From an uncultured Bacteroidales bacterium (GTDB taxonomy: Bacteria; Bacteroidota; Bacteroidia; Bacteroidales; F082), in assembly GCA_900317155.1 (NCBI GenBank), contig ONFO01000001.1, positions 1 to 64,000 of the forward strand: a DNA stretch of 64,000 nucleotides. The letters are read 5' to 3'. Made by a program: the position numbers and the translations under genes. Positions 1-64,000 of the stretch are shown here, piece after piece. Under the pieces are notes generated by a model. It was given only the letters and a program-made list of their open reading frames with translations, searched no databases and had not been told where the DNA came from. The stretch's first letter is position 1; every line of letters begins with the position of its first letter.

Positions 1-78
1 ATTCCGAACAGAGAAGTTAAGCCCCGCCGCGACGATGATACTGCGGGAGACCGTGGGAAAGTAGTTCGCCGCCCACCC
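1..78 (+). rRNA. rrf: 5S ribosomal RNA, 3' part
   Basis: The window opens inside a 5S rRNA. The conserved segment ATTCCGAACAGAGAAGTTAA at the very start is the loop B/helix III region of bacterial 5S rRNA, and the sequence continues through the loop D/E region to a C-rich 3' end that would pair with the missing 5' end. The 5' part lies outside the window, so the exact 3' end cannot be set by pairing; about base 76-80 is likely. It is followed by a terminator, which marks the end of an rRNA operon read left to right. Confidence 0.9.
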
Positions 79-87
79 ACAACGGAA

Positions 88-126
88 AGCCCGTCAGCAT
101 GCAGCTGGCGGGCTGTTCTGTTTTAG
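88..126 (+). terminator. Terminator of the rRNA operon
   Basis: An 11-base-pair stem (88-98 with 104-114, one G-T pair) with a 5-base loop is followed by a T-rich run. It sits 10 bases after the 5S end and before the convergent helicase gene, so it most likely ends rRNA transcription. Confidence 0.85.
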
Positions 127-143
127 ATGGGCTTTTCTGAGTA

Positions 144-1568
144 TTAGTCCTCCTCAAAGAACTCCACCTTGAAATTCACAAAACACACCCGTTCCTGTGC
201 ACGTGTCAAGGCAGTGTATAACCAGCGTAAGTCTTCCACATCAAGCGTGTCCTTCTGGTTCAAAGACGAATCAATGAATACACTGTTCCATTGCCCGCCT
301 TGGGTTTTGTGGCAAGTGAGGGCATAGGCGAATTTCACCTGCAAGGCGTTGAACCAAGGATTCTTCTTCATCTCCTTGTATCGCTCCCTGCGGTTAGGGA
401 TGTCCATGTAATCCTCTTCGATCGCACTAAAGAGACGTTTGTTTTCCTCTTCTGTTAGCGAAGGACTGTTGCTGTTCAAGGTATCCAAAAGGATTTTTAC
501 CTCTACATTGGGTGCGTCTGGATAGTCGGTGAAACTGAGTTCCACATCGGCAAAACGGAAACCGTACATCTCGTCAAAGTGCTTGATTTTCCTGATTTCG
601 GCCATGTCGCCATTGGCAATGAAATTTATGTCAGGGTTGCCTTCCGTCCAATAATAGTTGTTCTTCACTACCATTAACTTGTCACCCGTTGCAATCTCGC
701 CTTCAATGTTAAGAATGCGTCCGCGAATGGCCTGGTTGAACAGATTGGCTCGTTTGTTCGACTTGCAGACAATGACGGCCTCGTTGTCGGAAGTGTTGGC
801 GAAGACATTGTGCAGCATCTCCTCAAAGGTCTCGGGCTCAATCTTCTGTATGTCATCAAAACCTTTCAGATGGAATAGAGGCAAACTGTATTCGTACAGG
901 TTCTGACCGAGCAGTTGCCTGACATCGGTCGCATTATACAATATGCCCGATTCCAAGGCTTGTCGCTTAACCTCGGTGAGTTCGTATGTGGCAATGGTGA
1001 TGGGAAATTCAGCTTTCAGATACTCGCAGTCTAAGGCAGGACTTCTGTTGCTCCCCACAGGAGGTAGCTGCGCCGTGTCGCCGATCAGCAGCAGTCTGCA
1101 GTTTTCTCCGCTGAAAACGTAGCCTAAAAGGTCATCCAACAGGCTGGAACTGCCGAATTCCTTTTGCTCACCAATCATGGAAGCTTCGTCAACAATAAAT
1201 AGTGTGTTTTTGTACTTGTTTTCAGCTCTCGCGATGCGGATGCTGCCATCGGGGAAGCTCTTTGCCTGATAAATCCTTCTGTGTATGGTGCTGGCGTCTT
1301 GTCCTGAATAGCTACTGAGCACCTTGGCGGCTCTTCCCGTTGGAGCCATCAGTACATATCTCATCCCTATGCTAGGTAAAGTCTTCACCAGGGTCTTCAC
1401 CAAAGTGGTCTTACCCGTACCTGCATAACCTCTTAGAATGTAGGTGGGATTCTCTTTTTGTGAAAGTAAGAAGGCTGAAAGATGATACATTACAACGGCC
1501 TGTCCATCGGTGGGTTTGAAGCCAAAAGACTGTATCAGTTTTCCGTATAGCTCGCTGCGGCTCAACAT
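144..1568 (-). CDS. ATP-dependent RecD-like DNA helicase
   Basis: A 474-residue superfamily 1 helicase/ATPase of the RecD2/PIF1-like type. Visible motifs are Walker A GYAGTGKTT (residues 47-55), Walker B LFIVDEAS, motif III GDTAQLPPVGS and the C-terminal UvrD_C_2-like motifs ALTCHKTQGGQW and LYTALTRAQERV. Proteins of this type unwind DNA 5' to 3' in repair or recombination; there is no RecB or RecC gene nearby. An ATG at 1646 would add 26 residues but runs into the upstream gene; the ATG at 1568 lies 2 bases after that gene's stop and gives the usual family N-terminus, so it is preferred. It is probably co-transcribed with the TamL-like gene. Confidence 0.9.
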   Translation of the reverse strand: MLSRSELYGKLIQSFGFKPTDGQAVVMYHLSAFLLSQKENPTYILRGYAGTGKTTLVKTLVKTLPSIGMRYVLMAPTGRAAKVLSSYSGQDASTIHRRIYQAKSFPDGSIRIARAENKYKNTLFIVDEASMIGEQKEFGSSSLLDDLLGYVFSGENCRLLLIGDTAQLPPVGSNRSPALDCEYLKAEFPITIATYELTEVKRQALESGILYNATDVRQLLGQNLYEYSLPLFHLKGFDDIQKIEPETFEEMLHNVFANTSDNEAVIVCKSNKRANLFNQAIRGRILNIEGEIATGDKLMVVKNNYYWTEGNPDINFIANGDMAEIRKIKHFDEMYGFRFADVELSFTDYPDAPNVEVKILLDTLNSNSPSLTEEENKRLFSAIEEDYMDIPNRRERYKEMKKNPWFNALQVKFAYALTCHKTQGGQWNSVFIDSSLNQKDTLDVEDLRWLYTALTRAQERVCFVNFKVEFFEED

Positions 1569-1570
1569 GA

Positions 1571-3898
1571 TTAAAAAGGATATCCAATTCCAACTTGGAG
1601 TCTTATGTTGTAGAGGTTCCCTAATACACCGTTGTTGAACCGCCAATAACTTCCGCTCGCGTCTCTATAGGGGTTGCGCATGGCGTAAGCTATGTCGAAG
1701 CGGAGAATGAGGAAAGAAACGTCTAATCTGAAACCAATACCCGCATCGACGGCCAATTGCTTATAGAAAGTGTTGAACTTGAATTCGGCGTCAGGCATGG
1801 ATTCATTGGGATGGTAGGTCCAAACGTTGCCGACATCAACAAAAAAGGCACCGTTGACAATATTGTAAATGGGGAACCGGTATTCTGCGTTGAACTCTAA
1901 TTGTATATCACCGGTTTTTTCGATGTCGTCGGAAACGGGGACATAGCCTCCAGGACCTACAGTTCGGTAAAGCCATCCGCGCAGTCCATTGGCACCGCCT
2001 CCATAGAAACTGCGCTCAAAAGGCAAGTCTGCCGAATTGCCGTAGGGGAAGCCGATGCCGACAAATTGTCGCATGACAAACCATAAGTCTTCCCCAAGAT
2101 TGAAGTGTTGGCGGAAGTCGAAACTACCCCTAAGATATTGTGCATAACGAATGCCGAATAACTCATGGTGACCGTCTTCGCTGGTAGTGACGAGTTTAGT
2201 GTTGTTGAGAAGTGAGAGCAGATTTCCGCTCGATTCAAAATCGGAACGAATATAAAAGAAACTACCCGTTTGGTTGATACGCTGCGTGTTGTATACTAAT
2301 GAATATTGTGTGCCTAAAATCAAGTGGCTGGTGTATTGGGCTTTTTTTCGTTGGCTAGTCTCAGCGTCGAGGTAGGCCTGAAAGGTGGGATTGATATTAT
2401 AAATCTTCACGCTGTTGAGTTGGATAGGCGAGAGAGTTTGCCCAAGTCTGTAGTTGCTCTTCCAATCGTAGCTAAAGGATGCAGTTGAGATGAAGCGCGA
2501 ATAGTAGTATCTGGTTTGCGTGTTGACACCTAAAGAAATGGATGTGGTAGGTGGATAGTCGCGGGCCGAAGTGAAAGAGGAGAAAGGTCCTAAGAATTTT
2601 GGAAAGATTAGACTGGCTGTTAGGCCAAGTTCCCAGGTGTTGAAAATGTTTTTTTCGCTTTCTAACTCTTCGTTTCCCAATATTTTTTGTGCCTCAAAGC
2701 CTCCTTTAAGGCTGAGCTGAAAAGTCTCAGCTCCGTGGAAAATGTTTTTGTTGGCATACGACAAACTGCCTTTGACGCCCAAATCGCCGTCCGAGTTAGT
2801 GCCTTCGCCCTGTAACGTGAAAGAATGACGGTCATTCTGCTGCATGGTGATACGGCAATTCAACAAGTTGAGTGAGTCTTGCGATTTGCTTGAAATGGTG
2901 TCGAATTCTATATTGACGTTGTGGAACAGTTTGTAGTTGCCCAAAGCCCTGTACGTGCTGGTAACACTTCTCAGGTTGTATGGAAGCCCTTCAATGATGT
3001 GGATGGATTGATTGAAGGTCTGGGGCGTCACTTGAGGTGTTTCAAAATAGTAGAAATCCCAAACGTTTTTCCGTCTTCTATATCCTGCCTCAACGGTGAG
3101 TGAAGCGGAATCGGTGGGTTTTTCGTTCATCTTGAAAACATTAAAGTCGGGATAGATGCTGATGTCTTTAATATAATATTTTTTGTAGGAAAGCTTGTTG
3201 TCTTTCAGTCGCATGGTGATGGCCAGACTGTGGTTCAGGTAATTGCTGTCCACTTCGAAAAAGATGTCATCGCGGTTGAAAAAGTAGTACCCTGAGTTTT
3301 TCATCCGCTCAGTGATGATTTCGCGCACATCGTTGAGGGAATAGGCATTATAGATATCCCCTTTGTTGATATCGAATTTGACACTGTCGCGCATGATGTA
3401 GCTCCTAATCAAGGAGTCGTTGATTACATACTTGATGTCGTTGATGATATATGGGTTGGTAGGGTAGACGTGGTAAGTTATTTTCGATCGTTTACTTCGG
3501 GTTTTCACCGTGTGGGTCACTTTGGAATGGAAATAGCCGACATTGTTGAGATAAAGCATCATTTGTGTGGTCGAATTGTTGGCACCTGTCGCATCATAAT
3601 AAACGGGCTCTCTTCCGAATCTGTCGTTTAGCCATATCCAAAACTTGCTGTTCGGATTTCGTTCCCATTTGAAGTAAATCCAATTGGGAATTTTGGTTTG
3701 GAAGGTGTTCTTGTAGGGCTTTAAGGTGATGTAGTTTGACAGCCCTGACTTGCTAATCTGGGTCTTTTTGCCTTCAATGACGATTTTATTGCTCTGCACC
3801 AGACTTTTTCCTTCAGGGATAAAACGGTTGATGCCGCACGAGGACATAAAAATGACCACGAAAAATGCGAAGAGAATATGGATCCTTTTGCCAGACAT
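1571..3898 (-). CDS. BamA/TamA-family outer membrane lipoprotein (TamL-like)
   Basis: A 775-residue Omp85-superfamily protein. From the chosen start the N-terminus is a lipoprotein signal with lipobox MSSC (Cys21), which matches TamL, the lipidated Bacteroidetes relative of TamA that works in outer membrane protein or lipid assembly. POTRA-like repeats fill about residues 40-400 and the rest is a beta-barrel. The conserved barrel loop 6 motif is seen as GGGANGLRGW (the usual VRGF/Y, here LRGW). The longer reading frame starts at 3940, but that start would sit inside the -7 promoter element at 3938-3945, so the ATG at 3898 is preferred. No TamB homologue is adjacent. Confidence 0.85.
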   Translation of the reverse strand: MSGKRIHILFAFFVVIFMSSCGINRFIPEGKSLVQSNKIVIEGKKTQISKSGLSNYITLKPYKNTFQTKIPNWIYFKWERNPNSKFWIWLNDRFGREPVYYDATGANNSTTQMMLYLNNVGYFHSKVTHTVKTRSKRSKITYHVYPTNPYIINDIKYVINDSLIRSYIMRDSVKFDINKGDIYNAYSLNDVREIITERMKNSGYYFFNRDDIFFEVDSNYLNHSLAITMRLKDNKLSYKKYYIKDISIYPDFNVFKMNEKPTDSASLTVEAGYRRRKNVWDFYYFETPQVTPQTFNQSIHIIEGLPYNLRSVTSTYRALGNYKLFHNVNIEFDTISSKSQDSLNLLNCRITMQQNDRHSFTLQGEGTNSDGDLGVKGSLSYANKNIFHGAETFQLSLKGGFEAQKILGNEELESEKNIFNTWELGLTASLIFPKFLGPFSSFTSARDYPPTTSISLGVNTQTRYYYSRFISTASFSYDWKSNYRLGQTLSPIQLNSVKIYNINPTFQAYLDAETSQRKKAQYTSHLILGTQYSLVYNTQRINQTGSFFYIRSDFESSGNLLSLLNNTKLVTTSEDGHHELFGIRYAQYLRGSFDFRQHFNLGEDLWFVMRQFVGIGFPYGNSADLPFERSFYGGGANGLRGWLYRTVGPGGYVPVSDDIEKTGDIQLEFNAEYRFPIYNIVNGAFFVDVGNVWTYHPNESMPDAEFKFNTFYKQLAVDAGIGFRLDVSFLILRFDIAYAMRNPYRDASGSYWRFNNGVLGNLYNIRLQVGIGYPF

Positions 3899-3937
3899 GC
3901 AACGCAGATTTAACTTCGTCGATTTGTATAATTGGCG

Positions 3938-3945
3938 CAAAGGTA
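3938..3945 (-). promoter_or_regulatory. Promoter -7 element for the TamL-like gene
   Basis: CAAAGGTA on the plus strand reads TACCTTTG on the minus strand, a match to Bacteroidetes TAnnTTTG, 40 bases before the start at 3898. It separates the TamL-helicase transcript from folC, whose stop is at 3958. No clear -33 element was found. Confidence 0.6.
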
Positions 3946-3957
3946 AGAATAATTCGT

Positions 3958-5244
3958 TTACACTACCTCCGCCACCGTGAAATTGCTTCCACCGATGAAG
4001 ACGACGTCGCCGAAATGTGCATTGTTGACTGCTGAACGGTAAGCGTGGCTAACGGATTCGTACACCTGGCCACGCAAGCCCATGTCGAATGCCTTCTCGG
4101 CCAGGATATTGGCATCCAAACCTCTGGGGATGTCTGCTTTGCAAAAATAATACTCGGCATTGTGTGGTAAAAGCTGTAGCACACTGTCAATATCTTTATC
4201 ATTGACCATGCCTAAAACAAAATGCAGCTTACCGTATTGCATTTCGGATAGTTGCAGTACGACCTCTGTGATGCCGGCCACATTATGTCCTGTGTCTGCA
4301 ATGGTGAGCGGGTCTTTGCAAAGGATTTGCCAACGCCCCATGAGGTGGGTGTTGCGGATTACTTTGGAGATGCCATCACGGATGTCGTCATCCGAAAGGT
4401 GGAAATTGCCGCGCAATTGGTCAAGGGCACACATTACTGTGGTGAGATTCTTCTTTTGGTAGTTGCCCATCAACGGAATCTCAAGCGCTTCCATATAGAG
4501 TTCGCTGTTTTTCCACACATCGAATTGTTGTTCGGTGTTGGAATCAATATGGATTTTGTCGCAGTCGAAGATTTGGTCGGCGAAATAGATGGGGCTGTTG
4601 CATTCCTTGGCTTTGTCGATGAAAACCTGTTCAGTCTCGGGATGGGTCTCGCCAATCACCACAGGGATGCTTGGCTTAATAATTCCAGCTTTTTCGTATG
4701 CGATTTTGGCACGTGTGTCGCCCAAAAACTTCATGTGGTCGAAGTCGATGTTGGTGATGATGCTGAGTTCAGGCGTGATGATGTTGGTGGAGTCCAACCG
4801 TCCGCCCATTCCCACTTCCACGATTGCGACGTCGACCTTTTCCTTTGAGAAATAATCGAAAGCCATGCCCACGGTCATCTCAAAGAAGGAGAGCTCCATG
4901 GCCTCAAACTTGTCTTTGTAGGTGTCGATGAACTGCACTACGTTCTCTTCTGGAATCATCTCGCCATTGATGCGGATGCGTTCGCGGAAGTCGATGAGAT
5001 GTGGAGAGGTGTAGAGACCTGTTTTATAGCCAGCTTCTTGAAATACTGAGGCTAACATGTGCGAAGTGGAGCCTTTGCCATTGGTGCCGGCCACATGCAC
5101 CGATTTGAAGTTGCGATGAGGATTGTCCAGAAGTTGGAGCAGTTGGATGGTATTGTCGAGGCCTGTTTTGTAAGCTGTTGCACCTATGAGTTGATACACA
5201 GGCAGTTTGTTAAACATCCAGTTAAGAGTCTCTTTATAGGTCAT
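3958..5244 (-). CDS. folC: Folylpolyglutamate synthase / dihydrofolate synthase
   Basis: A 428-residue Mur-ligase-family enzyme that adds glutamate to dihydropteroate and to folates in the cytoplasm. Seen in the sequence: the P-loop GTNGKGST (residues 53-60), the folate-binding segment GLYTSPHLIDFRERIRING, the metal-binding GMGGRLDSTN and the Mur-type IADTGHN motif. The length is normal for FolC. It starts 2 bases after the tonB-like stop, so it is the last gene of an exbB-exbD-tonB-folC transcript; the same order occurs in other Bacteroidetes as far as I recall, without a known functional reason. Confidence 0.93.
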   Translation of the reverse strand: MTYKETLNWMFNKLPVYQLIGATAYKTGLDNTIQLLQLLDNPHRNFKSVHVAGTNGKGSTSHMLASVFQEAGYKTGLYTSPHLIDFRERIRINGEMIPEENVVQFIDTYKDKFEAMELSFFEMTVGMAFDYFSKEKVDVAIVEVGMGGRLDSTNIITPELSIITNIDFDHMKFLGDTRAKIAYEKAGIIKPSIPVVIGETHPETEQVFIDKAKECNSPIYFADQIFDCDKIHIDSNTEQQFDVWKNSELYMEALEIPLMGNYQKKNLTTVMCALDQLRGNFHLSDDDIRDGISKVIRNTHLMGRWQILCKDPLTIADTGHNVAGITEVVLQLSEMQYGKLHFVLGMVNDKDIDSVLQLLPHNAEYYFCKADIPRGLDANILAEKAFDMGLRGQVYESVSHAYRSAVNNAHFGDVVFIGGSNFTVAEVV

Positions 5245-5246
5245 AG

Positions 5247-6005
5247 TTATTGATTAATAACAAAAGTATAGGTAATTGTGCCATGCTGCTCTTCGGGGGC
5301 ATTGGGGTCGGAAGCAAAAGAGGAACGCAAAGCGGCTTGTTTGGCCTTTTGACGCATTTCACTATTGATTAGTGTAGTGCCTTTGTTGGAGACCTCTGCA
5401 CGGGTTACTTGTCCTGCTTGGTTCACCCAGATGTCAACAACGATGATTCCTTCTTCACTGAAATCATCGCTGGGGCGGTGCAGTGACTTGGCCCCTCGAC
5501 CTCCGAGGTCATAACCAGTTCCGTTGCCTTTTCCACCATTGCCTTCATATTGTCTGACGCCAGCCAAGCCATTAGGTTTGCCTTGGTCGCCAGGTTGTCC
5601 CGTGATGCCTTCCGATCCGCCTGCCTGTGGGTTGTTGTTACCTTTGAACAATGCTCTTTGGTTGACGGTAGGCTTAGGCTCTTCGGCAGGTTTCTCTTGT
5701 TTCGGCTTGGTGTTTTTGGGCTTTTCCAACGAAGGGGCTTCATCGTCGTTTTGCGTGACGATGTCTTCCTTGCTCTTGTCAGTCTGTTGTTGAGGTTGAG
5801 CGGCTTGTGGAATGGCAGGCTTCTCAGGTTGTATGTTGCCCATGCCTTGGTCCATCATGCCCAAGTCGACCTCAACGCCTTCTTCACCTGGTAAGGGTAG
5901 AGGAGTTTTGAAGGCCATCAGAAACAAGATGAGCACTGCTAAAGCATGAACCACAATGGTTCCTGCGATAGCAATGCCTCTGTCTTTCTTTTCGTTATTG
6001 TTCAT
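5247..6005 (-). CDS. TonB-family energy transducer
   Basis: A 252-residue inner-membrane protein with one N-terminal membrane helix (about residues 9-31), a proline-, lysine- and glutamate-rich periplasmic spacer (about 60-125), a glycine-rich stretch and a C-terminal TonB/TolA-like domain (about 180-252) containing EEGIIVVDIWVNQAGQV. It would carry proton-motive energy from ExbB/ExbD to outer membrane receptors. It follows exbD by 9 bases in the same operon. It could equally be the TolA-like partner of a Tol-Pal system; the spacer and C-domain cannot separate the two by eye. Confidence 0.85.
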   Translation of the reverse strand: MNNNEKKDRGIAIAGTIVVHALAVLILFLMAFKTPLPLPGEEGVEVDLGMMDQGMGNIQPEKPAIPQAAQPQQQTDKSKEDIVTQNDDEAPSLEKPKNTKPKQEKPAEEPKPTVNQRALFKGNNNPQAGGSEGITGQPGDQGKPNGLAGVRQYEGNGGKGNGTGYDLGGRGAKSLHRPSDDFSEEGIIVVDIWVNQAGQVTRAEVSNKGTTLINSEMRQKAKQAALRSSFASDPNAPEEQHGTITYTFVINQ

Positions 6006-6014
6006 GGTTACATT

Positions 6015-6428
6015 CTATTTCTTTGGCGATGTGGCCAAGATGACTTTGTGGTTATTGTTCGTCGCGTTGTTGATTTCGTTGACGGCATCAATCACGTTGA
6101 CGATGTATTGCACAGGCACAGTTTTGTCGGAACGGAGCACAACGGTAGCTTGATTGTCGTTGCCGATTTTAGCATTGATGAGGTCAGTGAGCTGGGTTTC
6201 ATCGGCGGCAGTCTCGTCAACGAAGTATTGGAATTGTTCGTTGATGTAAACCGTGACTGTCTGCTTGGCCATGGTCTTACTGCTGCTCGAAGGCAACATG
6301 AGCTTGATAGCGTTTGGGGCGACCAAAGTCGAGGTCAGCATGAAGAAAATCAGCAGCAGGAACACCAGGTCCGACATGGACGAGGAGTTGAACGTAGGTT
6401 CGACCTTATTTCTTGATTTTATGGCCAT
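6015..6428 (-). CDS. ExbD/TolR-type biopolymer transport protein
   Basis: A 137-residue protein with a short basic cytoplasmic N-terminus, one membrane helix (about residues 16-37) and a periplasmic domain. The helix carries the conserved Asp of the family in the segment MSDLVFLLLIFFMLTS, the residue that takes part in proton conduction. It lies 12 bases after the exbB-like gene and before the TonB gene, which fits an ExbB5-ExbD2-type motor complex in the inner membrane. Confidence 0.92.
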   Translation of the reverse strand: MAIKSRNKVEPTFNSSSMSDLVFLLLIFFMLTSTLVAPNAIKLMLPSSSSKTMAKQTVTVYINEQFQYFVDETAADETQLTDLINAKIGNDNQATVVLRSDKTVPVQYIVNVIDAVNEINNATNNNHKVILATSPKK

Positions 6429-6440
6429 AATACGCTGATT

Positions 6441-7136
6441 TTAGGCGGGTTCGTTCAAGACATCCATAAATTCTGTCGCTTTGCCTTCAAGCAAGTTGAC
6501 GACTTTTTGGATTTTTGTCGAGATGATGGCATGGAAGAAATAGGCGATAATACCGACAATCAGACCGCCGACAGTGGTCACCATGGCTTCGTAGATGCCG
6601 GATGACAGTAACTCAATATCAATGTTGTTGCCCGCCATCGACATGTTGTAGAACGCACGAATCATGCCCGTGACTGTACCCAAAAAACCGATCATTGGGG
6701 CAGCACTGGCGATCATGGCGAGGATGCTGACACCACGTTCCAGTTGCGCCACTTCAAGGTTACCCACATTCTCAATGGCCGAATTGATGTCGCCCAAAGG
6801 TCTGCCGATGCGCGAGATGCCTTTTTCAATCATGCGTGAAATAGGGGTGGAGTTGCCGCGACATAGCGCCTTGGCGGAGTCGAGTTTGCCGTCTTTCATA
6901 TATTCGCGGATACGCTCCATGAAACCGTTGTCGTATTTCGTAGCACGCGAAACGGCGATGTAACGTTCAATGAAAATGTACACCGCGATGATGGACAAGA
7001 CGGCCAACAAAATCATGATCCAACCGCCTTTGGTGGCAAGTTCAAGGATGGAGAGTTTGAATTCAGTGGGTTGGGTTACGGTTTCTGCTGCTGCACCTAA
7101 ATCATTGGCAGCCTGTTGAATTTGAAGAAGATTCAT
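6441..7136 (-). CDS. MotA/TolQ/ExbB proton channel protein
   Basis: A 231-residue membrane protein with a first helix at about residues 34-55 and two more in the region 130-205. The family signature region GVSILAMIASAAPMIGFLGT and the following VTGMIRAFYNM are clear. With ExbD it forms the proton-driven motor for TonB or TolA. It is the first gene of the block exbB-exbD-tonB-folC. The 99 bases before it hold a short AACAA-type repeat leader next to the start and a small inverted repeat (GTTGTG/CACAAC), but no clear TAnnTTTG promoter. Confidence 0.93.
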   Translation of the reverse strand: MNLLQIQQAANDLGAAAETVTQPTEFKLSILELATKGGWIMILLAVLSIIAVYIFIERYIAVSRATKYDNGFMERIREYMKDGKLDSAKALCRGNSTPISRMIEKGISRIGRPLGDINSAIENVGNLEVAQLERGVSILAMIASAAPMIGFLGTVTGMIRAFYNMSMAGNNIDIELLSSGIYEAMVTTVGGLIVGIIAYFFHAIISTKIQKVVNLLEGKATEFMDVLNEPA

Positions 7137-7235
7137 ATTGTTGTTGAATTATTGAATCGATTATTTGTTGATTGTTGTGTTGTCACAACGTGATAGCCAC
7201 ATTTGTTAATACGAAAACAATTGCATTTTATTGCC

Positions 7236-7865
7236 TCATCGCATATCAATCACGTCCACATTAGGGTGTTTTTTGGTGTCGAAAGTGAAGAATTTGTCGT
7301 CCAATTCCTGGTCATACTTCATTTCCTCCACTGTGATGACAAACTTGTTGCCATCTTCGAAATATACGTCAGCACCTTTAAGTTCAACCTTTTTTGTGTT
7401 GATTTTCAGGGTTACACGCTTATATTGTCCTGCAGGGTTAGCTAACTCGACGGTGGCTATGCCATTGGCATCAATGCCTGTGAGCGAGGCCACATAGTTT
7501 TCGTCCAAAGAGGTGAGAACTTTCAAAGGTGTGTTGTCGGCGCCTTCGCTGGCATTGCTGACCATGACTTCCTCAGCGTCAACGAAGTATGTCCAAATGG
7601 TTGTACCGTTGGAAATGGTCTGTTGATCAGTCATTTCAACCTTATAGGACTCTCCTTGTAGCCAAGCATGGCCTTTTTCCGTTTCGCCCAAGTTTTTTCC
7701 GTCGGGGCTGATTTGATAGTTGAAAGTCATCTCGATGTTCTTGTGGCTCTTCAGTTGGTTGATGATGAGACGGATAAACGCCTCGGCATTGTTTTGTGCG
7801 CTAACTGCCTGTGCTGCAAACAAAAAAGCGATACAGGCGATGATGTTTTTCGTTTTCATTTTCAA
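7236..7865 (-). CDS. LolA-like outer membrane lipoprotein carrier
   Basis: A 209-residue secreted protein with a signal peptide ending near AVSAQ (residue 24). The rest is a LolA-like fold: a strand pattern with GHAWLQGESYKVEM, TIWTYFVDAEEVMVSN and a C-terminal FFTFDTKKHPNVDVIDMR segment as in Bacteroidetes LolA-like proteins. LolA carries lipoproteins across the periplasm to the outer membrane. Its ATG overlaps the ftsK stop by 4 bases (ATGA), so the two are translationally coupled, and ftsK-lolA adjacency is familiar from many bacteria. Confidence 0.85.
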   Translation of the reverse strand: MKMKTKNIIACIAFLFAAQAVSAQNNAEAFIRLIINQLKSHKNIEMTFNYQISPDGKNLGETEKGHAWLQGESYKVEMTDQQTISNGTTIWTYFVDAEEVMVSNASEGADNTPLKVLTSLDENYVASLTGIDANGIATVELANPAGQYKRVTLKINTKKVELKGADVYFEDGNKFVITVEEMKYDQELDDKFFTFDTKKHPNVDVIDMR

Positions 7866-10543
7866 ATTCCGTTGTCTTTATTGTAGATATCCCGCAAAAT
7901 CTGTTCCAAAGCGGCTTCAGAGGTCACCTTCACCTCACGTGACTTGCTGCCCGAGAATGGCCCGACGATGCCTGCGGCTTCCAATTGGTCAATGATGCGA
8001 CCAGCGCGGTTGTAGCCGAGTTTTAGCTTGCGTTGGATCATGGAAGTGGAGCCTTGCTGAGTCTGCACCACGATGTGGGCAGCTTCCTCAAAGAGGCTGT
8101 CGCGTTCGCCATCGTCTTCAATGTCAGCACCTTCACCTTCTTCTTCAGGTACTTCAGGCAGCAAGAAAGGTTCGGCAAAACCGCGTTGGTTGCCGATGAA
8201 TTCGGTGACAGCTTCAACTTCTGGAGTGTCGATGAAGGCACATTGTAAACGCACCAGGTCATTACCTGTGGATAGCAACATGTCGCCGCGACCAATCAGC
8301 TGGTTGGCGCCACTTTGGTCGAGGATGGTCTTGGAGTCGACTTGGGAAATGACGCGGAAGGCGATACGAGCTGGGAAGTTGGCCTTGATGGAACCCGTAA
8401 TAATGTTGACGGAAGGACGTTGTGTGGCGATAATCAAGTGGATGCCAACGGCACGAGCCAGTTGAGCGATGCGTGCTATAGGTGCTTCCACCTCGCGACC
8501 GGCGGTCATGATAAGGTCAGCGAACTCGTCGACGACAAGCACGATGTAAGGTAAGAAGCGGTGCCCCTCAGTGGGCAATAGCCTGCGCGACTTGAATTTC
8601 TCGTTGTATTCGATGATGTTGCGGCACTCGGCAGCTTTAAGGAGGTCGTAGCGTTGGTCCATCTCGATGCACAGGGAGTTAAGTGTGCGTACCACTTTCT
8701 TTACATCTGTGATGATAGCATCCTCTGAATCAGGGAGTTTTGCCAAATAGTGTCGCTCAATGCGGTTGTAAAGTGTCAGCTCCACCTTTTTTGGGTCGAC
8801 CATGACAAACTTCAGCTCCGATGGGTGTTTGCAGTAAAGCAATGAGGCAATAATGGCGTTCAATCCTACTGACTTACCTTGACCCGTAGCGCCAGCCATA
8901 AGGATGTGAGGCATCTTGGCAAGGTCGAAGACATAGGTCTCGTTTGAAATGGTCTTGCCGATGGCGCAAGGTAGGGCGTATTTAGAGTTTTGGAACTTCT
9001 CTGAGCTTAGCACACTACGCATTGAAACGGTTTCAGGCTTGCTGTTTGGCACCTCGATACCGATAGTACCCTTGCCTGGGATGGGGGCAATGATACGAAT
9101 GCCCAAGGCAGCCAAACTCAAGGCGATGTCATCCTCCAAGTTTTTAATCTTGGAAATTCTGATGCCTGCCGCGGGAACAATTTCATATAAGGTGACCGTG
9201 GGGCCTATAGTTGCCTTGATTTTGTCGATGGCGATGCCATAGTTGGCCAAGGTCTCTACAATCTTGTTCTTATTGGCTTCTAATTCCTCACTGTTGATTT
9301 CAGATTTCTTGCCGCCGTAGTCGTTGAGCATGTCGAGGGTGGGAAACTTGTAGTCTTTAAGTTCGTATCGTGGGTCAAAAGGTGTATCGATGGTGTGACG
9401 TTCCACGTCCTTGCCTTTTTCAACCGTCTCTTCAGCAGGTGTGTTTTCAATGACCAATTCCACCTTTTCGGACTCGTTTTCAGGTTTTTGAATAACGTAA
9501 TCCTGAGGTTTTGAATCGTTGGTAGCTGTAACGTATGGCTCTAAAGAGATTTCCTGTTTATCAGGCTCGTCTTTGGGATGGATGAGGACGTTGTCTTTGT
9601 GCATTTGGTCGGTGTTGTCGTTTTGGGTCACAATTTCAAAGGACGTGTCTTTGGTGAATGAGGTGACGGGGGGCAAGTTAGTCCCTTCGTCTTCGTCATC
9701 ATTGAAATTGTGGTCGGTGTCTTCGTCACCACCGGTTTTGAAGTTGTTTTCTCTTTCGATTTGCTCTTTGATACGTTGCTCAGCGATAAGGGCAGCCTGA
9801 TGACGACGCTCGTCTTCGCGTTTCTCACGCAACTCTCTGAAATAGTTGAGCGTAAGGTTGAATTGGTAAACGGCAAAAACTAAGAATAGGAAAATAAGGA
9901 TGAGCAATACACCTACCCAGCCTGTATAGGTTTCTAAAAGGTTGTTGAGCCAAAGCCCAACTGCACCTCCAAAAATGGCACAATTGGAAAAGCCGCATTT
10001 TTCTCCAGAGAGGAATCCAAATAACAAGGGCAACCAAATCAGGCTAAGTAAAGCATATTTCCATACGCTCCACATGTTTATTTTAGTTGTGTCGAAAAGG
10101 CGTAATCCGATGATTGTCAAAAGATAAACGAAGAAGAACGACCCGATGCCGAACGACTCTTTGATGAGCGTTTGTGCCAAGAAAACGCCGGAGCTTCCAG
10201 TACGGTTCTCAATGTTGACTTTTTGGCTGAAGATTTGGTAGCCATATTCTTGATGGTGGCCGCTGAAAAAGCTTACCAAGTAGGAAATCAAGGCGATGCC
10301 CAAAAAGACGGCCAAGCAGAGGAACAGAATGCCGATGATTTTTTGAAGGCGTCCGGCTTCTTTTTTCTCTTTCTGTGGCTTAGATTCTTTGGATGTCTTC
10401 TTTTCCTTGCTTGGTTTTTCCTTTTTGTCTTTCTTTACGTTGGTGTCCTCAACTATAACGGGCAAAGGGTTTTCAATCTCGGGCTCAACTTGCTTCTTCT
10501 TGAATGTGTTCTCTTTACGGTTGTTTCCTGCAGTCATTTTCAA
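7862..10543 (-). CDS. ftsK: DNA translocase FtsK/SpoIIIE
   Basis: An 893-residue septal DNA pump that clears the chromosome from the closing division site. It has a lysine-rich N-terminus, about four membrane helices (residues 65-230), an acidic and proline-containing linker (about 230-400), the RecA-like motor with Walker A GATGQGKS (near 550) and Walker B VVDEFADLI (near 670), and a C-terminal winged-helix gamma domain (about 825-893) with the motif STSMIQRKLKLGYNRAGR that reads KOPS-like sequences. Its length is usual. The stop overlaps the lolA start by 4 bases, and a -7 element lies 18 bases upstream of the start. Confidence 0.95.
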   Translation of the reverse strand: MKMTAGNNRKENTFKKKQVEPEIENPLPVIVEDTNVKKDKKEKPSKEKKTSKESKPQKEKKEAGRLQKIIGILFLCLAVFLGIALISYLVSFFSGHHQEYGYQIFSQKVNIENRTGSSGVFLAQTLIKESFGIGSFFFVYLLTIIGLRLFDTTKINMWSVWKYALLSLIWLPLLFGFLSGEKCGFSNCAIFGGAVGLWLNNLLETYTGWVGVLLILIFLFLVFAVYQFNLTLNYFRELREKREDERRHQAALIAEQRIKEQIERENNFKTGGDEDTDHNFNDDEDEGTNLPPVTSFTKDTSFEIVTQNDNTDQMHKDNVLIHPKDEPDKQEISLEPYVTATNDSKPQDYVIQKPENESEKVELVIENTPAEETVEKGKDVERHTIDTPFDPRYELKDYKFPTLDMLNDYGGKKSEINSEELEANKNKIVETLANYGIAIDKIKATIGPTVTLYEIVPAAGIRISKIKNLEDDIALSLAALGIRIIAPIPGKGTIGIEVPNSKPETVSMRSVLSSEKFQNSKYALPCAIGKTISNETYVFDLAKMPHILMAGATGQGKSVGLNAIIASLLYCKHPSELKFVMVDPKKVELTLYNRIERHYLAKLPDSEDAIITDVKKVVRTLNSLCIEMDQRYDLLKAAECRNIIEYNEKFKSRRLLPTEGHRFLPYIVLVVDEFADLIMTAGREVEAPIARIAQLARAVGIHLIIATQRPSVNIITGSIKANFPARIAFRVISQVDSKTILDQSGANQLIGRGDMLLSTGNDLVRLQCAFIDTPEVEAVTEFIGNQRGFAEPFLLPEVPEEEGEGADIEDDGERDSLFEEAAHIVVQTQQGSTSMIQRKLKLGYNRAGRIIDQLEAAGIVGPFSGSKSREVKVTSEAALEQILRDIYNKDNGI

Positions 10544-10560
10544 TCTTCGTTATTGAAGTG

Positions 10561-10568
10561 CAAAAATA
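10561..10568 (-). promoter_or_regulatory. Promoter -7 element for ftsK-lolA
   Basis: CAAAAATA reads TATTTTTG on the minus strand, a perfect TAnnTTTG, 18 bases before the ftsK ATG, and it lies just downstream of the lepB terminator. The leader would be only about ten bases. No standard -33 element was found. Confidence 0.6.
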
Positions 10569-10580
10569 GTTAAAAAACGC

Positions 10581-10610
10581 AAAAAAGACCACCTAAAGGC
10601 AGTCTTTTTT
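10581..10610 (-). terminator. Terminator after signal peptidase
   Basis: AAAAAAGAC (10581-10589) pairs with GTCTTTTTT (10602-10610), with an inner CC/GG pair around a TAAA loop. Read on the minus strand it ends in a T run, 18 bases after the lepB stop. It separates lepB from the ftsK promoter. Confidence 0.7.
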
Positions 10611-10627
10611 GTTCAAAAGCCAAATGC

Positions 10628-12142
10628 TTATTTCGGAATTCTAAACATCCTCTTCCAACGAATGCCTCCGTTCTCCTTGTCTAATGAAAGCCAAACGAGC
10701 ACTGGCTTGCCAACGATGTGGTTTTCAGGAACAAAGCCCCAATAGCGCGAGTCAGCGGAGTTGTGGCGATTGTCACCCATCATCCAGTAGTAGTCCATCT
10801 CGAAAGTATAACTGTTGGCGGGCTGGCCGTCGATGTAGATTTGGTTGCCCTGCACCTTCAGGTCGTGGAGTTCGTAGGCATGGATGATACGCTCATAAAG
10901 AGGCAGTGTGTTGACATCCAGTTTTACGGTCTCGCCTTTCTTGGGGATGTAAAGTGGCCCGAAGTTGTCCACATTCCAAGGATAGAGGTCGGGACGGTTG
11001 GGGAAGAGACTGGTACTGGTGCCTTCGCCTGGGGCTTGGACATTTCGCATCACAGAAGTGATGTAAGGCAGTTTGATTAACTCGTTTGCCACAGTCGCGC
11101 TGATGTTGAGGATGAAAGTGTTAGGATCAGCGGTGCGGTAACCTTCAGTGATATTATATTTGTCCAAAGTTTGCTTGTTGATACCACCATTGGTAGTCAC
11201 CACGGTGTAGTTGTGCTGCATGTTCTCAGGTTCAAAAGCTTTTTCGCCGTTAATAAACACTACACCGTCAACGATTTTCAGGCTGTCGCCAGGCATACCG
11301 ATGAGACGTTTTACATAGTTCTCACGTTTGTCGACAGGGTGGCTGATAACCTTGCCGAAATTTTGGTGGTCGTTCCAAACTCTTTGACGACCATATTCGC
11401 GCACAAGGTCGTAATAGCTGATGCTACTTTGGAAGATGTCGCAAACCGTGTCGCCTGCAGGATAGTTAAATACTATGGGGTCGTAACGTTTCATCGTCGA
11501 CACTCCTGGATAACGATGATACGGCAGTTTGATCCATTCTACATACGACTTTGCGGTCTTGCTTCCAGGTAAAGTGTTATGCACAAAGGGGAACGAAAGC
11601 GGTGTGTTAGGACGTTTCGGACCATAATGTATCTTGCTAACAATCAAATAATCACCAACGCAAAGCGACTTTTCCATACTCGATGTAGGAATAGTGAAGG
11701 CTTCGAAAACGTATGTTCTGATAATCAATGCTGCGACCACGGCGAAAACAATGGCATCAAACCACTCTCGGGCAGTCGATTTCTTAGGTCTTGTGGTCGT
11801 GAGAGGGTCTTGGTATTTGTCGTCCTTGGCAATGATGGGGAAGAAAATGAAAGGCAAAAGGGCAGCCATGCCTTCCTCCCAGATCTTGAATCGGCCAAAG
11901 CACTTGCCCAGTTCGACGAGCATGAGCAGCAGCATGAAGATGTTGATGTAAGGGAAGACGATGAAAAACCACCACCAGAATTTCTTGTGCTTGCCGATGA
12001 TTTTCAGCGTGATATAAATGTTGTAGTAGGGGATGAGGCTGTACCAGCCTTTTTGTCCAGCGGCCTCAAACTGTTTCCAGCAGAACGCGATCGGGATGGT
12101 GAACAGTGCCGGAACGATTAAAATGAATAGTATCAGTGACAT
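10628..12142 (-). CDS. lepB: Signal peptidase I with an N-terminal DUF5684-like membrane domain
   Basis: A 504-residue membrane protease that removes signal peptides from exported proteins. The N-terminal 110 residues hold three or so membrane helices and the segment GWYSLIPYYNIYITLKI, as in DUF5684. The S26 peptidase part follows: nucleophile Ser in IPTSSMEKSL (near residue 153), general base Lys in NYVKRLIGMPGD (near 277) and the C-terminal GDNRHNSADSRYWG. The distance between Ser and Lys is much longer than in E. coli LepB, as is common in Bacteroidetes. Its start is 66 bases after the dapB stop on the same strand. Confidence 0.92.
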   Translation of the reverse strand: MSLILFILIVPALFTIPIAFCWKQFEAAGQKGWYSLIPYYNIYITLKIIGKHKKFWWWFFIVFPYINIFMLLLMLVELGKCFGRFKIWEEGMAALLPFIFFPIIAKDDKYQDPLTTTRPKKSTAREWFDAIVFAVVAALIIRTYVFEAFTIPTSSMEKSLCVGDYLIVSKIHYGPKRPNTPLSFPFVHNTLPGSKTAKSYVEWIKLPYHRYPGVSTMKRYDPIVFNYPAGDTVCDIFQSSISYYDLVREYGRQRVWNDHQNFGKVISHPVDKRENYVKRLIGMPGDSLKIVDGVVFINGEKAFEPENMQHNYTVVTTNGGINKQTLDKYNITEGYRTADPNTFILNISATVANELIKLPYITSVMRNVQAPGEGTSTSLFPNRPDLYPWNVDNFGPLYIPKKGETVKLDVNTLPLYERIIHAYELHDLKVQGNQIYIDGQPANSYTFEMDYYWMMGDNRHNSADSRYWGFVPENHIVGKPVLVWLSLDKENGGIRWKRMFRIPK

Positions 12143-12208
12143 GATTTATTATTGTATTTCTATGTTAACGATGATTTTCTCAGATTATTATAAAGGATGT
12201 CTTGGCCT

Positions 12209-12919
12209 TTATTCCCCAAACAAATCCTCCATTCCAAATACGCCAGTCTTGCCGACTAAAAACTCAGCAGCGGCAAGGGCTCCTAAGGCAAAGCCTTGAC
12301 GATTGAAGGCTTCATGAGTGAGCGTGATTTTGTCGGCGGGCGACTCGGCCGCAACGCTGTGGATGCCGTTCACCTCACCTTCGCGTGTTACCTTAATATA
12401 TAAGGTGTGCTCGGCAGGCACATCAATGCTCCAGTTGTTGTAATTCTGGTTGACGGAAATGATATCGTTCGCTAGTTTCACGGCGGTTCCACTAGGCTTG
12501 TCGAGTTTGTGGATGTGATGCGTTTCGGCCATGGAGAGCTGGTAGCCGTACTTTTCTGCATATTTTGCCAACTGTTTGTTGAGCAGGAACACGATGTTCA
12601 TCCCTATGCTGAAGTTGGGCGCATGGAAGAGGCTTTGTTTTTCGTCCAAGCAGCGTTTTTTGATTTCTTCGAAATGGTCTTGCCACGCTGTGGTGCCAAC
12701 AACAACTGGTAGATGCATGTCGAAGCAGTGGTGGATGTTGCCTACCACTTGGTCAGGCTGGCTGAAGTCGATGGCAACGTCAGCCTGTTTCAGCTTTTCG
12801 ATGCGTTCTTCCCATTCCTTGGGATTGTCAATGGTGACGACGATTTCATGCTGACGGGCGAGGGCGGCTTTCTCTACCTCATGCCCCATCTTTCCATATC
12901 CAATTATTGCAATTTTCAT
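12209..12919 (-). CDS. dapB: 4-hydroxy-tetrahydrodipicolinate reductase
   Basis: A 236-residue cytoplasmic enzyme of the diaminopimelate/lysine pathway that reduces hydroxy-tetrahydrodipicolinate with NAD(P)H. Seen: the N-terminal Rossmann motif GYGKMG, VVGTTAW, the APNFSIGMN segment and the substrate signature ETHHIHKLDKPSGTA with the catalytic His pair and Lys. It is slightly shorter than the E. coli enzyme, as is usual in this phylum. It starts 2 bases after the DUF5683 stop, so parA, parB, DUF5683, dapB and lepB probably share a transcript. Confidence 0.95.
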   Translation of the reverse strand: MKIAIIGYGKMGHEVEKAALARQHEIVVTIDNPKEWEERIEKLKQADVAIDFSQPDQVVGNIHHCFDMHLPVVVGTTAWQDHFEEIKKRCLDEKQSLFHAPNFSIGMNIVFLLNKQLAKYAEKYGYQLSMAETHHIHKLDKPSGTAVKLANDIISVNQNYNNWSIDVPAEHTLYIKVTREGEVNGIHSVAAESPADKITLTHEAFNRQGFALGALAAAEFLVGKTGVFGMEDLFGE

Positions 12920-12921
12920 GA

Positions 12922-13566
12922 CTAAAAGTTTAACTTAAAAGATAACCCGACTTGGGCATATTGAGGCATCTTGATGGACGGCTCAATAGGTCGAAGATAC
13001 GGGTCAACGTTGAGGCTAAGGTCGTCGCTGATGTCGTATGAATAAAGATGCCCATCAACACATGCGTCGAGAATATTCAAACCGTACCAAGCCACGGTAA
13101 GAATGCTATAGAACTCAAAATCGCGGCGGTACGATTCCTTGTATGTCTGCAGTTGGCTGTCGGTGTATTTGTTAGCCAAGTCAGTCTCATGTTGATTTAA
13201 CGTTGCGCCTTCAGGCAAGTCGCCAGTCTTGAATTCGTATGCGTGGAGATAGGAACGGAATTCGGAATAGTTGCTGTAGACCAAATATCCAAGTCCTCCT
13301 AATCCGGCATAAACAATGGGTACTTTCCACCACTTGCCATTGTAGATTTGTCCTAAGCCTGGCAGACAGGCCGACATGATAGTGGCTTTTGTAGGGCTGT
13401 GAGGTTTCGTTGCTTTTGGCGACTTGGACGGTTTGTTTTGCTTTACGATGGTGTCGGCGGTGATGAGGGCGTTGCCCACCGTATCAAACACAACATTTTG
13501 TGCTTCGGCTTTTGCAAAACCGAGCAGCACAACCATGCTGATGATGAAGAATAAGCGGTGGGGCAT
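12922..13566 (-). CDS. DUF5683 domain protein
   Basis: A 214-residue exported or membrane protein of unknown function. It has a signal peptide or helix (residues 5-22, ending near AEAQ), a linker rich in Lys, Pro, Ser and Thr, and the DUF5683 core with SACLPGLGQIYNGKWWKVPIVY followed by two probable membrane helices. This family is regularly found between parB and dapB/lepB in Bacteroidetes, which is the arrangement seen here. The start lies 6 bases after the parB stop. No function should be assumed. Confidence 0.8.
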   Translation of the reverse strand: MPHRLFFIISMVVLLGFAKAEAQNVVFDTVGNALITADTIVKQNKPSKSPKATKPHSPTKATIMSACLPGLGQIYNGKWWKVPIVYAGLGGLGYLVYSNYSEFRSYLHAYEFKTGDLPEGATLNQHETDLANKYTDSQLQTYKESYRRDFEFYSILTVAWYGLNILDACVDGHLYSYDISDDLSLNVDPYLRPIEPSIKMPQYAQVGLSFKLNF

Positions 13567-13572
13567 GGTGGA

Positions 13573-14463
13573 TTATTTGTTGCCGAACAATTCCATGATG
13601 CGGTCAAATTCGGCTTCGTCTTTAAAGTCGATGACCACGCTGCCTTGACCTTTCACGTTTCTGGTCACTTTCACCTTTGTGTTCAATGTTTGCGAAAGCT
13701 TTTTTATTTTGCTCTTGAAATGTTCGGGTATGAAGTTGGTCTGTTTCCTTTCCTTGGCTCCTGGATTCTTGGCTTTCTCGGCCAATTCCTCGGTTTGCCT
13801 TACGTTCATTTCGCCTTCGATGATTTGTTGCAGGAGCTTCAGCTGCTGCTCTTTGTCGGTGATGTTGATGAGGGCGCGGGCGTGACCCATGGTGATGTGT
13901 CCGTCGCGTATGGCAATTTGCACTTCAGCAGGCAGCTTCAACAGTCTTAAGAAGTTGGCTACGGCACTGCGGCTTTTACCCACCTTATCGCTCACTTCTT
14001 CCTGTGTCATGTTGCATTCGTCGATGAGGCGCTGATAAGAGATGGCCACTTCGATGGCATTCAGGTTTTCGCGGTGAATGTTCTCGATAAGGGCCAATTC
14101 CAGCATCTGCTCGTCGTTGGCCACGCGAATGAATACAGGTATTTTGCTAAGTCCAGCCAGTTTGGAAGCTCTCAAACGGCGTTCTCCTGAAATGAGCTGA
14201 TATCTGTTATAACCGAGTTTTCTTACTGTAACAGGTTGGATGACACCTTGCTCCTTAATGGATTGTGCCAATTCCCGTAAAGCGGTTTCGTCGAATTCGG
14301 TTCTGGGCTGGAAGGGATTGGTTTCAATGAGGTTGATGTCGATTTCGGCGATGGCTCCTGCAACGAAGTCTCCTGAGATGTCTTTGCTAGTGATGTCGGT
14401 TTCAGGGCTTTGCAGGATGGCGTCAAGGCCGCGTCCAAGCACTCTTTTGTTTTTGTCTGCCAT
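13573..14463 (-). CDS. parB: Chromosome partitioning protein ParB/Spo0J
   Basis: A 296-residue CTP-dependent DNA clamp that binds parS and loads the partition complex. It has the typical N-terminal KRVLGRGLDAIL box that engages ParA, the ParB/sulfiredoxin CTPase motifs with GERRLRASKLAGL and ENIHRENLNAIEVA, a helix-turn-helix (about residues 150-178, EEVSDKVGKSRSAVANFLRL) and a C-terminal dimer domain. It starts 6 bases after parA. No 16-base parS palindrome (TGTTNCACGTGNAACA type) was seen in this window. Confidence 0.95.
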   Translation of the reverse strand: MADKNKRVLGRGLDAILQSPETDITSKDISGDFVAGAIAEIDINLIETNPFQPRTEFDETALRELAQSIKEQGVIQPVTVRKLGYNRYQLISGERRLRASKLAGLSKIPVFIRVANDEQMLELALIENIHRENLNAIEVAISYQRLIDECNMTQEEVSDKVGKSRSAVANFLRLLKLPAEVQIAIRDGHITMGHARALINITDKEQQLKLLQQIIEGEMNVRQTEELAEKAKNPGAKERKQTNFIPEHFKSKIKKLSQTLNTKVKVTRNVKGQGSVVIDFKDEAEFDRIMELFGNK

Positions 14464-14469
14464 AGGGGT

Positions 14470-15252
14470 TTAAGCGTTATTACTGGATAGGTGATTTTTC
14501 TCTAAGATTTCCCGAGCGAGGTTCAGGTAGTTGATGGCACCGACACTTGCAGCATCGTGCATAATGATGGATTTGCCGAAGCTGGGTGCCTCGCCCAAAC
14601 GGGTGTTGCGGTTGATGATGGTGTTGAAGACCAAATCCTGGAAATGCATCTTCACTTCTTCCACAACTTGTTTGGAAAGGCGTAGTCGAGTGTCGAACAT
14701 AGTAAGCAAGATGCCTTCGATCTCCAAATCGGGATTGAGTCGGGTTTGCACAATCTTGATGGTGTTCAACAATTTGCCCAAACCTTCAAGGGCGAAGTAT
14801 TCGCATTGCACAGGGATGATGACTGAGTCGGCTGCAGTGAGTGAGTTCACTGTTACTAGTCCGAGCGATGGAGAGCAGTCGATGATGATGAAATCATAGT
14901 CGTTTTTGATGGTTGAGAGCGAGTGTTTCATCATCTGCTCTCGGTTGGGCAAGTTGATCATCTCGATTTCGGCTCCCACTAGGTCGATATGTGCTGGAAT
15001 CAGAAACAAGTTCGGAGTGCTTGTTTCAATGATGACACTCTTGGGGTCTACATTGTCGATGATGCATTCGTAAATGCTGGTGTCAACAGTCTTGGGATCT
15101 ACGCCAACGCCAGATGTGGCATTGGCCTGAGGGTCGGCATCGATGAGGAGGGTCTTATATTCAAGTACGGCTAAACTGGCAGCCAAGTTGATGGCGGAAG
15201 TGGTCTTGCCAACCCCGCCTTTTTGATTTGCGATTGCTATAATCTTGCCCAT
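14470..15252 (-). CDS. parA: Chromosome partitioning ATPase ParA/Soj
   Basis: A 260-residue deviant-Walker ATPase that moves ParB-parS complexes over the nucleoid. The deviant Walker A KGGVGKTT (residues 10-17), DADPQANATSG and Walker B FIIIDCSPSLG are intact. The length is that of chromosomal ParA without an N-terminal DNA-binding extension. It is the first gene of the par cluster; a -7 element lies 26 bases upstream. Confidence 0.96.
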   Translation of the reverse strand: MGKIIAIANQKGGVGKTTSAINLAASLAVLEYKTLLIDADPQANATSGVGVDPKTVDTSIYECIIDNVDPKSVIIETSTPNLFLIPAHIDLVGAEIEMINLPNREQMMKHSLSTIKNDYDFIIIDCSPSLGLVTVNSLTAADSVIIPVQCEYFALEGLGKLLNTIKIVQTRLNPDLEIEGILLTMFDTRLRLSKQVVEEVKMHFQDLVFNTIINRNTRLGEAPSFGKSIIMHDAASVGAINYLNLAREILEKNHLSSNNA

Positions 15253-15277
15253 GTTGTTTCAACTCGTTTTAACGCTA

Positions 15278-15285
15278 CAAAAGTA
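15278..15285 (-). promoter_or_regulatory. Promoter -7 element for parA-parB
   Basis: CAAAAGTA reads TACTTTTG on the minus strand, a perfect TAnnTTTG, 26 bases before the parA ATG. It would start the long par-DUF5683-dapB-lepB transcript. The -33 region is not recognisable. Confidence 0.6.
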
Positions 15286-15381
15286 CGCATTTTTGTGCTG
15301 TTTTATTATGGTCGTTCGGCGAAAGTTATCAACACATGCGTGTTTTGTTGATAAGTTCTTGCTTTGGCGGCGATTTGCAAT

Positions 15382-15409
15382 AAAAAAGGCCGCGAATGCT
15401 CGCAGCCTT
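15382..15409 (-). terminator. Terminator after the PUR-like gene
   Basis: AAGGCCGCGA (15386-15395) pairs with TCGCAGCCTT (15400-15409) with one mismatch, and the adjoining A run at 15382-15387 gives a T run on the minus strand. It ends the gene at 15436 and isolates it from parA. Confidence 0.75.
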
Positions 15410-15435
15410 GGTTTTGTGTTTTTGTTTGTAAGAGA

Positions 15436-15813
15436 TTACTTGTCCAGATTGTCGAACCATTTGTCAATGGCGCTGTCGATTTCGCTGTGGCTTTCACCTT
15501 CAATGTGATCGTAATGGCGTGGCTCAGGCTGATCGTAGTAATCCGCTGGATACTCACCGGTTTCGACATAGTTGATGGCATCAGTCAGGCCTTTTGAAAC
15601 CTTCTCGAAATCTTCCTTATAGAGGAAAATCTTATGCTTCTCGTAGAAGAAGCGTTGCAGACCCTCGTCGAAACGGCGCTTGCTTTCAGTTATTGTGATG
15701 TACTTTTCGTCGTTCTTGGTTGACTTTACATCGAAAAAGTAAGTTCTCTTTCCTGCTTTCACTGCTTTTGAGAACAGTTCGTCTTTTTCTTTCATTTCTT
15801 TTTCTTCCATCAT
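15436..15813 (-). CDS. PUR-alpha-like DNA/RNA-binding protein (DUF3276)
   Basis: A small protein of about 125 residues of the DUF3276/PurA-like family, which folds as a single-strand nucleic acid binding PUR repeat in Bacteroidetes and spirochaetes. The core is FSKAVKAGKRTYFFDVKSTK, KYITITESKRRF and FYEKHKIFLYKEDFEKV, followed by an acidic tail. The reading frame opens at 15870, but the promoter at 15868-15875 makes that start impossible; the Met pair at 15813/15810, or the Met at 15795, is the likely start. It is monocistronic, with its own promoter and terminator. Its cellular role is not settled. Confidence 0.82.
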   Translation of the reverse strand: MMEEKEMKEKDELFSKAVKAGKRTYFFDVKSTKNDEKYITITESKRRFDEGLQRFFYEKHKIFLYKEDFEKVSKGLTDAINYVETGEYPADYYDQPEPRHYDHIEGESHSEIDSAIDKWFDNLDK

Positions 15814-15867
15814 GTCTTTCAATAATTTGATACTTTCTAATCGTTCTATTTTGTTTGAAAAGTGGGG

Positions 15868-15916
15868 CAAAAGTAGGAAAAAATTGAATATTGCAGTCTT
15901 TTTAATATTATTTTTG
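15868..15916. promoter_or_regulatory. Divergent promoter pair between the PUR-like gene and the exonuclease gene
   Basis: Two -7 elements face away from each other: CAAAAGTA at 15868-15875 (TACTTTTG on the minus strand) for the PUR-like gene and TATTTTTG at 15909-15916 (plus strand) for the exonuclease at 15937. The 33 bases between them must hold both -33 regions, so the two promoters may affect each other. Confidence 0.65.
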
Positions 15917-15936
15917 CACTCAAAATCTATAATCTT

Positions 15937-16755
15937 ATGGAACTAAATTTGAAACGACCCATTGCTTTTTTTGATTTGGAGACCACGGGGTTGAATACCT
16001 CGCACGACCGTATTGTGGAGATGAGCGTGCTGAAAATCAATGTGAACGGTGACGAAGATCAGCGTGTTTGGTTGCTCAATCCGGAAATACCAATTTCGGC
16101 TGAATCCACTTCGGTGCATGGTTATACCAACGAGATGGTGGCCGACAAGCCCACTTTCCGAGAAAAAGCCAAGGAAATTGCCCTGTTTATCGGCAATGCT
16201 GACCTTGCTGGTTATAATATTCTTAAATTCGACCTTCCAATGTTGGTGGAGGAGTTTCTTCGTGTCGATTTTGATTTTGACCTCAAGGATCGTGACTTCA
16301 TTGATGTGATGAATATTTACATGAAGATGGAACCACGAACACTGAAGAGCGCTTACCGCTATTTCTGTCACGCAGAATTGGAAGGCGCACATGGCGCTAT
16401 GGCCGATACCAAAGCTACCTATGATGTGCTCAAGGCTATGCTTGATAAATATCAAGGTGTTGATTTTGAGGATGCTAAAGGGAATAAATCTCAAGGCCCT
16501 ACCAACGATATGAAACAGCTTTCCGAGTTTTCGGCACATCACAAAAACGCTGACCTCTCGGGACAAATCATTTTTGACGATGAAGGCAATGAGGTGTTCA
16601 TGTTTGGCAAACACAAGGGTAAGCGCGTTGAAGATGTGTTTCGCATCGAGCCTCCTTATTACGATTGGATCATGAAAAACGACTTTCCTCGCTATACGAA
16701 AAAGGTTGTGACCACTATCAAGTTGCGTATGGGTGGAAAAACTGTAAAACACTAA
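15937..16755 (+). CDS. DEDDh 3'-5' exonuclease (DnaQ/PolC epsilon-like)
   Basis: A 272-residue protein. Residues 1-175 are a DnaQ-type exonuclease with ExoI FFDLETTG (Asp, Glu), ExoII AGYNILKFDLPML and ExoIII HGAMADTKATYDVL carrying the His and Asp of the DEDDh set. The C-terminal part has FGKHKGKRVEDV and YYDWIMKNDFPRYTK, a small DUF3820-like domain often fused to such exonucleases in Bacteroidetes. It trims DNA or RNA 3' ends; a role as polymerase III proofreading subunit or in repair is possible but not shown. It is followed after 4 bases by the hydrolase gene and has a clear promoter at 15909. Confidence 0.9.
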   Translation: MELNLKRPIAFFDLETTGLNTSHDRIVEMSVLKINVNGDEDQRVWLLNPEIPISAESTSVHGYTNEMVADKPTFREKAKEIALFIGNADLAGYNILKFDLPMLVEEFLRVDFDFDLKDRDFIDVMNIYMKMEPRTLKSAYRYFCHAELEGAHGAMADTKATYDVLKAMLDKYQGVDFEDAKGNKSQGPTNDMKQLSEFSAHHKNADLSGQIIFDDEGNEVFMFGKHKGKRVEDVFRIEPPYYDWIMKNDFPRYTKKVVTTIKLRMGGKTVKH

Positions 16756-16759
16756 AGCA

Positions 16760-17371
16760 ATGAAAATCATCTGTGTAGGGCGCAACTATTTGGCGCATGT
16801 CAAGGAATTAGACAATGACCTGCCGACCGAACCCATGTTTTTCATGAAGCCTGAGACGGCATTGTTGGCTCCTGGTGAGTCGTTTCCTTATCCCGATTTC
16901 AGCAAGGAAATCCATTACGAGACGGAATTGGTGCTTCACATCTGCAAGACGGGCAAGGCGATTGATGAAAAGTCGGCTTCTGAGTATTATGATGCCATCA
17001 CAGTGGGCATCGATTTCACCGCTCGAGACCTGCAAAACAGATGCAAGGCCAAAGGCCATCCTTGGGAAATAGCCAAGGCGTTTGATTATTCAGCTCCATT
17101 CGGTGAGTTCAAGATGATTGGTGCGTTGAAACATCCTGAGGATATCACTTTTGGCATGAAACTCAATGGCAAATGGGTGCAGCAAGGGCATAGCCGCGAC
17201 ATGATTTTCAGCTTTGATAGAATCATTTCCCATGTCTCGCGTTTCGTCACCTTGAATGAAGGCGACTGCATCTTCACTGGCACGCCACAAGGAGTTGGTG
17301 AGGTGCATATTGGAGACAAGTTGGAACTTTTTTTGGAAGATGAGCCAATGTTTTGGTTTGGAATTAATTAA
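16760..17371 (+). CDS. Fumarylacetoacetate hydrolase-family protein
   Basis: A 203-residue enzyme of the FAH fold, which cleaves C-C bonds or decarboxylates 2-oxo acids with a divalent metal. Seen: IICVGRNYLAHVKEL, FMKPETALL, the metal ligand segment IHYETELVL with its Glu pair, the GIDFTARDLQ region and FTGTPQGVG. It has the short form typical of YcgM-like acylpyruvase/oxaloacetate tautomerase proteins. The substrate cannot be read from the sequence. It is closely linked to the exonuclease gene upstream (4 bases) and the tricorn gene downstream (23 bases). Confidence 0.88.
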   Translation: MKIICVGRNYLAHVKELDNDLPTEPMFFMKPETALLAPGESFPYPDFSKEIHYETELVLHICKTGKAIDEKSASEYYDAITVGIDFTARDLQNRCKAKGHPWEIAKAFDYSAPFGEFKMIGALKHPEDITFGMKLNGKWVQQGHSRDMIFSFDRIISHVSRFVTLNEGDCIFTGTPQGVGEVHIGDKLELFLEDEPMFWFGIN

Positions 17372-17394
17372 ATGATAATCAATAAAATAAAACT

Positions 17395-20300
17395 ATGAAA
17401 AAACTCTTTCTTATTACCCTGCTTGCAGCGGCATTTCAACTCTCAGCCCAGCCCTTATGGATGCGCCACAATGTGATTTCGCCTCAGGGCGACAAAATTG
17501 CCTTTTGCTATAAAGGCGATGTATATGTGGTCGACTCCAAAGGAGGCAAAGCACTGCAAATCACGACTAACGCTGCATACGATGGCGACCCGATATGGTC
17601 GCCAGATGGCAAACAAATTGCTTTCGCTACCGACCGAAACGGCAACTTTGATGTTTATCTTGTGGCTGCAGAGGGTGGTGTGGCCCAGCGTATTACGACC
17701 AATTCTGCTAGCGAGATTCCGCTGGCTTTCTCTCCCGATGGCAAGGAAATTTATTTCTCTGCACAAATCCAGAAAGCAGCAGAGAATGTTCAGTTTGCCT
17801 CAGGTTGGATCACTGAATTATATAAGGTGGGCATCGGAGGCGGTCGTCCTGAACAGGTGGTGGCGGTGCCAGTGTCAAGCATGTCGTTTGATAAAGACGG
17901 CAAGTCGTTCCTCTATTACGATCGTAAAGGCAGCGAAAATGTGTGGCGCAAGCATCATGTGTCTTCTGTAGCCCGTGATGTGGTGTATTACAACGCCAAG
18001 AAAAAGACGCATACGATTCTCACGACCAATGTCGGCGAGGATCGCGATCCAAGATATTTGCCTGGCTATAAGGATGTCGTATTCTTGAGTGAACGCAACA
18101 AGGGTAGTTTCAACGTCTATAAGGCACCCTGCAACAATCTCGAACAGGTGGAAGCAGTGACGCATTTCAAGACCCATCCCGTGCGTTTCCTGAGCGTAGC
18201 TAACGATGGCCTGTTGTGCTATGGTTATATGGGTGAAATCTATACCCAACGTATTGGCAGCGAGCCTCAAAAAGTGAACATCGAAATCGTGAATGACCAA
18301 GAACCTGAACAGTTGGTAAAACAGGATTTTAAAGGCATCGGTGACTTCGCGTTAAGCGATGACGGCAAATTGATTGCTTTCATTTCGCGTGGTGAACTTT
18401 TTGTGACCGGTGTGGATGAATATGCTACCACAAAGCAGATTACTCGTACAGCAGAGGCTGAACGCAGCCCTTCGTTCTCTAAGGATGGCCGCACCATCGT
18501 TTATGCCTCGGAACGCGACGGCTATTGGAACCTCTATAAAGCCACCATTGAACGAAAGGAGGATTACAACTTTGCATACGCCACGTTGGTGGAGGAGAAG
18601 CCGTTGTTCGGCAATGATGGTGTCGAGCGCATCGCCCCGACCTTTTCACCTGATGGCAAGGAAATCGCATTTATTGAAAACCGTAGTGTGTTGAAAGTCT
18701 ATAATGTGGCTTCGAAACAGGTTCGTCAAATCACTGACGGTCGACAGCATTACGAAACCGACGACTACGGTTTCTCCTACAAATGGTCGCCCGACGGACA
18801 ATGGTTTGCCCTGACCTTAATCAGCAACATGCGTGACCCCTATTCTGACATTGGTATTGTGAAGGCTGATGGCTCGCAAAAAATATACAACATTACTGAG
18901 AGCGCCTATATCGATGGGAGTCCACAATGGGTGATGGATGGTAATGCAATCATCTATCGTTCAAATCGATATGGTATGCGTTCGCATGCCTCTTGGGGTA
19001 GTCAAAATGATGCTTTTATCGCTTTTTTGAATCAAGAGGCTTATGATAAGTTCCGCCTCAATAAAGAAGACTATGCCTTGTTGAAAGAAACCGAGAAAAC
19101 TGCCAAGGACAAACCGAAAGATGAACCAAAAGATGATGGAAATGATAAGAAAAAAGGCAAAAAAGACAATAAAAAGGATGAGAAGCAAGATGAGAAAAAA
19201 GATGAAAAGCCCAAAGAAGCAAAAAGAATAGAGGTGGATTTGGAACATCTCCAAGACCGTGTGATGAGGTTGACGCCCATGTCGTCAAACTTGAGCGGCA
19301 TGGCGCTCACCAATGATGGCGAGAAGTTCTACTTCATGACTTCATTTGAGAAAGGCTATGACCTTTGGGAAATGGATGTGCGCGAGAAATCGATGAAGAT
19401 TACGAAGAAGTTGGGGCAGGGCGGTGCTCAGCTGAGGATGAACGGCGACAACCTCTTCCTGCTTTCGGGTGGTAACCTTCAAAAACTCGACAAGGGCGGC
19501 AAGTCAACATCGATTAAGTATGATGCTACCATGGAACTCAACCTTGCCAATGAGCGTGAGTATATGTTCAACCATGTCTTCCTGCAAATCGAGAAGCGTT
19601 TCTTCATGAAGGACCATCATGGCGTTGACCTTGAATTGATGAAGGAAGCCTATCATCCTTTCTTGGCGCATATCAACAACAATTACGACTATTCGGAGAT
19701 GCTGAGCGAAATTTTAGGCGAGTTGAATGTGTCGCATACGGGTTCTGGTTACCGACCTTCAAATCGTGGTGGTGACGCAACGGCTGAATTTGGTGTGTTG
19801 CTAGATCTCGATTATAAGGGTGATGGTTTGAAGATCGCCGAGGTGGTTGAAGGTGGCCCCTTCGACAAAGGCAAATCGAAAGTGAAGGCTGGCTGCATCA
19901 TTGAAAAGATTGATGGCGTGGAGATTACCAAAGACATGGACTATTATCCTTTACTCAACAACAAGCGCGATAAGACCGTTTTGGTGACCCTCAAAGACGG
20001 TGGTAAGACTTGGGAAGAGACCGTGAAACCCATCAGCCATGGCGCGATGAACGAGTTGCTTTATAACCGTTGGGTGAAGCATAACGAGGAGACAGTGAAG
20101 AAACTATCCAACGGTCGTTTGGGTTATGTCCACATCAAGAGCATGGGCGATGCCAGCTACCGCGACGTGTATTCACAAATCCTCGGAAAGTACAACCTCT
20201 GCGATGGTATCGTCATCGACACCCGTTTCAATGGTGGAGGTCGCCTGCATGAGGATATTGAAATCTTGTTCAGCGGTGAGAAGTACCTCGAACAAGTCAT

Positions 20301-20688
20301 CAACGACAGCGTAGCCTGTGTGATGCCTTCACGACGTTATAACAAGCCTTCTATCATGCTTATTGGCGAGGCCAACTATAGCAATGCACACGGTACGCCT
20401 TGGGTGTATAAATACAAGAAAATGGGTAACCTCGTCGGTATGCCTGTGCCTGGCACCATGTCGAGCGTGACATGGGAAACCTTGCAAGACCCATCGCTGT
20501 ATTTCGGATTACCCGTAGTGGGATATCGTACTGAACAAGGCAATTGGTTGGAAAACACGCAGCTGGAGCCTGATATCAAGGTGCGTAATACGCCCGAGAA
20601 GATGGCCGAAGGCGTGGATGAACAGCTCGAAGCTGCAGTCAGAGAGTTGCTGAATGAGGTGAAGGTTTTCCATTATTGGGGGAAATAA
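17395..20688 (+). CDS. Tricorn-type S41 protease, secreted
   Basis: A 1097-residue periplasmic protease. It has a signal peptide (ends near LSAQ, residue 19), TolB/WD40-like propeller repeats with several SPDGK motifs (about 25-560), a Lys/Asp/Glu-rich linker (about 568-615), a PDZ-like domain near 810-845 (GPFDKGKSKVKAG) and the S41 catalytic domain from about 900. The probable nucleophile is Ser in GEANYSNAH (near 995) after DTRFNGGGR. Tricorn enzymes cut oligopeptides to small peptides; in this window two POT peptide carriers could use the products, which is only inference. The very charged linker is unusual and may be disordered. Confidence 0.9.
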   Translation: MKKLFLITLLAAAFQLSAQPLWMRHNVISPQGDKIAFCYKGDVYVVDSKGGKALQITTNAAYDGDPIWSPDGKQIAFATDRNGNFDVYLVAAEGGVAQRITTNSASEIPLAFSPDGKEIYFSAQIQKAAENVQFASGWITELYKVGIGGGRPEQVVAVPVSSMSFDKDGKSFLYYDRKGSENVWRKHHVSSVARDVVYYNAKKKTHTILTTNVGEDRDPRYLPGYKDVVFLSERNKGSFNVYKAPCNNLEQVEAVTHFKTHPVRFLSVANDGLLCYGYMGEIYTQRIGSEPQKVNIEIVNDQEPEQLVKQDFKGIGDFALSDDGKLIAFISRGELFVTGVDEYATTKQITRTAEAERSPSFSKDGRTIVYASERDGYWNLYKATIERKEDYNFAYATLVEEKPLFGNDGVERIAPTFSPDGKEIAFIENRSVLKVYNVASKQVRQITDGRQHYETDDYGFSYKWSPDGQWFALTLISNMRDPYSDIGIVKADGSQKIYNITESAYIDGSPQWVMDGNAIIYRSNRYGMRSHASWGSQNDAFIAFLNQEAYDKFRLNKEDYALLKETEKTAKDKPKDEPKDDGNDKKKGKKDNKKDEKQDEKKDEKPKEAKRIEVDLEHLQDRVMRLTPMSSNLSGMALTNDGEKFYFMTSFEKGYDLWEMDVREKSMKITKKLGQGGAQLRMNGDNLFLLSGGNLQKLDKGGKSTSIKYDATMELNLANEREYMFNHVFLQIEKRFFMKDHHGVDLELMKEAYHPFLAHINNNYDYSEMLSEILGELNVSHTGSGYRPSNRGGDATAEFGVLLDLDYKGDGLKIAEVVEGGPFDKGKSKVKAGCIIEKIDGVEITKDMDYYPLLNNKRDKTVLVTLKDGGKTWEETVKPISHGAMNELLYNRWVKHNEETVKKLSNGRLGYVHIKSMGDASYRDVYSQILGKYNLCDGIVIDTRFNGGGRLHEDIEILFSGEKYLEQVINDSVACVMPSRRYNKPSIMLIGEANYSNAHGTPWVYKYKKMGNLVGMPVPGTMSSVTWETLQDPSLYFGLPVVGYRTEQGNWLENTQLEPDIKVRNTPEKMAEGVDEQLEAAVRELLNEVKVFHYWGK

Positions 20689-20691
20689 TAA

Positions 20692-20755
20692 TGGCCTATG
20701 GTTTATGGCCAATGGCTTGCCCTTACCATGGGTCAGCCATTGGCCATAGGCAATA
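20692..20755. repeat. Intergenic palindromic repeat, family A copy 1
   Basis: TATGGCCAATGGCT (20704-20717) pairs perfectly with AGCCATTGGCCATA (20735-20748) around a 17-base loop. The stem, loop start and loop end resemble the element at 27713-27778: both contain ATGGCTTGCC, a TTAC core and CAGCCATT. It follows the tricorn stop directly and has no T run, so it resembles a REP-like mobile or RNA-stabilising element more than a simple terminator. Confidence 0.75.
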
Positions 20756-20776
20756 ATTTGCATGATTCTTGCGTTA

Positions 20777-20802
20777 GCATGGGAAAAGAGCCTTTCCCAT
20801 GC
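20777..20802 (+). promoter_or_regulatory. Hairpin covering a start codon
   Basis: GCATGGGAAA (20777-20786) and TTTCCCATGC (20793-20802) form a perfect 10-base-pair stem with a 6-base loop. The ATG at 20799 lies in the right arm, so in RNA the start codon of the transglutaminase-like gene would be buried in the stem. Confidence 0.6.
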
Positions 20803-21830
20803 GAATTCGTTTGTGCTTTATTGTGATATTGGCTTTCATTAGCCTCTCTGCATCATCACATCACGTGGTGGAGCAGGACGGATATTATGAGGTGGAGCAT
20901 ACTTGGGTGTATCAAGGGAAAGCGTGTTCTGTTACCTTGAATATTAGTTCAGGATTGTACAATTATTACCAAAACGAACGTGAGCATTTGGCCTATCGGT
21001 ACCAATTCAATGGGAGCGAGATGCCGCCGAATTACTTTGGTTTCATGCTCTCCAAACATGACCGTTCTGTGTTAGGGGCTTTGGCCGATGAATTCAGCAG
21101 TCATAGTATGACAGAGAAGGAAGAAGTTGAATTGGCATTGACGTTTGTGCAATCTTTGCCATATGCATATGATTCCATCACAAAAGGTACGGATGAATAC
21201 TTGCGCTATCCCATTGAGACCTTAGTGGATGGATGTGGCGATTGTGAGGACAAGGTGGCTTTGCTGGCTGCCCTGCTCTATGAGATGGACGTGGATTTTA
21301 TTTTGTTGATCTTGCCCGAACACATGGCTATAGGCGTGCATTGTGATGGAGTGGAGACGGAGCGGTATTTGCTCTTCCGCGACAAACCATACTATTATGT
21401 GGAGACAACCATGGAAGGATGGCAGATGGGGCAAATTCCAGAGGACTATTATGATGCCGAGATGGAGGCTGTGCCTGTTGACGACAATCCAAGCCTGCTC
21501 ATCAAAGGCGTTCGGTTCGAATCGCAGCCGACCCTTGTTTTCCATAAGGCTGTTTGTGATTTGGAACTTGATTTGCACAACCTAGGGCCAGGAAAGGTGA
21601 CGGAGCTTCAAGCGCATGTACTGGTCATTGAAAAGGGCAGGAAGGCTCGCTTATTGGCAGAAGAATTCTTCTCACTTGATGATATGCAGGAAGGCGAGCA
21701 GCGCACTGAAACATTGTCGTTTAAGAGCTTGATTAAGGAAAATTGTATCTTGAAAGTGGAGCTCGTCAGCGAAGAGGTCTCACCGCTTTCCTATCAAGTG
21801 GGGTTGAATTATAGCCGGATGGAGCAGTGA
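20799..21830 (+). CDS. Secreted transglutaminase-like protein
   Basis: A 343-residue exported protein with a signal peptide (about residues 1-20). The middle has a papain-like transglutaminase core: Cys in VDGCGDCEDKVALLAALL (near residue 146), His in LPEHMAIGVH (near 174) and a following YYYVETTMEGWQMG with acidic residues. The C-terminal 100 residues look like a beta-sandwich. Such proteins may be peptidases, amidases or peptide-processing enzymes; the substrate is unknown. It converges with the hexosaminidase gene (6 bases between stops), and the start codon sits in a strong hairpin. Confidence 0.7.
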   Translation: MRIRLCFIVILAFISLSASSHHVVEQDGYYEVEHTWVYQGKACSVTLNISSGLYNYYQNEREHLAYRYQFNGSEMPPNYFGFMLSKHDRSVLGALADEFSSHSMTEKEEVELALTFVQSLPYAYDSITKGTDEYLRYPIETLVDGCGDCEDKVALLAALLYEMDVDFILLILPEHMAIGVHCDGVETERYLLFRDKPYYYVETTMEGWQMGQIPEDYYDAEMEAVPVDDNPSLLIKGVRFESQPTLVFHKAVCDLELDLHNLGPGKVTELQAHVLVIEKGRKARLLAEEFFSLDDMQEGEQRTETLSFKSLIKENCILKVELVSEEVSPLSYQVGLNYSRMEQ

Positions 21831-21836
21831 CTAAAA

Positions 21837-24449
21837 TCACTCCACCATCACCTCATCCATGAAAATCCATGAATCGTAGCCGGCGCCTGGCAAGCCTTCG
21901 GGCAGTTTGCCTGGGTTTTTCACCACGATGCGCAGGTAACGCGATGAGAGATTGGGCGTTGCAAAACGTTCACGGAAGGTGTGGTTGCCTGTCAAGGGTA
22001 TCTCGGTTGATAGATTGTAGGTCTTGTAAGGTTTGTAGTTCTTGCCGTCATTGGAAGTGTAGACTTCTACCACCTCGGGACGCAAAATCCAGTCAAGTGC
22101 ATTTGCCAAAAAGCCGATATTCAGGGCGTTGACTTTTTGATATTTGCCAAAGTCTAGCTCAAGGTCAGCATCGATGCCGTAGAAGCCTTGCCAATGTCCG
22201 TCCTTGTAGTCGTCGCTGCCGAGCGTGCCGTCAAGTAAGGCATTGTTGCCGCCGCCTGAGTACTCGGGGCGATAGTTTCCAGCAGGACTATTCAACTGTT
22301 TCAGCCGCCCCATGCCCTTGTGGTAGCAGAAATAACGCTCGGCGCGAATAGCTTCACCCAAAGCATTGAAACAAGCTGCCTTCACAAGGCAAGGCCGCTC
22401 CAAAATGATGGGATTGTGGTAGACGGAATCGTTTGCCGTAACCTCTTTCCCGTCAACGGTATAGTGGATTTCCTTGTCGTTGAAAATGGTCTTCAGCACA
22501 ACTGCGGCATCGCCGTTCTCATTGGTTACGGGTTCTATGAACGGCAAGTACTCAAGTTGCTGCAATTCCATGGCGATGTCATCGTATTTCTTCATGTTGA
22601 CATCGAGCCAATAGGGGCGACTTTCGATGTTCCACACATGGACATATTCGTTTTTCAGGTTGTGGAGCGAGGTGATGAGATCTAACAACATTCGTTTGCA
22701 CTCGGCAATGTTGGCCTCGGTAGGGTTATTGTAAGTGCGATACAACTGGCAGCGGGCGATGTTGCGCTCGGCGCACCATTGCATCCGATGTGCAGCGTAG
22801 ATGGCGTTGTCAAAAAAAATGGCGTTGCGTTTTATGTGTTGTTTGTCGTTGATTAGGGATTTCTCTAAAACGGATAGTGATATAGACGCCTTTTGGTTCA
22901 GCGCTTTGATGGAGTCGTTGACAAGGGCGGGGTAGAACGGTGTCATGGACTCTGTCATCGCCGTGAACTTGCCTATGCCGTCGATTTTCGTCCATTCCGA
23001 AAGTTCGTCAAGATGCTGGCATATTTCATCGGAGAGGCTCTCTAGGAAATGTACAGTGAAGTTGGCTTCGGTGTTGCGTTCCTGTGTGGTGGTTGGATTC
23101 CAACTGGTCTCTGCACCCAAGGCAAGACCGTATAATGCGCAATTGGTCAGCGACTCTCCGAAGTCGTCCCAGCAAGTGTTGATAACGCCTAATGCACCAT
23201 TTTTGTAGCCGTCGCGGCACAAGTTGGCAATGTTCGACTTAAACTCATAATGTTTGGGCCAAACCCTTTCTGAAAGGCTTACCCCAGGAGCCACAAAATA
23301 GTTGCGGCCAGACTTAACGTATGGTTGCAAGAATTCATCGAAACTGTCGATGCCCACATAACTCCATGCAATGAGGAAGATGTCTTTATCCAGATTTTCA
23401 AGGATTTCCGGGTGTTTGTCGGCAATGTCGCCCCACATCATCACGCGCTTGCGGTAGGGACGTAGCATTCGGTTGACGCGGTTGATGTGCTGGTAGTAAA
23501 CTGTTTCGGCTCCAATGGAATCCACATAAGCTTTGGCATAGCCTTGACCAAGGCTCTCAGTTTCGTCGCAATTAATGTTGAAATACGGAGATTTATAAGC
23601 TCTTGCGACTTCACGGAGATGGTCTTCCAAGAACTTATAGGTTTCTTTTTTGGCTGGATTGAGGTTCCATTTTGTGTCGGCCAAATCGCTGTAGAAGGGG
23701 TTGCACAAAATCTCCTCGAAATGCCCAAAACACTGCTGATTGCCAATGATTTGGATGTGATACGGCCTGCAAAACTCCTCCAATTCCTTGATTTCCTCGG
23801 CGGTGAAAGCATCGGTGGGGGCAATGTCGGGGTGGCATTTGGTTTTGAAAGTGTGCTCGGTGTAGAGCGAGAATGCGTTGATTTTACACTCAGCCATTTG
23901 TGGGATGAGGTGTTTCAAATACTCCATGCTGACGATGGGGCCTCGGCTGATATCGTCTTGCCAGGCGCGAATCTTGAAGTTAGGCCAGTCGGTGATGGTC
24001 ATGCAGGGGATGAAGATTTTACCTTTGTTGATAATGAAGGAGTAACGATAGAGTTGTTTTAGGCTCTGTGTGGCATAAAAAAGCCCCGTGGCGGTGGTGG
24101 CCTCCATGCGGATGAAGTTGTGGCTGACAGTCAGTTTGTAGGCTTGGTCTTCGTTTTCGCTCACGCCGAGGTGGTCGGTCTTGATGAGTTCGATGAACTG
24201 GTTGCCTTTAATGACACCACGCGCAAACTGTACATTCTTGCCGCTGATTTGGTTCAAGTCGTTGCGAAACAATGTCACGATTTGGCTGATTTCAGCGTCA
24301 GAGGCATCATAAGTTAGGATGATGTTTTCGTCCCAAATAAACAGACCTTCAGTGACTTTAGCTTGCTGTGGAGTGGGGAGGATATGCACGTTTTGTGAAA
24401 AAACACTCGTTGCAAAAAAGCATAGGATAATGAGGAATTTGAGTTTCAT
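21837..24449 (-). CDS. Family 20 glycoside hydrolase (beta-N-acetylhexosaminidase) with discoidin-like C-terminus
   Basis: An 870-residue secreted enzyme that releases terminal N-acetylhexosamine from glycans. Order: signal peptide (ends near VFSQ), GH20 N-terminal domain (about 20-150), TIM-barrel catalytic domain with the Asp-Glu pair in NCDETESLGQGYA (near 296; most family members have GGDE here), a linker region with a predicted immunoglobulin-like domain and a C-terminal F5/8 type C-like carbohydrate-binding module (about 720-870). The His and Gly before the catalytic Asp are replaced by Asn-Cys, a known variation in some subgroups. It would act on mucin or host/plant glycans. Confidence 0.87.
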   Translation of the reverse strand: MKLKFLIILCFFATSVFSQNVHILPTPQQAKVTEGLFIWDENIILTYDASDAEISQIVTLFRNDLNQISGKNVQFARGVIKGNQFIELIKTDHLGVSENEDQAYKLTVSHNFIRMEATTATGLFYATQSLKQLYRYSFIINKGKIFIPCMTITDWPNFKIRAWQDDISRGPIVSMEYLKHLIPQMAECKINAFSLYTEHTFKTKCHPDIAPTDAFTAEEIKELEEFCRPYHIQIIGNQQCFGHFEEILCNPFYSDLADTKWNLNPAKKETYKFLEDHLREVARAYKSPYFNINCDETESLGQGYAKAYVDSIGAETVYYQHINRVNRMLRPYRKRVMMWGDIADKHPEILENLDKDIFLIAWSYVGIDSFDEFLQPYVKSGRNYFVAPGVSLSERVWPKHYEFKSNIANLCRDGYKNGALGVINTCWDDFGESLTNCALYGLALGAETSWNPTTTQERNTEANFTVHFLESLSDEICQHLDELSEWTKIDGIGKFTAMTESMTPFYPALVNDSIKALNQKASISLSVLEKSLINDKQHIKRNAIFFDNAIYAAHRMQWCAERNIARCQLYRTYNNPTEANIAECKRMLLDLITSLHNLKNEYVHVWNIESRPYWLDVNMKKYDDIAMELQQLEYLPFIEPVTNENGDAAVVLKTIFNDKEIHYTVDGKEVTANDSVYHNPIILERPCLVKAACFNALGEAIRAERYFCYHKGMGRLKQLNSPAGNYRPEYSGGGNNALLDGTLGSDDYKDGHWQGFYGIDADLELDFGKYQKVNALNIGFLANALDWILRPEVVEVYTSNDGKNYKPYKTYNLSTEIPLTGNHTFRERFATPNLSSRYLRIVVKNPGKLPEGLPGAGYDSWIFMDEVMVE

Positions 24450-24466
24450 CAGTAGTAAAATTTGTG

Positions 24467-24474
24467 CAAAAATA
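24467..24474 (-). promoter_or_regulatory. Promoter -7 element for the GH20 gene
   Basis: CAAAAATA reads TATTTTTG on the minus strand, a perfect TAnnTTTG, 18 bases before the ATG at 24449. It lies immediately after the terminator of the upstream lipoprotein gene. Confidence 0.6.
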
Positions 24475-24476
24475 AG

Positions 24477-24511
24477 AAAAAGCCCAAATGCTTTGCAACA
24501 TTAGGGCTTTG
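24477..24511 (-). terminator. Terminator after the lipoprotein gene
   Basis: AAAGCCCAAATG (24478-24489) pairs with CATTAGGGCTTT (24499-24510) with one mismatch; the minus-strand side ends in T residues. It ends the gene at 24533. Confidence 0.65.
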
Positions 24512-24532
24512 TGGTTTCTGGAGCTTTATTGC

Positions 24533-25522
24533 TTAATTTCCGATCTCGTACATGTAGCCGTGGTATTGCAACGAAGCATCGATGATTGGGAAGAAGAATT
24601 CGTCATCATGTTCCACGTTTTTCAGTTTCAGGTTTTCCATGATGATGGTCTTGGTGCCGTCGTCATTTGTGGTGACTTTCATCGTGCCACTTTTGGCGAT
24701 ATAGCCTGTTTGGGGTTGGAAAGTCCAAAAGTCGCCATCGAGAGCAACGTGCACGCATGGGAATTTGGGCAGATAAGGTGTGAACAGGTATCCAAGTTGG
24801 TATTCACCCTCCAAGGTTTCGTTGCCAAGATAACTGACGATGAAGAAACGCTTGCGATTGGCTGACATAAAGAGCATGGATCTGACACCATAATAGTTGC
24901 CGATGGTATCCATGCCTCCGAGGGAGGTGATGCCTGCTAGGCCGATAGGACTTTCTATGTCCTTGATTTTAAACTTGTTGTTGGAGTCAAAGGCATAAGG
25001 AGTCAGCGTGCCACTGAAGTTGAGGGCTAAGTTAATGTTTTGGTTGTTTGCATTGGTACCCATACATTGTGACAAAATGACGGAGTAGGTGCCATTGTTT
25101 TCGGTGATAGAAAGTACGCCGTTCATCCAGTAATAGGTGTCGCCATAACACAAGGTGTCGGCACCCATGATGAAGGGCAGTTCACCAAGGTTAAACTCGT
25201 GGAAGCCGATCACGGAAGGGACGGGATCCTTGGTGTTGTTGTCAATCGTATAGGTGCCAGGAGTGATGTTGCCGTTGAAGACGATGGCAATACCATCGTT
25301 TTTGGCGGCGGTCACCTCCTTGGAAGCCAAAACGATGGCCTTCTTTTGACCATAGGTAACAGCTTTTGAGGTAGCGATGTCCATGGTTTTGTTGCCTACG
25401 GTCATGGTTCCAGTCTCCACTTCAGGAGTCACATTACTGTTGTTTCCATTGTTTTTGTTGCAACTGGTGCCGAGTAGGGCTAAGCCACAGAAAAGCACCA
25501 AGCTAAAAAATACTTTTTTCAT
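24533..25522 (-). CDS. Putative lipoprotein of unknown function
   Basis: A 329-residue protein with a lipoprotein signal: a hydrophobic stretch and lipobox LGTSC (Cys21), followed by an Asn/Gly-rich tether. The rest is beta-rich with repeated short strands such as TMTVGNKTMDIATSKAV and GTYTIDNNT. I do not recognise the family; Bacteroidetes have many such surface or periplasmic lipoproteins. It is monocistronic, with its own terminator; no clear promoter was seen in the 67 bases before the start. Confidence 0.7.
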   Translation of the reverse strand: MKKVFFSLVLFCGLALLGTSCNKNNGNNSNVTPEVETGTMTVGNKTMDIATSKAVTYGQKKAIVLASKEVTAAKNDGIAIVFNGNITPGTYTIDNNTKDPVPSVIGFHEFNLGELPFIMGADTLCYGDTYYWMNGVLSITENNGTYSVILSQCMGTNANNQNINLALNFSGTLTPYAFDSNNKFKIKDIESPIGLAGITSLGGMDTIGNYYGVRSMLFMSANRKRFFIVSYLGNETLEGEYQLGYLFTPYLPKFPCVHVALDGDFWTFQPQTGYIAKSGTMKVTTNDDGTKTIIMENLKLKNVEHDDEFFFPIIDASLQYHGYMYEIGN

Positions 25523-25589
25523 GACGATGATGATTTAAAATGTCTTTATTACATAACAAATAATAACTGCAAAAATTGTGCCGATTCGC

Positions 25590-26399
25590 TTATATATTCA
25601 GCTTCAGCTGTATCTCCTCTACCTGCCGTTTCAGTTCCTGAACGGTTTGGATAAGTTCCTCCTCACGGAAACGGTTTTCACGCTGTTCGGGCATCTCCGC
25701 GCTGATGTAGTGCACGAATTTCCATACCTCTTTAATATTGGCGGCGGGCAGATCGTAAGGTTGGTACAGTGGGTTAAGCGAACTGAGTGTGAGTTTGCTC
25801 TCGTGCTCGATTTTGTTGTCCACGATCTTGAAGACGATGCCGTCGTCCTGCGTGAGCACGATGTAAGGCTGGCCGCTGCGGATGTAGGTCCAGTCGATGA
25901 CGTATTCGCCTGTCACATAAGAACCGTCGGGGATGGGCAGCATCGAGTCGCCACTGATTTGGAAGGTGCGGTATTTGCGGTCGCGCGAAAGGAAAGGCAT
26001 GGTAAAAGTCGGCAATACCTTGATGTATTCCGGATCGGCAAACCCTGTAGCATAGCCTGCCTTGGCCTTCTCGGTCACGAGTTCGATGTTCTCGTTGTTG
26101 TCGTTGTTGACGGTGGTAGCTAGCACGCGCAGGTTGCTGCCTTTCAGGTGCACGTCGTAGCCACGCTCCAATTGCGAGAGTTGGATGGGACTGATGCTGC
26201 TCAAGTCGACCTTCACCAAAGTGTCAATGGCGATGCCGAAATATTTCGAGAAGGCCACCAAGGCCTCGAGGTTGGGCTCGGAGACGCCGTTTTCATAGCC
26301 GCTTAACGTTGAGCGTTTCATATTTAAGGCGAAAGCGATATCATCTTGCGTGCGATTGCGGTGCTTGCGCAAAAATTTTATGTTCGTGTTGAAGTACAT
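25590..26399 (-). CDS. LexA-like XRE/S24 repressor
   Basis: A 269-residue regulator. Residues 5-60 are a Cro/CI-type helix-turn-helix (RTQDDIAFALNMKRSTLSGY); the C-terminal half is a LexA/UmuD-type S24 peptidase with Ser152 in ISGDSMLP and Lys191 in GIVFKIVD. The Ala114-Gly115 pair in EKAKAGYATG is in the right place for self-cleavage. The final 30 residues are a coiled coil. By analogy with LexA and CI it would repress genes until RecA filaments trigger cleavage. It is divergent from dinB-dnaE, its likely targets. The ATG at 26399 is preferred to that at 26423 because the helix-turn-helix family starts there. Confidence 0.85.
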   Translation of the reverse strand: MYFNTNIKFLRKHRNRTQDDIAFALNMKRSTLSGYENGVSEPNLEALVAFSKYFGIAIDTLVKVDLSSISPIQLSQLERGYDVHLKGSNLRVLATTVNNDNNENIELVTEKAKAGYATGFADPEYIKVLPTFTMPFLSRDRKYRTFQISGDSMLPIPDGSYVTGEYVIDWTYIRSGQPYIVLTQDDGIVFKIVDNKIEHESKLTLSSLNPLYQPYDLPAANIKEVWKFVHYISAEMPEQRENRFREEELIQTVQELKRQVEEIQLKLNI

Positions 26400-26515
26400 G
26401 ATATTGTGGGATTTAAAATTCAAAATTCAAGATTTAAAAAATTTCTCTACTTTTTTATATGTTGTTTCAAATATAATGATTAGTTTTATGGCGGATATTT
26501 TGATTAAAAACTCGT

Positions 26516-26534
26516 CAAAAGTACAACTTTTTTG
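26516..26534. promoter_or_regulatory. Candidate operator/promoter between the repressor and dinB
   Basis: AAAAGTACAACTTTT (26517-26531) is a 6-3-6 palindrome. Its left part is CAAAAGTA (26516-26523), a minus-strand TACTTTTG -7 element for the repressor; its right part overlaps CTTTTTTG (26527-26534), one base pair type away from a plus-strand -7 element for dinB. A protein bound here would block both directions. A second minus-strand match, CAAATATA, lies at 26468-26475. Confidence 0.5.
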
Positions 26535-26574
26535 GAACATGCAAGCGTTTTGGGCAAAAAAAGGAGGATTTTTT

Positions 26575-27711
26575 ATGGAAAGAACAATTTTGCATTTGGA
26601 TTTGGATACCTTTTTTGTGTCGGTGGAGCGGCTAATCAACCCTTCGTTGGACGGCAAGCCGGTCATCGTTGGCGGTATGTCGGACCGTGGTGTGGTTTCC
26701 ACGTGCAGCTATGAAGCGCGACGTTTCGGGGTGCATTCGGCTATGCCGATGCGTACGGCGCGGCAGTTGTGTTCGCAGGCGGTATTCATCCGTGGCGACA
26801 TGGAACTCTATAGCCGATATTCCCGCCTCGTGACCGACATCATTGCTGATAGTGCACCTGTCTACGAGAAGATGTCAATCGATGAGCATTACTTAGACCT
26901 GACGGGCATGGATCGTTTCCATGACTGCCAACAGTGGTCGCATGAGTTGCGGCAACGTATTATCAAGGAGTCGGGGCTGCCGATTTCGTTTGGATTGTCG
27001 GAAAACAAGACTGTCGCGAAGATTGCTACAGGTCAGGCCAAGCCCAACGGCGAGTTGCAGGTGCCTACACCTTATATTAATAGTTTTCTCGACCCGTTGT
27101 CGGTGCAGAAAATCCCGATGGTGGGCGAGAAGACCTACCATTTGCTCCGCTCGATGGGCGTGGAGAAAATCGGCACCTTGCGCCGCCTGCCACCGCTCGC
27201 GATGGAACGCGCCATGGGCAAACACGGTCTCGACATTTGGAAGAAGGCCAATGGCCAGGACAACACGCCCGTGTGCCCTTACCAAGAGCGGAAGTCCATC
27301 AGCAAGGAACGAACGTTTGAGCAAGATACCATTGACGTGACGACCATCAAGCAATGCCTGGCACGTATGGTGGAAAGCCTCGGCTTCGACCTGCGCTCGC
27401 AAGGCAAACTAGCAGGTTGTGTGACGATGAAAATTCGTTATTCGAACTTCGACACGCATGACATGCAGCAGCGCATCCCTTACACCGCTTTCGACCATGT
27501 GCTACGCGAAACGGTAAATGGCATATTCGACAAACTGTACAATCGAAGGATGATGATACGGCTTGTGGGTGTGCGCTTCAGCGAATTGGTCAGCGGTGCG
27601 CCGCAATTGGCCTTGTTTGACGATAATATGGAACTGACGAATCTCTATTCCGCGATGGACAAGATAAAATTACGCTTTGGGGAACAAATCATACATCGGG
27701 CGGCGGGATGA
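26575..27711 (+). CDS. dinB: DNA polymerase IV (Y family)
   Basis: A 378-residue lesion-bypass polymerase. Catalytic Asp9 is in HLDLDTFFVSVE, and the second acidic pair is in SIDEHYLDLTG (about 103-104; the usual Ala is His here). The palm, finger, thumb and little-finger regions appear complete, with a helix-hairpin-helix-like segment PMVGEKTYHLLRSMGVEKIG. The long reading frame opens at 26350, but a strong AAGGAGG ribosome site at 26561 and the family N-terminus fix the start at 26575. The end ALFDDNMEL is a possible beta-clamp binding motif (QLALF). It forms a cassette with the repressor and dnaE. Confidence 0.93.
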   Translation: MERTILHLDLDTFFVSVERLINPSLDGKPVIVGGMSDRGVVSTCSYEARRFGVHSAMPMRTARQLCSQAVFIRGDMELYSRYSRLVTDIIADSAPVYEKMSIDEHYLDLTGMDRFHDCQQWSHELRQRIIKESGLPISFGLSENKTVAKIATGQAKPNGELQVPTPYINSFLDPLSVQKIPMVGEKTYHLLRSMGVEKIGTLRRLPPLAMERAMGKHGLDIWKKANGQDNTPVCPYQERKSISKERTFEQDTIDVTTIKQCLARMVESLGFDLRSQGKLAGCVTMKIRYSNFDTHDMQQRIPYTAFDHVLRETVNGIFDKLYNRRMMIRLVGVRFSELVSGAPQLALFDDNMELTNLYSAMDKIKLRFGEQIIHRAAG

Positions 27712-27712
27712 C

Positions 27713-27778
27713 GACCATGGCCTATAGCCTATGGCTTGCCTTTACGTTGAGGCAGCCATTAGCCATCAGTCATTGGTC
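27713..27778. repeat. Intergenic palindromic repeat, family A copy 2
   Basis: A 66-base imperfect palindrome starting GACCATGGCC and ending CATTGGTC. The inner part matches the copy at 20692-20755 in both stem (ATGGCT / AGCCAT) and loop (TTGCC, TTAC, CAGCC). It sits between dinB and dnaE with no T run. Confidence 0.75.
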
Positions 27779-27809
27779 GACTGAATAACTATATAACTAA
27801 ACAACTGAA

Positions 27810-30728
27810 TTGCAACTCAACGTCCATTCATATAACAGCCTATGCTATGGCACGATGCCGATTGCGGAATTGGTCACGAAGGCCGCCGCGCTCGGCTATG
27901 CTGTCTTGCCTTTAACCGACATCAACACGACGATGGGTGCCGCTGATTTCGTGTTTGATTGCCAAAAGAAAGGCATCCGGCCCGTCGTCGGTGCGGAATT
28001 TCGCAATGGCAACGAATTACTATATGTGGCTTTGGCTAAAAACGACAGAGGTTTCGCCGAACTGAACCGTTTCTTGACACAACATAACCTCACCAAACAG
28101 CCTTTTCCTGAAATTGCACCCGATTGGGAACAGGTTTTCGTGATTTACCCTTTCGGGAAACGGAAACCGAACATGCTGAAAGTGAACGAATTTCTTGGCG
28201 TGCGTTTTTCCCAATTGACCAAATTGTACAACTGCGAATCCTTTGAAAAATTGGTTGCCATGCAACCTGTGACCTTTGCAGAGGAAGGTGATTTTCAGCT
28301 GCATCAATGTATGAGAGCCATTGATGAAAACGTGCTGATTTCACGCCTCGAACCAACGAGTTGTGCTGCACCGGATGAGATATTCTTGCCCGTCGAAAGG
28401 CTGAAAACCACTTTTGCACTTTATCCGCAACTCGTTGAGAATGCGGAGCGTATATTGGACGAATGCGAAATCACCATGAATGCAAGTGTGAAAAACAAAC
28501 GCACATTTATGGGCAATGTCTATGACGATATGGAACTGCTGCGTCAAAAAGCTTTTGAAGGGATGATTTATCGTTATGGAACGACAAATAAAAATGCTTA
28601 TCGCCGCATTGAAAAAGAACTTGACATTATCGAACGGATGGGCTTTTGCGCCTATTTTCTCATCGCATCCGACATCGTTGACTATGCCATGTCGCAGGGC
28701 TTTTACCATGTTGGACGCGGTAGTGGAGCCAATAGTGTGGTGGCTTATTGCTTGAAAATCACTGATGTGGATCCGATTGAGTTGGATTTGTATTTTGAGC
28801 GTTTCCTCAACCCCATGCGGAGCAGCCCGCCCGACTTTGATCTCGACTTCTCGTGGCGCGACCGTGATAAAGTCATTGCCTATGTCTTCGAGAAATTCGG
28901 TCGCGAGCATGTGGCATTGTTGGGCGCAACGGTCACTTTTCAGGAGAATTCCCTTTGTCGCGAGTTGGGCAAGGTGTTTGGCCTGCCCAAGAGCGAAATC
29001 GACCAAATGGAGCGCAATCCACAGGCTTATATTTGCCAGAGTGAAATCGGGCGCAACATTCTTGCCTTGGCTGAACGCCTCCGCGACTTTCCGCGTCAGC
29101 GTTCCATCCATGCTGGAGGCGTGCTGATTACAGAAAGTCCCATCACCGATTACACGGCTTTGGATTTGCCGCCCAAAGGCTTTCCCACCACGCAATACGA
29201 CATGTATTCCGCCGAGAAAGTTGGCCTCATCAAAATCGACATCCTCAGCCAGCGCGGCATCGCTCATATTCGTGACGCTGTGGAGATGGTGGAGCATAGT
29301 CGTGGTATTTGCATTGACATTCACCAAATTAATGCGCTGAAGCAAGACGACCTTATACGTCGTCAATTGCTCAGAGCCGAGACCTGCGGTTGTTTCTACA
29401 TTGAGAGTCCGGCCATGCGTGGCCTGTTGCGAAAGTTGCGTTGCGCTGACTATAAGACTTTGGTTGCAGCCAGTTCCATTATTCGGCCGGGTGTGGCCAG
29501 GTCGGGCATGATGCGTGAATACATCAATCGATTCCATCATCCTGAAACTGTAGATTATAAGCATCCGCTGCTGAAAGAACTGCTGGCCGAAACTTATGGT
29601 GTGATGATTTATCAGGAGGATGTGCTGAAGGTGGGGCATTATTTTGCTGGTTTGGACTTGGCTGAAGCCGATGTGCTACGTCGCATGATGGGGCATAAGA
29701 TGCGTGACAAATCTGAATTTGAGGAGGTCACAAAACGCTTTTTCGATAATTGTAAAGCCAAAGGCTACCCTGATGACTTGGTGCGCGAACTCTGGCGGCA
29801 GATTGAGTCGTTTTCTGGGTATTCGTTTTCCAAGGCACATTCAGCATCCTACGCTGTGGAGAGCTATCAGAGCCTCTATTTGAAAAGCCATTATCCGCTT
29901 GAGTTTCAGGTGGCGGTGATTAACAATTTCGGTGGATTCTACCAGACTTGGTTTTATTTCAACGAGGCGCGACGCTTGGGTGCGAAAATTCATCTGCCTT
30001 GCGTCAATCGCAGCAGTTACCTCACATCGTTGAATGGTAGGACAATTTTCATGGGTTTTGTGCATCTGCAAGGTATTGAACAACAATTTGTTGAACGGTT
30101 TATTGCTGAACGCGAAGCCCATGGCCCTTTCACTAATTTGGATAATTTCATTGCACGGGTGCCATTTTCGTTGGAGCAGCTTGTCTTGCTCATTCGTGGC
30201 GGCGCGTTTAATTTCACGAAAAAAACGAAAGCCGAACTTCTATGGCAGGCGCATCTTAACAAAAGCGAAGGCAAGAAAGAACAACCTGAAACACTTTTTA
30301 AGCTTGAAAACCAATATTTTGAGTTTCCTAATTTTTCGATTGACACCTTACAAAACGCTTACGATGAGATAGAACTTTATGGCTTCCCCGTCTCTTTGAC
30401 TTGGTTCGACCTGCTGAAAACCAAGTTTCGTGGTGAGTTGATGGCTTGTCAGATGCTGCATTTCGTTGGATGTCATTATCGGATGTTGGGCAAGCTGGTG
30501 ACAGTCAAGTATGTGCGCACCTGCAAAGGGGAAACGATGGCGCTTGCCACCTTTGTGGATGCTACGGGCGAGGCTTTCGACACGGTTCATTTTCCAAAAG
30601 TGTTGAAAACATGGCCGTTCCAAGGTGATGGTGTGTATTTGCTTTTGGGCAAGGTCACTGAGGAGTTTGGGCAGCCGTCACTTGAAGTGGAGAAAATGGA
30701 GCGATTGGGGTATAAAGTTATGCAATAA
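27810..30728 (+). CDS. DNA polymerase III alpha subunit, short DnaE (probably translesion type)
   Basis: A 972-residue C-family polymerase, shorter than the replicative DnaE (about 1160-1250). An N-terminal PHP domain begins NVHSYNSLCYGT but several metal ligands are lost (LTDINTT where active forms have LTDHN). The polymerase catalytic acids are in PPDFDLDFSW (near 341-346). Finger and HhH regions and a short OB-like C-terminus follow. The only possible start after the stop at 27798 is TTG at 27810, which gives the family N-terminus. Position after dinB and next to an S24 repressor suggests a DnaE2-like mutasome role; a replicative role is unlikely. Confidence 0.88.
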   Translation: MQLNVHSYNSLCYGTMPIAELVTKAAALGYAVLPLTDINTTMGAADFVFDCQKKGIRPVVGAEFRNGNELLYVALAKNDRGFAELNRFLTQHNLTKQPFPEIAPDWEQVFVIYPFGKRKPNMLKVNEFLGVRFSQLTKLYNCESFEKLVAMQPVTFAEEGDFQLHQCMRAIDENVLISRLEPTSCAAPDEIFLPVERLKTTFALYPQLVENAERILDECEITMNASVKNKRTFMGNVYDDMELLRQKAFEGMIYRYGTTNKNAYRRIEKELDIIERMGFCAYFLIASDIVDYAMSQGFYHVGRGSGANSVVAYCLKITDVDPIELDLYFERFLNPMRSSPPDFDLDFSWRDRDKVIAYVFEKFGREHVALLGATVTFQENSLCRELGKVFGLPKSEIDQMERNPQAYICQSEIGRNILALAERLRDFPRQRSIHAGGVLITESPITDYTALDLPPKGFPTTQYDMYSAEKVGLIKIDILSQRGIAHIRDAVEMVEHSRGICIDIHQINALKQDDLIRRQLLRAETCGCFYIESPAMRGLLRKLRCADYKTLVAASSIIRPGVARSGMMREYINRFHHPETVDYKHPLLKELLAETYGVMIYQEDVLKVGHYFAGLDLAEADVLRRMMGHKMRDKSEFEEVTKRFFDNCKAKGYPDDLVRELWRQIESFSGYSFSKAHSASYAVESYQSLYLKSHYPLEFQVAVINNFGGFYQTWFYFNEARRLGAKIHLPCVNRSSYLTSLNGRTIFMGFVHLQGIEQQFVERFIAEREAHGPFTNLDNFIARVPFSLEQLVLLIRGGAFNFTKKTKAELLWQAHLNKSEGKKEQPETLFKLENQYFEFPNFSIDTLQNAYDEIELYGFPVSLTWFDLLKTKFRGELMACQMLHFVGCHYRMLGKLVTVKYVRTCKGETMALATFVDATGEAFDTVHFPKVLKTWPFQGDGVYLLLGKVTEEFGQPSLEVEKMERLGYKVMQ

Positions 30729-30793
30729 TCGAAAAAAGAAGAACATTTCTGCAGATTGCTTGAAAATCTAAGTGTCGAATCCCCAATGTTTTG

Positions 30794-30801
30794 TATCTTT
30801 G
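30794..30801 (+). promoter_or_regulatory. Promoter -7 element for the TonB-dependent receptor gene
   Basis: TATCTTTG is a perfect TAnnTTTG, 22 bases before the ATG at 30823. It shows that the upstream ATG at 30772 is not the start. Confidence 0.65.
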
Positions 30802-30822
30802 CACAAATTTTATCAAAACAAA

Positions 30823-33168
30823 ATGCGTAGAAAACTGTTTTTATTATTGATGTGCTTTTTTGTGCTGATATTCAATTCGTTTGCTCAGCAAAAAGCGCAA
30901 ATTTCAGGCGTTGTCAAGGATGCAGAGACGAACGAAACCTTGATTGGCGTATCCATTTATGAAGAGCAACTTCAGTTGGGAACCACGACCGATGAGAAAG
31001 GCCGCTACGAGTTGGAACTGCCTTTCGGCGAACATCGCTTGAGAATATCCTATGTAGGTTATACGACTATTGAGAAAAAAGTTAGTGTCGGGAATAAGCC
31101 GATTACACTTAATGTGAAGTTACATACAGAATCGGAAAAACTCTCGGAGGTGGAAGTCACTGGCGAACGCAAGGATCGTAATGTGTCAGTCATGGCGATG
31201 AGCGTGCAGACCCTCGACATGATTACCATCAAAAAGATTCCGGCGCTGATGGGTGAGGTGGACGTCATTAAGACCATCACGCTGCTGCCGGGTGTGCAAT
31301 CGGCCTCGGAGGGCTCTTCGGGTTTCAGTGTGCGCGGTGGTGCCACTGACCATAATCTTATCCTTCTTGATGGTGCCCCAATTTATAATGCTTCGCATTT
31401 CCTCGGATTCTTCTCCGTTTTCAACAATGATGTAGTGAAAGATGCCACGCTATATAAAGGAGATATTCCTGCCAATTATGGAGGCCGTCTTTCCTCAGTT
31501 CTTGATATTACGGTGAAAGACGAAATGCCGAAAAGGTTTAGCGGTCAAGGTGGCATTGGCTTAGTGACGAGCCGCATGATGCTTGAAGCGCCGCTTTTTG
31601 ATCAAAAGACTTCGGTGTTGTTGGCGGGTCGTACTACATACGCGGGGCTTATTCTGCCTTTTATGGGTAAGGATTTGAATAAATCGGCTCTGTATTTCTA
31701 TGATGTGAATGCCAAAGTGACGCAGGTTCTTGACAAAAACAATCGTCTTTATTTTTCGTTGTATCATGGCTATGACAAGTTTTCGATGCAAGAGATGATT
31801 AGGATGGGCTACGGGAACAGCAGTGCTACGGTTCGGTGGAATCATATTTTCTCCGACAAGTTGACCTCCAACCTGTCGCTTATCGGTTCGAGATATAACT
31901 ATTCCATCGGACTGAAATATGACCCCTATGATTTTAACATAAAAGCGGGTACGGATGCTGCCAGTCTTGCTTACGACTTCACCATGATTTGGAACGACCA
32001 GCATATTTCGAAATTTGGATTGACGACAGGAATCCAATCCTACAAGCAGGGCGAAATTGATGATAAAGGTGGAGCCTTGGCGCAATACCTTCAGATCGAC
32101 CAGACCAAGACGGTGACCCGAAAGGGATTGGAGCATGCTTTGTATTTGACCCATGACTATTCCCCCTCACCTCGTTTTTCTTTCCGTTTGGGCGTGAGGT
32201 TATCGTGTTTCCAGAATATCGGAGAGGAAGATTTCTTCACTTTTGATAAAGTACTTTATAATGTCATTGACACCATTCATTATGGCAAAGGTGAGATTTT
32301 CAATACAGAAATCCATCCCGAGCCGCGTGTTGCTGCCATGTACAGAATCAACGAGAAGTCTTCCATCAAGGCCTCCTATTCACGCACGGTGCAATATGCT
32401 CAGGTTTCTTCTTCAGCAACAGGAGGTCTGCCTTTTGATGTGTGGTTTCCAGTTAGTCCTAATGTGAAACCTCAAAAGTGTGATCAGTTTGCACTGGGCT
32501 ATTTTAGGAATTTCAAGAATGATGCTATTGAGACTTCAGTCGAAGTGTATTACAAGAACCTTCAGGATGTCATCGATTTTAAGGACAATGCCATCACTTA
32601 TGGTTATTTATTGATTGACGGTGAGTTGCGTTTTGGCAAGGGACGCTCCTATGGTGCTGAGTTCCTGATAAGAAAGAATGTTGGCAAATTCACAGGCTGG
32701 GTTTCTTACACTTATTCCCGTTCCTTTAGGAGTATTAAGGACATTGACTATGGACATGAGTACCGTTCTCCTTATGACAGGCCTCACAACTTTGTCATTG
32801 TCGCTAATTATGATTTATCACCTCGTATTAGTTTAGCCGCAAATTGGATTTACAATACGGGTAAACCAGTTACCTATCCTTATGGACAGTATACCATCAA
32901 TGGGGTCACTTATGCTGTCTATAATGGTAAACGTAATCAAAGCCGTTATCCTGATTATCACCGCTTGGATCTTTCGTTTACTTGCAAATTAGGTAGGTTG
33001 GATAACACAAAATGGCAAAGTGAACTAAATGTGTCTGTTTACAACGCTTATGCAAGACATAATACTTGGGCAATCACATTCGACCAAGATAAAAATGGTG
33101 GTATCGTAACTAAAAATATGTATCTGTTCTCGGCCGTTCCTTCAATCTCTTATAACTTCAAATTCTAA
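30823..33168 (+). CDS. TonB-dependent outer membrane receptor
   Basis: A 781-residue receptor. Order: signal peptide (ends near SFAQQ, residue 22), a carboxypeptidase-D regulatory-like domain (about 25-110, ISGVVKDAETNETLIGVSI), a plug domain (about 120-235, SVRGGATDHNLILLDGAPIYN) and a 22-strand barrel ending with an aromatic residue (YNFKF). There is no SusD gene; two DUF4249 lipoproteins follow. The substrate is unknown; such receptor-DUF4249 pairs are common in Bacteroidetes and are not classic SusCD systems. The start at 30823 follows the promoter at 30794. Confidence 0.92.
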   Translation: MRRKLFLLLMCFFVLIFNSFAQQKAQISGVVKDAETNETLIGVSIYEEQLQLGTTTDEKGRYELELPFGEHRLRISYVGYTTIEKKVSVGNKPITLNVKLHTESEKLSEVEVTGERKDRNVSVMAMSVQTLDMITIKKIPALMGEVDVIKTITLLPGVQSASEGSSGFSVRGGATDHNLILLDGAPIYNASHFLGFFSVFNNDVVKDATLYKGDIPANYGGRLSSVLDITVKDEMPKRFSGQGGIGLVTSRMMLEAPLFDQKTSVLLAGRTTYAGLILPFMGKDLNKSALYFYDVNAKVTQVLDKNNRLYFSLYHGYDKFSMQEMIRMGYGNSSATVRWNHIFSDKLTSNLSLIGSRYNYSIGLKYDPYDFNIKAGTDAASLAYDFTMIWNDQHISKFGLTTGIQSYKQGEIDDKGGALAQYLQIDQTKTVTRKGLEHALYLTHDYSPSPRFSFRLGVRLSCFQNIGEEDFFTFDKVLYNVIDTIHYGKGEIFNTEIHPEPRVAAMYRINEKSSIKASYSRTVQYAQVSSSATGGLPFDVWFPVSPNVKPQKCDQFALGYFRNFKNDAIETSVEVYYKNLQDVIDFKDNAITYGYLLIDGELRFGKGRSYGAEFLIRKNVGKFTGWVSYTYSRSFRSIKDIDYGHEYRSPYDRPHNFVIVANYDLSPRISLAANWIYNTGKPVTYPYGQYTINGVTYAVYNGKRNQSRYPDYHRLDLSFTCKLGRLDNTKWQSELNVSVYNAYARHNTWAITFDQDKNGGIVTKNMYLFSAVPSISYNFKF

Positions 33169-33173
33169 GCATT

Positions 33174-34079
33174 ATGAAATCTTGGTATAAAGGATTGGTT
33201 ATATGTGCATTGTTAGGCTTTGCTTCGTGTACCGAAGATGTTGTCATTGACTTGGAGAAAGGTGATCCGATGATTGGAGTTGAGGCGTCGTTTTCCAATG
33301 AGTTGAAATGTCATGAAGCCATACTCAGCTATACTGCCGATTTCTACAATAAGGATGATATTCGTATGGTGAAAGGGGCCACAGTGTACGTTACGGATGG
33401 GATAGATACGGTGTTTTATTATGAGGATTTGGAAAGGGAAGGCTATTATGTTACTGAACCTGTTGCTGGTAAAAAAAACACCTTATATCGTCTATGTGTT
33501 GATGTGCCAGAGTCTGATGGCGATGTTGTTCGTCTTTTTTCCGAGAGTTTGCTCCCCGACAATGTGGAGACAATAGATAGTATTGTCATCAAGCCTTACA
33601 ACGGTGTCGAAGATACCCTTCCCACGGTTTTCTTTTTAGATACTATTGAGTGGGTTTACCCGTATTTTCAGAGTCTTCCTGACCCTGAAATTATCTATAT
33701 GCCGAATATCTACAAAAACGACACATTGTTAACCGACACTTTGACCCAAAGCATGCTGATCCCTGTGGGGGGGTATGCTGGTTACTATATCAATGGTCCA
33801 GAGATGCTTGCTGCTAATAAAGAGATTCCTGTCTATTATTTCATGAAACGCAAATTGAAGGAAGGCGACCGCATTCGTTTGGACTTGTGTAGTATTCCGT
33901 CGGATTACATCTCATATTATTATACCTTGATCATGTCTTTGGGAAGCAATCCTATGATGGGCGCTCCAGCTAATGTGAAGACAAACATTCAACCTTCAGA
34001 TAAAGCTGTAGGTTGGTTTTTTACCTCTTCTGTAGTAACGGCAGAAACTGTGTTCAAGGATCAGTATAAAAAGCAGTAA
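33174..34079 (+). CDS. DUF4249 lipoprotein, first copy
   Basis: A 301-residue lipoprotein with lipobox GFASC (Cys19). The DUF4249 pattern is clear: an early VEASFSNE strand, GATVYVTDGIDTVFYYED and VAGKKNTLYRL, and the C-terminal region ending in ...SDKAVGWFFTSSVV. It starts 5 bases after the receptor stop, so it is in the same operon, and it is likely an accessory surface lipoprotein of the receptor. The family has no established biochemical function. It is a paralogue of the next gene. Confidence 0.85.
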   Translation: MKSWYKGLVICALLGFASCTEDVVIDLEKGDPMIGVEASFSNELKCHEAILSYTADFYNKDDIRMVKGATVYVTDGIDTVFYYEDLEREGYYVTEPVAGKKNTLYRLCVDVPESDGDVVRLFSESLLPDNVETIDSIVIKPYNGVEDTLPTVFFLDTIEWVYPYFQSLPDPEIIYMPNIYKNDTLLTDTLTQSMLIPVGGYAGYYINGPEMLAANKEIPVYYFMKRKLKEGDRIRLDLCSIPSDYISYYYTLIMSLGSNPMMGAPANVKTNIQPSDKAVGWFFTSSVVTAETVFKDQYKKQ

Positions 34080-34090
34080 CCCATATTTGT

Positions 34091-34120
34091 TTTGCAAATT
34101 GAGATTTTTTGCTATTTTTG
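34091..34120 (+). promoter_or_regulatory. Full Bacteroidetes promoter for the second DUF4249 gene
   Basis: TTTG (34091-34094), 18 bases of spacer, then TATTTTTG (34113-34120). The start codon at 34140 is 20 bases further. It gives the second copy its own transcription start. Confidence 0.7.
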
Positions 34121-34139
34121 CACGTATAAATTATGAATC

Positions 34140-35039
34140 ATGTATGCAATGAGAATCAATAAATGGTTGTTGATGGGTGTTTCTTTATTTTCAGTGGTTG
34201 CCTGTACAGAGGAAATTTCTATTGATACGCCTGAGGGTAAAAAAGTTCCAGTGGTGGAAGGTTACCTAACCGACGAAGTTAAACGTCATGAGATTATTCT
34301 GAGTTATACTTCGAAATTGTATTCTGGAGAGAAGGAGATGATTTCTGGCGCGGAGGTTTATGTTGCTGGAGGAGGAGATACGATTTATTATTATGAACAG
34401 GAGGATTCCCCGGGACATTATTTGACAGATTATGTTGCGGGAAAGAAAAATACCCGCTATCATTTGGAAATCAACGTTGTTGAAAATACATGGTCTTCAC
34501 GACCGATACGGATGATTGCTGAAGTGAAAATGCCTAACAATGCTGATGGCATTGACTCGATTAAGCTTTTACGCAAACAAGACGAGCAAGACGTTCCTTT
34601 TGTGGAGGATACTGTAGCTGTTCGTATATGCCCGTATTTTCAAACGCTTTCCAATCCCGATATTGTCTATAACGTGGCTTTGTACTTGAATGGCAACCGT
34701 TTCAAAAATAGGCCTTCCTCACTCTTTCAGTTGTTTCAGATGAGAGGTTATGCGGGATATTACTTCAATGGCCCCGATATGCTGCAAAATAATGTTGAAG
34801 TGCCTGTGGGTATCATGAATACTTCGTATCTGCATGAAGGCGATACGATAGGACTAAAGCTCCAAAGCATTTCGAAAGATTACATGTATTATCTTTTTAA
34901 TCAAAAATTGGCCATTGGTGTCAATCCGATTATGGGAGCTTTCCCAGCAATGTATACCAATATTATGTCTAACTGTGGTGCGATTGGTTGGTTTAGTGCC
35001 ACTTCAGTGATTGGTGCTGAGGCAATTTATCACCAGTAA
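34140..35039 (+). CDS. DUF4249 lipoprotein, second copy
   Basis: A 299-residue paralogue of the preceding gene, with lipobox VVAC (Cys about 22) and the same order of segments: a VVEGYLTDEVKRHEIILSYTS strand region, GAEVYVAGGGDTIYYYE, VAGKKNTRYHL and a C-terminal IGWFSATSV. The two differ strongly in sequence outside these blocks, so the duplication is old. It may start at the ATG at 34149 instead. Function unknown. A bidirectional terminator follows. Confidence 0.83.
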   Translation: MYAMRINKWLLMGVSLFSVVACTEEISIDTPEGKKVPVVEGYLTDEVKRHEIILSYTSKLYSGEKEMISGAEVYVAGGGDTIYYYEQEDSPGHYLTDYVAGKKNTRYHLEINVVENTWSSRPIRMIAEVKMPNNADGIDSIKLLRKQDEQDVPFVEDTVAVRICPYFQTLSNPDIVYNVALYLNGNRFKNRPSSLFQLFQMRGYAGYYFNGPDMLQNNVEVPVGIMNTSYLHEGDTIGLKLQSISKDYMYYLFNQKLAIGVNPIMGAFPAMYTNIMSNCGAIGWFSATSVIGAEAIYHQ

Positions 35040-35068
35040 GGCATCTTTGTTCTTTTGTGGAGGCAAAA

Positions 35069-35096
35069 AAAGAGTCGCCTTGAGGGGCGACTCTTT
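35069..35096. terminator. Bidirectional terminator
   Basis: AAAGAGTCGCC (35069-35079) and GGCGACTCTTT (35086-35096) form a perfect 11-base-pair stem with a short loop. It lies between converging genes and can serve both strands. Confidence 0.85.
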
Positions 35097-35113
35097 CATT
35101 TGAAGAGATATGA

Positions 35114-38100
35114 TTATTTCACAACGACCTTTTCCATCTGGACTTGCGTGCCAGAGGTAAGGCGGAGGAAGTACACACCCTTGGTCATGTTGTTGACATT
35201 GATTTGCTCGGTGCCTTGGGCATTGCCGCTGGCCACCACTTGACCCATGCCATTGAACATCTCATAAGTGTACTCGGCATCGCCGCAGTTGATGTAGAGC
35301 GTGTTGTTGACAGGGTTAGGATAGATGATGAACTCGGTTTCGTTCTCGTCAATGCTCATTTCACCCTTAACATCGATGCATTCTGGAACAGAATTGCCGT
35401 TTTCATAGTTGGCAACGATGCAGTATGTGAAGTGGATTTCAGAGGCGACTTCATCAGTGTAAGTGGGCTCTGATGCTTGACCGAGTTCGAGGCCGTTGCG
35501 GTAGATCGTGTAGCTCACGGCTCCTTCAGGAGCATCCCAAGTCAGGATGACAGCACCGACTTCAACATCAGCAGTGAGGTTCTCGACAGGGTTGAAGTTG
35601 CCAAAAGGCGTGCCACTAGAGCAGTTGCAGTCGAACTCAAAGTTCACGCCAGCGCCGCCAGAATAGATCTGATCGCCGTTTTCATATTTCACCGTGAAGG
35701 AGCATTCGTAGCTGTATTGACCGTTGATCCAGCTCAAAGTGACATGTACGCCGCGACCGATTTCAAGGGTGTAGGATGCAGAATTGCCATCTGAGATAGT
35801 TAGGTTCTGCGTGGGTGAGCCGTCGCTGAATGAGACAACGAGCTGGTTGCCATTCCATCCGTCGCCATAACTGTCGACGAGGTCGAAGATGACATTGCAA
35901 GTGTTCTTCAGCGTGATGCTGCCTTCAACGTTCAGGTCACCGTCGGCCTGCATGGTGAAGTTGACGGGGATTTGCTCAGTTTCAGGGCAGCTCGGGTCAA
36001 TGTTCAGATGGAACACGCAAGAAGCGGTGCCGTCAGGATCGATAGTGCCGAAATCAACGCTTTCGTTAAGCAGGGTGACGTATTCGCTTTCACAGGAAAT
36101 GGTAGCGATGGCATTGGTGGCCATGTAGTGACCGATGTTCTGGAAGTTGGCAACAATGGTTAGCTCTTCACCTGGGGTGAAGCTTCCAGCCCAAATAGCA
36201 TCGGAATAGTCAAGGATAGCTTGACCAGCTGTGATGAAGGCCTTACCGCTCCATGTTTGTCTTCCATCGGCCATTTGCACATCGATTTGGAATCTGGTGC
36301 CGTCTTCAACACCTTCTGCAACGATGAAGCTGAATGCGTCTTGCAGAACGGTGGTTTCTTCTGCGGCAAGCACACCAAATTGAGCTGTGCCTTCGAGGAT
36401 GCTCAAACGTTCGTCATCGCAAGTCAAGGTAACTGTGGTGTTGCCATCAGTCGGGTCAACACCAACATTCTTGAAGCTCATCGTCAACCTTGTCTCCAAA
36501 TTGACAGGAGCGAAGTTGGGTGTATAATTTGCCACGGTGACATAGGGGCCTTCGGCAGGAAGGACTTCGATAGGCATCACTTCGGTAACCTTGTTATAAC
36601 CCATGACGGTAAGGGTAGCTGTACCAACATTACTCATCGGGGGGAAGCTGAGGGTGCAGGTGCCGTTGTCGATGTAACCTGTAGCAACCACTTCATTGTC
36701 CATCATCAGGGTGGCGATTCCGTAAGCCGTGTTTTCGGCAGAGATTTCCAATTCAGCCATACCCAACATCAACACTGCGGGTGTGCAGGAAAGGTTCATC
36801 CTGACAGGATTGTCGGTGCGAACCATCAAGCTCGGGTCACCAAAGAGAATCCAGGTGTCATGGGTGTCGTTGCCTTGGCTGCCCGACATATCCAAAACCT
36901 TCATGTTGCCATTCACGGAAGCAGCACCAAATGTGTGGTTGAATTTGTCAGCACTACTCCATTCGCAAAGGATATCGACCATTTCATCTTGACCGTACAT
37001 AGGCGGAATCCAAGGCTGGCTCATCCAAGAGAACATGCCGCCGATGGCGCCAGTGGGGGCACCTGTCGAGTTGTTGCTGGCACGCATCCATGCTTCGGCG
37101 AAGCATTCACCGTTGGCACCACCATAGTTGAATCTGCCCGTCAAACATGCCACAGACCAGTTGATGGGCCACATGTAATCGTTGACCAGGGCATTAACAT
37201 TGCTGTTGCTGTAGTTGGCCACACCCCAGCTGGTTTCCGAACCGTGGTTGCAGTAGTTGATGATGCTCACGCCCGCATTGATGGCGTTGCTGATGGAGCC
37301 TTGGCTGGCACCGCCACCGCCACCGTGTAGTTCGGTGACATGTTCATAGGTGTAGTGCTCAAGGGTGTCGCGGATGAAGTCGATATGTTGGTAGTCGTCT
37401 TCACCATAGTGGCCGCTACCAGCACCGATGGCTCCGATACCCAAACCCTTATTGACCCAAGTGAGGTCTTCGGGCATGTCGCGCTCATAGTAGAGCACCT
37501 TGTTCACTTGATTAGCCAGATGCGTATCAGTTTGAGCTGAGAAACGGCCAATCATGACTTCATCGTAGCGGTCATTTCCTTCCAACTGACCAAACCAGTT
37601 GTCGGAACGCTCGCCACCAACAGAGTGTGGAGTGATATGCTCATAGTCACCGACGAACAAAACAAACACGAGGTTGCGCTCAGGGTTAGTGTAAAGCTCG
37701 TTGATGTAGCTCTTGATTGTGTTGTCGTTGTTGCCACCAACTTCGCTCACGCTGACCATTGTGGTGGGACGGCCTGATTGGTTCTTCCAGGTAATGAACT
37801 CCTCCATACCTGCCATGAACTGATCGGCACAAATGACTAACATCTCGCCACGATCTTCCAAAAAGTTGTATTTGGCGTTGTTTTCCTTGTAGTTGATGAA
37901 GCGACGCTCATAGGCGGCTTTCATTTCTGGAGAAACCTTAGCGGAAGCTTTGCGGGCTGACTTCTGATTGACTCCGTTGTCGCTCACCTTGTTCATGGCA
38001 ATGGTAAGCTGATGATAGACGCGCAAGGTCTTCGTCACAGGATTGTAGTTGAAGGGACGTACCATGATGTTTTGACCACGGAAGTCGCGAATAATGTAAG

Positions 38101-38569
38101 GTGCTTCAAGATAGGCTTGCTCAGCCGGATAGAAAGCATTTTGGCTGTACATTTCACCGTATGTGTAAGGTACACTTTCGGGGTCGATCTGACGGCTGAA
38201 ATTGCCTTTGGAAGGAGCGACCTCGATGTTTTCGTAATCGGTGAAAGCACTTTTGACAACACTGACCTCCATCTCGGCCATGTCGCCGATGATTACAGGA
38301 ACAGGAAATTGAGGAAGATCGGGAGCACCGGCTTCAAGCATCGTGGCCATCTTAGGAACTGAGATGACCTGCTGGATGCCATTGGGCGTGCTCACCCTTG
38401 TCATGTTGAATCCGCTCAGTGAGAAGTCAACAACAACTTTGGCCTCACTGCTCGAGATCAATTTGACCTGTGGGGCAGCCGGCGTATTGCCGTTGATGCC
38501 GACCCATTGTTGGGCCATCGTCATGATGGACATGGCCACAAAAGCAAGTGTGAAAACAACTTTCTTCAT
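35114..38569 (-). CDS. C25 (gingipain-like) cysteine protease with T9SS sorting domain, copy 1
   Basis: A 1151-residue secreted protein. Order: signal peptide (ends near TMAQQ), propeptide region, a C25 peptidase domain with His in NHGSETSWG (near 441) and Cys in SVACLTGRF (near 471), beta-sandwich repeats, a GDGWNG-containing domain (DNA 35626-35908), a fibronectin III-like domain and a C-terminal type A sorting domain (FIIYPNPVNNTLYI...TKGVYFLRL). T9SS cargo crosses the outer membrane and is anchored or released. The ATG at 38569 starts a proper signal peptide; the frame opening at 38623 crosses the promoter. It is a paralogue of the gene at 39565. Confidence 0.9.
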   Translation of the reverse strand: MKKVVFTLAFVAMSIMTMAQQWVGINGNTPAAPQVKLISSSEAKVVVDFSLSGFNMTRVSTPNGIQQVISVPKMATMLEAGAPDLPQFPVPVIIGDMAEMEVSVVKSAFTDYENIEVAPSKGNFSRQIDPESVPYTYGEMYSQNAFYPAEQAYLEAPYIIRDFRGQNIMVRPFNYNPVTKTLRVYHQLTIAMNKVSDNGVNQKSARKASAKVSPEMKAAYERRFINYKENNAKYNFLEDRGEMLVICADQFMAGMEEFITWKNQSGRPTTMVSVSEVGGNNDNTIKSYINELYTNPERNLVFVLFVGDYEHITPHSVGGERSDNWFGQLEGNDRYDEVMIGRFSAQTDTHLANQVNKVLYYERDMPEDLTWVNKGLGIGAIGAGSGHYGEDDYQHIDFIRDTLEHYTYEHVTELHGGGGGASQGSISNAINAGVSIINYCNHGSETSWGVANYSNSNVNALVNDYMWPINWSVACLTGRFNYGGANGECFAEAWMRASNNSTGAPTGAIGGMFSWMSQPWIPPMYGQDEMVDILCEWSSADKFNHTFGAASVNGNMKVLDMSGSQGNDTHDTWILFGDPSLMVRTDNPVRMNLSCTPAVLMLGMAELEISAENTAYGIATLMMDNEVVATGYIDNGTCTLSFPPMSNVGTATLTVMGYNKVTEVMPIEVLPAEGPYVTVANYTPNFAPVNLETRLTMSFKNVGVDPTDGNTTVTLTCDDERLSILEGTAQFGVLAAEETTVLQDAFSFIVAEGVEDGTRFQIDVQMADGRQTWSGKAFITAGQAILDYSDAIWAGSFTPGEELTIVANFQNIGHYMATNAIATISCESEYVTLLNESVDFGTIDPDGTASCVFHLNIDPSCPETEQIPVNFTMQADGDLNVEGSITLKNTCNVIFDLVDSYGDGWNGNQLVVSFSDGSPTQNLTISDGNSASYTLEIGRGVHVTLSWINGQYSYECSFTVKYENGDQIYSGGAGVNFEFDCNCSSGTPFGNFNPVENLTADVEVGAVILTWDAPEGAVSYTIYRNGLELGQASEPTYTDEVASEIHFTYCIVANYENGNSVPECIDVKGEMSIDENETEFIIYPNPVNNTLYINCGDAEYTYEMFNGMGQVVASGNAQGTEQINVNNMTKGVYFLRLTSGTQVQMEKVVVK

Positions 38570-38620
38570 GTTGATTTGATAGTTTATAAAATGATTGATT
38601 ATTAGATTTGAAAATTTGGG

Positions 38621-38651
38621 CAAAAATACGTTTTTTTTCTATATTGACCAA
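38621..38651 (-). promoter_or_regulatory. Promoter for C25 protease copy 1
   Basis: CAAAAATA (38621-38628) reads TATTTTTG on the minus strand, and CCAA (38648-38651) reads TTGG 19 bases upstream as a possible -33 element. The start at 38569 is about 50 bases downstream. Confidence 0.6.
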
Positions 38652-38713
38652 CTGGTTTGAAATTAATTCTGCTCAACTCGGATTGTTTATCTACGCCGAA
38701 TCCAAGATTTGAT

Positions 38714-38721
38714 TACTTTTG
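38714..38721 (+). promoter_or_regulatory. Promoter -7 element for the TerB/DnaJ gene
   Basis: TACTTTTG is a perfect TAnnTTTG on the plus strand, 58 bases before the ATG at 38780. Confidence 0.6.
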
Positions 38722-38779
38722 CACCTTGAAATATGAGTTTCAACGATTCAAAGTGATTTAAACAAATAAGTTTACAACA

Positions 38780-39514
38780 ATGGGATTCTTCTTGAAATTG
38801 ATTTTGACAGGTCTGGGATGGTCTTTCGGGGGACCTCTCGGGGCCATCATTGGGTATGCTATTGGAGGGTTGTTTTCTGGCAATCGTCCTAGGGTCATTC
38901 GTTCTGAGGTGAACGAGACTTTCGGTAACACTGAAGAGAAACGTGATTTCAATGTCACGCTGTTGGTGCTCACAGCTGCTGTGATGAAAGCCGATGGTAA
39001 TGTCAAACGTTCGGAGTTGGACTATGTGAAGCGTTTCTTCCTACAGAATTTCGGTCAAGAACGGGCTGAGAACTACATCAAAATGTTGCGTGAGATTCTT
39101 GAAAAGGATTACAATCTATATGAAGTAAGCCAACAGGTGGGTCGTTATATGGATTATTCCTCGCGTTTGCAGCTGCTGCATTACCTTTTTGGCATTGCTA
39201 ACTCTGATGGTAGGATTTCGGCAGAGGAATTGGGCGTAATCAATACAATCTCTGATTATATGGGCGTCACCAATAGTGATTTCCAGTCCGTTAAGGCAAT
39301 GTTTATCAGAGAAACGGACAGCGCTTACAAGATTCTCGGCGTGGATGCTAACGCTTCTGATGAGGAGGTGAAACGTGCTTATCGTGAGATGGCAAAGAAG
39401 AACCATCCTGATTTGGTGAGTAACCTCGGCGACGAGGTGCGGCAGGCAGCCGAGAAGAAGTTCCAGGAAATCAACGCAGCTTACGAGACCATTAAGAAAC
39501 AACGAGGTCTTTAA
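38780..39514 (+). CDS. TerB-like and DnaJ-domain protein (DjlA-like)
   Basis: A 244-residue protein. It begins with a glycine-rich hydrophobic segment (residues 2-33) that may insert in the membrane, continues with a TerB-type helical domain (about 55-165) and ends with a J domain (about 178-244) carrying the HPD tripeptide in [10 protein letters not shown]. This is the layout of DjlA, a membrane-linked co-chaperone that stimulates DnaK. It lies between the two C25 protease genes on the opposite strand and shares a terminator with the second; a link to their folding is not shown. Confidence 0.85.
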
Positions 39515-39550
39515 ACGAAAAAAGGCAGCCGATTGGCTGCCTTTTTTCGT
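39515..39550. terminator. Bidirectional terminator
   Basis: A perfect 16-base-pair stem (39515-39530 with 39535-39550) with the loop GATT, with A and T runs on both sides. It ends the TerB/DnaJ gene and the convergent protease gene. Confidence 0.9.
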
Positions 39551-39564
39551 TTCAGGTTGTCGGA

Positions 39565-42500
39565 TTATTCGACCACGACCTTCTCGATGCGCACTTGCGT
39601 ACCGGTGGTGAGGCGGAGGAAGTAGACACCCTTAGTCATTTCGCTGACATTGATCTGTTCGGAGCCTTGGGCTTTACCGTTGGCCACCATCTGACCCATG
39701 CCGTTGAACATGGCATAGCTGTACTCGGCAGCGCCACCATTGATGGTAAGCGTGCTGTTGACAGGGTTAGGATAGATGGAGAACTCAACCTCGTTTTCGC
39801 TGATGGCATCGAAGAACTCAACGATGACGCATTCAGGCACGGAGACACCGTCGGTGTACTCGGCCACCACGCAATAGGTGTAGACGCCGTCTTGGCTGAC
39901 CAAGACGTCAGTATAGGTGGGCTCTGCCGTTTGACCAATTTCAATACCGTTTCGGCTGATGATGTAGTTGATGGCACCTTCGGGAGCATTCCAAGTCAAA
40001 GTAACATTGGTATTGGTGGCCTCTGCTTGCAAGTTCTCAACAGGGCTGTATGTGCCAACGGGCGTACTACCATTGCAGTCGCAGTCGAACTCGAAGTTCA
40101 CGTCCGCACCGCCAGAATAGATCTGATCGCCGTTTTCATATTTCACTGTGAAGGAGCATTCATAACTATATTGACCATTGATCCAACTCAATGTAACGTG
40201 TACGCCACGACCGATTTCAATGGTGTAGATTGCGGACGAGCCGCTAGAGATGGTCAGGTTCTGCGTAGGTGTGCCATCGCTGAAGGAAACGACTAATTGG
40301 TTGCCGTTCCAACCGTCACCATAACTGTCAACGAGGTCGAATATGACATTGCAGGCATTCTTGATGACGCCATCGCCTTCGGCAACAAGACCTCCGTCAG
40401 CATTCAAAGTGAAGGTCAAAGGCAATTGTTCGGTCGAAGGGCAATTGGGGTCAATAGTAAAGCTGAATACACAGGTGACCACACCGGTTGGGTCGATAGT
40501 GCCTGCCTCAAAGGTGTCGTTCACAAAGCTGATATAGGGGCTTGTGGAAGTGACATGGGCAATGGCATTGGTAGCCATGTAATGACCAGTGTTCTTGAAC
40601 GAAGCAGTGACAGAGAGTGTCTCGCCAGGTTCGAAACCACCAGCATTAGCCATGCCTTCAAATTGCAACACAGCTTCGCCTGCGGTGATGATAGCCTTGC
40701 CTTCCCAAGTTTCGTCGCCACAAACAGCGGTGATTTGGATGGTGAATCTGGTGCCATCGGCCACACCTTCAGCAACTCTGTATGTGAAACCATTCACTTG
40801 AACGGTAGCCTCGGGATCCAAGCTTTCGAAAGAACCTGTACCGTTGGTGATAGTCAGGTTGTCATCTTCGCAAGTCAAAGTAATATTGGTTGTGCCGTTA
40901 GTGGGTTCGGTGCCCACGTTCTTGAAAGTGACGCTCATAGATGATTCATCACCGACATGTACATTGGCTGGAGTGAAGCTGTCGACAGCAACATACGCAC
41001 CGTCCAAAGCAGCAGCCGGAATGATGGCTGTGTAAGGAATGAATTGAGGATGTGTCACACAAACCGTGACATCGCCACCGCTGGTGATGGGACTAATCTG
41101 AATGTCGGTAGTGCCGCTCTCGTCAATCATGCCAGCACCGTAAAGGACACCATCCTTGCTGATACCCACATAGGAACCAGGTTCGGCGCTAACGGTGAAG
41201 AAGTCTATGCCGATAGGCAGGGTAGGCATGTGGCTGATGGTGTTTTCAGTCGGCTGAATGCGGAAAGGCATGACGGAACCGTCACCCAACACGTGGTAGG
41301 CTTGCCAGTAGTAAAGGGTGGCACTGTGCATCTGGTATCCCAGAGCTTGAGCGGCGTTACCAGCTAGGTTGCCGATGAACATGTAGGAGCAAACGGTGTT
41401 GTAGGCATCGTCGACCCAAGCGGCATCGTACATACCCATTGTGGTCTCTTCAAAGGTAGGCATGGTGCCGTCGTGACGGTTGGTGGCACCAACGCCGAAG
41501 TAATAGTCATTGTACCAAGTGGTGTTGGGGCAAGAGCCGATGTAGGCATAAGCACCTTTGTTTTCGGCACGCACCATGGCTTCGCCGAAGCAGGTGCCGT
41601 AGCCCCAGTCGCCAGATTGGCAGCAGTTACCGATGGCGAGGAAGTATTTGTGCTCGTTGGTAAGGTTGTTGACATTGTTAACGTTGAACTCAGGGTCAGC
41701 CCAGCTGGTTTGACTGCCGTGGGCAGTGTAGTTGGCGAAACCGACACCGCTGCTCAGATAGCTGTAGCAGTTGGTGTAGGAGCCGTGGCTGAACTCGTAT
41801 ACATTGTCGAATCCGTGTTCGGTGTTATAGTAGTAGTTGGAGGCATACCAAATGGTGGGACGGCCGACTTCAACACCATAGCCGTTATCTGCACCGGCGA
41901 TGAGCAGCGCGTTGTTCAGGTAGCTCGGGTCAGGCATGGTGTATTGTTCATACTCTAAGGCCTTGTTGAGCATGGCGGTCAGCTGGGCGGCACTTGTGGC
42001 CGACAGACGGCTGTGGTACATGTCCGGGAACTGGTCGCCGTCGATGCTCGAGTATTGGAGGTCGGTGACGCAGTTGGTCTCACTACCCGTGGCGCTGGCA
42101 GGCACTTGTTCCTTGTCGCCCACAATCACGAGGAAGGTAGGGGCGTCCTTGTCGTACTCTTCTTGGATGAAGGCACGGATGGCTGAGGCGTTGCTGCCAA
42201 TCTCATCGGTGTAGTTCACGTTCAGGTAGAAGCCCTTCGTGGTCTTCCAAGCCAGCCATTGCTGCAAGGCATCTTCGAACATGCGGTTGGCGATGACCAA
42301 CATCTTCACGGGAGCCTGCCACAGGTCGGGGTGTTGGTCGTACACGTCGTCGCGCCAGTTGAACATCTGTCCGTAGACACCAGCGAAATACGGGCTGAAG
42401 GTGCGGGCAAACTCATTGTAGGCGGTCGACTTGTCGTATTGGCTGTAACGCACCTCGACGACGATGTCGTTAAACACACGGATGCTGTTGGAGGCGGCGT

Positions 42501-43050
42501 CATACTGCACGGGATTGACCGTCAGGGCACCGACTTGGATGCCACGCATCGTGCCTTGGATCTTCACCTCGGCGATGGGACGCTCGGCGAAGCCTTTGTG
42601 GGTGTAGGCTTTCTCGTTGTATGCGAAGGGCACATCCTCGGGCTTCTGGTTCTTGAAGAGCAGAGGCTGCTGGGGATAGAGGGCCTTGACGCCGTAGTCG
42701 GCTAGGGCATAGACTTTGGTGTTGTAACTCTTCACCTCGACGGTGACGTCCTTGACACCGTAGGGGATGGCGATGAGTTTGTTGGCAACGGGCAACGAAG
42801 GCTCGCCCACATTGCCTGCGGGATAGGTGTTGTCCATGGTGATGCTGGAGAAAGCACCTTTTTCGGTGGAGACCTCAGTGGCATCGATGCTGCTGAAGGA
42901 GAAAGAGGCCGTGAAGCCTTCGTCAGTCACGTTGGCACAGCTTTGTGCCGACTTGGCAGCGCCGAGTTCGATGTGCTGAGCCATCGCTTGCGTGCCCAAC
43001 AGCAGACCCATCATCAGGAGTGCTGTGCTGAGTAAACAAAATTTCTTCAT
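39565..43050 (-). CDS. C25 (gingipain-like) cysteine protease with T9SS sorting domain, copy 2
   Basis: A 1161-residue paralogue of the gene at 35114. Signal peptide (ends near QAMAQ), propeptide, C25 domain with His in YTAHGSQTSWAD (near 443) and Cys in AIGNCCQSGDW (near 476), beta-sandwich repeats, the GDGWNG-containing domain (DNA 40076-40355), a fibronectin III-like domain and a type A sorting domain (FSIYPNPVNSTLTI...TKGVYFLRL). The peptidase halves of the two paralogues differ a lot, but the GDGWNG domain is nearly identical. Expected on the cell surface or secreted, acting on protein. The His and Cys assignments are by motif only. Confidence 0.9.
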   Translation of the reverse strand: MKKFCLLSTALLMMGLLLGTQAMAQHIELGAAKSAQSCANVTDEGFTASFSFSSIDATEVSTEKGAFSSITMDNTYPAGNVGEPSLPVANKLIAIPYGVKDVTVEVKSYNTKVYALADYGVKALYPQQPLLFKNQKPEDVPFAYNEKAYTHKGFAERPIAEVKIQGTMRGIQVGALTVNPVQYDAASNSIRVFNDIVVEVRYSQYDKSTAYNEFARTFSPYFAGVYGQMFNWRDDVYDQHPDLWQAPVKMLVIANRMFEDALQQWLAWKTTKGFYLNVNYTDEIGSNASAIRAFIQEEYDKDAPTFLVIVGDKEQVPASATGSETNCVTDLQYSSIDGDQFPDMYHSRLSATSAAQLTAMLNKALEYEQYTMPDPSYLNNALLIAGADNGYGVEVGRPTIWYASNYYYNTEHGFDNVYEFSHGSYTNCYSYLSSGVGFANYTAHGSQTSWADPEFNVNNVNNLTNEHKYFLAIGNCCQSGDWGYGTCFGEAMVRAENKGAYAYIGSCPNTTWYNDYYFGVGATNRHDGTMPTFEETTMGMYDAAWVDDAYNTVCSYMFIGNLAGNAAQALGYQMHSATLYYWQAYHVLGDGSVMPFRIQPTENTISHMPTLPIGIDFFTVSAEPGSYVGISKDGVLYGAGMIDESGTTDIQISPITSGGDVTVCVTHPQFIPYTAIIPAAALDGAYVAVDSFTPANVHVGDESSMSVTFKNVGTEPTNGTTNITLTCEDDNLTITNGTGSFESLDPEATVQVNGFTYRVAEGVADGTRFTIQITAVCGDETWEGKAIITAGEAVLQFEGMANAGGFEPGETLSVTASFKNTGHYMATNAIAHVTSTSPYISFVNDTFEAGTIDPTGVVTCVFSFTIDPNCPSTEQLPLTFTLNADGGLVAEGDGVIKNACNVIFDLVDSYGDGWNGNQLVVSFSDGTPTQNLTISSGSSAIYTIEIGRGVHVTLSWINGQYSYECSFTVKYENGDQIYSGGADVNFEFDCDCNGSTPVGTYSPVENLQAEATNTNVTLTWNAPEGAINYIISRNGIEIGQTAEPTYTDVLVSQDGVYTYCVVAEYTDGVSVPECVIVEFFDAISENEVEFSIYPNPVNSTLTINGGAAEYSYAMFNGMGQMVANGKAQGSEQINVSEMTKGVYFLRLTTGTQVRIEKVVVE

Positions 43051-43118
43051 TTTTTGAGTTTAATAAGTTGATATTGAATTTATTAGATGATTTCTACAAG
43101 ATGTAAATCATGAAAGTG

Positions 43119-43126
43119 CAAAAATA
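43119..43126 (-). promoter_or_regulatory. Promoter -7 element for C25 protease copy 2
   Basis: CAAAAATA reads TATTTTTG on the minus strand, 68 bases before the ATG at 43050. No clear -33 element. Confidence 0.55.
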
Positions 43127-43198
43127 GGAATATTTCCGAAGAAATATACCAGAAAAACGCAAAAAAGTTACCAATGAAGTAAAAATAGTTGAGTAGGC

Positions 43199-44800
43199 TT
43201 ATTTGCCTTTTAGTATGCGCTTATATTCTCTTTCGTTCCTAAGGACTTCCAAGGCTTTTTGGATGCCTGTATCGGCAGCGGACATCACTTGATAATACTG
43301 TTGTGTTTCCCATACATTGCGGGCAATCAGGGCCTTTATCTGCAAAAGCAAGAATTTCTCAGAGCGTTTGAATTGCTCGTCATCCCAATCCACCTTGGCT
43401 TCTGTGGCGGCAGCTTTCAAACCGTTGATGTGTTCTTGACCTACAGTGAAGTCTTTATTGAAACTGTCGAAATCACCATATTGTGCCTTGATCTCATCGT
43501 GATGTTTCAAGCCGTAGTCGGTAGTGAAACGGTTGAGGGCACCTTTGCGGACGAGGTTGGTGTAAAGCTTGCTGTTGTAAGCCGTATCAACGGGAATGAA
43601 AAGGTCGGGCATGATGCCGCCACCGCCGTAAACGGTACGGCCACCATCGGTCTTAAACTTCAGGGAATCAGGGAAGTGGATGCTGTCGGCATGGAAGTAT
43701 TCGCCATGCTCTAAGCGTTTTGTCATTTCCTTGGCATAGTCCTCAACGCCTTTTTCATACGGACGTTGGATACAACGTCCTGAAGGTGTATGATAGCGCG
43801 ATGTGGTGAGGCGGATTTGCGCACCATCAGGCAGGTTGAATGGCCTTTGAACTAAGCCTTTGCCGAATGAGCGTCGACCAATGACCACGCCACGGTCGTG
43901 GTCTTGGATGGCACCTGAGAGGATTTCGCTGGCTGAGGCCGAACCTTCGTCAATGAGGACAACCAACTTTCCAGTGGTGTAAAGACCTTCCTTAGTGCAA
44001 CGCCATTCTTGGTAAGGCGAGTGGATGCCTTCTGTGAAGACAACGAGCTGGTTTTCGGTGAGGAATTGGTCAACGAGTTCAATGGCAGTGTTGAGATAAC
44101 CACCCGTGTTGCCGCGCAGGTCGAAGATGAGCGACTCCATGCCTTGGGCTTGCAATTTGGCGAAGGCTTCTTTAAATTCGGCTGTTGATTCTTGTGCGAA
44201 ACGGTCGAGTTTGATGTATCCGACATGCTTGTCAATCATATAGGCAGCGTTGATGCTATTCAACGGGATTTTGTCTCGAATAATTTCAAAATCAAGCAAT
44301 TCTGGGTCATCGCCGCGCTTCACGCTGACGGTAACCTTGGTGCCTTTCTTGCCGCGCAAACGTTTCTGAACATATTCGTTGTCAATCTTTTTGCCAAAGG
44401 CATCTTCACCATCGATTTTGATGAATTGATCGCCAGTCATGATGCCCACCTTCTCCGATGGACCACCCGCCACAGGGCTGATGACGGTGATGGTGTCACG
44501 AATGAGTTGGTAGGTCACGCCGATGCCCTCAAAGCTGCCCACAAGTGGCTCGTTGGCTTTCTCCACATCCTTCTTGGAGATGTAAGCCGAATGTGGGTCG
44601 AGCTCCTTCAGCGCGGCGATGATGGCATCTTCTGTCACCTTGTCTATATTTGCCGTGTCGACGTAGAAGTTCTCGATGAGGTAAAGTGTGGTGGCGAGTT
44701 TTTGGGAGTTCATCTGCCCTTTCGATTGGGGCTGTTGGGCTGTTGCCGCCATTGCAATGAAACAGGCAATAGCCAAAAAAAACATTTTCAGTGATTTCAT
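43199..44800 (-). CDS. S41 C-terminal processing peptidase
   Basis: A 533-residue periplasmic protease with a signal peptide (ends near ATAQQ), a PDZ domain (about 85-170, EGIGVTYQLIRDTITV and VGIMTGDQFIKIDG) and the S41 core: Ser in EGSASASEILSGA (near 286) and Lys in RSFGKGLVQ (near 312). Family members cleave unfolded or C-terminally tagged exported proteins. The C-terminal 130 residues are the Bacteroidetes-type extension. It has its own promoter at 44826. Confidence 0.92.
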   Translation of the reverse strand: MKSLKMFFLAIACFIAMAATAQQPQSKGQMNSQKLATTLYLIENFYVDTANIDKVTEDAIIAALKELDPHSAYISKKDVEKANEPLVGSFEGIGVTYQLIRDTITVISPVAGGPSEKVGIMTGDQFIKIDGEDAFGKKIDNEYVQKRLRGKKGTKVTVSVKRGDDPELLDFEIIRDKIPLNSINAAYMIDKHVGYIKLDRFAQESTAEFKEAFAKLQAQGMESLIFDLRGNTGGYLNTAIELVDQFLTENQLVVFTEGIHSPYQEWRCTKEGLYTTGKLVVLIDEGSASASEILSGAIQDHDRGVVIGRRSFGKGLVQRPFNLPDGAQIRLTTSRYHTPSGRCIQRPYEKGVEDYAKEMTKRLEHGEYFHADSIHFPDSLKFKTDGGRTVYGGGGIMPDLFIPVDTAYNSKLYTNLVRKGALNRFTTDYGLKHHDEIKAQYGDFDSFNKDFTVGQEHINGLKAAATEAKVDWDDEQFKRSEKFLLLQIKALIARNVWETQQYYQVMSAADTGIQKALEVLRNEREYKRILKGK

Positions 44801-44825
44801 GGGTTGAAATGGATTTTTAGGGGCG

Positions 44826-44833
44826 CAAAGATA
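44826..44833 (-). promoter_or_regulatory. Promoter -7 element for the S41 peptidase
   Basis: CAAAGATA reads TATCTTTG on the minus strand, a perfect TAnnTTTG 25 bases before the ATG at 44800. Confidence 0.65.
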
Positions 44834-44856
44834 ATGAAAAAGAGGGAATCACGGCT

Positions 44857-45420
44857 TCAGTAGCGTCCAAAATATTCTACTTTTGCCACGTCAGTCCATT
44901 TTCTGATGAAAGCAGTCTTTGCATTGGTATAGGCATCCCGATTATGTTCAAACTGTTTCCAAAGCCTAAGTTTCAGAGATTCATAGTCTTTGGCGACATT
45001 CGAATGTTCCAAAAGATAATCCCTGAAAAATAATTCATCGTTGTCGCCGGCATATCTGAGATGGATATGATAGACCTTGTCCTCAAAGCCATTTTTGGTA
45101 TAGCCGTAGTTGAATGCTATTCTGCGTTCTTCGGAGGACATTCGAATGAAACCGTTTTTCTCGATGATTTTTGCAACTGATTCAATGTCAATTTCTTTTG
45201 GTGTTTCGATAAGGATGTCCACGATATTCTTTGCCCATATTCCAGGAATCGAACTACTGCCGATATGGTTGATTTTTACAGGGTAATCAGACAAAATGGA
45301 CTGCAATGTGGTTTTCATTTCCTCATAAAGCAAATTCCATCTGTCGTTATGCTCAACGAGAAAAATGGGGAACAATTCCCATAGTTCCTCTAATGACATC
45401 TCGGAGAGTTCTTTGGCCAT
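44857..45420 (-). CDS. GrpB family protein (nucleotidyltransferase fold)
   Basis: A 187-residue protein of the GrpB/DUF-type group related to minimal nucleotidyltransferases. The signature is seen as INHIGSSSIPGIWAKNIVDILIE, with the usual GSTAVPGLxAKPxIDI pattern, and HIHLRYAGDNDELFFRDYLLEH near the C-terminus. Function is unsettled; some relatives are linked to dephospho-CoA or antibiotic modification annotations. It begins 2 bases after the tsaC-like stop and is probably in the same transcript. Confidence 0.85.
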   Translation of the reverse strand: MAKELSEMSLEELWELFPIFLVEHNDRWNLLYEEMKTTLQSILSDYPVKINHIGSSSIPGIWAKNIVDILIETPKEIDIESVAKIIEKNGFIRMSSEERRIAFNYGYTKNGFEDKVYHIHLRYAGDNDELFFRDYLLEHSNVAKDYESLKLRLWKQFEHNRDAYTNAKTAFIRKWTDVAKVEYFGRY

Positions 45421-45422
45421 AC

Positions 45423-45995
45423 TTATTGCCTCAAAATCTCAAATGTGTTGTTTTCGTTCAGCTTGATGATGGTTGAGCTTTTGGGTTTGCAGAAGCTGTC
45501 GTGATAGAGCTGCACCACATAATCGACCTTGTTTTTGATTTCATCGCAGATGTCGCTGAAAATCATCGATGAAGGTTGTCCGGTCAGGTTGGCCGATGTC
45601 GAGGTGATGGGCTTGCCGAGGCGGCGGATGACTTCCTTGCAAAACTCGTTGTCAACCACGCGGATGCAAATGCTCTTGTCGTCGGAAACGGCCTTGGCCA
45701 AGTTCTTGCTTTCGGGATAGATGATGCTCAACGGACTTTTGGCACCCTTGATGAGGTCGTAGGCGATGGCAGGCACGTTAACCACATAATCCTGAAGCCT
45801 TTCCACAGAATCGACGAGGATGATGAGGCTCTTGTTGAGCGGGCGTTGCTTGACGGCATACACGCGCAGGCAGGCTTTGTTGTTGGTGGCGTCGCAGCCC
45901 ACACCCCAGATGGTGTCGGTAGGGTAGAGGATGGTCTTTCCGGCTTTCAGTGCCGCTACCGTGCGTTCTATTTCTTGTTCAAATGCTTCTTCCAT
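45423..45995 (-). CDS. L-threonylcarbamoyladenylate synthase (TsaC/YrdC family)
   Basis: A 190-residue enzyme that makes threonylcarbamoyl-AMP from threonine, bicarbonate and ATP, the first step of the t6A37 tRNA modification. The YrdC fold is clear: YPTDTIWGVGCDATN, KQRPLNKSLIILV and the C-terminal TSTSANLTGQPS. It has the short TsaC form without a Sua5 C-terminal domain. A palindrome lies between its start and the upstream glycosyltransferase. Confidence 0.92.
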   Translation of the reverse strand: MEEAFEQEIERTVAALKAGKTILYPTDTIWGVGCDATNNKACLRVYAVKQRPLNKSLIILVDSVERLQDYVVNVPAIAYDLIKGAKSPLSIIYPESKNLAKAVSDDKSICIRVVDNEFCKEVIRRLGKPITSTSANLTGQPSSMIFSDICDEIKNKVDYVVQLYHDSFCKPKSSTIIKLNENNTFEILRQ

Positions 45996-46017
45996 TTTTT
46001 TTCTTTACTATGACTTG

Positions 46018-46075
46018 TGACCATGACTATGACCTGACTCACGGTCAAAGTGGTCATGGTCATAGTCATTGGTCA
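46018..46075. repeat. Intergenic imperfect palindrome (family B)
   Basis: A long inverted repeat with arms of about 18-24 bases (left begins TGACCATGACTATGACC, right ends CATAGTCATTGGTCA), pairing with single-base bulges, and an inner TGAC/GTCA hairpin. It has the same general design as the repeats at 20692 and 27713 but a different core. It lies between the glycosyltransferase stop and tsaC. Confidence 0.65.
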
Positions 46076-46078
46076 TTG

Positions 46079-46837
46079 TTACTTGTCTTTTATTTTACTT
46101 CTCAATAAATTATACTTGTGCCTATTAGCCTGCATCATCACGCGGCAGATGCTGAATCCCGTCTTGCCGTAGAGGAAGCCGCCTTTTATTATATAGGTGC
46201 GAATGAAATTGATGCTCGGGCTGAAAAGATAGGGTAGGAGGCTCGTTTTCTTGCCACGTTCGTAGTACGACTGTGCACCCAGTTCGGCGAAATGGAACTG
46301 CTGCTTGCGGAAGGCCTCGGGCGTGTCCCAGGAATAGTGCAGCAGATCGCCATGCAAGAAGGTTTTCTTCGGCTCGCTCTTGTAGTTCAGCCATTCGTGG
46401 ATGATGCCTTCCCACTCAGCGAAACCGCGCCTCCAGATGCGTATCTTGGTCTCTGGATAAAGCCCGCAACCTTTCACCCACTGACCGCAGTAGTTGTTGA
46501 GGCGGTTCATGGCGAAGACTTCGTTTTCGGCGATGTCTTTGTTTTTCAGTGCTTTGATGGACTGTTTTAGTTCATCCGACAAGGCTTCATCGGCATCGAT
46601 GCTGAAGATGAGGTCGCAGGTGGCGAGTTCGTCGGCGAGGTTCTTCTGGTCAGAGTAGCCGAGCCAGTCTTGGGTGAAGAACTTGGCATCGTAGCGATCG
46701 CAGATGGCTTCGGTCGCATCGGTGGAATGCGAGTCAACAACGATGATCTCGTCGGCAATATCTTGAACGGAGTCAAGGCATTGCGCGATTTTCTGCTCCT
46801 CGTTGAAGGTGATGATGACGACCGAGAGGGTGTTCAT
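46079..46837 (-). CDS. Family 2 glycosyltransferase (WaaE/KdtX-like)
   Basis: A 252-residue GT-A enzyme: LSVVIITFNEEQKIAQCLDS at the N-terminus, VVDSHSTDATEAICDRY, the metal-binding SIDADEALSDEL and the WaaE-like middle with YCGQWVKGCGLYPETKIRIWRRG. Relatives add a sugar to the lipopolysaccharide core. The family start is the ATG at 46837; the frame opening at 46957 runs across both divergent promoters. It is separate from any visible LPS cluster. Confidence 0.88.
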   Translation of the reverse strand: MNTLSVVIITFNEEQKIAQCLDSVQDIADEIIVVDSHSTDATEAICDRYDAKFFTQDWLGYSDQKNLADELATCDLIFSIDADEALSDELKQSIKALKNKDIAENEVFAMNRLNNYCGQWVKGCGLYPETKIRIWRRGFAEWEGIIHEWLNYKSEPKKTFLHGDLLHYSWDTPEAFRKQQFHFAELGAQSYYERGKKTSLLPYLFSPSINFIRTYIIKGGFLYGKTGFSICRVMMQANRHKYNLLRSKIKDK

Positions 46838-46853
46838 GCGTTCAAAATTTCCG

Positions 46854-46881
46854 CAAAAGTAGGCTTTTTTTCTTATTTTTG
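46854..46881. promoter_or_regulatory. Overlapping divergent promoters
   Basis: CAAAAGTA (46854-46861; TACTTTTG on the minus strand) serves the glycosyltransferase, and TATTTTTG (46874-46881, plus strand) serves the DUF5131 gene at 46902. Only 12 bases separate the two -7 elements, so each -33 region lies on or beyond the other's -7 element and they cannot easily be occupied together. Confidence 0.65.
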
Positions 46882-46901
46882 TGGACTTTTCGTGAGACTT
46901 T

Positions 46902-47705
46902 ATGTCCGAGCATTGGGAAATATACGCTGACTGGAATCCATGGCACGGTTGCACCAAGATTAGTCCTGGGTGTAAGTATTGCTATGTGTATCGCCAGGAT
47001 GAGATGTACGGCAGCGAGATATCAAGCAGCGAATGCAGAAAGACGGGCAATTTCAACCTGCCCATGAAGAGGAAGCGCGACAAGTCGTGGAAGATAGAGA
47101 GCGGCAAACTGGTGTTTACCTGCTTTACCTCCGATTTCCTTCTGAAAGATGCGGATGAATGGCGGCCGGAATGCTGGCAGATGATGAAGCAGCGGAACGA
47201 CCTTTGGTTTTTCTTTTTCACCAAGCGCATCGACCGTTTCATGGAGTGCGTACCAGATGACTGGGGCGATGGCTATGACAATGTCATCGTGGGCTGTACG
47301 GTGGAGAATCAGGAGATGGCGGATTATCGCTTGCCCATTTTCTTGTCGCTCCCCATCAAACACAAGAGCATCATTGCATCCCCGTTGATTACAGCCATGG
47401 ATCTTACCCCTTATCTCGATGTCACGATAGAGGAAGTGTCGGTAGGCGGTGAGTCGGGGGCTGAGGCAAGACCATGCAACTACGATTGGATACTTGCCCT
47501 TCGCGAGCAGTGTATCGCCAAAAATGTCGCCTTTCGCTTTCATCAAACGGGTGCCCATTTCATCAAGGATGGAAAGATGTTTTCTGTGCCACGGTGCTAT
47601 CAGTTGAGTCAGGCCCATAAGGCAAACATTGACTACAAGATAGGCAAATACCTTGTGCCCGCGACGGTGAAGTTCGAATGGAAAGACAGCGATTATCACG
47701 ATTGA
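46902..47705 (+). CDS. DUF5131 (phage Gp37/Gp68-like) protein with a radical-SAM-like cysteine cluster
   Basis: A 267-residue protein starting WNPWHGCTKISPGCKYCYVYRQDEM, with Cys17, Cys24 and Cys27 spaced CX6CX2C as in DUF5131. Other blocks are LVFTCFTSDFLLKDADEWR, WFFFFTKRIDRF, VGCTVENQEMADYRLP and GGESGAEARPCNYDW, all typical of this family. The pattern resembles radical-SAM enzymes, and relatives occur in phages and islands; the reaction is unknown. The start is 20 bases after a good promoter. It opens the accessory stretch that also holds the ATPase at 47916. Confidence 0.85.
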   Translation: MSEHWEIYADWNPWHGCTKISPGCKYCYVYRQDEMYGSEISSSECRKTGNFNLPMKRKRDKSWKIESGKLVFTCFTSDFLLKDADEWRPECWQMMKQRNDLWFFFFTKRIDRFMECVPDDWGDGYDNVIVGCTVENQEMADYRLPIFLSLPIKHKSIIASPLITAMDLTPYLDVTIEEVSVGGESGAEARPCNYDWILALREQCIAKNVAFRFHQTGAHFIKDGKMFSVPRCYQLSQAHKANIDYKIGKYLVPATVKFEWKDSDYHD

Positions 47706-47793
47706 CTAATGATTTTACCATTGACAGCTTGAAAGAAGATATTCGCCCATGTGTTGAATGCTTTCTGCGGGTTGTGGAGCACATTGTGGTATC

Positions 47794-47879
47794 TTATCGA
47801 ATATAATCGATGAAAATAATGCATTTTTGTCGATTATAAACGATAAAAAATATATATTTTTATCGAACATAATCGATAA
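47794..47879. repeat. Three palindromes at exact 33-base spacing upstream of the ATPase gene
   Basis: Three 20-base elements with a 7-6-7 layout: TTATCGA ATATAA TCGATGA (47794-47813), TTGTCGA TTATAA ACGATAA (47827-47846) and TTATCGA ACATAA TCGATAA (47860-47879). Their centres are at 47803.5, 47836.5 and 47869.5, i.e. 33 bases or about three helical turns apart, all on one face of the DNA. The third lies 5 bases before the -7 element and covers the -33 position, so binding there should block transcription. The bound protein is unknown. Confidence 0.8.
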
Positions 47880-47884
47880 AGTTA

Positions 47885-47892
47885 TATCTTTG
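47885..47892 (+). promoter_or_regulatory. Promoter -7 element for AAA ATPase 1
   Basis: TATCTTTG is a perfect TAnnTTTG, 23 bases before the ATG at 47916 and directly after the third palindrome. Confidence 0.7.
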
Positions 47893-47915
47893 CAGTCGTA
47901 AAAAAACGAAAAACC

Positions 47916-49166
47916 ATGTTAAGAAAGGACTTGATTAAGGATATTATCGTTGAAAATCAGCGTTTTATTTCGTCGGTAAGCTTTTTTGAGCGCGACTACG
48001 CGTTTGAAGACGCACTGAATTACGTGCTTGTGGGCTTGCGCCGTGCTGGAAAGTCATATTTGTTGTATCAGCGCATCCATCAATTATTGGAAATAGGCCA
48101 TCGTATGGAGGAAATCTGCTATTTCAACTTTGAGGATGATCGTTTGGGAATAATGACTTTGGCCGATTTGGACATCATCAAGTCTGCTTACGAGGAAATG
48201 TTTGATACCCAACCTGTTTTCTTCTTTGACGAGATTCAGATTGTTGAGGGTTGGGAGAAATTTGCACGGCGGTTGGCCGACCAAAAATACAGGGTTTACA
48301 TCACCGGCAGCAATGCCAAAATGTTGAGTTCGGAGATTGCGACCACTTTGGGCGGACGTTATATGATTATGGAAGTGTTTCCACTTTCATTTGCTGAGTA
48401 TTTGTCTTTTTCGGGCATTAACGTGAAGGAAAAGAATGCCTTGCATCTTCATAGAAAGGAGATTGTGAAGCATTTCGAGACTTATTTCCGTTTCGGTGGT
48501 TTGCCCGAGGTGATGAATGTGGCCGATAAACGCTCATGGCTCAGCGGATTGTTCAACAAAGTTTTTTTTGGCGATTTGATTGCGCGTTACGACATCCGCA
48601 ATGACTTTGGTCTGCGCATTTTGGCCAAAAAGTTGGCGGAAAGCGTAAAGCAGCCTTCATCTTACAACCGTTTGGCTAATGTGGTAAGTTCGACTGGCAA
48701 AAAGGCCAGCACTGATACAGTCATTGATTATGTGAATTACATGTGCGAATCGTGGCTGCTGCTTCCGTTGGAGAACATCATCGGCAAATTGACCGAACGC
48801 AACACCCAACGCAAGTATTATTTCATCGACAATGGCATCCTCAACCTGTTTTTGTCCGACCCAGAGGCCAGCCTTTTGGAGAACATGGTGGCCATTAACT
48901 TGATAAGGAAATACAAGAACGAGGTTTATTTCTACCATAACGGCGTGGAGGTCGATTTCTACTTGCCCGAGCAAAAAAAACTTATTCAAGCCTCTTATTC
49001 CCTGCAAGACGAAAGCACTTTCCAACGCGAAACCGAGGCCTTAGTTAAGGTTTCCAAACGCTTGGAAGTGAATGATTTGATGATTATCGCAAAAGATGAA
49101 GAAACTATCTTGGAAAAGGACGGCAAGACCATTCAGGTGGTGCCGCTATGGAAGTGGATGATATAG
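47916..49166 (+). CDS. AAA_14/DUF4143 ATPase, copy 1
   Basis: A 416-residue ATPase. Walker A is GLRRAGKS (about residues 40-47), Walker B VFFFDEIQ (about 100-108), sensor 1 YITGSNAKML, then LGGRY. The C-terminal half is DUF4143, a degenerate PD-(D/E)XK-like fold: EVDFYLPEQKKLIQASYS keeps the Asp but has Gln-Ala-Ser where an active nuclease has Glu-x-Lys. The role of the family is not established; it is very common in Bacteroidetes. Expression is probably controlled by the three palindromes upstream. No partner gene is obvious; the gene to the right is a remnant. Confidence 0.87.
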   Translation: MLRKDLIKDIIVENQRFISSVSFFERDYAFEDALNYVLVGLRRAGKSYLLYQRIHQLLEIGHRMEEICYFNFEDDRLGIMTLADLDIIKSAYEEMFDTQPVFFFDEIQIVEGWEKFARRLADQKYRVYITGSNAKMLSSEIATTLGGRYMIMEVFPLSFAEYLSFSGINVKEKNALHLHRKEIVKHFETYFRFGGLPEVMNVADKRSWLSGLFNKVFFGDLIARYDIRNDFGLRILAKKLAESVKQPSSYNRLANVVSSTGKKASTDTVIDYVNYMCESWLLLPLENIIGKLTERNTQRKYYFIDNGILNLFLSDPEASLLENMVAINLIRKYKNEVYFYHNGVEVDFYLPEQKKLIQASYSLQDESTFQRETEALVKVSKRLEVNDLMIIAKDEETILEKDGKTIQVVPLWKWMI

Positions 49167-49561
49167 ACGGGTTATTTTGTCAGATGTTTTTGAAATGAAA
49201 ATGTATCTAGTGATGAAGAAGTCGAGAGGTAAAAAGGATTTGGAGATTTTTTTCTTATTTTTGCAGCATTATAGAATACAAGGCCATGAGTCACACCGAT
49301 ATTCTTCATCAAATTCAGCAATTGGCAGACAAGTGGCCTGTTACAAGAATGTCGAACAGGATAAAATCGTATTGGTTGAGTTTGTGGGAAAAAGCGATTA
49401 TGATTACACTTGTTATGCCATGGAAGAAAATACTGCGCCACGAATTGCTTTGACGGGGCTTTTGTTGAGAAAGTAATTGGGCTGATTTATGAAGTCCTAA
49501 TAGTTCTATCCTCAATAAGAAAAATTGTTTATTTGCTTAATCATGTATAAATAGAAACGAA
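49167..49561. other. 395-base gap with one promoter and a broken small gene
   Basis: This stretch between the ATPase and the WG-repeat gene holds the promoter at 49256-49263 and the remnant reading frames listed separately. Nothing else is visible: no tRNA, no clear terminator, and no copy of the palindromes that lie upstream of the ATPase. Confidence 0.6.
49256..49476 (+). pseudogene. Frameshifted small gene with an intact promoter
   Basis: TATTTTTG (49256-49263) is a perfect -7 element 22 bases before ATG 49286. That frame starts MSHTDILHQIQQLADKW and reads on to a stop at 49451-49453 (55 residues). The overlapping frame 49336-49476 gives protein-like sequence ACYKNVEQDKIVLVEFVGKS...LTGLLLRK but has no start of its own after the promoter. 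Joining the two at about 49336 gives one protein of about 64 residues with plausible composition, so a single-base change probably broke it. The product is not recognised; a sequencing error is also possible. Confidence 0.45.
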
Positions 49562-50602
49562 ATGAATAGAGTTTTCAGGTGTTTATTGGCTTTGACGCTT
49601 TTTTGTGTAGCTTGTCAAAACGATGGAATTATTGATGATAATTCAAGAAGATTTCCCGTCTGTGTGGATGGGAAATGGGGATATATTGACACCACTGGTG
49701 CTATTGTTATCGAGCCAAAGTTTGACTATGCAAGTAGCTTTTTCGAAGATCTTGCAAGTGTGAAAACTGATGGCAAGTATGGCTATATTGATAAAAGAGG
49801 AAGATTTATTATTGATCCACAATTTGAAACAGCAGGGAATTTTTCTGAGGGGGTGGCTAGTGTTAAGAGGTTGTCTGATGGAAAAGCAGGTTATATCAAC
49901 AAGGAAGGAGAGTATGTTATCGCCCCTCAGTTTGATGATGTTACAGGTATTTTTGTCGAAGGGTTGGCAGCGGTGAAGAGTGGCGATTTGTATGGTTATA
50001 TTGACAAAACGGGAAAATTTGTTATAAATCCAATGTTTGATGTTGTTGGGCTTTTTTCTGAGGATCTTGCAGTGGTGGTAACTGATGATAAGTGGGGCTT
50101 TATTGACAAGGTAGGGAATAGAATAATCAAGCAAATGTATGGCTCTGCACAGGGATTTTCCGAGGGGCTTGCATTGGTATTAACTGGAGGCAGGTGGGAG
50201 TATTACAATAATACGTGGTTAATGGTTGATGGAGAGTATTGTTATATTGACAAAGAAGGGGAAATCATAATTAACCCTCATTGTAGCAATGCCTTGTCTT
50301 TTTCAGAAGGTCTTGCTGCAGTGAGAATAGATGGTCTTTGGGGCTATATTGACAAAATGGGTAATGTTGTGATCAATCCACAATTCGACTATTTTGCAGA
50401 TGATTTTTCTGAAGGGTTGGCAAGTGTGCAAATTGGTGGTATGAATGGCAAGTATGGTTATATTGACAAAGAAGGGAATATCGTTATTAATCCACAGTTT
50501 GATCATGCATATAGTTTCTCTGAAGGACTGGCAAAGGTTAAGATTGATGGTAAGCTGGGCTATGTCAACAAAAAAGGCAAAATTGTATGGATTGAGAAAT
50601 GA
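49562..50602 (+). CDS. WG-repeat lipoprotein
   Basis: A 346-residue protein with a lipoprotein signal (lipobox FCVAC, Cys about 19) and then about eight WG/KWG repeats of 35-45 residues, of the form WGYIDKxGxxVINPxFDxxxxFSEGLAxVxxxGK. Several repeats carry Tyr-Gly in place of Trp-Gly. WG repeats form beta structures and are thought to mediate protein binding; the role here is unknown. The repeat number could vary between strains. It has only a weak upstream signal: no TAnnTTTG was seen. Confidence 0.85.
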   Translation: MNRVFRCLLALTLFCVACQNDGIIDDNSRRFPVCVDGKWGYIDTTGAIVIEPKFDYASSFFEDLASVKTDGKYGYIDKRGRFIIDPQFETAGNFSEGVASVKRLSDGKAGYINKEGEYVIAPQFDDVTGIFVEGLAAVKSGDLYGYIDKTGKFVINPMFDVVGLFSEDLAVVVTDDKWGFIDKVGNRIIKQMYGSAQGFSEGLALVLTGGRWEYYNNTWLMVDGEYCYIDKEGEIIINPHCSNALSFSEGLAAVRIDGLWGYIDKMGNVVINPQFDYFADDFSEGLASVQIGGMNGKYGYIDKEGNIVINPQFDHAYSFSEGLAKVKIDGKLGYVNKKGKIVWIEK

Positions 50603-50685
50603 TACCTTTGTTCGAACGGATTTTCAATTCGACCATGTTTAACTAGCGATTCGTAAAACGCATCGCCTCTTTCCCGGAAAATTCC

Positions 50686-50693
50686 TATCTTTG
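50686..50693 (+). promoter_or_regulatory. Promoter -7 element for the VWA-like gene
   Basis: TATCTTTG is a perfect TAnnTTTG, 21 bases before the ATG at 50714. Confidence 0.65.
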
Positions 50694-50713
50694 CGCCCTT
50701 ATAAGAGCAATCG

Positions 50714-52786
50714 ATGAATATCGGAATCCCAATATGGATGTTAGCTTTGTCGCTGCTGGCTGGTGTAGCGGCAGCCGCATTGTTGTATTTCCGAAACAAG
50801 AAACAGCACTATGGCAAAGCATTGACAATCATTTTGTTTGCGCTGCGGACATTGATAGTCGGTATGGTGGTGCTGCTGCTCTTCAACCCGTTGATAAGGC
50901 AGAAGTTCAGTTCGGTGGAGACGCCAACCATTATCCTTGCACACGACAATTCTTCATCCGTCATTCTATGCAAGGATTCAGCGTTTTACAAAAAGGATTA
51001 CCAGACCCAAGTTGAGCAGTTTAGGAGAGACTTGAACGCTGATTTTCAAGTCGATGAATACCTCTTTGGTGAGGAAGTCCGCGATTTTGAGCAACTTGAT
51101 TTCTCTGACCAACTGACGGACTTGTCGTCGCTCATAAAGACTTTGGACAGAAGATATTACAAGCGCAATGTGGGCGCGGTGCTGCTTTTTTCCGATGGTA
51201 TCTACAACCGTGGTTTTGAGCCAGAGTTGGTGGCGGAGAACTTTTCGTTCCCCATCCATACTGTGGTTTTAGGCGATACGGTTTCCTATCCCGACCTCGC
51301 CATCCGCAACGTGCATTATAATAAGGTGGTGTCGCTCGGTGCGACATTTCCCGTCCGCGTTACAGTGGCCGCTCGCGACTTGGCTGGACGTAAGGCACAA
51401 CTGACCCTCAAGGAAAGCGGTCGCCTCATTGAGAAGCGCGACATTGAGATTCCGTCCAACCGCTTTTCCAAGGAAATTGACTTCATGCTCGACGCCACCA
51501 AGAAGGGCGTGATGGCCATCGACATAGAGGTGAGCGGCATCGCTGAGGAGGAGCAACTGCTGAACAATGTGCGTCATATCTATGTCGAGGTGCTCGATCA
51601 GAAATATAAGCTGCTTTGCGTGGCTGCTTCACCGCATCCCGACTTGGGTGCCTTGCGCAGCGTGCTCAACGACAACTATGAGGTTGACTTCTGCTTTGGC
51701 AAGGAGGACTTGCCTGAGTTCAGCAACTATGACCTGGTTATCCTGCATCAAGTGCCCTCTGCACGCACTGACTTTGCAGCTTTGAAGTCGCAGTTGGACA
51801 AAAATGTGAAACAGCCCGTATTCTTCATCGTTGGCAACGACACCGACCGCGATATGATTTGCAAGTTGCAGAATGTCTTTGCCTTGCATTCGGGCGCAAC
51901 CAACACCTTGATGGATGTCAAGGCGCATCAAAACACGGCCTTCTCGACCTTCACCTTTGATTCGAAGTCGGAGCAACTCATCTCGAAATACCCACCTTTG
52001 GCCTTGCCGCATCTGGAAATCAACGCTTTGAAATCGCACGACGACCTGTTGCTACAAGAGGTGATGGGCATCAAGTCGGGCCTGCCGCTGTTGAGCTTTG
52101 CCAACGATGGGCGTAAGATGGCCTTCTTGTTTGGTACTAACATTTGGCGTTGGAGGCTGTATGAGTATTACCAAAACAAGAACCACGATGTGTTTGACGA
52201 GATGTTCTCCAAGTCGCTGAAATACTTGTTGCTGTCGGCCAACGATGGTTCGGCCATCTATGCCAAGGAGACCTATTACAGCAACGAGCCTGTCATCATC
52301 ACCGCTGAGTTGCGCAACCCGAACAACGAACTCGTGACCGACCCCGACCTGACCATTCAAATCGAGAATAAGCTGACAGGCGAGACTTACGACTACACCT
52401 TCTCGAAACGCGACCATGACTATGAATTGAACGCTGGACTTCTGCCTGAGGGCTTGTATACCTATAAGGTTCAAGCACAGATGGGCGAGCGTAAGATCAA
52501 TGTGAACGGCACCTTTAGTGTGGTGGCCATCGGCATTGAGGCACAGCAGCTTACCGCTGACATCGACCGGATGCGCACCATAGCTCGCCTGACCAACGGA
52601 AACTGCTACACTGCCCGCGAGTTGCAACAACTTTTTGCCGACTTGCACAATGATTCGCGCATCACCTCCGTTGAACACCATGAGAGCCGCTTTGAGGACT
52701 TGATCCACTCCAAGTGGATCTTCTTCGTGCTCATCGGTCTGGCTGCCGTGGAATGGCTCTTGCGCAAAATGTTTGGCAGTTATTAA
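50714..52786 (+). CDS. Large membrane protein with a VWA-like domain
   Basis: A 690-residue protein with two N-terminal membrane helices (about residues 6-26 and 37-58), a VWA-like region beginning TIILAHDNSSSV (a degenerate DxSxS metal site), a long mixed region with a glutamine-amidotransferase-like fold (YKLLCVAASPHPDLGALRSVL), an immunoglobulin-like segment and a C-terminal helix (about 668-686). The layout matches uncharacterised proteins of Bacteroidetes that sit near aerotolerance (Bat) type genes elsewhere, but no such neighbours are here. Function unknown. The SlyD gene follows 47 bases later. Confidence 0.7.
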   Translation: MNIGIPIWMLALSLLAGVAAAALLYFRNKKQHYGKALTIILFALRTLIVGMVVLLLFNPLIRQKFSSVETPTIILAHDNSSSVILCKDSAFYKKDYQTQVEQFRRDLNADFQVDEYLFGEEVRDFEQLDFSDQLTDLSSLIKTLDRRYYKRNVGAVLLFSDGIYNRGFEPELVAENFSFPIHTVVLGDTVSYPDLAIRNVHYNKVVSLGATFPVRVTVAARDLAGRKAQLTLKESGRLIEKRDIEIPSNRFSKEIDFMLDATKKGVMAIDIEVSGIAEEEQLLNNVRHIYVEVLDQKYKLLCVAASPHPDLGALRSVLNDNYEVDFCFGKEDLPEFSNYDLVILHQVPSARTDFAALKSQLDKNVKQPVFFIVGNDTDRDMICKLQNVFALHSGATNTLMDVKAHQNTAFSTFTFDSKSEQLISKYPPLALPHLEINALKSHDDLLLQEVMGIKSGLPLLSFANDGRKMAFLFGTNIWRWRLYEYYQNKNHDVFDEMFSKSLKYLLLSANDGSAIYAKETYYSNEPVIITAELRNPNNELVTDPDLTIQIENKLTGETYDYTFSKRDHDYELNAGLLPEGLYTYKVQAQMGERKINVNGTFSVVAIGIEAQQLTADIDRMRTIARLTNGNCYTARELQQLFADLHNDSRITSVEHHESRFEDLIHSKWIFFVLIGLAAVEWLLRKMFGSY

Positions 52787-52792
52787 ATCCGA

Positions 52793-52830
52793 AACAACAA
52801 TTAAACAATTAAACAATAAACAATTCAACA
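52793..52830 (+). repeat. Short AACAATT-type repeat leader before slyD
   Basis: The bases just before the SlyD start are four or five imperfect copies of an 8-base unit (AACAATTA). Similar AACAA-type leaders precede valS (58632-58680), exbB (7137-7165) and dnaE. They are A-rich and may help translation where no Shine-Dalgarno sequence exists. Confidence 0.5.
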
Positions 52831-52832
52831 CT

Positions 52833-53372
52833 ATGAAGATTCAAGATCAAGCCGTCGTCACGATGACCTACGTCCTGCGTGAAAACGACGAAAACGGTCC
52901 CATCCTTCAGGAGACCACGAAAGAGAACCCCTTTGTTGCCATCTTTGGCATGCACCAACTGTTGCCCAAGTTTGAAGAGAACTTGATGGGCAAGGAGCCT
53001 GGCGACCATTATGCCTTCCACCTGACCCCAGAAGAGGGCTACGGCGAGCGCGATGAGGCCTATGTGATGGACCTCGACAAGAACATGTTCATGCAAAACA
53101 ACGTGCTGATGGACATGGTGAAAGTCGGGGCCCAGCTGATGATGCAGACCTCTGACGGTCGCCCGATTGCTGGTATCGTCCGCGAGATTGGCGACAATCA
53201 CGTGAAGATGGACTTCAACCACGACATGGCGGGCAAACACCTCCATTTCTCGGGCGAAATCCTCGATGTGCGCGAGTCGACCGATGAAGACTTCAGCGCA
53301 GGTGGCTGTGCCGGTTGCGGCGGCGACTGCGGTGATGGTGGTTGCGAAGGTTGTGGCGGCGGTTGCAACTGA
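52833..53372 (+). CDS. FKBP-type peptidyl-prolyl isomerase, SlyD-like
   Basis: A 179-residue protein folding helper. The FKBP core with inserted flap domain is clear: VTMTYVLRENDENGPIL, the MHQLLPKFEENLMGKEPGD region, TPEEGYGERDEAYV and IVREIGDNHVKMDFNHDMAGKHLHF. The last 22 residues are rich in Gly and Cys (eight Cys in a GCxGCGGDCGDGGC-like tail), which in SlyD binds nickel or zinc. The frame opens at 52773 inside the previous gene; the ATG at 52833 gives the normal start. No hydrogenase genes are nearby, so the tail may serve metal storage or sensing. Confidence 0.92.
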   Translation: MKIQDQAVVTMTYVLRENDENGPILQETTKENPFVAIFGMHQLLPKFEENLMGKEPGDHYAFHLTPEEGYGERDEAYVMDLDKNMFMQNNVLMDMVKVGAQLMMQTSDGRPIAGIVREIGDNHVKMDFNHDMAGKHLHFSGEILDVRESTDEDFSAGGCAGCGGDCGDGGCEGCGGGCN

Positions 53373-53386
53373 TTTTAATATGCTGT

Positions 53387-53418
53387 TTGTAGAGACGTGC
53401 TATGGCGCGTCTCTACAA
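53387..53418. repeat. GTAGAGACG palindrome, possibly also a terminator
   Basis: TTGTAGAGACG (53387-53397) pairs with CGTCTCTACAA (53408-53418), and inner GC pairs close a TATG loop; T residues follow. The GTAGAGACG...CGTCTCTAC type is a widely spread intergenic repeat in other genomes as I recall. It follows slyD directly, so it could end that transcript. Confidence 0.65.
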
Positions 53419-53428
53419 TGTTTTTGAC

Positions 53429-53477
53429 AAAACTCTGGGGAAAAATCATAAAATCTATGATTTTTCCACAGAGTTTT
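53429..53477. repeat. 49-base flanking palindrome, left copy
   Basis: Two 21-base arms (53429-53449 and 53457-53477) match at 20 of 21 positions around a 7-base loop AAAATCT. The arms read AAAACTCTG...AAAAATCAT. It touches the stop codon of the ATPase gene (TAG at 53478). The right copy at 54820-54868 has the same length, same 7-base loop size and mostly the same bases. Confidence 0.85.
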
Positions 53478-54779
53478 CTATTTTGTAATGCAAAATGTCG
53501 CGTAAAGCGGCACGGCTTTGATGTTGTTGTCGAAGCCGAAATGCTTTTGTGAAATCCTGATTGAATAAGGTGCATTGTATTTCTTTGCAAACAAATTCAT
53601 GCTGATTGCCTTGTTCCGTTTGCCTTTCTTGACTTCCACAGGAATGATGTCGGTGCCGAGTTGCAGCACGAAATCCACTTCGGCAGTGTTGTCGTTTTTC
53701 CAGTAGTAAAGCGGAATTTGGCTGGCTTTAAATTGTTGTGCCACATAGTTTTCGGCCAGCGCGCCCAAGAAACTGTTGTCTTGCTCGATGGTGGAAAGCA
53801 CGGTCTGGTAGGCGAGCCCTGACTTCATGGTGAGTAGCCCCACATCGGCCATATAGAGTTTGAAGTCAGAGAGATCGGCATAGGCTGCAATGGGCATCAC
53901 TCCTTGAGTGGTCTTTTGGCATTTCAAGACGATGCCCGCCGATTCCAGCCAGTCGATGGACTCGCCGAACAGCGTGGCACTGCCGCCTTTTTGCACCACT
54001 TTGTATTGGAACTTGGTGTTTTCCTTGGCCAATTGGGTCGGAATTGAGTTGTAGCAAGCCCTGATTTTCACCGAGGTCGAGGTGGAGGCATATTTCGCCA
54101 TGTCGGCCAAATATTCGTTCAAGATGCGGCTTTGGATGTCGATGATGTCCGTGAACTTTTGCGTCTCGATAAATTGCTTGACCACAGCAGGCATGCCTCC
54201 CGTAATCAGGTAATGCTTGTAAAGTTCGATGAGCATTTGGTGGATGCCTTCGGCAAAAGGTTGGTTGTTTGCGAAATGATGTTTGATTTCCTCGGCGAAA
54301 AACTGTTTTCCATTAGCCCAAAGAAACTCCTCGAAATCAAGGGGATACATATTGATTTCATCTACCTTTCCGACTGGGAAGGAGTACTTCTCACGATTGA
54401 CGGCCACCCCAAGCAAGCTTCCGGCGGACACGATGTGATATTGCGGTGCTTCCTCGCAAAAGACTTTCAACGCCATCAGAGCCCGCTCGCTGCTTTGGAT
54501 TTCATCAAGGATGATTAGCGTTTTCCCCGCTGTAATCTTTTGATTGTATGCGGCTTCCAGGTACTGAATGATCCTTGTCGGTGTGAGGTCGCCTTCAAAA
54601 AATGCTGCCGTTGCCGCTTGGTTTTCCAAGTGTACATAGATGGTGTTTTCGAAATAGGTTTCACCAAAAGCCTTCAAGATATAGGTCTTGCCCACCTGTC
54701 TTGCCCCGTTCAGGATGAGCGGCATCCGATTCGGCTTGTCTTTCCAACTGACCAGTTCGGCCATCACTTTTCTTTCCAT
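53478..54779 (-). CDS. AAA_14/DUF4143 ATPase, copy 2, flanked by palindromes
   Basis: A 433-residue ATPase of the same family as the gene at 47916 but distant in sequence. Walker A NGARQVGKT (about residues 24-32), Walker B LIILDEIQ, sensor VSAGSLLGVAV, and in the C-terminal domain an intact-looking PD-(D/E)XK site: EVDFVLQ followed by IPVEVKKGK. That differs from the first ATPase, where Glu-x-Lys is lost, so this one could still be a nuclease. A -7 element lies 21 bases upstream. The gene plus its two 49-base palindromes forms a 1440-base unit (53429-54868) that looks like a cassette. Function of the family unknown. Confidence 0.87.
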   Translation of the reverse strand: MERKVMAELVSWKDKPNRMPLILNGARQVGKTYILKAFGETYFENTIYVHLENQAATAAFFEGDLTPTRIIQYLEAAYNQKITAGKTLIILDEIQSSERALMALKVFCEEAPQYHIVSAGSLLGVAVNREKYSFPVGKVDEINMYPLDFEEFLWANGKQFFAEEIKHHFANNQPFAEGIHQMLIELYKHYLITGGMPAVVKQFIETQKFTDIIDIQSRILNEYLADMAKYASTSTSVKIRACYNSIPTQLAKENTKFQYKVVQKGGSATLFGESIDWLESAGIVLKCQKTTQGVMPIAAYADLSDFKLYMADVGLLTMKSGLAYQTVLSTIEQDNSFLGALAENYVAQQFKASQIPLYYWKNDNTAEVDFVLQLGTDIIPVEVKKGKRNKAISMNLFAKKYNAPYSIRISQKHFGFDNNIKAVPLYATFCITK

Positions 54780-54799
54780 AGTTTTTGCCTTTTAAGCCG

Positions 54800-54807
54800 C
54801 AAAAATA
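54800..54807 (-). promoter_or_regulatory. Promoter -7 element for AAA ATPase 2
   Basis: CAAAAATA reads TATTTTTG on the minus strand, a perfect TAnnTTTG. The palindrome beginning at 54820 covers the place of the -33 element, so it may also be an operator. Confidence 0.65.
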
Positions 54808-54819
54808 ATCATTTTTGAT

Positions 54820-54868
54820 AAAACTCTGGGAAAAAATCAGAATTTGTATGATTTTTACATAGAGTTTT
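54820..54868. repeat. 49-base flanking palindrome, right copy
   Basis: Two 21-base arms (54820-54840 and 54848-54868) match at 17 of 21 positions around a 7-base loop AATTTGT. It shares AAAACTCTGGG, ATCA, ATGATTTTT and AGAGTTTT with the left copy in the same places. It lies upstream of the ATPase start. Confidence 0.85.
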
Positions 54869-54932
54869 GTTGATATCTTGTTTAATGGAGGGCATGTTTC
54901 CTCAAAAATTGCGCAACTTATTGAAATATTTT

Positions 54933-54968
54933 CTGCGCAAATGATGCTTTTTTATGCCATTTGCGCAG
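54933..54968. repeat. TGCGCA inverted repeat
   Basis: CTGCGCAAATG (54933-54943) and CATTTGCGCAG (54958-54968) form a perfect 11-base-pair stem around a T-rich loop. A further TTGCGCAA lies at 54909-54916. It sits in the empty region between the ATPase promoter and the RNA promoter; it may be an operator, a transcription stop, or part of the same kind of repeat as the neighbouring palindromes. Confidence 0.5.
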
Positions 54969-55046
54969 ATTATCTTTGGGTTTTCTGCGGAAATGTGTTA
55001 TTGAAAAACTTTTTCTCCGTTTTCCATAGTTTAAAAGCATTTTCTT

Positions 55047-55375
55047 TATATTTGCGCCGTCATTCGATGAGTATAGGATGAAAAAACATTGAAGAGAATG
55101 TAATTTGAATACAAAAATTAACAATTAACTGATTATAAATCAAAACATTAGCCTATGAGATAACGCTTCAAGCGATATGCACATCATAGAATAGGAAAAA
55201 GCGGAGTAGCTTAGCTGGTTGTTCTGAAACTTGGACACTTTCAAACAATTTCCCAGAGTAAAGCAACGATGCTCCCGCCATGTGGCGTGGGCTTTGCTCG
55301 TTGTAATTGGGAGATTGTAGGTAGTCCAAGACCTCAGAACAACCAATGAAGGCGAAAAAGTGCCACGCTTTTTTT
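55047..55375 (+). ncRNA. Structured non-coding RNA candidate (6S-like rod)
   Basis: A promoter TATATTTG (55047-55054), a small hairpin domain (55153-55158 with 55184-55189, enclosing CGCT/AGCG) and then a long interrupted rod: GGTTGTTCTGA (55217-55227) with TCAGAACAACC (55334-55344), CTTGGAC (55230-55236) with GTCCAAG (55324-55330), 55245-55255 with 55308-55318, GAGTAAAGC (55256-55264) with GCTTTGCTC (55291-55299), and CGCC (55276-55279) with GGCG (55284-55287). A hairpin with seven T (55355-55375) follows. No protein-like frame covers it. The shape resembles 6S RNA; that identity is inference. It could also be a leader of the gene at 55492. Confidence 0.6.
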
Positions 55376-55491
55376 GTGTGCGTAAATTGGTTAAGGTACG
55401 GGCGGAGAATCCTGAAAAGCCATAATAGAGTAGGGAAAACAAAATCATCAACAAAACTGCGGGCGACAGGATAAAAACTGCCAAAATTGAA
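55376..55491. other. Leader region before the small secreted protein
   Basis: The 116 bases between the RNA terminator and the next start hold no clear promoter, hairpin or reading frame. If the terminator is read through, this would be the leader of the gene at 55492. Together with 54869-55046 this is the largest gene-free part of the window. Confidence 0.4.
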
Positions 55492-55896
55492 ATGAAAAAA
55501 TTGTTTTTAATATTGGTTGCTGCGATGACAATCTTTTTGGGCTCATCGTTCAAACCCAATGCAATGTCTCAACAAACCCTGTCCAGTGTTACACCTCAGC
55601 AAGAACAATGTTATAGGGTGAAAGTGACGTATGATATAATTTATGAATTGAGGACTGAAAGATGGGGCGGAAGTGTGATACAATCTAAAACTGTGAAATC
55701 TGGTGAAACTTATATAACACCACAATGCGCTGACAGCGAATCTGAAGCAAGGGATCAAGCGGTAAGTGAATGTTATAATGCTTGTAATAATGGAGAAGGC
55801 AAATATGTCAAAGAAGCAAGTAATGGTAATGGTTTCATATTCGAAGTAAGACGGGTAACAAGAACCGATATTATTGGAACTTGCGGAAATTGTTAA
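55492..55896 (+). CDS. Small secreted protein of unknown function
   Basis: A 134-residue protein with a signal peptide (about residues 1-22, cleavage near SSFKPNA). The mature part is rich in Cys, Glu, Thr and Ser, with five Cys (including CADSESEARDQAVSECYNAC and a final CGNC), which suggests disulfides. I do not recognise the family. It follows the structured RNA at 55047-55375 and has no obvious promoter of its own, so it may depend on read-through. It shares a perfect bidirectional terminator with valS. Confidence 0.6.
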   Translation: MKKLFLILVAAMTIFLGSSFKPNAMSQQTLSSVTPQQEQCYRVKVTYDIIYELRTERWGGSVIQSKTVKSGETYITPQCADSESEARDQAVSECYNACNNGEGKYVKEASNGNGFIFEVRRVTRTDIIGTCGNC

Positions 55897-55902
55897 TAAT
55901 GT

Positions 55903-55941
55903 AGAAACGGGCTTCACCAACAAAAGATGAAGCCCGTTTCT
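55903..55941. terminator. Bidirectional terminator between the small secreted gene and valS
   Basis: AGAAACGGGCTTCA (55903-55916) and TGAAGCCCGTTTCT (55928-55941) pair perfectly over 14 bases, followed by TGTTTTG on the plus strand. It lies between converging stops (55896 and 55953). Confidence 0.85.
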
Positions 55942-55952
55942 GTTTTGAAAAC

Positions 55953-58631
<2,679 letters not shown>

Positions 58632-58792
58632 TTATTTGTTGTTGATTTGTTGACTGTTGAATTGTTGAATTGTTGTTGACGCGAGACTTCGGGACTTCGA
58701 GACACTGGACAAAACCAAGGTTCCTGAGCCTGTCGAAGGGCTGACCTTTTAAGTTCAAATCGAGTCTGCGTTCAAAACAAACCGCAAAAGTA
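58632..58792 (-). promoter_or_regulatory. valS promoter and long repeat-containing leader
   Basis: CAAAAGTA (58785-58792) reads TACTTTTG on the minus strand, a perfect -7 element. The leader to the ATG at 58631 is about 150 bases and holds GGTTCCTGAGCCTGTCGAAG (58719-58738), a sequence type I recall as an intergenic repeat in many genomes, a repeated GACTTCG(G/A)GAC (58685-58702), and an AACAA-type repeat next to the start (58632-58680). Confidence 0.6.
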
Positions 58793-58865
58793 GTTTTTTT
58801 TCGGGGAAGTCTGTAAATTATTCTTGATTTTTCTGGATTTGTGCGTTTCGTTTTGACGAAATGGC

Positions 58866-58873
58866 TATTTTTG
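58866..58873 (+). promoter_or_regulatory. Promoter -7 element for the K+ channel gene
   Basis: TATTTTTG is a perfect TAnnTTTG, 17 bases before the ATG at 58891. The upstream ATG at 58861 lies before it and cannot be the start. Confidence 0.65.
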
Positions 58874-58890
58874 CAGGAAAAGAATGGTGT

Positions 58891-59649
58891 ATGAAAAAAA
58901 GAATCTACGAGATAATTGAACAAGGAAAACGAGGTGATAAATACAGTGTTGCATACGACATATTGATGCTAATTGCCATAATAGTTAGCATCATCCCGCT
59001 GATGTTTGCCGAGGAATATCCGATTTTCCGAATAATTGAGATTGTTACGGTCACTTTGTTTATCATTGACTATATCCTCCGCTGGATTACTGCAGATCTT
59101 CGACTGGGAAAGAAAGGCTTGTCTTACTTGATTTATCCGTTCACTTTTTGGGCCATTGTTGACCTTTTGTCCATACTCCCAGGCCTCAGCCTGTTGTCAA
59201 AGGGATTCAAGATTTTCCGAATCACGAGGTTGTTGAAAGTGCTTCGCTTGTTTAAGGTCTTTCGCTACACCGATAAGATTCGGGTTCTGGGTAGGGTGAT
59301 TCGAAAAGAGAAATCAGTCTTGTTGACGGTTTTAGGGATTGCCGTCTTTTATGTGTTTCTCACGGCCTTGATCATGTTCAATGCTGAGCCTCATGTCAAT
59401 CCCGATTCAGGTGCCACGACTTTCGGCGATTTCTTTGATGCCTTGTACTGGGCCACGGTTACCCTTACCACAGTTGGATATGGCGATTTGACACCGGTTA
59501 CCGACATTGGCCGATTTGTCAGCATGTTGTCGTCATTATTCGGCGTAGCGGTCATCGCACTTCCTTCTGGCGTGATTACGGCCAGCTATCTTGAGGAGCT
59601 TAGGAATATGAAAGATGAAAAAGAAGACAAGAAACGTGAAGACCAATAA
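58891..59649 (+). CDS. Voltage-gated-like potassium channel
   Basis: A 252-residue six-helix channel. S1-S4 lie in about residues 20-130; S4 has spaced basic residues (ITRLLKVLRLFKVFRYTDKIR). The pore loop carries the selectivity filter TTVGYGDLTP (near 205), and S6 follows. A short charged C-terminal tail ends the protein; there is no RCK/TrkA domain. The family (KvAP-like ion transporters) passes K+ when the membrane depolarises. It is next to valS, divergently, with no functional link. Confidence 0.9.
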   Translation: MKKRIYEIIEQGKRGDKYSVAYDILMLIAIIVSIIPLMFAEEYPIFRIIEIVTVTLFIIDYILRWITADLRLGKKGLSYLIYPFTFWAIVDLLSILPGLSLLSKGFKIFRITRLLKVLRLFKVFRYTDKIRVLGRVIRKEKSVLLTVLGIAVFYVFLTALIMFNAEPHVNPDSGATTFGDFFDALYWATVTLTTVGYGDLTPVTDIGRFVSMLSSLFGVAVIALPSGVITASYLEELRNMKDEKEDKKREDQ

Positions 59650-59667
59650 TGACTATTTTTTCCCGTT

Positions 59668-59700
59668 TTTGCTTTTGAAAAACATTTTTCCCTATCTTTG
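59668..59700 (+). promoter_or_regulatory. Full promoter for the first POT transporter
   Basis: TTTG (59668-59671), 21 bases of spacer and TATCTTTG (59693-59700). The ATG at 59751 lies 50 bases downstream. Confidence 0.7.
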
Positions 59701-59750
59701 TCCGCTGTTGGGAAACAGAAATCTATTAAATTCATCAAATTCATAACATT

Positions 59751-61433
59751 ATGGTATTATTACAAACCAACGTCACAATGGTGATCTTCATCTGCATCCT
59801 TGCAGTGGTCATCCCGTTCCTGCTTTTCTACCTCTCGAAGGCCAAGAAGGAACATCCTAAAGGCTTGATTGCAGCCGCTTTAAGTAACATGGGCGAGCGT
59901 TTCGGCTATTACATCATGAACGCCATCCTGTTGCTGTTCATCGTGTCGAAGTTCGGATTGCCTGATGCCACTGCTGGTATCATCTATTCGGTGTTCTATT
60001 TCGGCATTTATGTGTTGAGTCTGGTGGGTGGTATCATCGCCGACCGCACGCAAAATTACAACCGCACCATCCAATGGGGCTTGATTATCATGGCCCTCGG
60101 TTATGTCGGAATGGCTATTCCGTTGTTCAGTCAAGATGCCAATGGCATCATTGCCGATGGCAATGGAAAATGGATGGGTATTCTGGTCTTTACTTGCTTT
60201 GCTTTGCTCTGCATTGCGTTCGGTAATGGCTTGTTCAAGGGTAACCTGCAGGCACTTGTCGGTCAGATGTACGACAACTTTGAGGCCGAGGCTGCCAAGA
60301 AAGGTCCCGAAGCCTTGGCTGTGGCAAAGGACAAGCGCGACAGCGGCTTCCAGATTTTCTATGTTTTCATCAACATCGGTGGTGTGATTGCTCCCTTCGT
60401 GGCTCCTATGCTGCGTGAGTGGTGGCTGAAAGCCCACAACTTCGTCTACAACGCTGATATGTCGGCCCTCTGCCACCAGTATCTCGCTGACGGCACCGTG
60501 ACGCAAAAATTCACCGAAACCATGGCCAACTCGGTACTCCCAACTGCCAACTACGGTGACAATTTGGTGCAGTTCTGCTCTGACTATATCCTGACCTTCA
60601 ACCAAGGCGTTCACTTCTCGTTTTTCGTGTCGGTGGCCGCCATGTTGATTTCATTGATTATCTTCTTCACGCAAAAGAAAAAATTCCCACAACCTGCCAA
60701 AAAGGTGGCTGCCGAGGCCGCTGGCTACACTGCCGAGGAAAAGGCTGCCATGGCTAAGGAAATCAAGCAGCGTATGGCTGCTTTGTTTGCTGTGTTGGGA
60801 ATTGCCGTGTTTTTCTGGCTGTCATTCCACCAAAACGGACAATCATTGTCGGTGTTCGCCCGCGACTTCGTGGATTCGTCGAGCATTGCTCCCGAAATCT
60901 GGCAGGCTTTGAACCCCTTGTTCGTCATCATCCTCACCCCGCTTGTCATGGGTATTTTTGCTATGTTGGCTCGTAAGGGAAAACCCGTCTCGACACCCCG
61001 TAAGATTGCATACGGTATGGGACTTGCTGGTTGCGCCTACCTCTTCCTGATGATTTTCTCCATCATGAAGCACTATCCTTCGGGCGACGCTTTCCGTGCC
61101 ATGGATGCCGCTCAGATGGCTGCAGCAGGACTTGCTAAGGCCGCCCCATGGGTGATGATTGTCACTTATTTCTTCCTCACTGTGGCTGAATTGTTCATCT
61201 CGCCGTTGGGTCTGTCCTTCGTCTCGAAGGTGGCTCCGCGTCACATGGTGGGTCTCTGCCAAGGCTTGTGGTTGGGTGCCACGGCTATCGGCAACCTCTT
61301 CATCTTCGTGGGTCCCATCATGCTCAACGCTTGGGACATATGGAAGTGCTGGGGCGTGTTCCTGCTCATCTGTCTCGTCTCTATGACCGTTATGTTCGGC
61401 ATGGTGAAGTGGCTTGAAAGAGTGACGGAATAA
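59751..61433 (+). CDS. POT/PTR-family oligopeptide:H+ symporter, copy 1
   Basis: A 560-residue carrier of the major facilitator superfamily with about 14 membrane helices. It begins with the POT signature in altered form, SNMGERFGYYIMN (usual ExxERFxYY; the first Glu is Met or Asn here), and has FGNGLFKGNLQALVGQMYDNF and DSGFQIFYVFINIGGVIAPFVAP from the second POT signature. An unusual insert lies after helix 6 (DMSALCHQYLADG...). It imports di- or tripeptides with protons. The next gene is a paralogue. Confidence 0.93.
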   Translation: MVLLQTNVTMVIFICILAVVIPFLLFYLSKAKKEHPKGLIAAALSNMGERFGYYIMNAILLLFIVSKFGLPDATAGIIYSVFYFGIYVLSLVGGIIADRTQNYNRTIQWGLIIMALGYVGMAIPLFSQDANGIIADGNGKWMGILVFTCFALLCIAFGNGLFKGNLQALVGQMYDNFEAEAAKKGPEALAVAKDKRDSGFQIFYVFINIGGVIAPFVAPMLREWWLKAHNFVYNADMSALCHQYLADGTVTQKFTETMANSVLPTANYGDNLVQFCSDYILTFNQGVHFSFFVSVAAMLISLIIFFTQKKKFPQPAKKVAAEAAGYTAEEKAAMAKEIKQRMAALFAVLGIAVFFWLSFHQNGQSLSVFARDFVDSSSIAPEIWQALNPLFVIILTPLVMGIFAMLARKGKPVSTPRKIAYGMGLAGCAYLFLMIFSIMKHYPSGDAFRAMDAAQMAAAGLAKAAPWVMIVTYFFLTVAELFISPLGLSFVSKVAPRHMVGLCQGLWLGATAIGNLFIFVGPIMLNAWDIWKCWGVFLLICLVSMTVMFGMVKWLERVTE

Positions 61434-61452
61434 GAATATAAGGTATAACACG

Positions 61453-61479
61453 AAAAGGCTTGCTTCGGCAAGCCTTTTT
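61453..61479 (+). terminator. Terminator between the two POT genes
   Basis: AAAAGGCTTGC (61453-61463) pairs with GCAAGCCTTTT (61468-61478) around TTCG, then T. It lies before the ATG at 61496 and inside the longer open frame, which shows that the second transporter starts at 61496. Its own promoter is not obvious, so partial read-through is likely. Confidence 0.85.
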
Positions 61480-61495
61480 CATAACACGCAAGAAT

Positions 61496-63178
61496 ATGTT
61501 CAAAGGACATCCCAAAGGGCTTTACGCCCTGGCATTGGCCAACACAGGCGAACGCTTCGGCTATTACACCATGCTGGCCATCTTCGTGCTCTTCCTGCAG
61601 GCCAAGTTCGGCTATAACGAAGCGCAGGCGGGCCACATCTACGGCATCTTCCTCGGATGCGTCTATTTCATGCCTCTCATCGGTGGTATGCTGGCCGACC
61701 GTTTCGGTTATGGCAAGATGGTGAAGTCGGGCATCGTGGTCATGTTTCTAGGTTACTTACTGTTGGCGGTGCCTATGGCAACGACCACAGCCAAGGTTAC
61801 CATGTTCTCTGCTTTGGCACTTATCGCCATCGGTACAGGTCTCTTCAAGGGAAACCTGCAAGTGATGGTGGGCAACCTTTACGACGAGGCCAAATACAGT
61901 GCTTTCCGTGACAATGGCTTCAGCCTGTTCTACATGGCCATTAACATCGGCTCCATGTTCGCGCCCATCACGGCAACCAAGGTCACGGATTTGTTCCTCG
62001 GCAAGGCTGGCTTCAGCTATGTGCCGCAGATTCCTTCTTTGGCGCACCAATACCTTGATGGCACCATCACCTCTGACGCTTTGACCACTTTCGAAGCTTT
62101 GGCTGTGCAGCAAGGTGGTAATGTCAACGATTTGGCTGGCTTTGCCAACAGCTATATCGATGCTCTGTCGGGTGCCTATAACTACGGCTTCGGCGTAGCC
62201 TGCATTTCGCTGATTCTCTCCATGGCCATCTACTTGAGCTGCCGTAAGTGGTTCAAGCATGCCGATGTCAACACCAAGCAGGCCAAGGCAATGGAAAGCA
62301 CTACCGTGAATGTGACCGAACTCTCAAAAGAACAGACCCGCGAGCGCATCACCGCCTTGGTGTTGGTCTTTGCTGTGGTCATCTTCTTCTGGATGTCGTT
62401 CCAGCAAGCAGGCCTCTGCCTGACTTACTTCGCCCGCGACTACACGCAAAGCACCGTGAGCGGTTTCACTCGTTTCGGTTTCAATATCTGGTCGCTGACG
62501 TTGGTCGCCATTTCGATTTATACGATGTTTGGGGCTGCCCAGGCCACCAAGCCCATGAACCGTGGCATCCTGTGTGGCGTTACGACATTCCTGTGGGTCA
62601 TGGCAGTGATGCTTTATAAGACCATGCCCGACCCCATCAACATCCTGCCGCAGCAATTCCAGCAGTTCAATCCATTCTTCGTGGTCGCCTTGACGCCCGT
62701 CTCAATGGCGGTCTTCGGCGCTTTGGCGAAGAAAGGCAAGGAACCTTCTTCGCCGCGTAAGATTGGCCTCGGCATGATAGTGGCTGCACTCGGGTTCCTC
62801 ATCTTGGTGATTTGTTCTTTCCCATTGGCCAGTCCAGCAGAACTGAAGGTCCATGGTGGCGTAAGCAGCACTTTGGTTTCGCCCAACTGGCTGATCAGCA
62901 CCTATTTTGTGCTGACCTTCGCCGAACTGTTGCTGAGTCCCATCGGCATCTCCTTTGTCACGAAGGTGGCTCCTCCAAAGTACAAGGGCATGATGATGGG
63001 CTTGTGGTTCTGCGTGACCGCCATCGGCAACTACCTCACCAGCGTCATCGCCCGCATCTGGGGCACCGGTATGCCGCTGTGGATGGTCTGGGGCGTGCTC
63101 GTCGTGCTCTGTCTGCTCTCTGCCGTGTTCATTTTCTCCATTATGAAACGATTGGAGCGGGCAACTTCGGGTTGCTGA
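61496..63178 (+). CDS. POT/PTR-family oligopeptide:H+ symporter, copy 2
   Basis: A 560-residue paralogue of the preceding gene, same length. The N-terminal signature is ANTGERFGYYTMLAIF, again without the first Glu of ExxER, and the second signature is GTGLFKGNLQVMVGNLYD and FSLFYMAINIGSMFAPITA. The insert after helix 6 reads AHQYLDGTITSDA. Two carriers side by side may differ in peptide preference. The start at 61496 follows a terminator. Confidence 0.93.
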   Translation: MFKGHPKGLYALALANTGERFGYYTMLAIFVLFLQAKFGYNEAQAGHIYGIFLGCVYFMPLIGGMLADRFGYGKMVKSGIVVMFLGYLLLAVPMATTTAKVTMFSALALIAIGTGLFKGNLQVMVGNLYDEAKYSAFRDNGFSLFYMAINIGSMFAPITATKVTDLFLGKAGFSYVPQIPSLAHQYLDGTITSDALTTFEALAVQQGGNVNDLAGFANSYIDALSGAYNYGFGVACISLILSMAIYLSCRKWFKHADVNTKQAKAMESTTVNVTELSKEQTRERITALVLVFAVVIFFWMSFQQAGLCLTYFARDYTQSTVSGFTRFGFNIWSLTLVAISIYTMFGAAQATKPMNRGILCGVTTFLWVMAVMLYKTMPDPINILPQQFQQFNPFFVVALTPVSMAVFGALAKKGKEPSSPRKIGLGMIVAALGFLILVICSFPLASPAELKVHGGVSSTLVSPNWLISTYFVLTFAELLLSPIGISFVTKVAPPKYKGMMMGLWFCVTAIGNYLTSVIARIWGTGMPLWMVWGVLVVLCLLSAVFIFSIMKRLERATSGC

Positions 63179-63197
63179 AAATCAAATTGATATGCAT

Positions 63198-63234
63198 GTA
63201 GGGCTGCCATATTATGACAGCCCTACAAATTTTT
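63198..63234 (+). terminator. Terminator after POT copy 2
   Basis: GTAGGGCTG (63198-63206) pairs with CAGCCCTAC (63218-63226), followed by AAATTTTT. It separates the transporter from the queF promoter. Confidence 0.85.
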
Positions 63235-63236
63235 AT

Positions 63237-63244
63237 TATTTTTG
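63237..63244 (+). promoter_or_regulatory. Promoter -7 element for queF-queC
   Basis: TATTTTTG is a perfect TAnnTTTG, 18 bases before the ATG at 63263. The leader would be only about 13 bases, so there is no room for a preQ1 riboswitch. Confidence 0.7.
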
Positions 63245-63262
63245 CAGCCAAAATACAAACCC

Positions 63263-63733
63263 ATGTCAAGAAACGAACAAGAGTTGAAAGGTGTTACGCT
63301 GTTGGGCAACCAAAATACCCAATACAATTATGACTATACGCCCGAGGTTTTGGAAGTGTTCGAAAACAAACATCCTGAGAACGAGTATCTTGTGACTTTG
63401 GATTGCCCCGAATTCACCTCGCTGTGCCCCAAAACGGGCCAACCCGACTTCGGACACCTTATTATAAATTACATTCCGCGCACGCTGATGGTGGAGAGCA
63501 AGAGTCTGAAACTCTATCTCTTCAGTTTCCGCAACCACGGCGATTTCCACGAGGATTGCGTCAACATCATCATGAAAGACTTGGTAAGGCTGATGGATCC
63601 CAAGTATTTGGAGGTTATCGGATTATTCAATCCGCGTGGTGGCATCTCCATCAAGCCGTTCGCCAACTATGGTGATGCCGAGCATCAAGACATGGTCAAA
63701 CAACGTTTAATGTCAGCATTCCACAACTCATGA
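63263..63733 (+). CDS. queF: NADPH-dependent 7-cyano-7-deazaguanine reductase
   Basis: A 156-residue enzyme that reduces preQ0 to preQ1 in queuosine biosynthesis. Seen: the catalytic Cys in [14 protein letters not shown], the Asp of that segment, the family QueF motif [20 protein letters not shown] and a C-terminal [16 protein letters not shown]. It has the short YkvM (unimodular) form. The frame opens at 63242 inside the promoter, so the ATG at 63263 is the start. It overlaps queC by 4 bases (ATGA). Confidence 0.95.
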
Positions 63734-64000
63734 AAGACGCGGTGATTATTATATCGGGAGGCATGGACTCCACCACGATGTTGTATGAATTCAAGGACGA
63801 AATCGCCTTGGCCATCACTTTCGACTATGGCTCGACCCAAAATGGCCGCGAGCGTGTGTGTGCCGTGACGCATTGCCAGCGTTTGGGCATCAAGCATATC
63901 ATTGTGCCTCTCGAATTCATGCACCGCTACTTCAAGAGTGCCCTGCTGATGACTGCTGACGACATTCCCGAAGGCAACTATGATGACGAGAACATGAAAT
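63730..64000 (+). CDS. queC: 7-cyano-7-deazaguanine synthase, N-terminal part
   Basis: The first 90 codons are in the window; the rest lies beyond base 64000. The start [20 protein letters not shown] contains the PP-loop SGGMDS of the ATP pyrophosphatase family, and [14 protein letters not shown] follows. QueC makes preQ0 from 7-carboxy-7-deazaguanine, ammonia and ATP, and its product is the substrate of QueF. The ATG overlaps the queF stop, so the two are translated together. Confidence 0.92.

Follow-up and report, generated by a model that had tools for sequence, protein, structure and literature searches.

We propose that an ATPase-nuclease gene of an uncultured Bacteroidales bacterium encodes a protein that probably binds a private operator of its own, as each protein of this kind would, and that a second copy of the site behind the gene probably allows recombination between the two copies to remove the gene. 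The gene lies in the window, which is the whole stretch of 64,000 nucleotides that we analysed, between two palindromes, here termed U (upstream) and D (downstream; Table 1). This reading rests on the presence of both sites in all full-length orthologues, invariant blocks within the sites, the fixed distance to a -7-like element, a core dyad in close homologues, repeats with a period of 32-33 bp, the tracking of repeat sequence by the recognition segment of the protein, and the winged-helix model. Against it speak D, which has no promoter to control, folds strongly and is terminator-like, the failure of a first test of the period on DUF4143 genes at large, the share of relatives that lack such a repeat, and the weakness of the correlation with the recognition segment.

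Table 1. Features around the ATPase gene and its paralogue in the window.
Feature	Position	Strand	Remark
AAA_14, winged-helix-like and DUF4143/PD-(D/E)XK gene, 433 aa	53478..54779	-	matches PADLOC PDC-S01
Palindrome D (downstream)	53429..53477	.	putative bipartite half-sites in a dyad; follows the ATPase stop codon, with the convergent slyD-like gene on its other side; hairpin possible
Palindrome U (upstream)	54820..54868	.	putative bipartite dyad as in D, over the promoter
57-nt direct repeat, copy 1	53421..53477	+	palindrome and 8 nt on one side
57-nt direct repeat, copy 2	54812..54868	+	
TATTTTTGC, presumed -7-like promoter element	54799..54807	-	12 nt from palindrome U
FKBP-type gene, convergent neighbour (presumably slyD-like)	52833..53372	+	single palindrome at its 3' end in gene-less genomes
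Paralogous AAA_14/DUF4143 (PDC-S01) gene	47916..49166	+	
Three 33-bp-spaced repeats with dyad symmetry, other sequence	47794..47913	+	in front of the paralogue

Both palindromes are 49 bases long, stand in direct orientation 1391 nt apart and agree at 42 of 49 positions (86% over the 57-nt repeat); 0 such paired patterns were expected by chance in 100 shuffles of the window. The first-pass annotation, which had described two similar palindromes enclosing an AAA_14/DUF4143 gene, is borne out for the palindromes and for both domains. Its arms of 21 bases with a 7-base loop are about right for the left copy, D, which is near perfect (arms of 22 nt that are 95% complementary, separated by 5 nt), but not for the right copy, U, which is imperfect as a palindrome. 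As RNA, D folds at -25.8 kcal/mol (z -8.7) and U at -11.8 kcal/mol, and D has an A-tract and a T-tract at its ends. As also claimed earlier, D adjoins the stop codon of the ATPase gene and U covers the -33 position: it ends 12 nt before TATTTTTGC, which we take to be a -7-like element by its promoter consensus, and in each of the 13 upstream copies examined this distance is 11-12 nt. No known RNA family reached its gathering threshold within 47000-57000, and no third palindrome copy was found in the genome of the window (G000; 3,800,881 bases in 65 contigs), which elsewhere holds two lone half-site matches with 2 mismatches. Beside the slyD-like gene, the window also carries a GTAGAGACG...CGTCTCTAC palindrome (53387-53418); similar palindromes lie near the unit in several relatives, and this may be a separate dispersed repeat.

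The encoded protein matches the Pfam families AAA_14 (1.6e-25) and DUF4143 (2.2e-32) and, over residues 1-432, the profile of PADLOC PDC-S01 (E 1.1e-170), a single-gene phage defence candidate that combines the same two domains; no NCBIfam profile matched it. By this whole-length match we assign it to PDC-S01 as a candidate phage defence protein, and its paralogue in the window matches another PDC-S01 profile (5.2e-96). Residues G30, K31, D92, E93, E367, D369, E382 and K384, which we take to be those of the Walker A/B and PD-(D/E)XK motifs, are invariant in an alignment of 16 sequences and intact in the window protein, as the first-pass annotation had seen for the nuclease site. The predicted structure is confident and includes a stretch at about 233-310 that looks winged-helix-like by its secondary structure. 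Region 1-320, which contains this stretch, matches PABY2304 (2qen) and SSO1545 (2fna), which we count with the STAND NTPases among the closest known systems; these matches stop short of the C-terminal nuclease domain. A search by sequence among solved structures gave no convincing relative. Plasmid and phage collections hold 67 and 12 records with relatives, all below 60% identity. With 32 DUF4143 matches (27 over the cut-off) in 3.8 Mb, the genome of the window shows a large expansion of such genes.

Alignment of 13 upstream and 13 downstream palindrome copies showed that each arm consists of two nearly invariant blocks, AAAACTCT and AAAAATC (positions 1-8 and 13-19), with variable columns between the blocks and in the centre; within the blocks, one downstream copy departs at its outermost pair and two upstream copies depart at column 31. 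For U, columns 9/41 place A opposite C in 11 of 13 sequences, and columns 10/40 and 12/38 hold non-complementary bases in most of the 13. Shuffling of paired columns reached the observed pairing in 997 of 1000 trials for U and in 1000 of 1000 for single copies, hence no support for covariation, and in 39 of 1000 for D (the 48-nt D copy of G057 left out), which is weak support. Because the non-complementary pairs between the blocks are conserved, pairing itself is not kept in U, and the palindromes look like protein-binding dyads, each with two bipartite half-sites, rather than hairpins. A hairpin or cruciform as the main function was rejected on the mismatched columns that U keeps. It is likewise highly improbable that the nuclease domain recognises and cuts extruded hairpins, as had been suggested from its intact active site: E367, D369, E382 and K384 are indeed invariant, but pairing is not the conserved feature of U, given A opposite C in 11 of 13 copies, and many relatives carry direct repeats and no single long palindrome. 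D pairs better than U and folds strongly, and could act as a terminator too.

A search for orthologues in 199 relatives gave a match in 153. Both palindromes are present in all 12 full-length orthologues (82-100% amino acid identity, our own included), one of which lies at another locus, and an orthologue lacking flanking palindromes, which the first-pass annotation had named as counter-evidence, is not among these 12. In G096 the gene is split over two contig ends with a palindrome beside each part, and in G044 it is cut by a contig end with the downstream palindrome alone visible. Counting these two, 14 of the 24 palindrome-bearing genomes among 99 of the genus have the gene; the other 10 carry a single gene-less copy, in every case at the 3' end of the slyD-like gene. 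Many copies elsewhere without such genes, the other counter-evidence named in the first-pass annotation, came down to these single copies at the slyD-like locus in 10 of 99 genomes and one extra match with 3 mismatches in G022. Two more single copies, each with an indel, were found by reading in G074 and G056. Like palindromes of the REP/MITE type, U and D are short and intergenic; unlike them, they have 0-2 matches in any of the 99 genomes, located, save for G022, at the gene or at the slyD-like 3' end, and an identity as a dispersed repeat was rejected on this count.

Comparison of empty with filled sites, which the first-pass annotation had proposed, showed that the flanks agree and that one palindrome remains at empty slyD-like sites, with no clear short duplication seen. 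The single-palindrome site of G074 and the filled site of G082 share 59/60 nt on the left and 100/100 nt on the right, and those of G055 (single) and G079 (filled) share 56/60 and 99/100 nt. The unit thus behaves like the cassette that had been suspected, with gene and both palindromes in some genomes and exactly one palindrome in others between the same flanks. Two extra bases beside the palindrome in four one-palindrome genomes (G070, G064, G073 and G028) match the last bases of the gene's stop codon and read as a deletion trace; they could also be target sequence. Of 30 slyD-like loci fetched, 8 lack a palindrome altogether. On a locus tree of 40 genomes built from neighbouring DNA, filled and unfilled states are intermixed, with 12 or more changes of the filled state; because this tree counts changes only (its root is not inferred, its bootstrap is unsettled, support is rough and the flanks recombine), it does not polarise gain versus loss at the slyD-like locus. 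The DNA of the gene is 94-96% identical to that of G000 in five genomes whose valS is 93-95% identical; in G043 and G057 the gene is 83 and 79% identical, versus 92 and 88% for valS.

The unit also occurs at other genomic sites. In G095 it lies, both palindromes included, with an MBOAT gene on one side and a carbon-nitrogen hydrolase gene on the other; a GTAGAGACG...CGTCTCTAC-like palindrome is found beside the insertion. Among 30 hydrolase loci, the MBOAT gene was found in 4, where the two genes nearly touch; no palindrome is present at these 4 junctions, which leave hardly any space for one. A relative of about 54% identity is found in three unrelated contexts in G030, G037 and G035, with 82-92% DNA identity among the copies, again in keeping with a cassette. 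The segment common to the copies begins no more than a few bases from the palindrome; in G030 and G037 it stops about 65 nt past the aligned end of the gene, where no palindrome was seen, and in G035 it runs off the contig. The neighbours of the G030 and G037 copies are genes other than the slyD-like one. Those of G037 (a glycosyltransferase and an ABC protein) are separated by 2-149 bp in 19 of the 30 loci examined, and the gap at these 19 loci contains no palindrome, the best half-site match being 74%. Just past the gene in both G030 and G037 (loci L090 and L091) there is a repeat, ATGGCGACGGA..AGGGANGGANATG, with one match in each of the two genomes and none in G035 or G000; a diverged copy lies ahead of the palindrome in G030, which makes this a further type of direct repeat around the unit. 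At the loci L024 (1-60 and 2971-3017) and L025, a TGTAAAG...CTTTACA repeat flanks a two-frame stretch with an AAA_14/DUF4143-type gene, and this repeat is also found near another gene of that type.

These distributions bear on a fairly unlikely alternative, namely that the palindromes are the ends or the target of a mobile unit moved by the ATPase-nuclease, in which gene and palindrome insert beside a resident palindrome and single-palindrome sites are unoccupied targets. Such a unit would fit the common flanks of filled and one-palindrome sites, the interleaved states with their 12 or more changes over 40 tips, the second site in G095, the three unrelated contexts in G030, G037 and G035 with shared DNA starting close to the palindrome, and the same two extra bases in four one-palindrome genomes if these are target sequence. 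However, the ATPase gene is the sole gene between the palindromes and, unlike a DNA transposon or insertion sequence, the unit has no transposase or site-specific recombinase gene. Moreover, the MBOAT/hydrolase and glycosyltransferase/ABC sites lack a palindrome where the neighbours adjoin, the right end of the segment shared by G030 and G037 is not seen as a palindrome, and no clear target duplication was found. The two extra bases fit a deletion trace as well, and divergence of the gene roughly follows that of its neighbours in the close group, but not in G043 and G057.

The palindromes could also be transcription terminators, with D ending both convergent genes and U a duplicate that lies over the promoter by chance. 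The fold of D, its A-tract and T-tract ends, its place between convergent genes and the persistence of single copies where the slyD-like gene ends all agree with this. We nevertheless regard it as quite unlikely, as U folds less well and keeps a non-complementary pair in 11 of 13 copies, the dyad precedes the gene in close homologues of other phyla, the copies in G030 and G037 have other neighbour genes, and many relatives have direct repeats instead.

For the wider family, 80 named homologues (37-66% identity) were fetched, of which 78 were usable. A core AAARTCA-N5..9-TGAYTTT, with at least 12 of 14 matches, occurs upstream of 8 of the 10 named homologues with at least 50.9% identity (two of the 8 are near-identical Fibrobacter records), and overall in 12/78 homologues versus 12/188 control upstream regions; the core of the window's dyad recurs upstream of close homologues in other phyla. 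Among the more distant homologues examined, a downstream copy was seen in only two: in L176 (66% identity) the extra copy follows the gene, and in G138 (62%) related palindromes that differ in their outer arms flank the gene. A best inverted repeat of at least 10 was found in 22/78 versus 18/188 regions, which differ in AT content (0.70 versus 0.62). Apart from L018, no window-like palindrome pair was recognised at the paralogues of the own genome among the 30 frames listed; in L018, similar short GC-rich palindromes, which look like terminators, lie 209 nt upstream and 41 nt downstream of an AAA_14/DUF4143-type gene (2396-3562, minus strand).

Many members of the family carry direct repeats upstream in place of the palindromes. 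In the own genome, repeats with z>3 precede 17 of 28 genes of this type, chosen by sequence motifs and not by a profile, versus 5 of 48 controls, and the repeated sequence differs from gene to gene. The paralogue in the window, 4 kb from the palindrome gene, is preceded by TTATCGA...TCGATAAA repeats that are wholly unlike U and D and constitute its own private array. Among the named homologues, scanned over equal upstream lengths, 30/78 have direct repeats (z>3) versus 11/188 controls and 3/79 downstream regions, and the offset is 32, 33, 65 or 66 in all 30. For own and named genes together, with unequal upstream lengths (180 nt for the family, 120 nt for controls), the best repeat falls at 32 or 33 in 45 of 108 genes, at 64-66 in 6 and elsewhere in 7; four controls fall at 32/33, three of which encode ATPases of this kind, judged by their N-termini. 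Composition-preserving shuffles were used for the own-genome genes, for the named homologues scanned over equal lengths and for the follow-up sets. Archaeal members (L186, L199 and L230) share the 32-33 bp period, and bacterial promoter grammar does not apply in archaea. In the own genome, TAnnTTTG is found within the last 75 nt before 13 of 16 array genes, in 9 of them in or at the edge of the array. Repeated or dyad sites overlap the gene's own promoter or lie near it. By eye, the half-site AAAACTCTATGGAAAAATCA appears to resemble the direct-repeat unit AAAGTTCGTAAGGAAAAATGTA of other members (L211).

How far this period extends was examined with criteria set beforehand. Of 30 PF13635 loci from the phylum (the best-scoring Pfam matches, one per genome, 15 of them with frames below 410 aa), 27 were usable and 0 had a repeat at 32-33 bp, scanned over 150 nt where 130 had been stated; 22 neighbour genes had no repeats either. 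The result shows that the period is not a property of DUF4143 genes at large. Three of the PF13635 genes (L352, L359 and L365) have upstream direct repeats with a period of 22 bp, or two helical turns, as has L430, a relative of the window protein. Likewise, none of 12 usable PF01637 loci (of 30) had a 32-33 bp repeat. We then restricted the claim to relatives whose alignment to the window protein starts at its first residues, using new genes and a threshold of at least 30%. In this follow-up, the repeat was found in 12/20 genes from other genera and families of the order and in 16/19 from the genus, together 28/39 with about 0.1 in shuffles; the former set is the cleaner one, as some genus members such as L434-L436 have alike arrays and look like orthologues, either of one another or of genes in the own genome, so that the 19 are not independent cases. 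A phylum set, added at fetching and outside the prior statement, gave 5/10 usable genes from 20 regions. Shuffles expect 0.1 in all of these sets, and downstream regions gave 1/48. The share of relatives without a 32-33 bp repeat ranges from 3/19 to 48/78. The period therefore belongs to the part of DUF4143 near the window protein and not to all DUF4143 genes.

Partial Mantel tests related repeat similarity to identity of the recognition segment of the protein, at about residues 262-292 (r 0.177, p 0.004), and to the winged helix (0.140, p 0.015), a weak correlation of small effect with phylogeny partly controlled. Identity of the AAA (-0.015) and nuclease (-0.050) domains did not track the repeats, and the middle region was not far behind (0.073, p 0.094). 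These values would suit a protein that reads its own sites, although another regulator may read them.

In the private-operator reading, the winged helix of a dimer or larger assembly would read the half-site AAAACTCT-N4-AAAAATCA, and the bound upstream copy would, judging from its position, cover the promoter and keep expression of the gene low. Many relatives would follow the same principle with other sequences, with inverted pairs in the clade of the window and elsewhere direct repeats of 32-33 bp, equal to three helical turns; such private sequences would prevent cross-talk between the paralogues of one genome. Here, the second copy lies behind the gene and gene-less genomes keep one copy between the same flanks, and recombination between the two copies would delete the gene and leave one site. 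While the gene is present, D may serve as a second binding site, as a terminator for the two convergent genes, or as both. The earlier suggestion that the gene's own protein binds both ends fits this operator evidence.

An unlikely extension would see the PDC-S01 subfamily of this gene as selfish or immune one-gene units, each with a private, mutually exclusive cis-site that serves jointly as operator, as recombination end and as mark of self. On its own sites the ATPase-nuclease would be quiet; titration, copying or loss of these sites, which an invading element might cause, would free it to act, and single palindromes would be scars of lost units.

Direct repeats at helical spacing over the gene's own promoter are also a feature of iteron-controlled genes, such as plasmid rep genes and the ORB repeats beside orc1/cdc6. 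Like the window family, these encode an AAA+ and winged-helix protein with promoter repeats, and the best Foldseek matches of the window protein include Cdc6/Orc1 bound to origin DNA. Unlike in iteron systems, no replicon was seen here, the window protein carries a nuclease domain, and the 32 DUF4143 matches of the own genome include array-bearing genes that each have their own repeat sequence. In the literature on DUF4143, COG1373, PDC-S01 and iterons, as far as accessible, we found no mention of these promoter repeats.

According to the accessible parts of two studies, PDC-S01 is an ATPase domain fused to a member of the PD-(D/E)XK superfamily and ranks fourth in frequency among the defences of all prokaryotes, although most candidates of this sort still await experimental validation (PMC12988326), and it is the most frequent individual locus in rumen genomes (PMC13356809). 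Those parts contain nothing on promoter repeats, and the cis-elements are the new part relative to known PDC-S01. A private DNA site ahead of many members provides a handle on what PDC-S01 proteins recognise, and bears on how many paralogues coexist in a genome and how the genes come and go. If each protein does bind its own operator, this reading predicts binding, repression and swaps of specificity.
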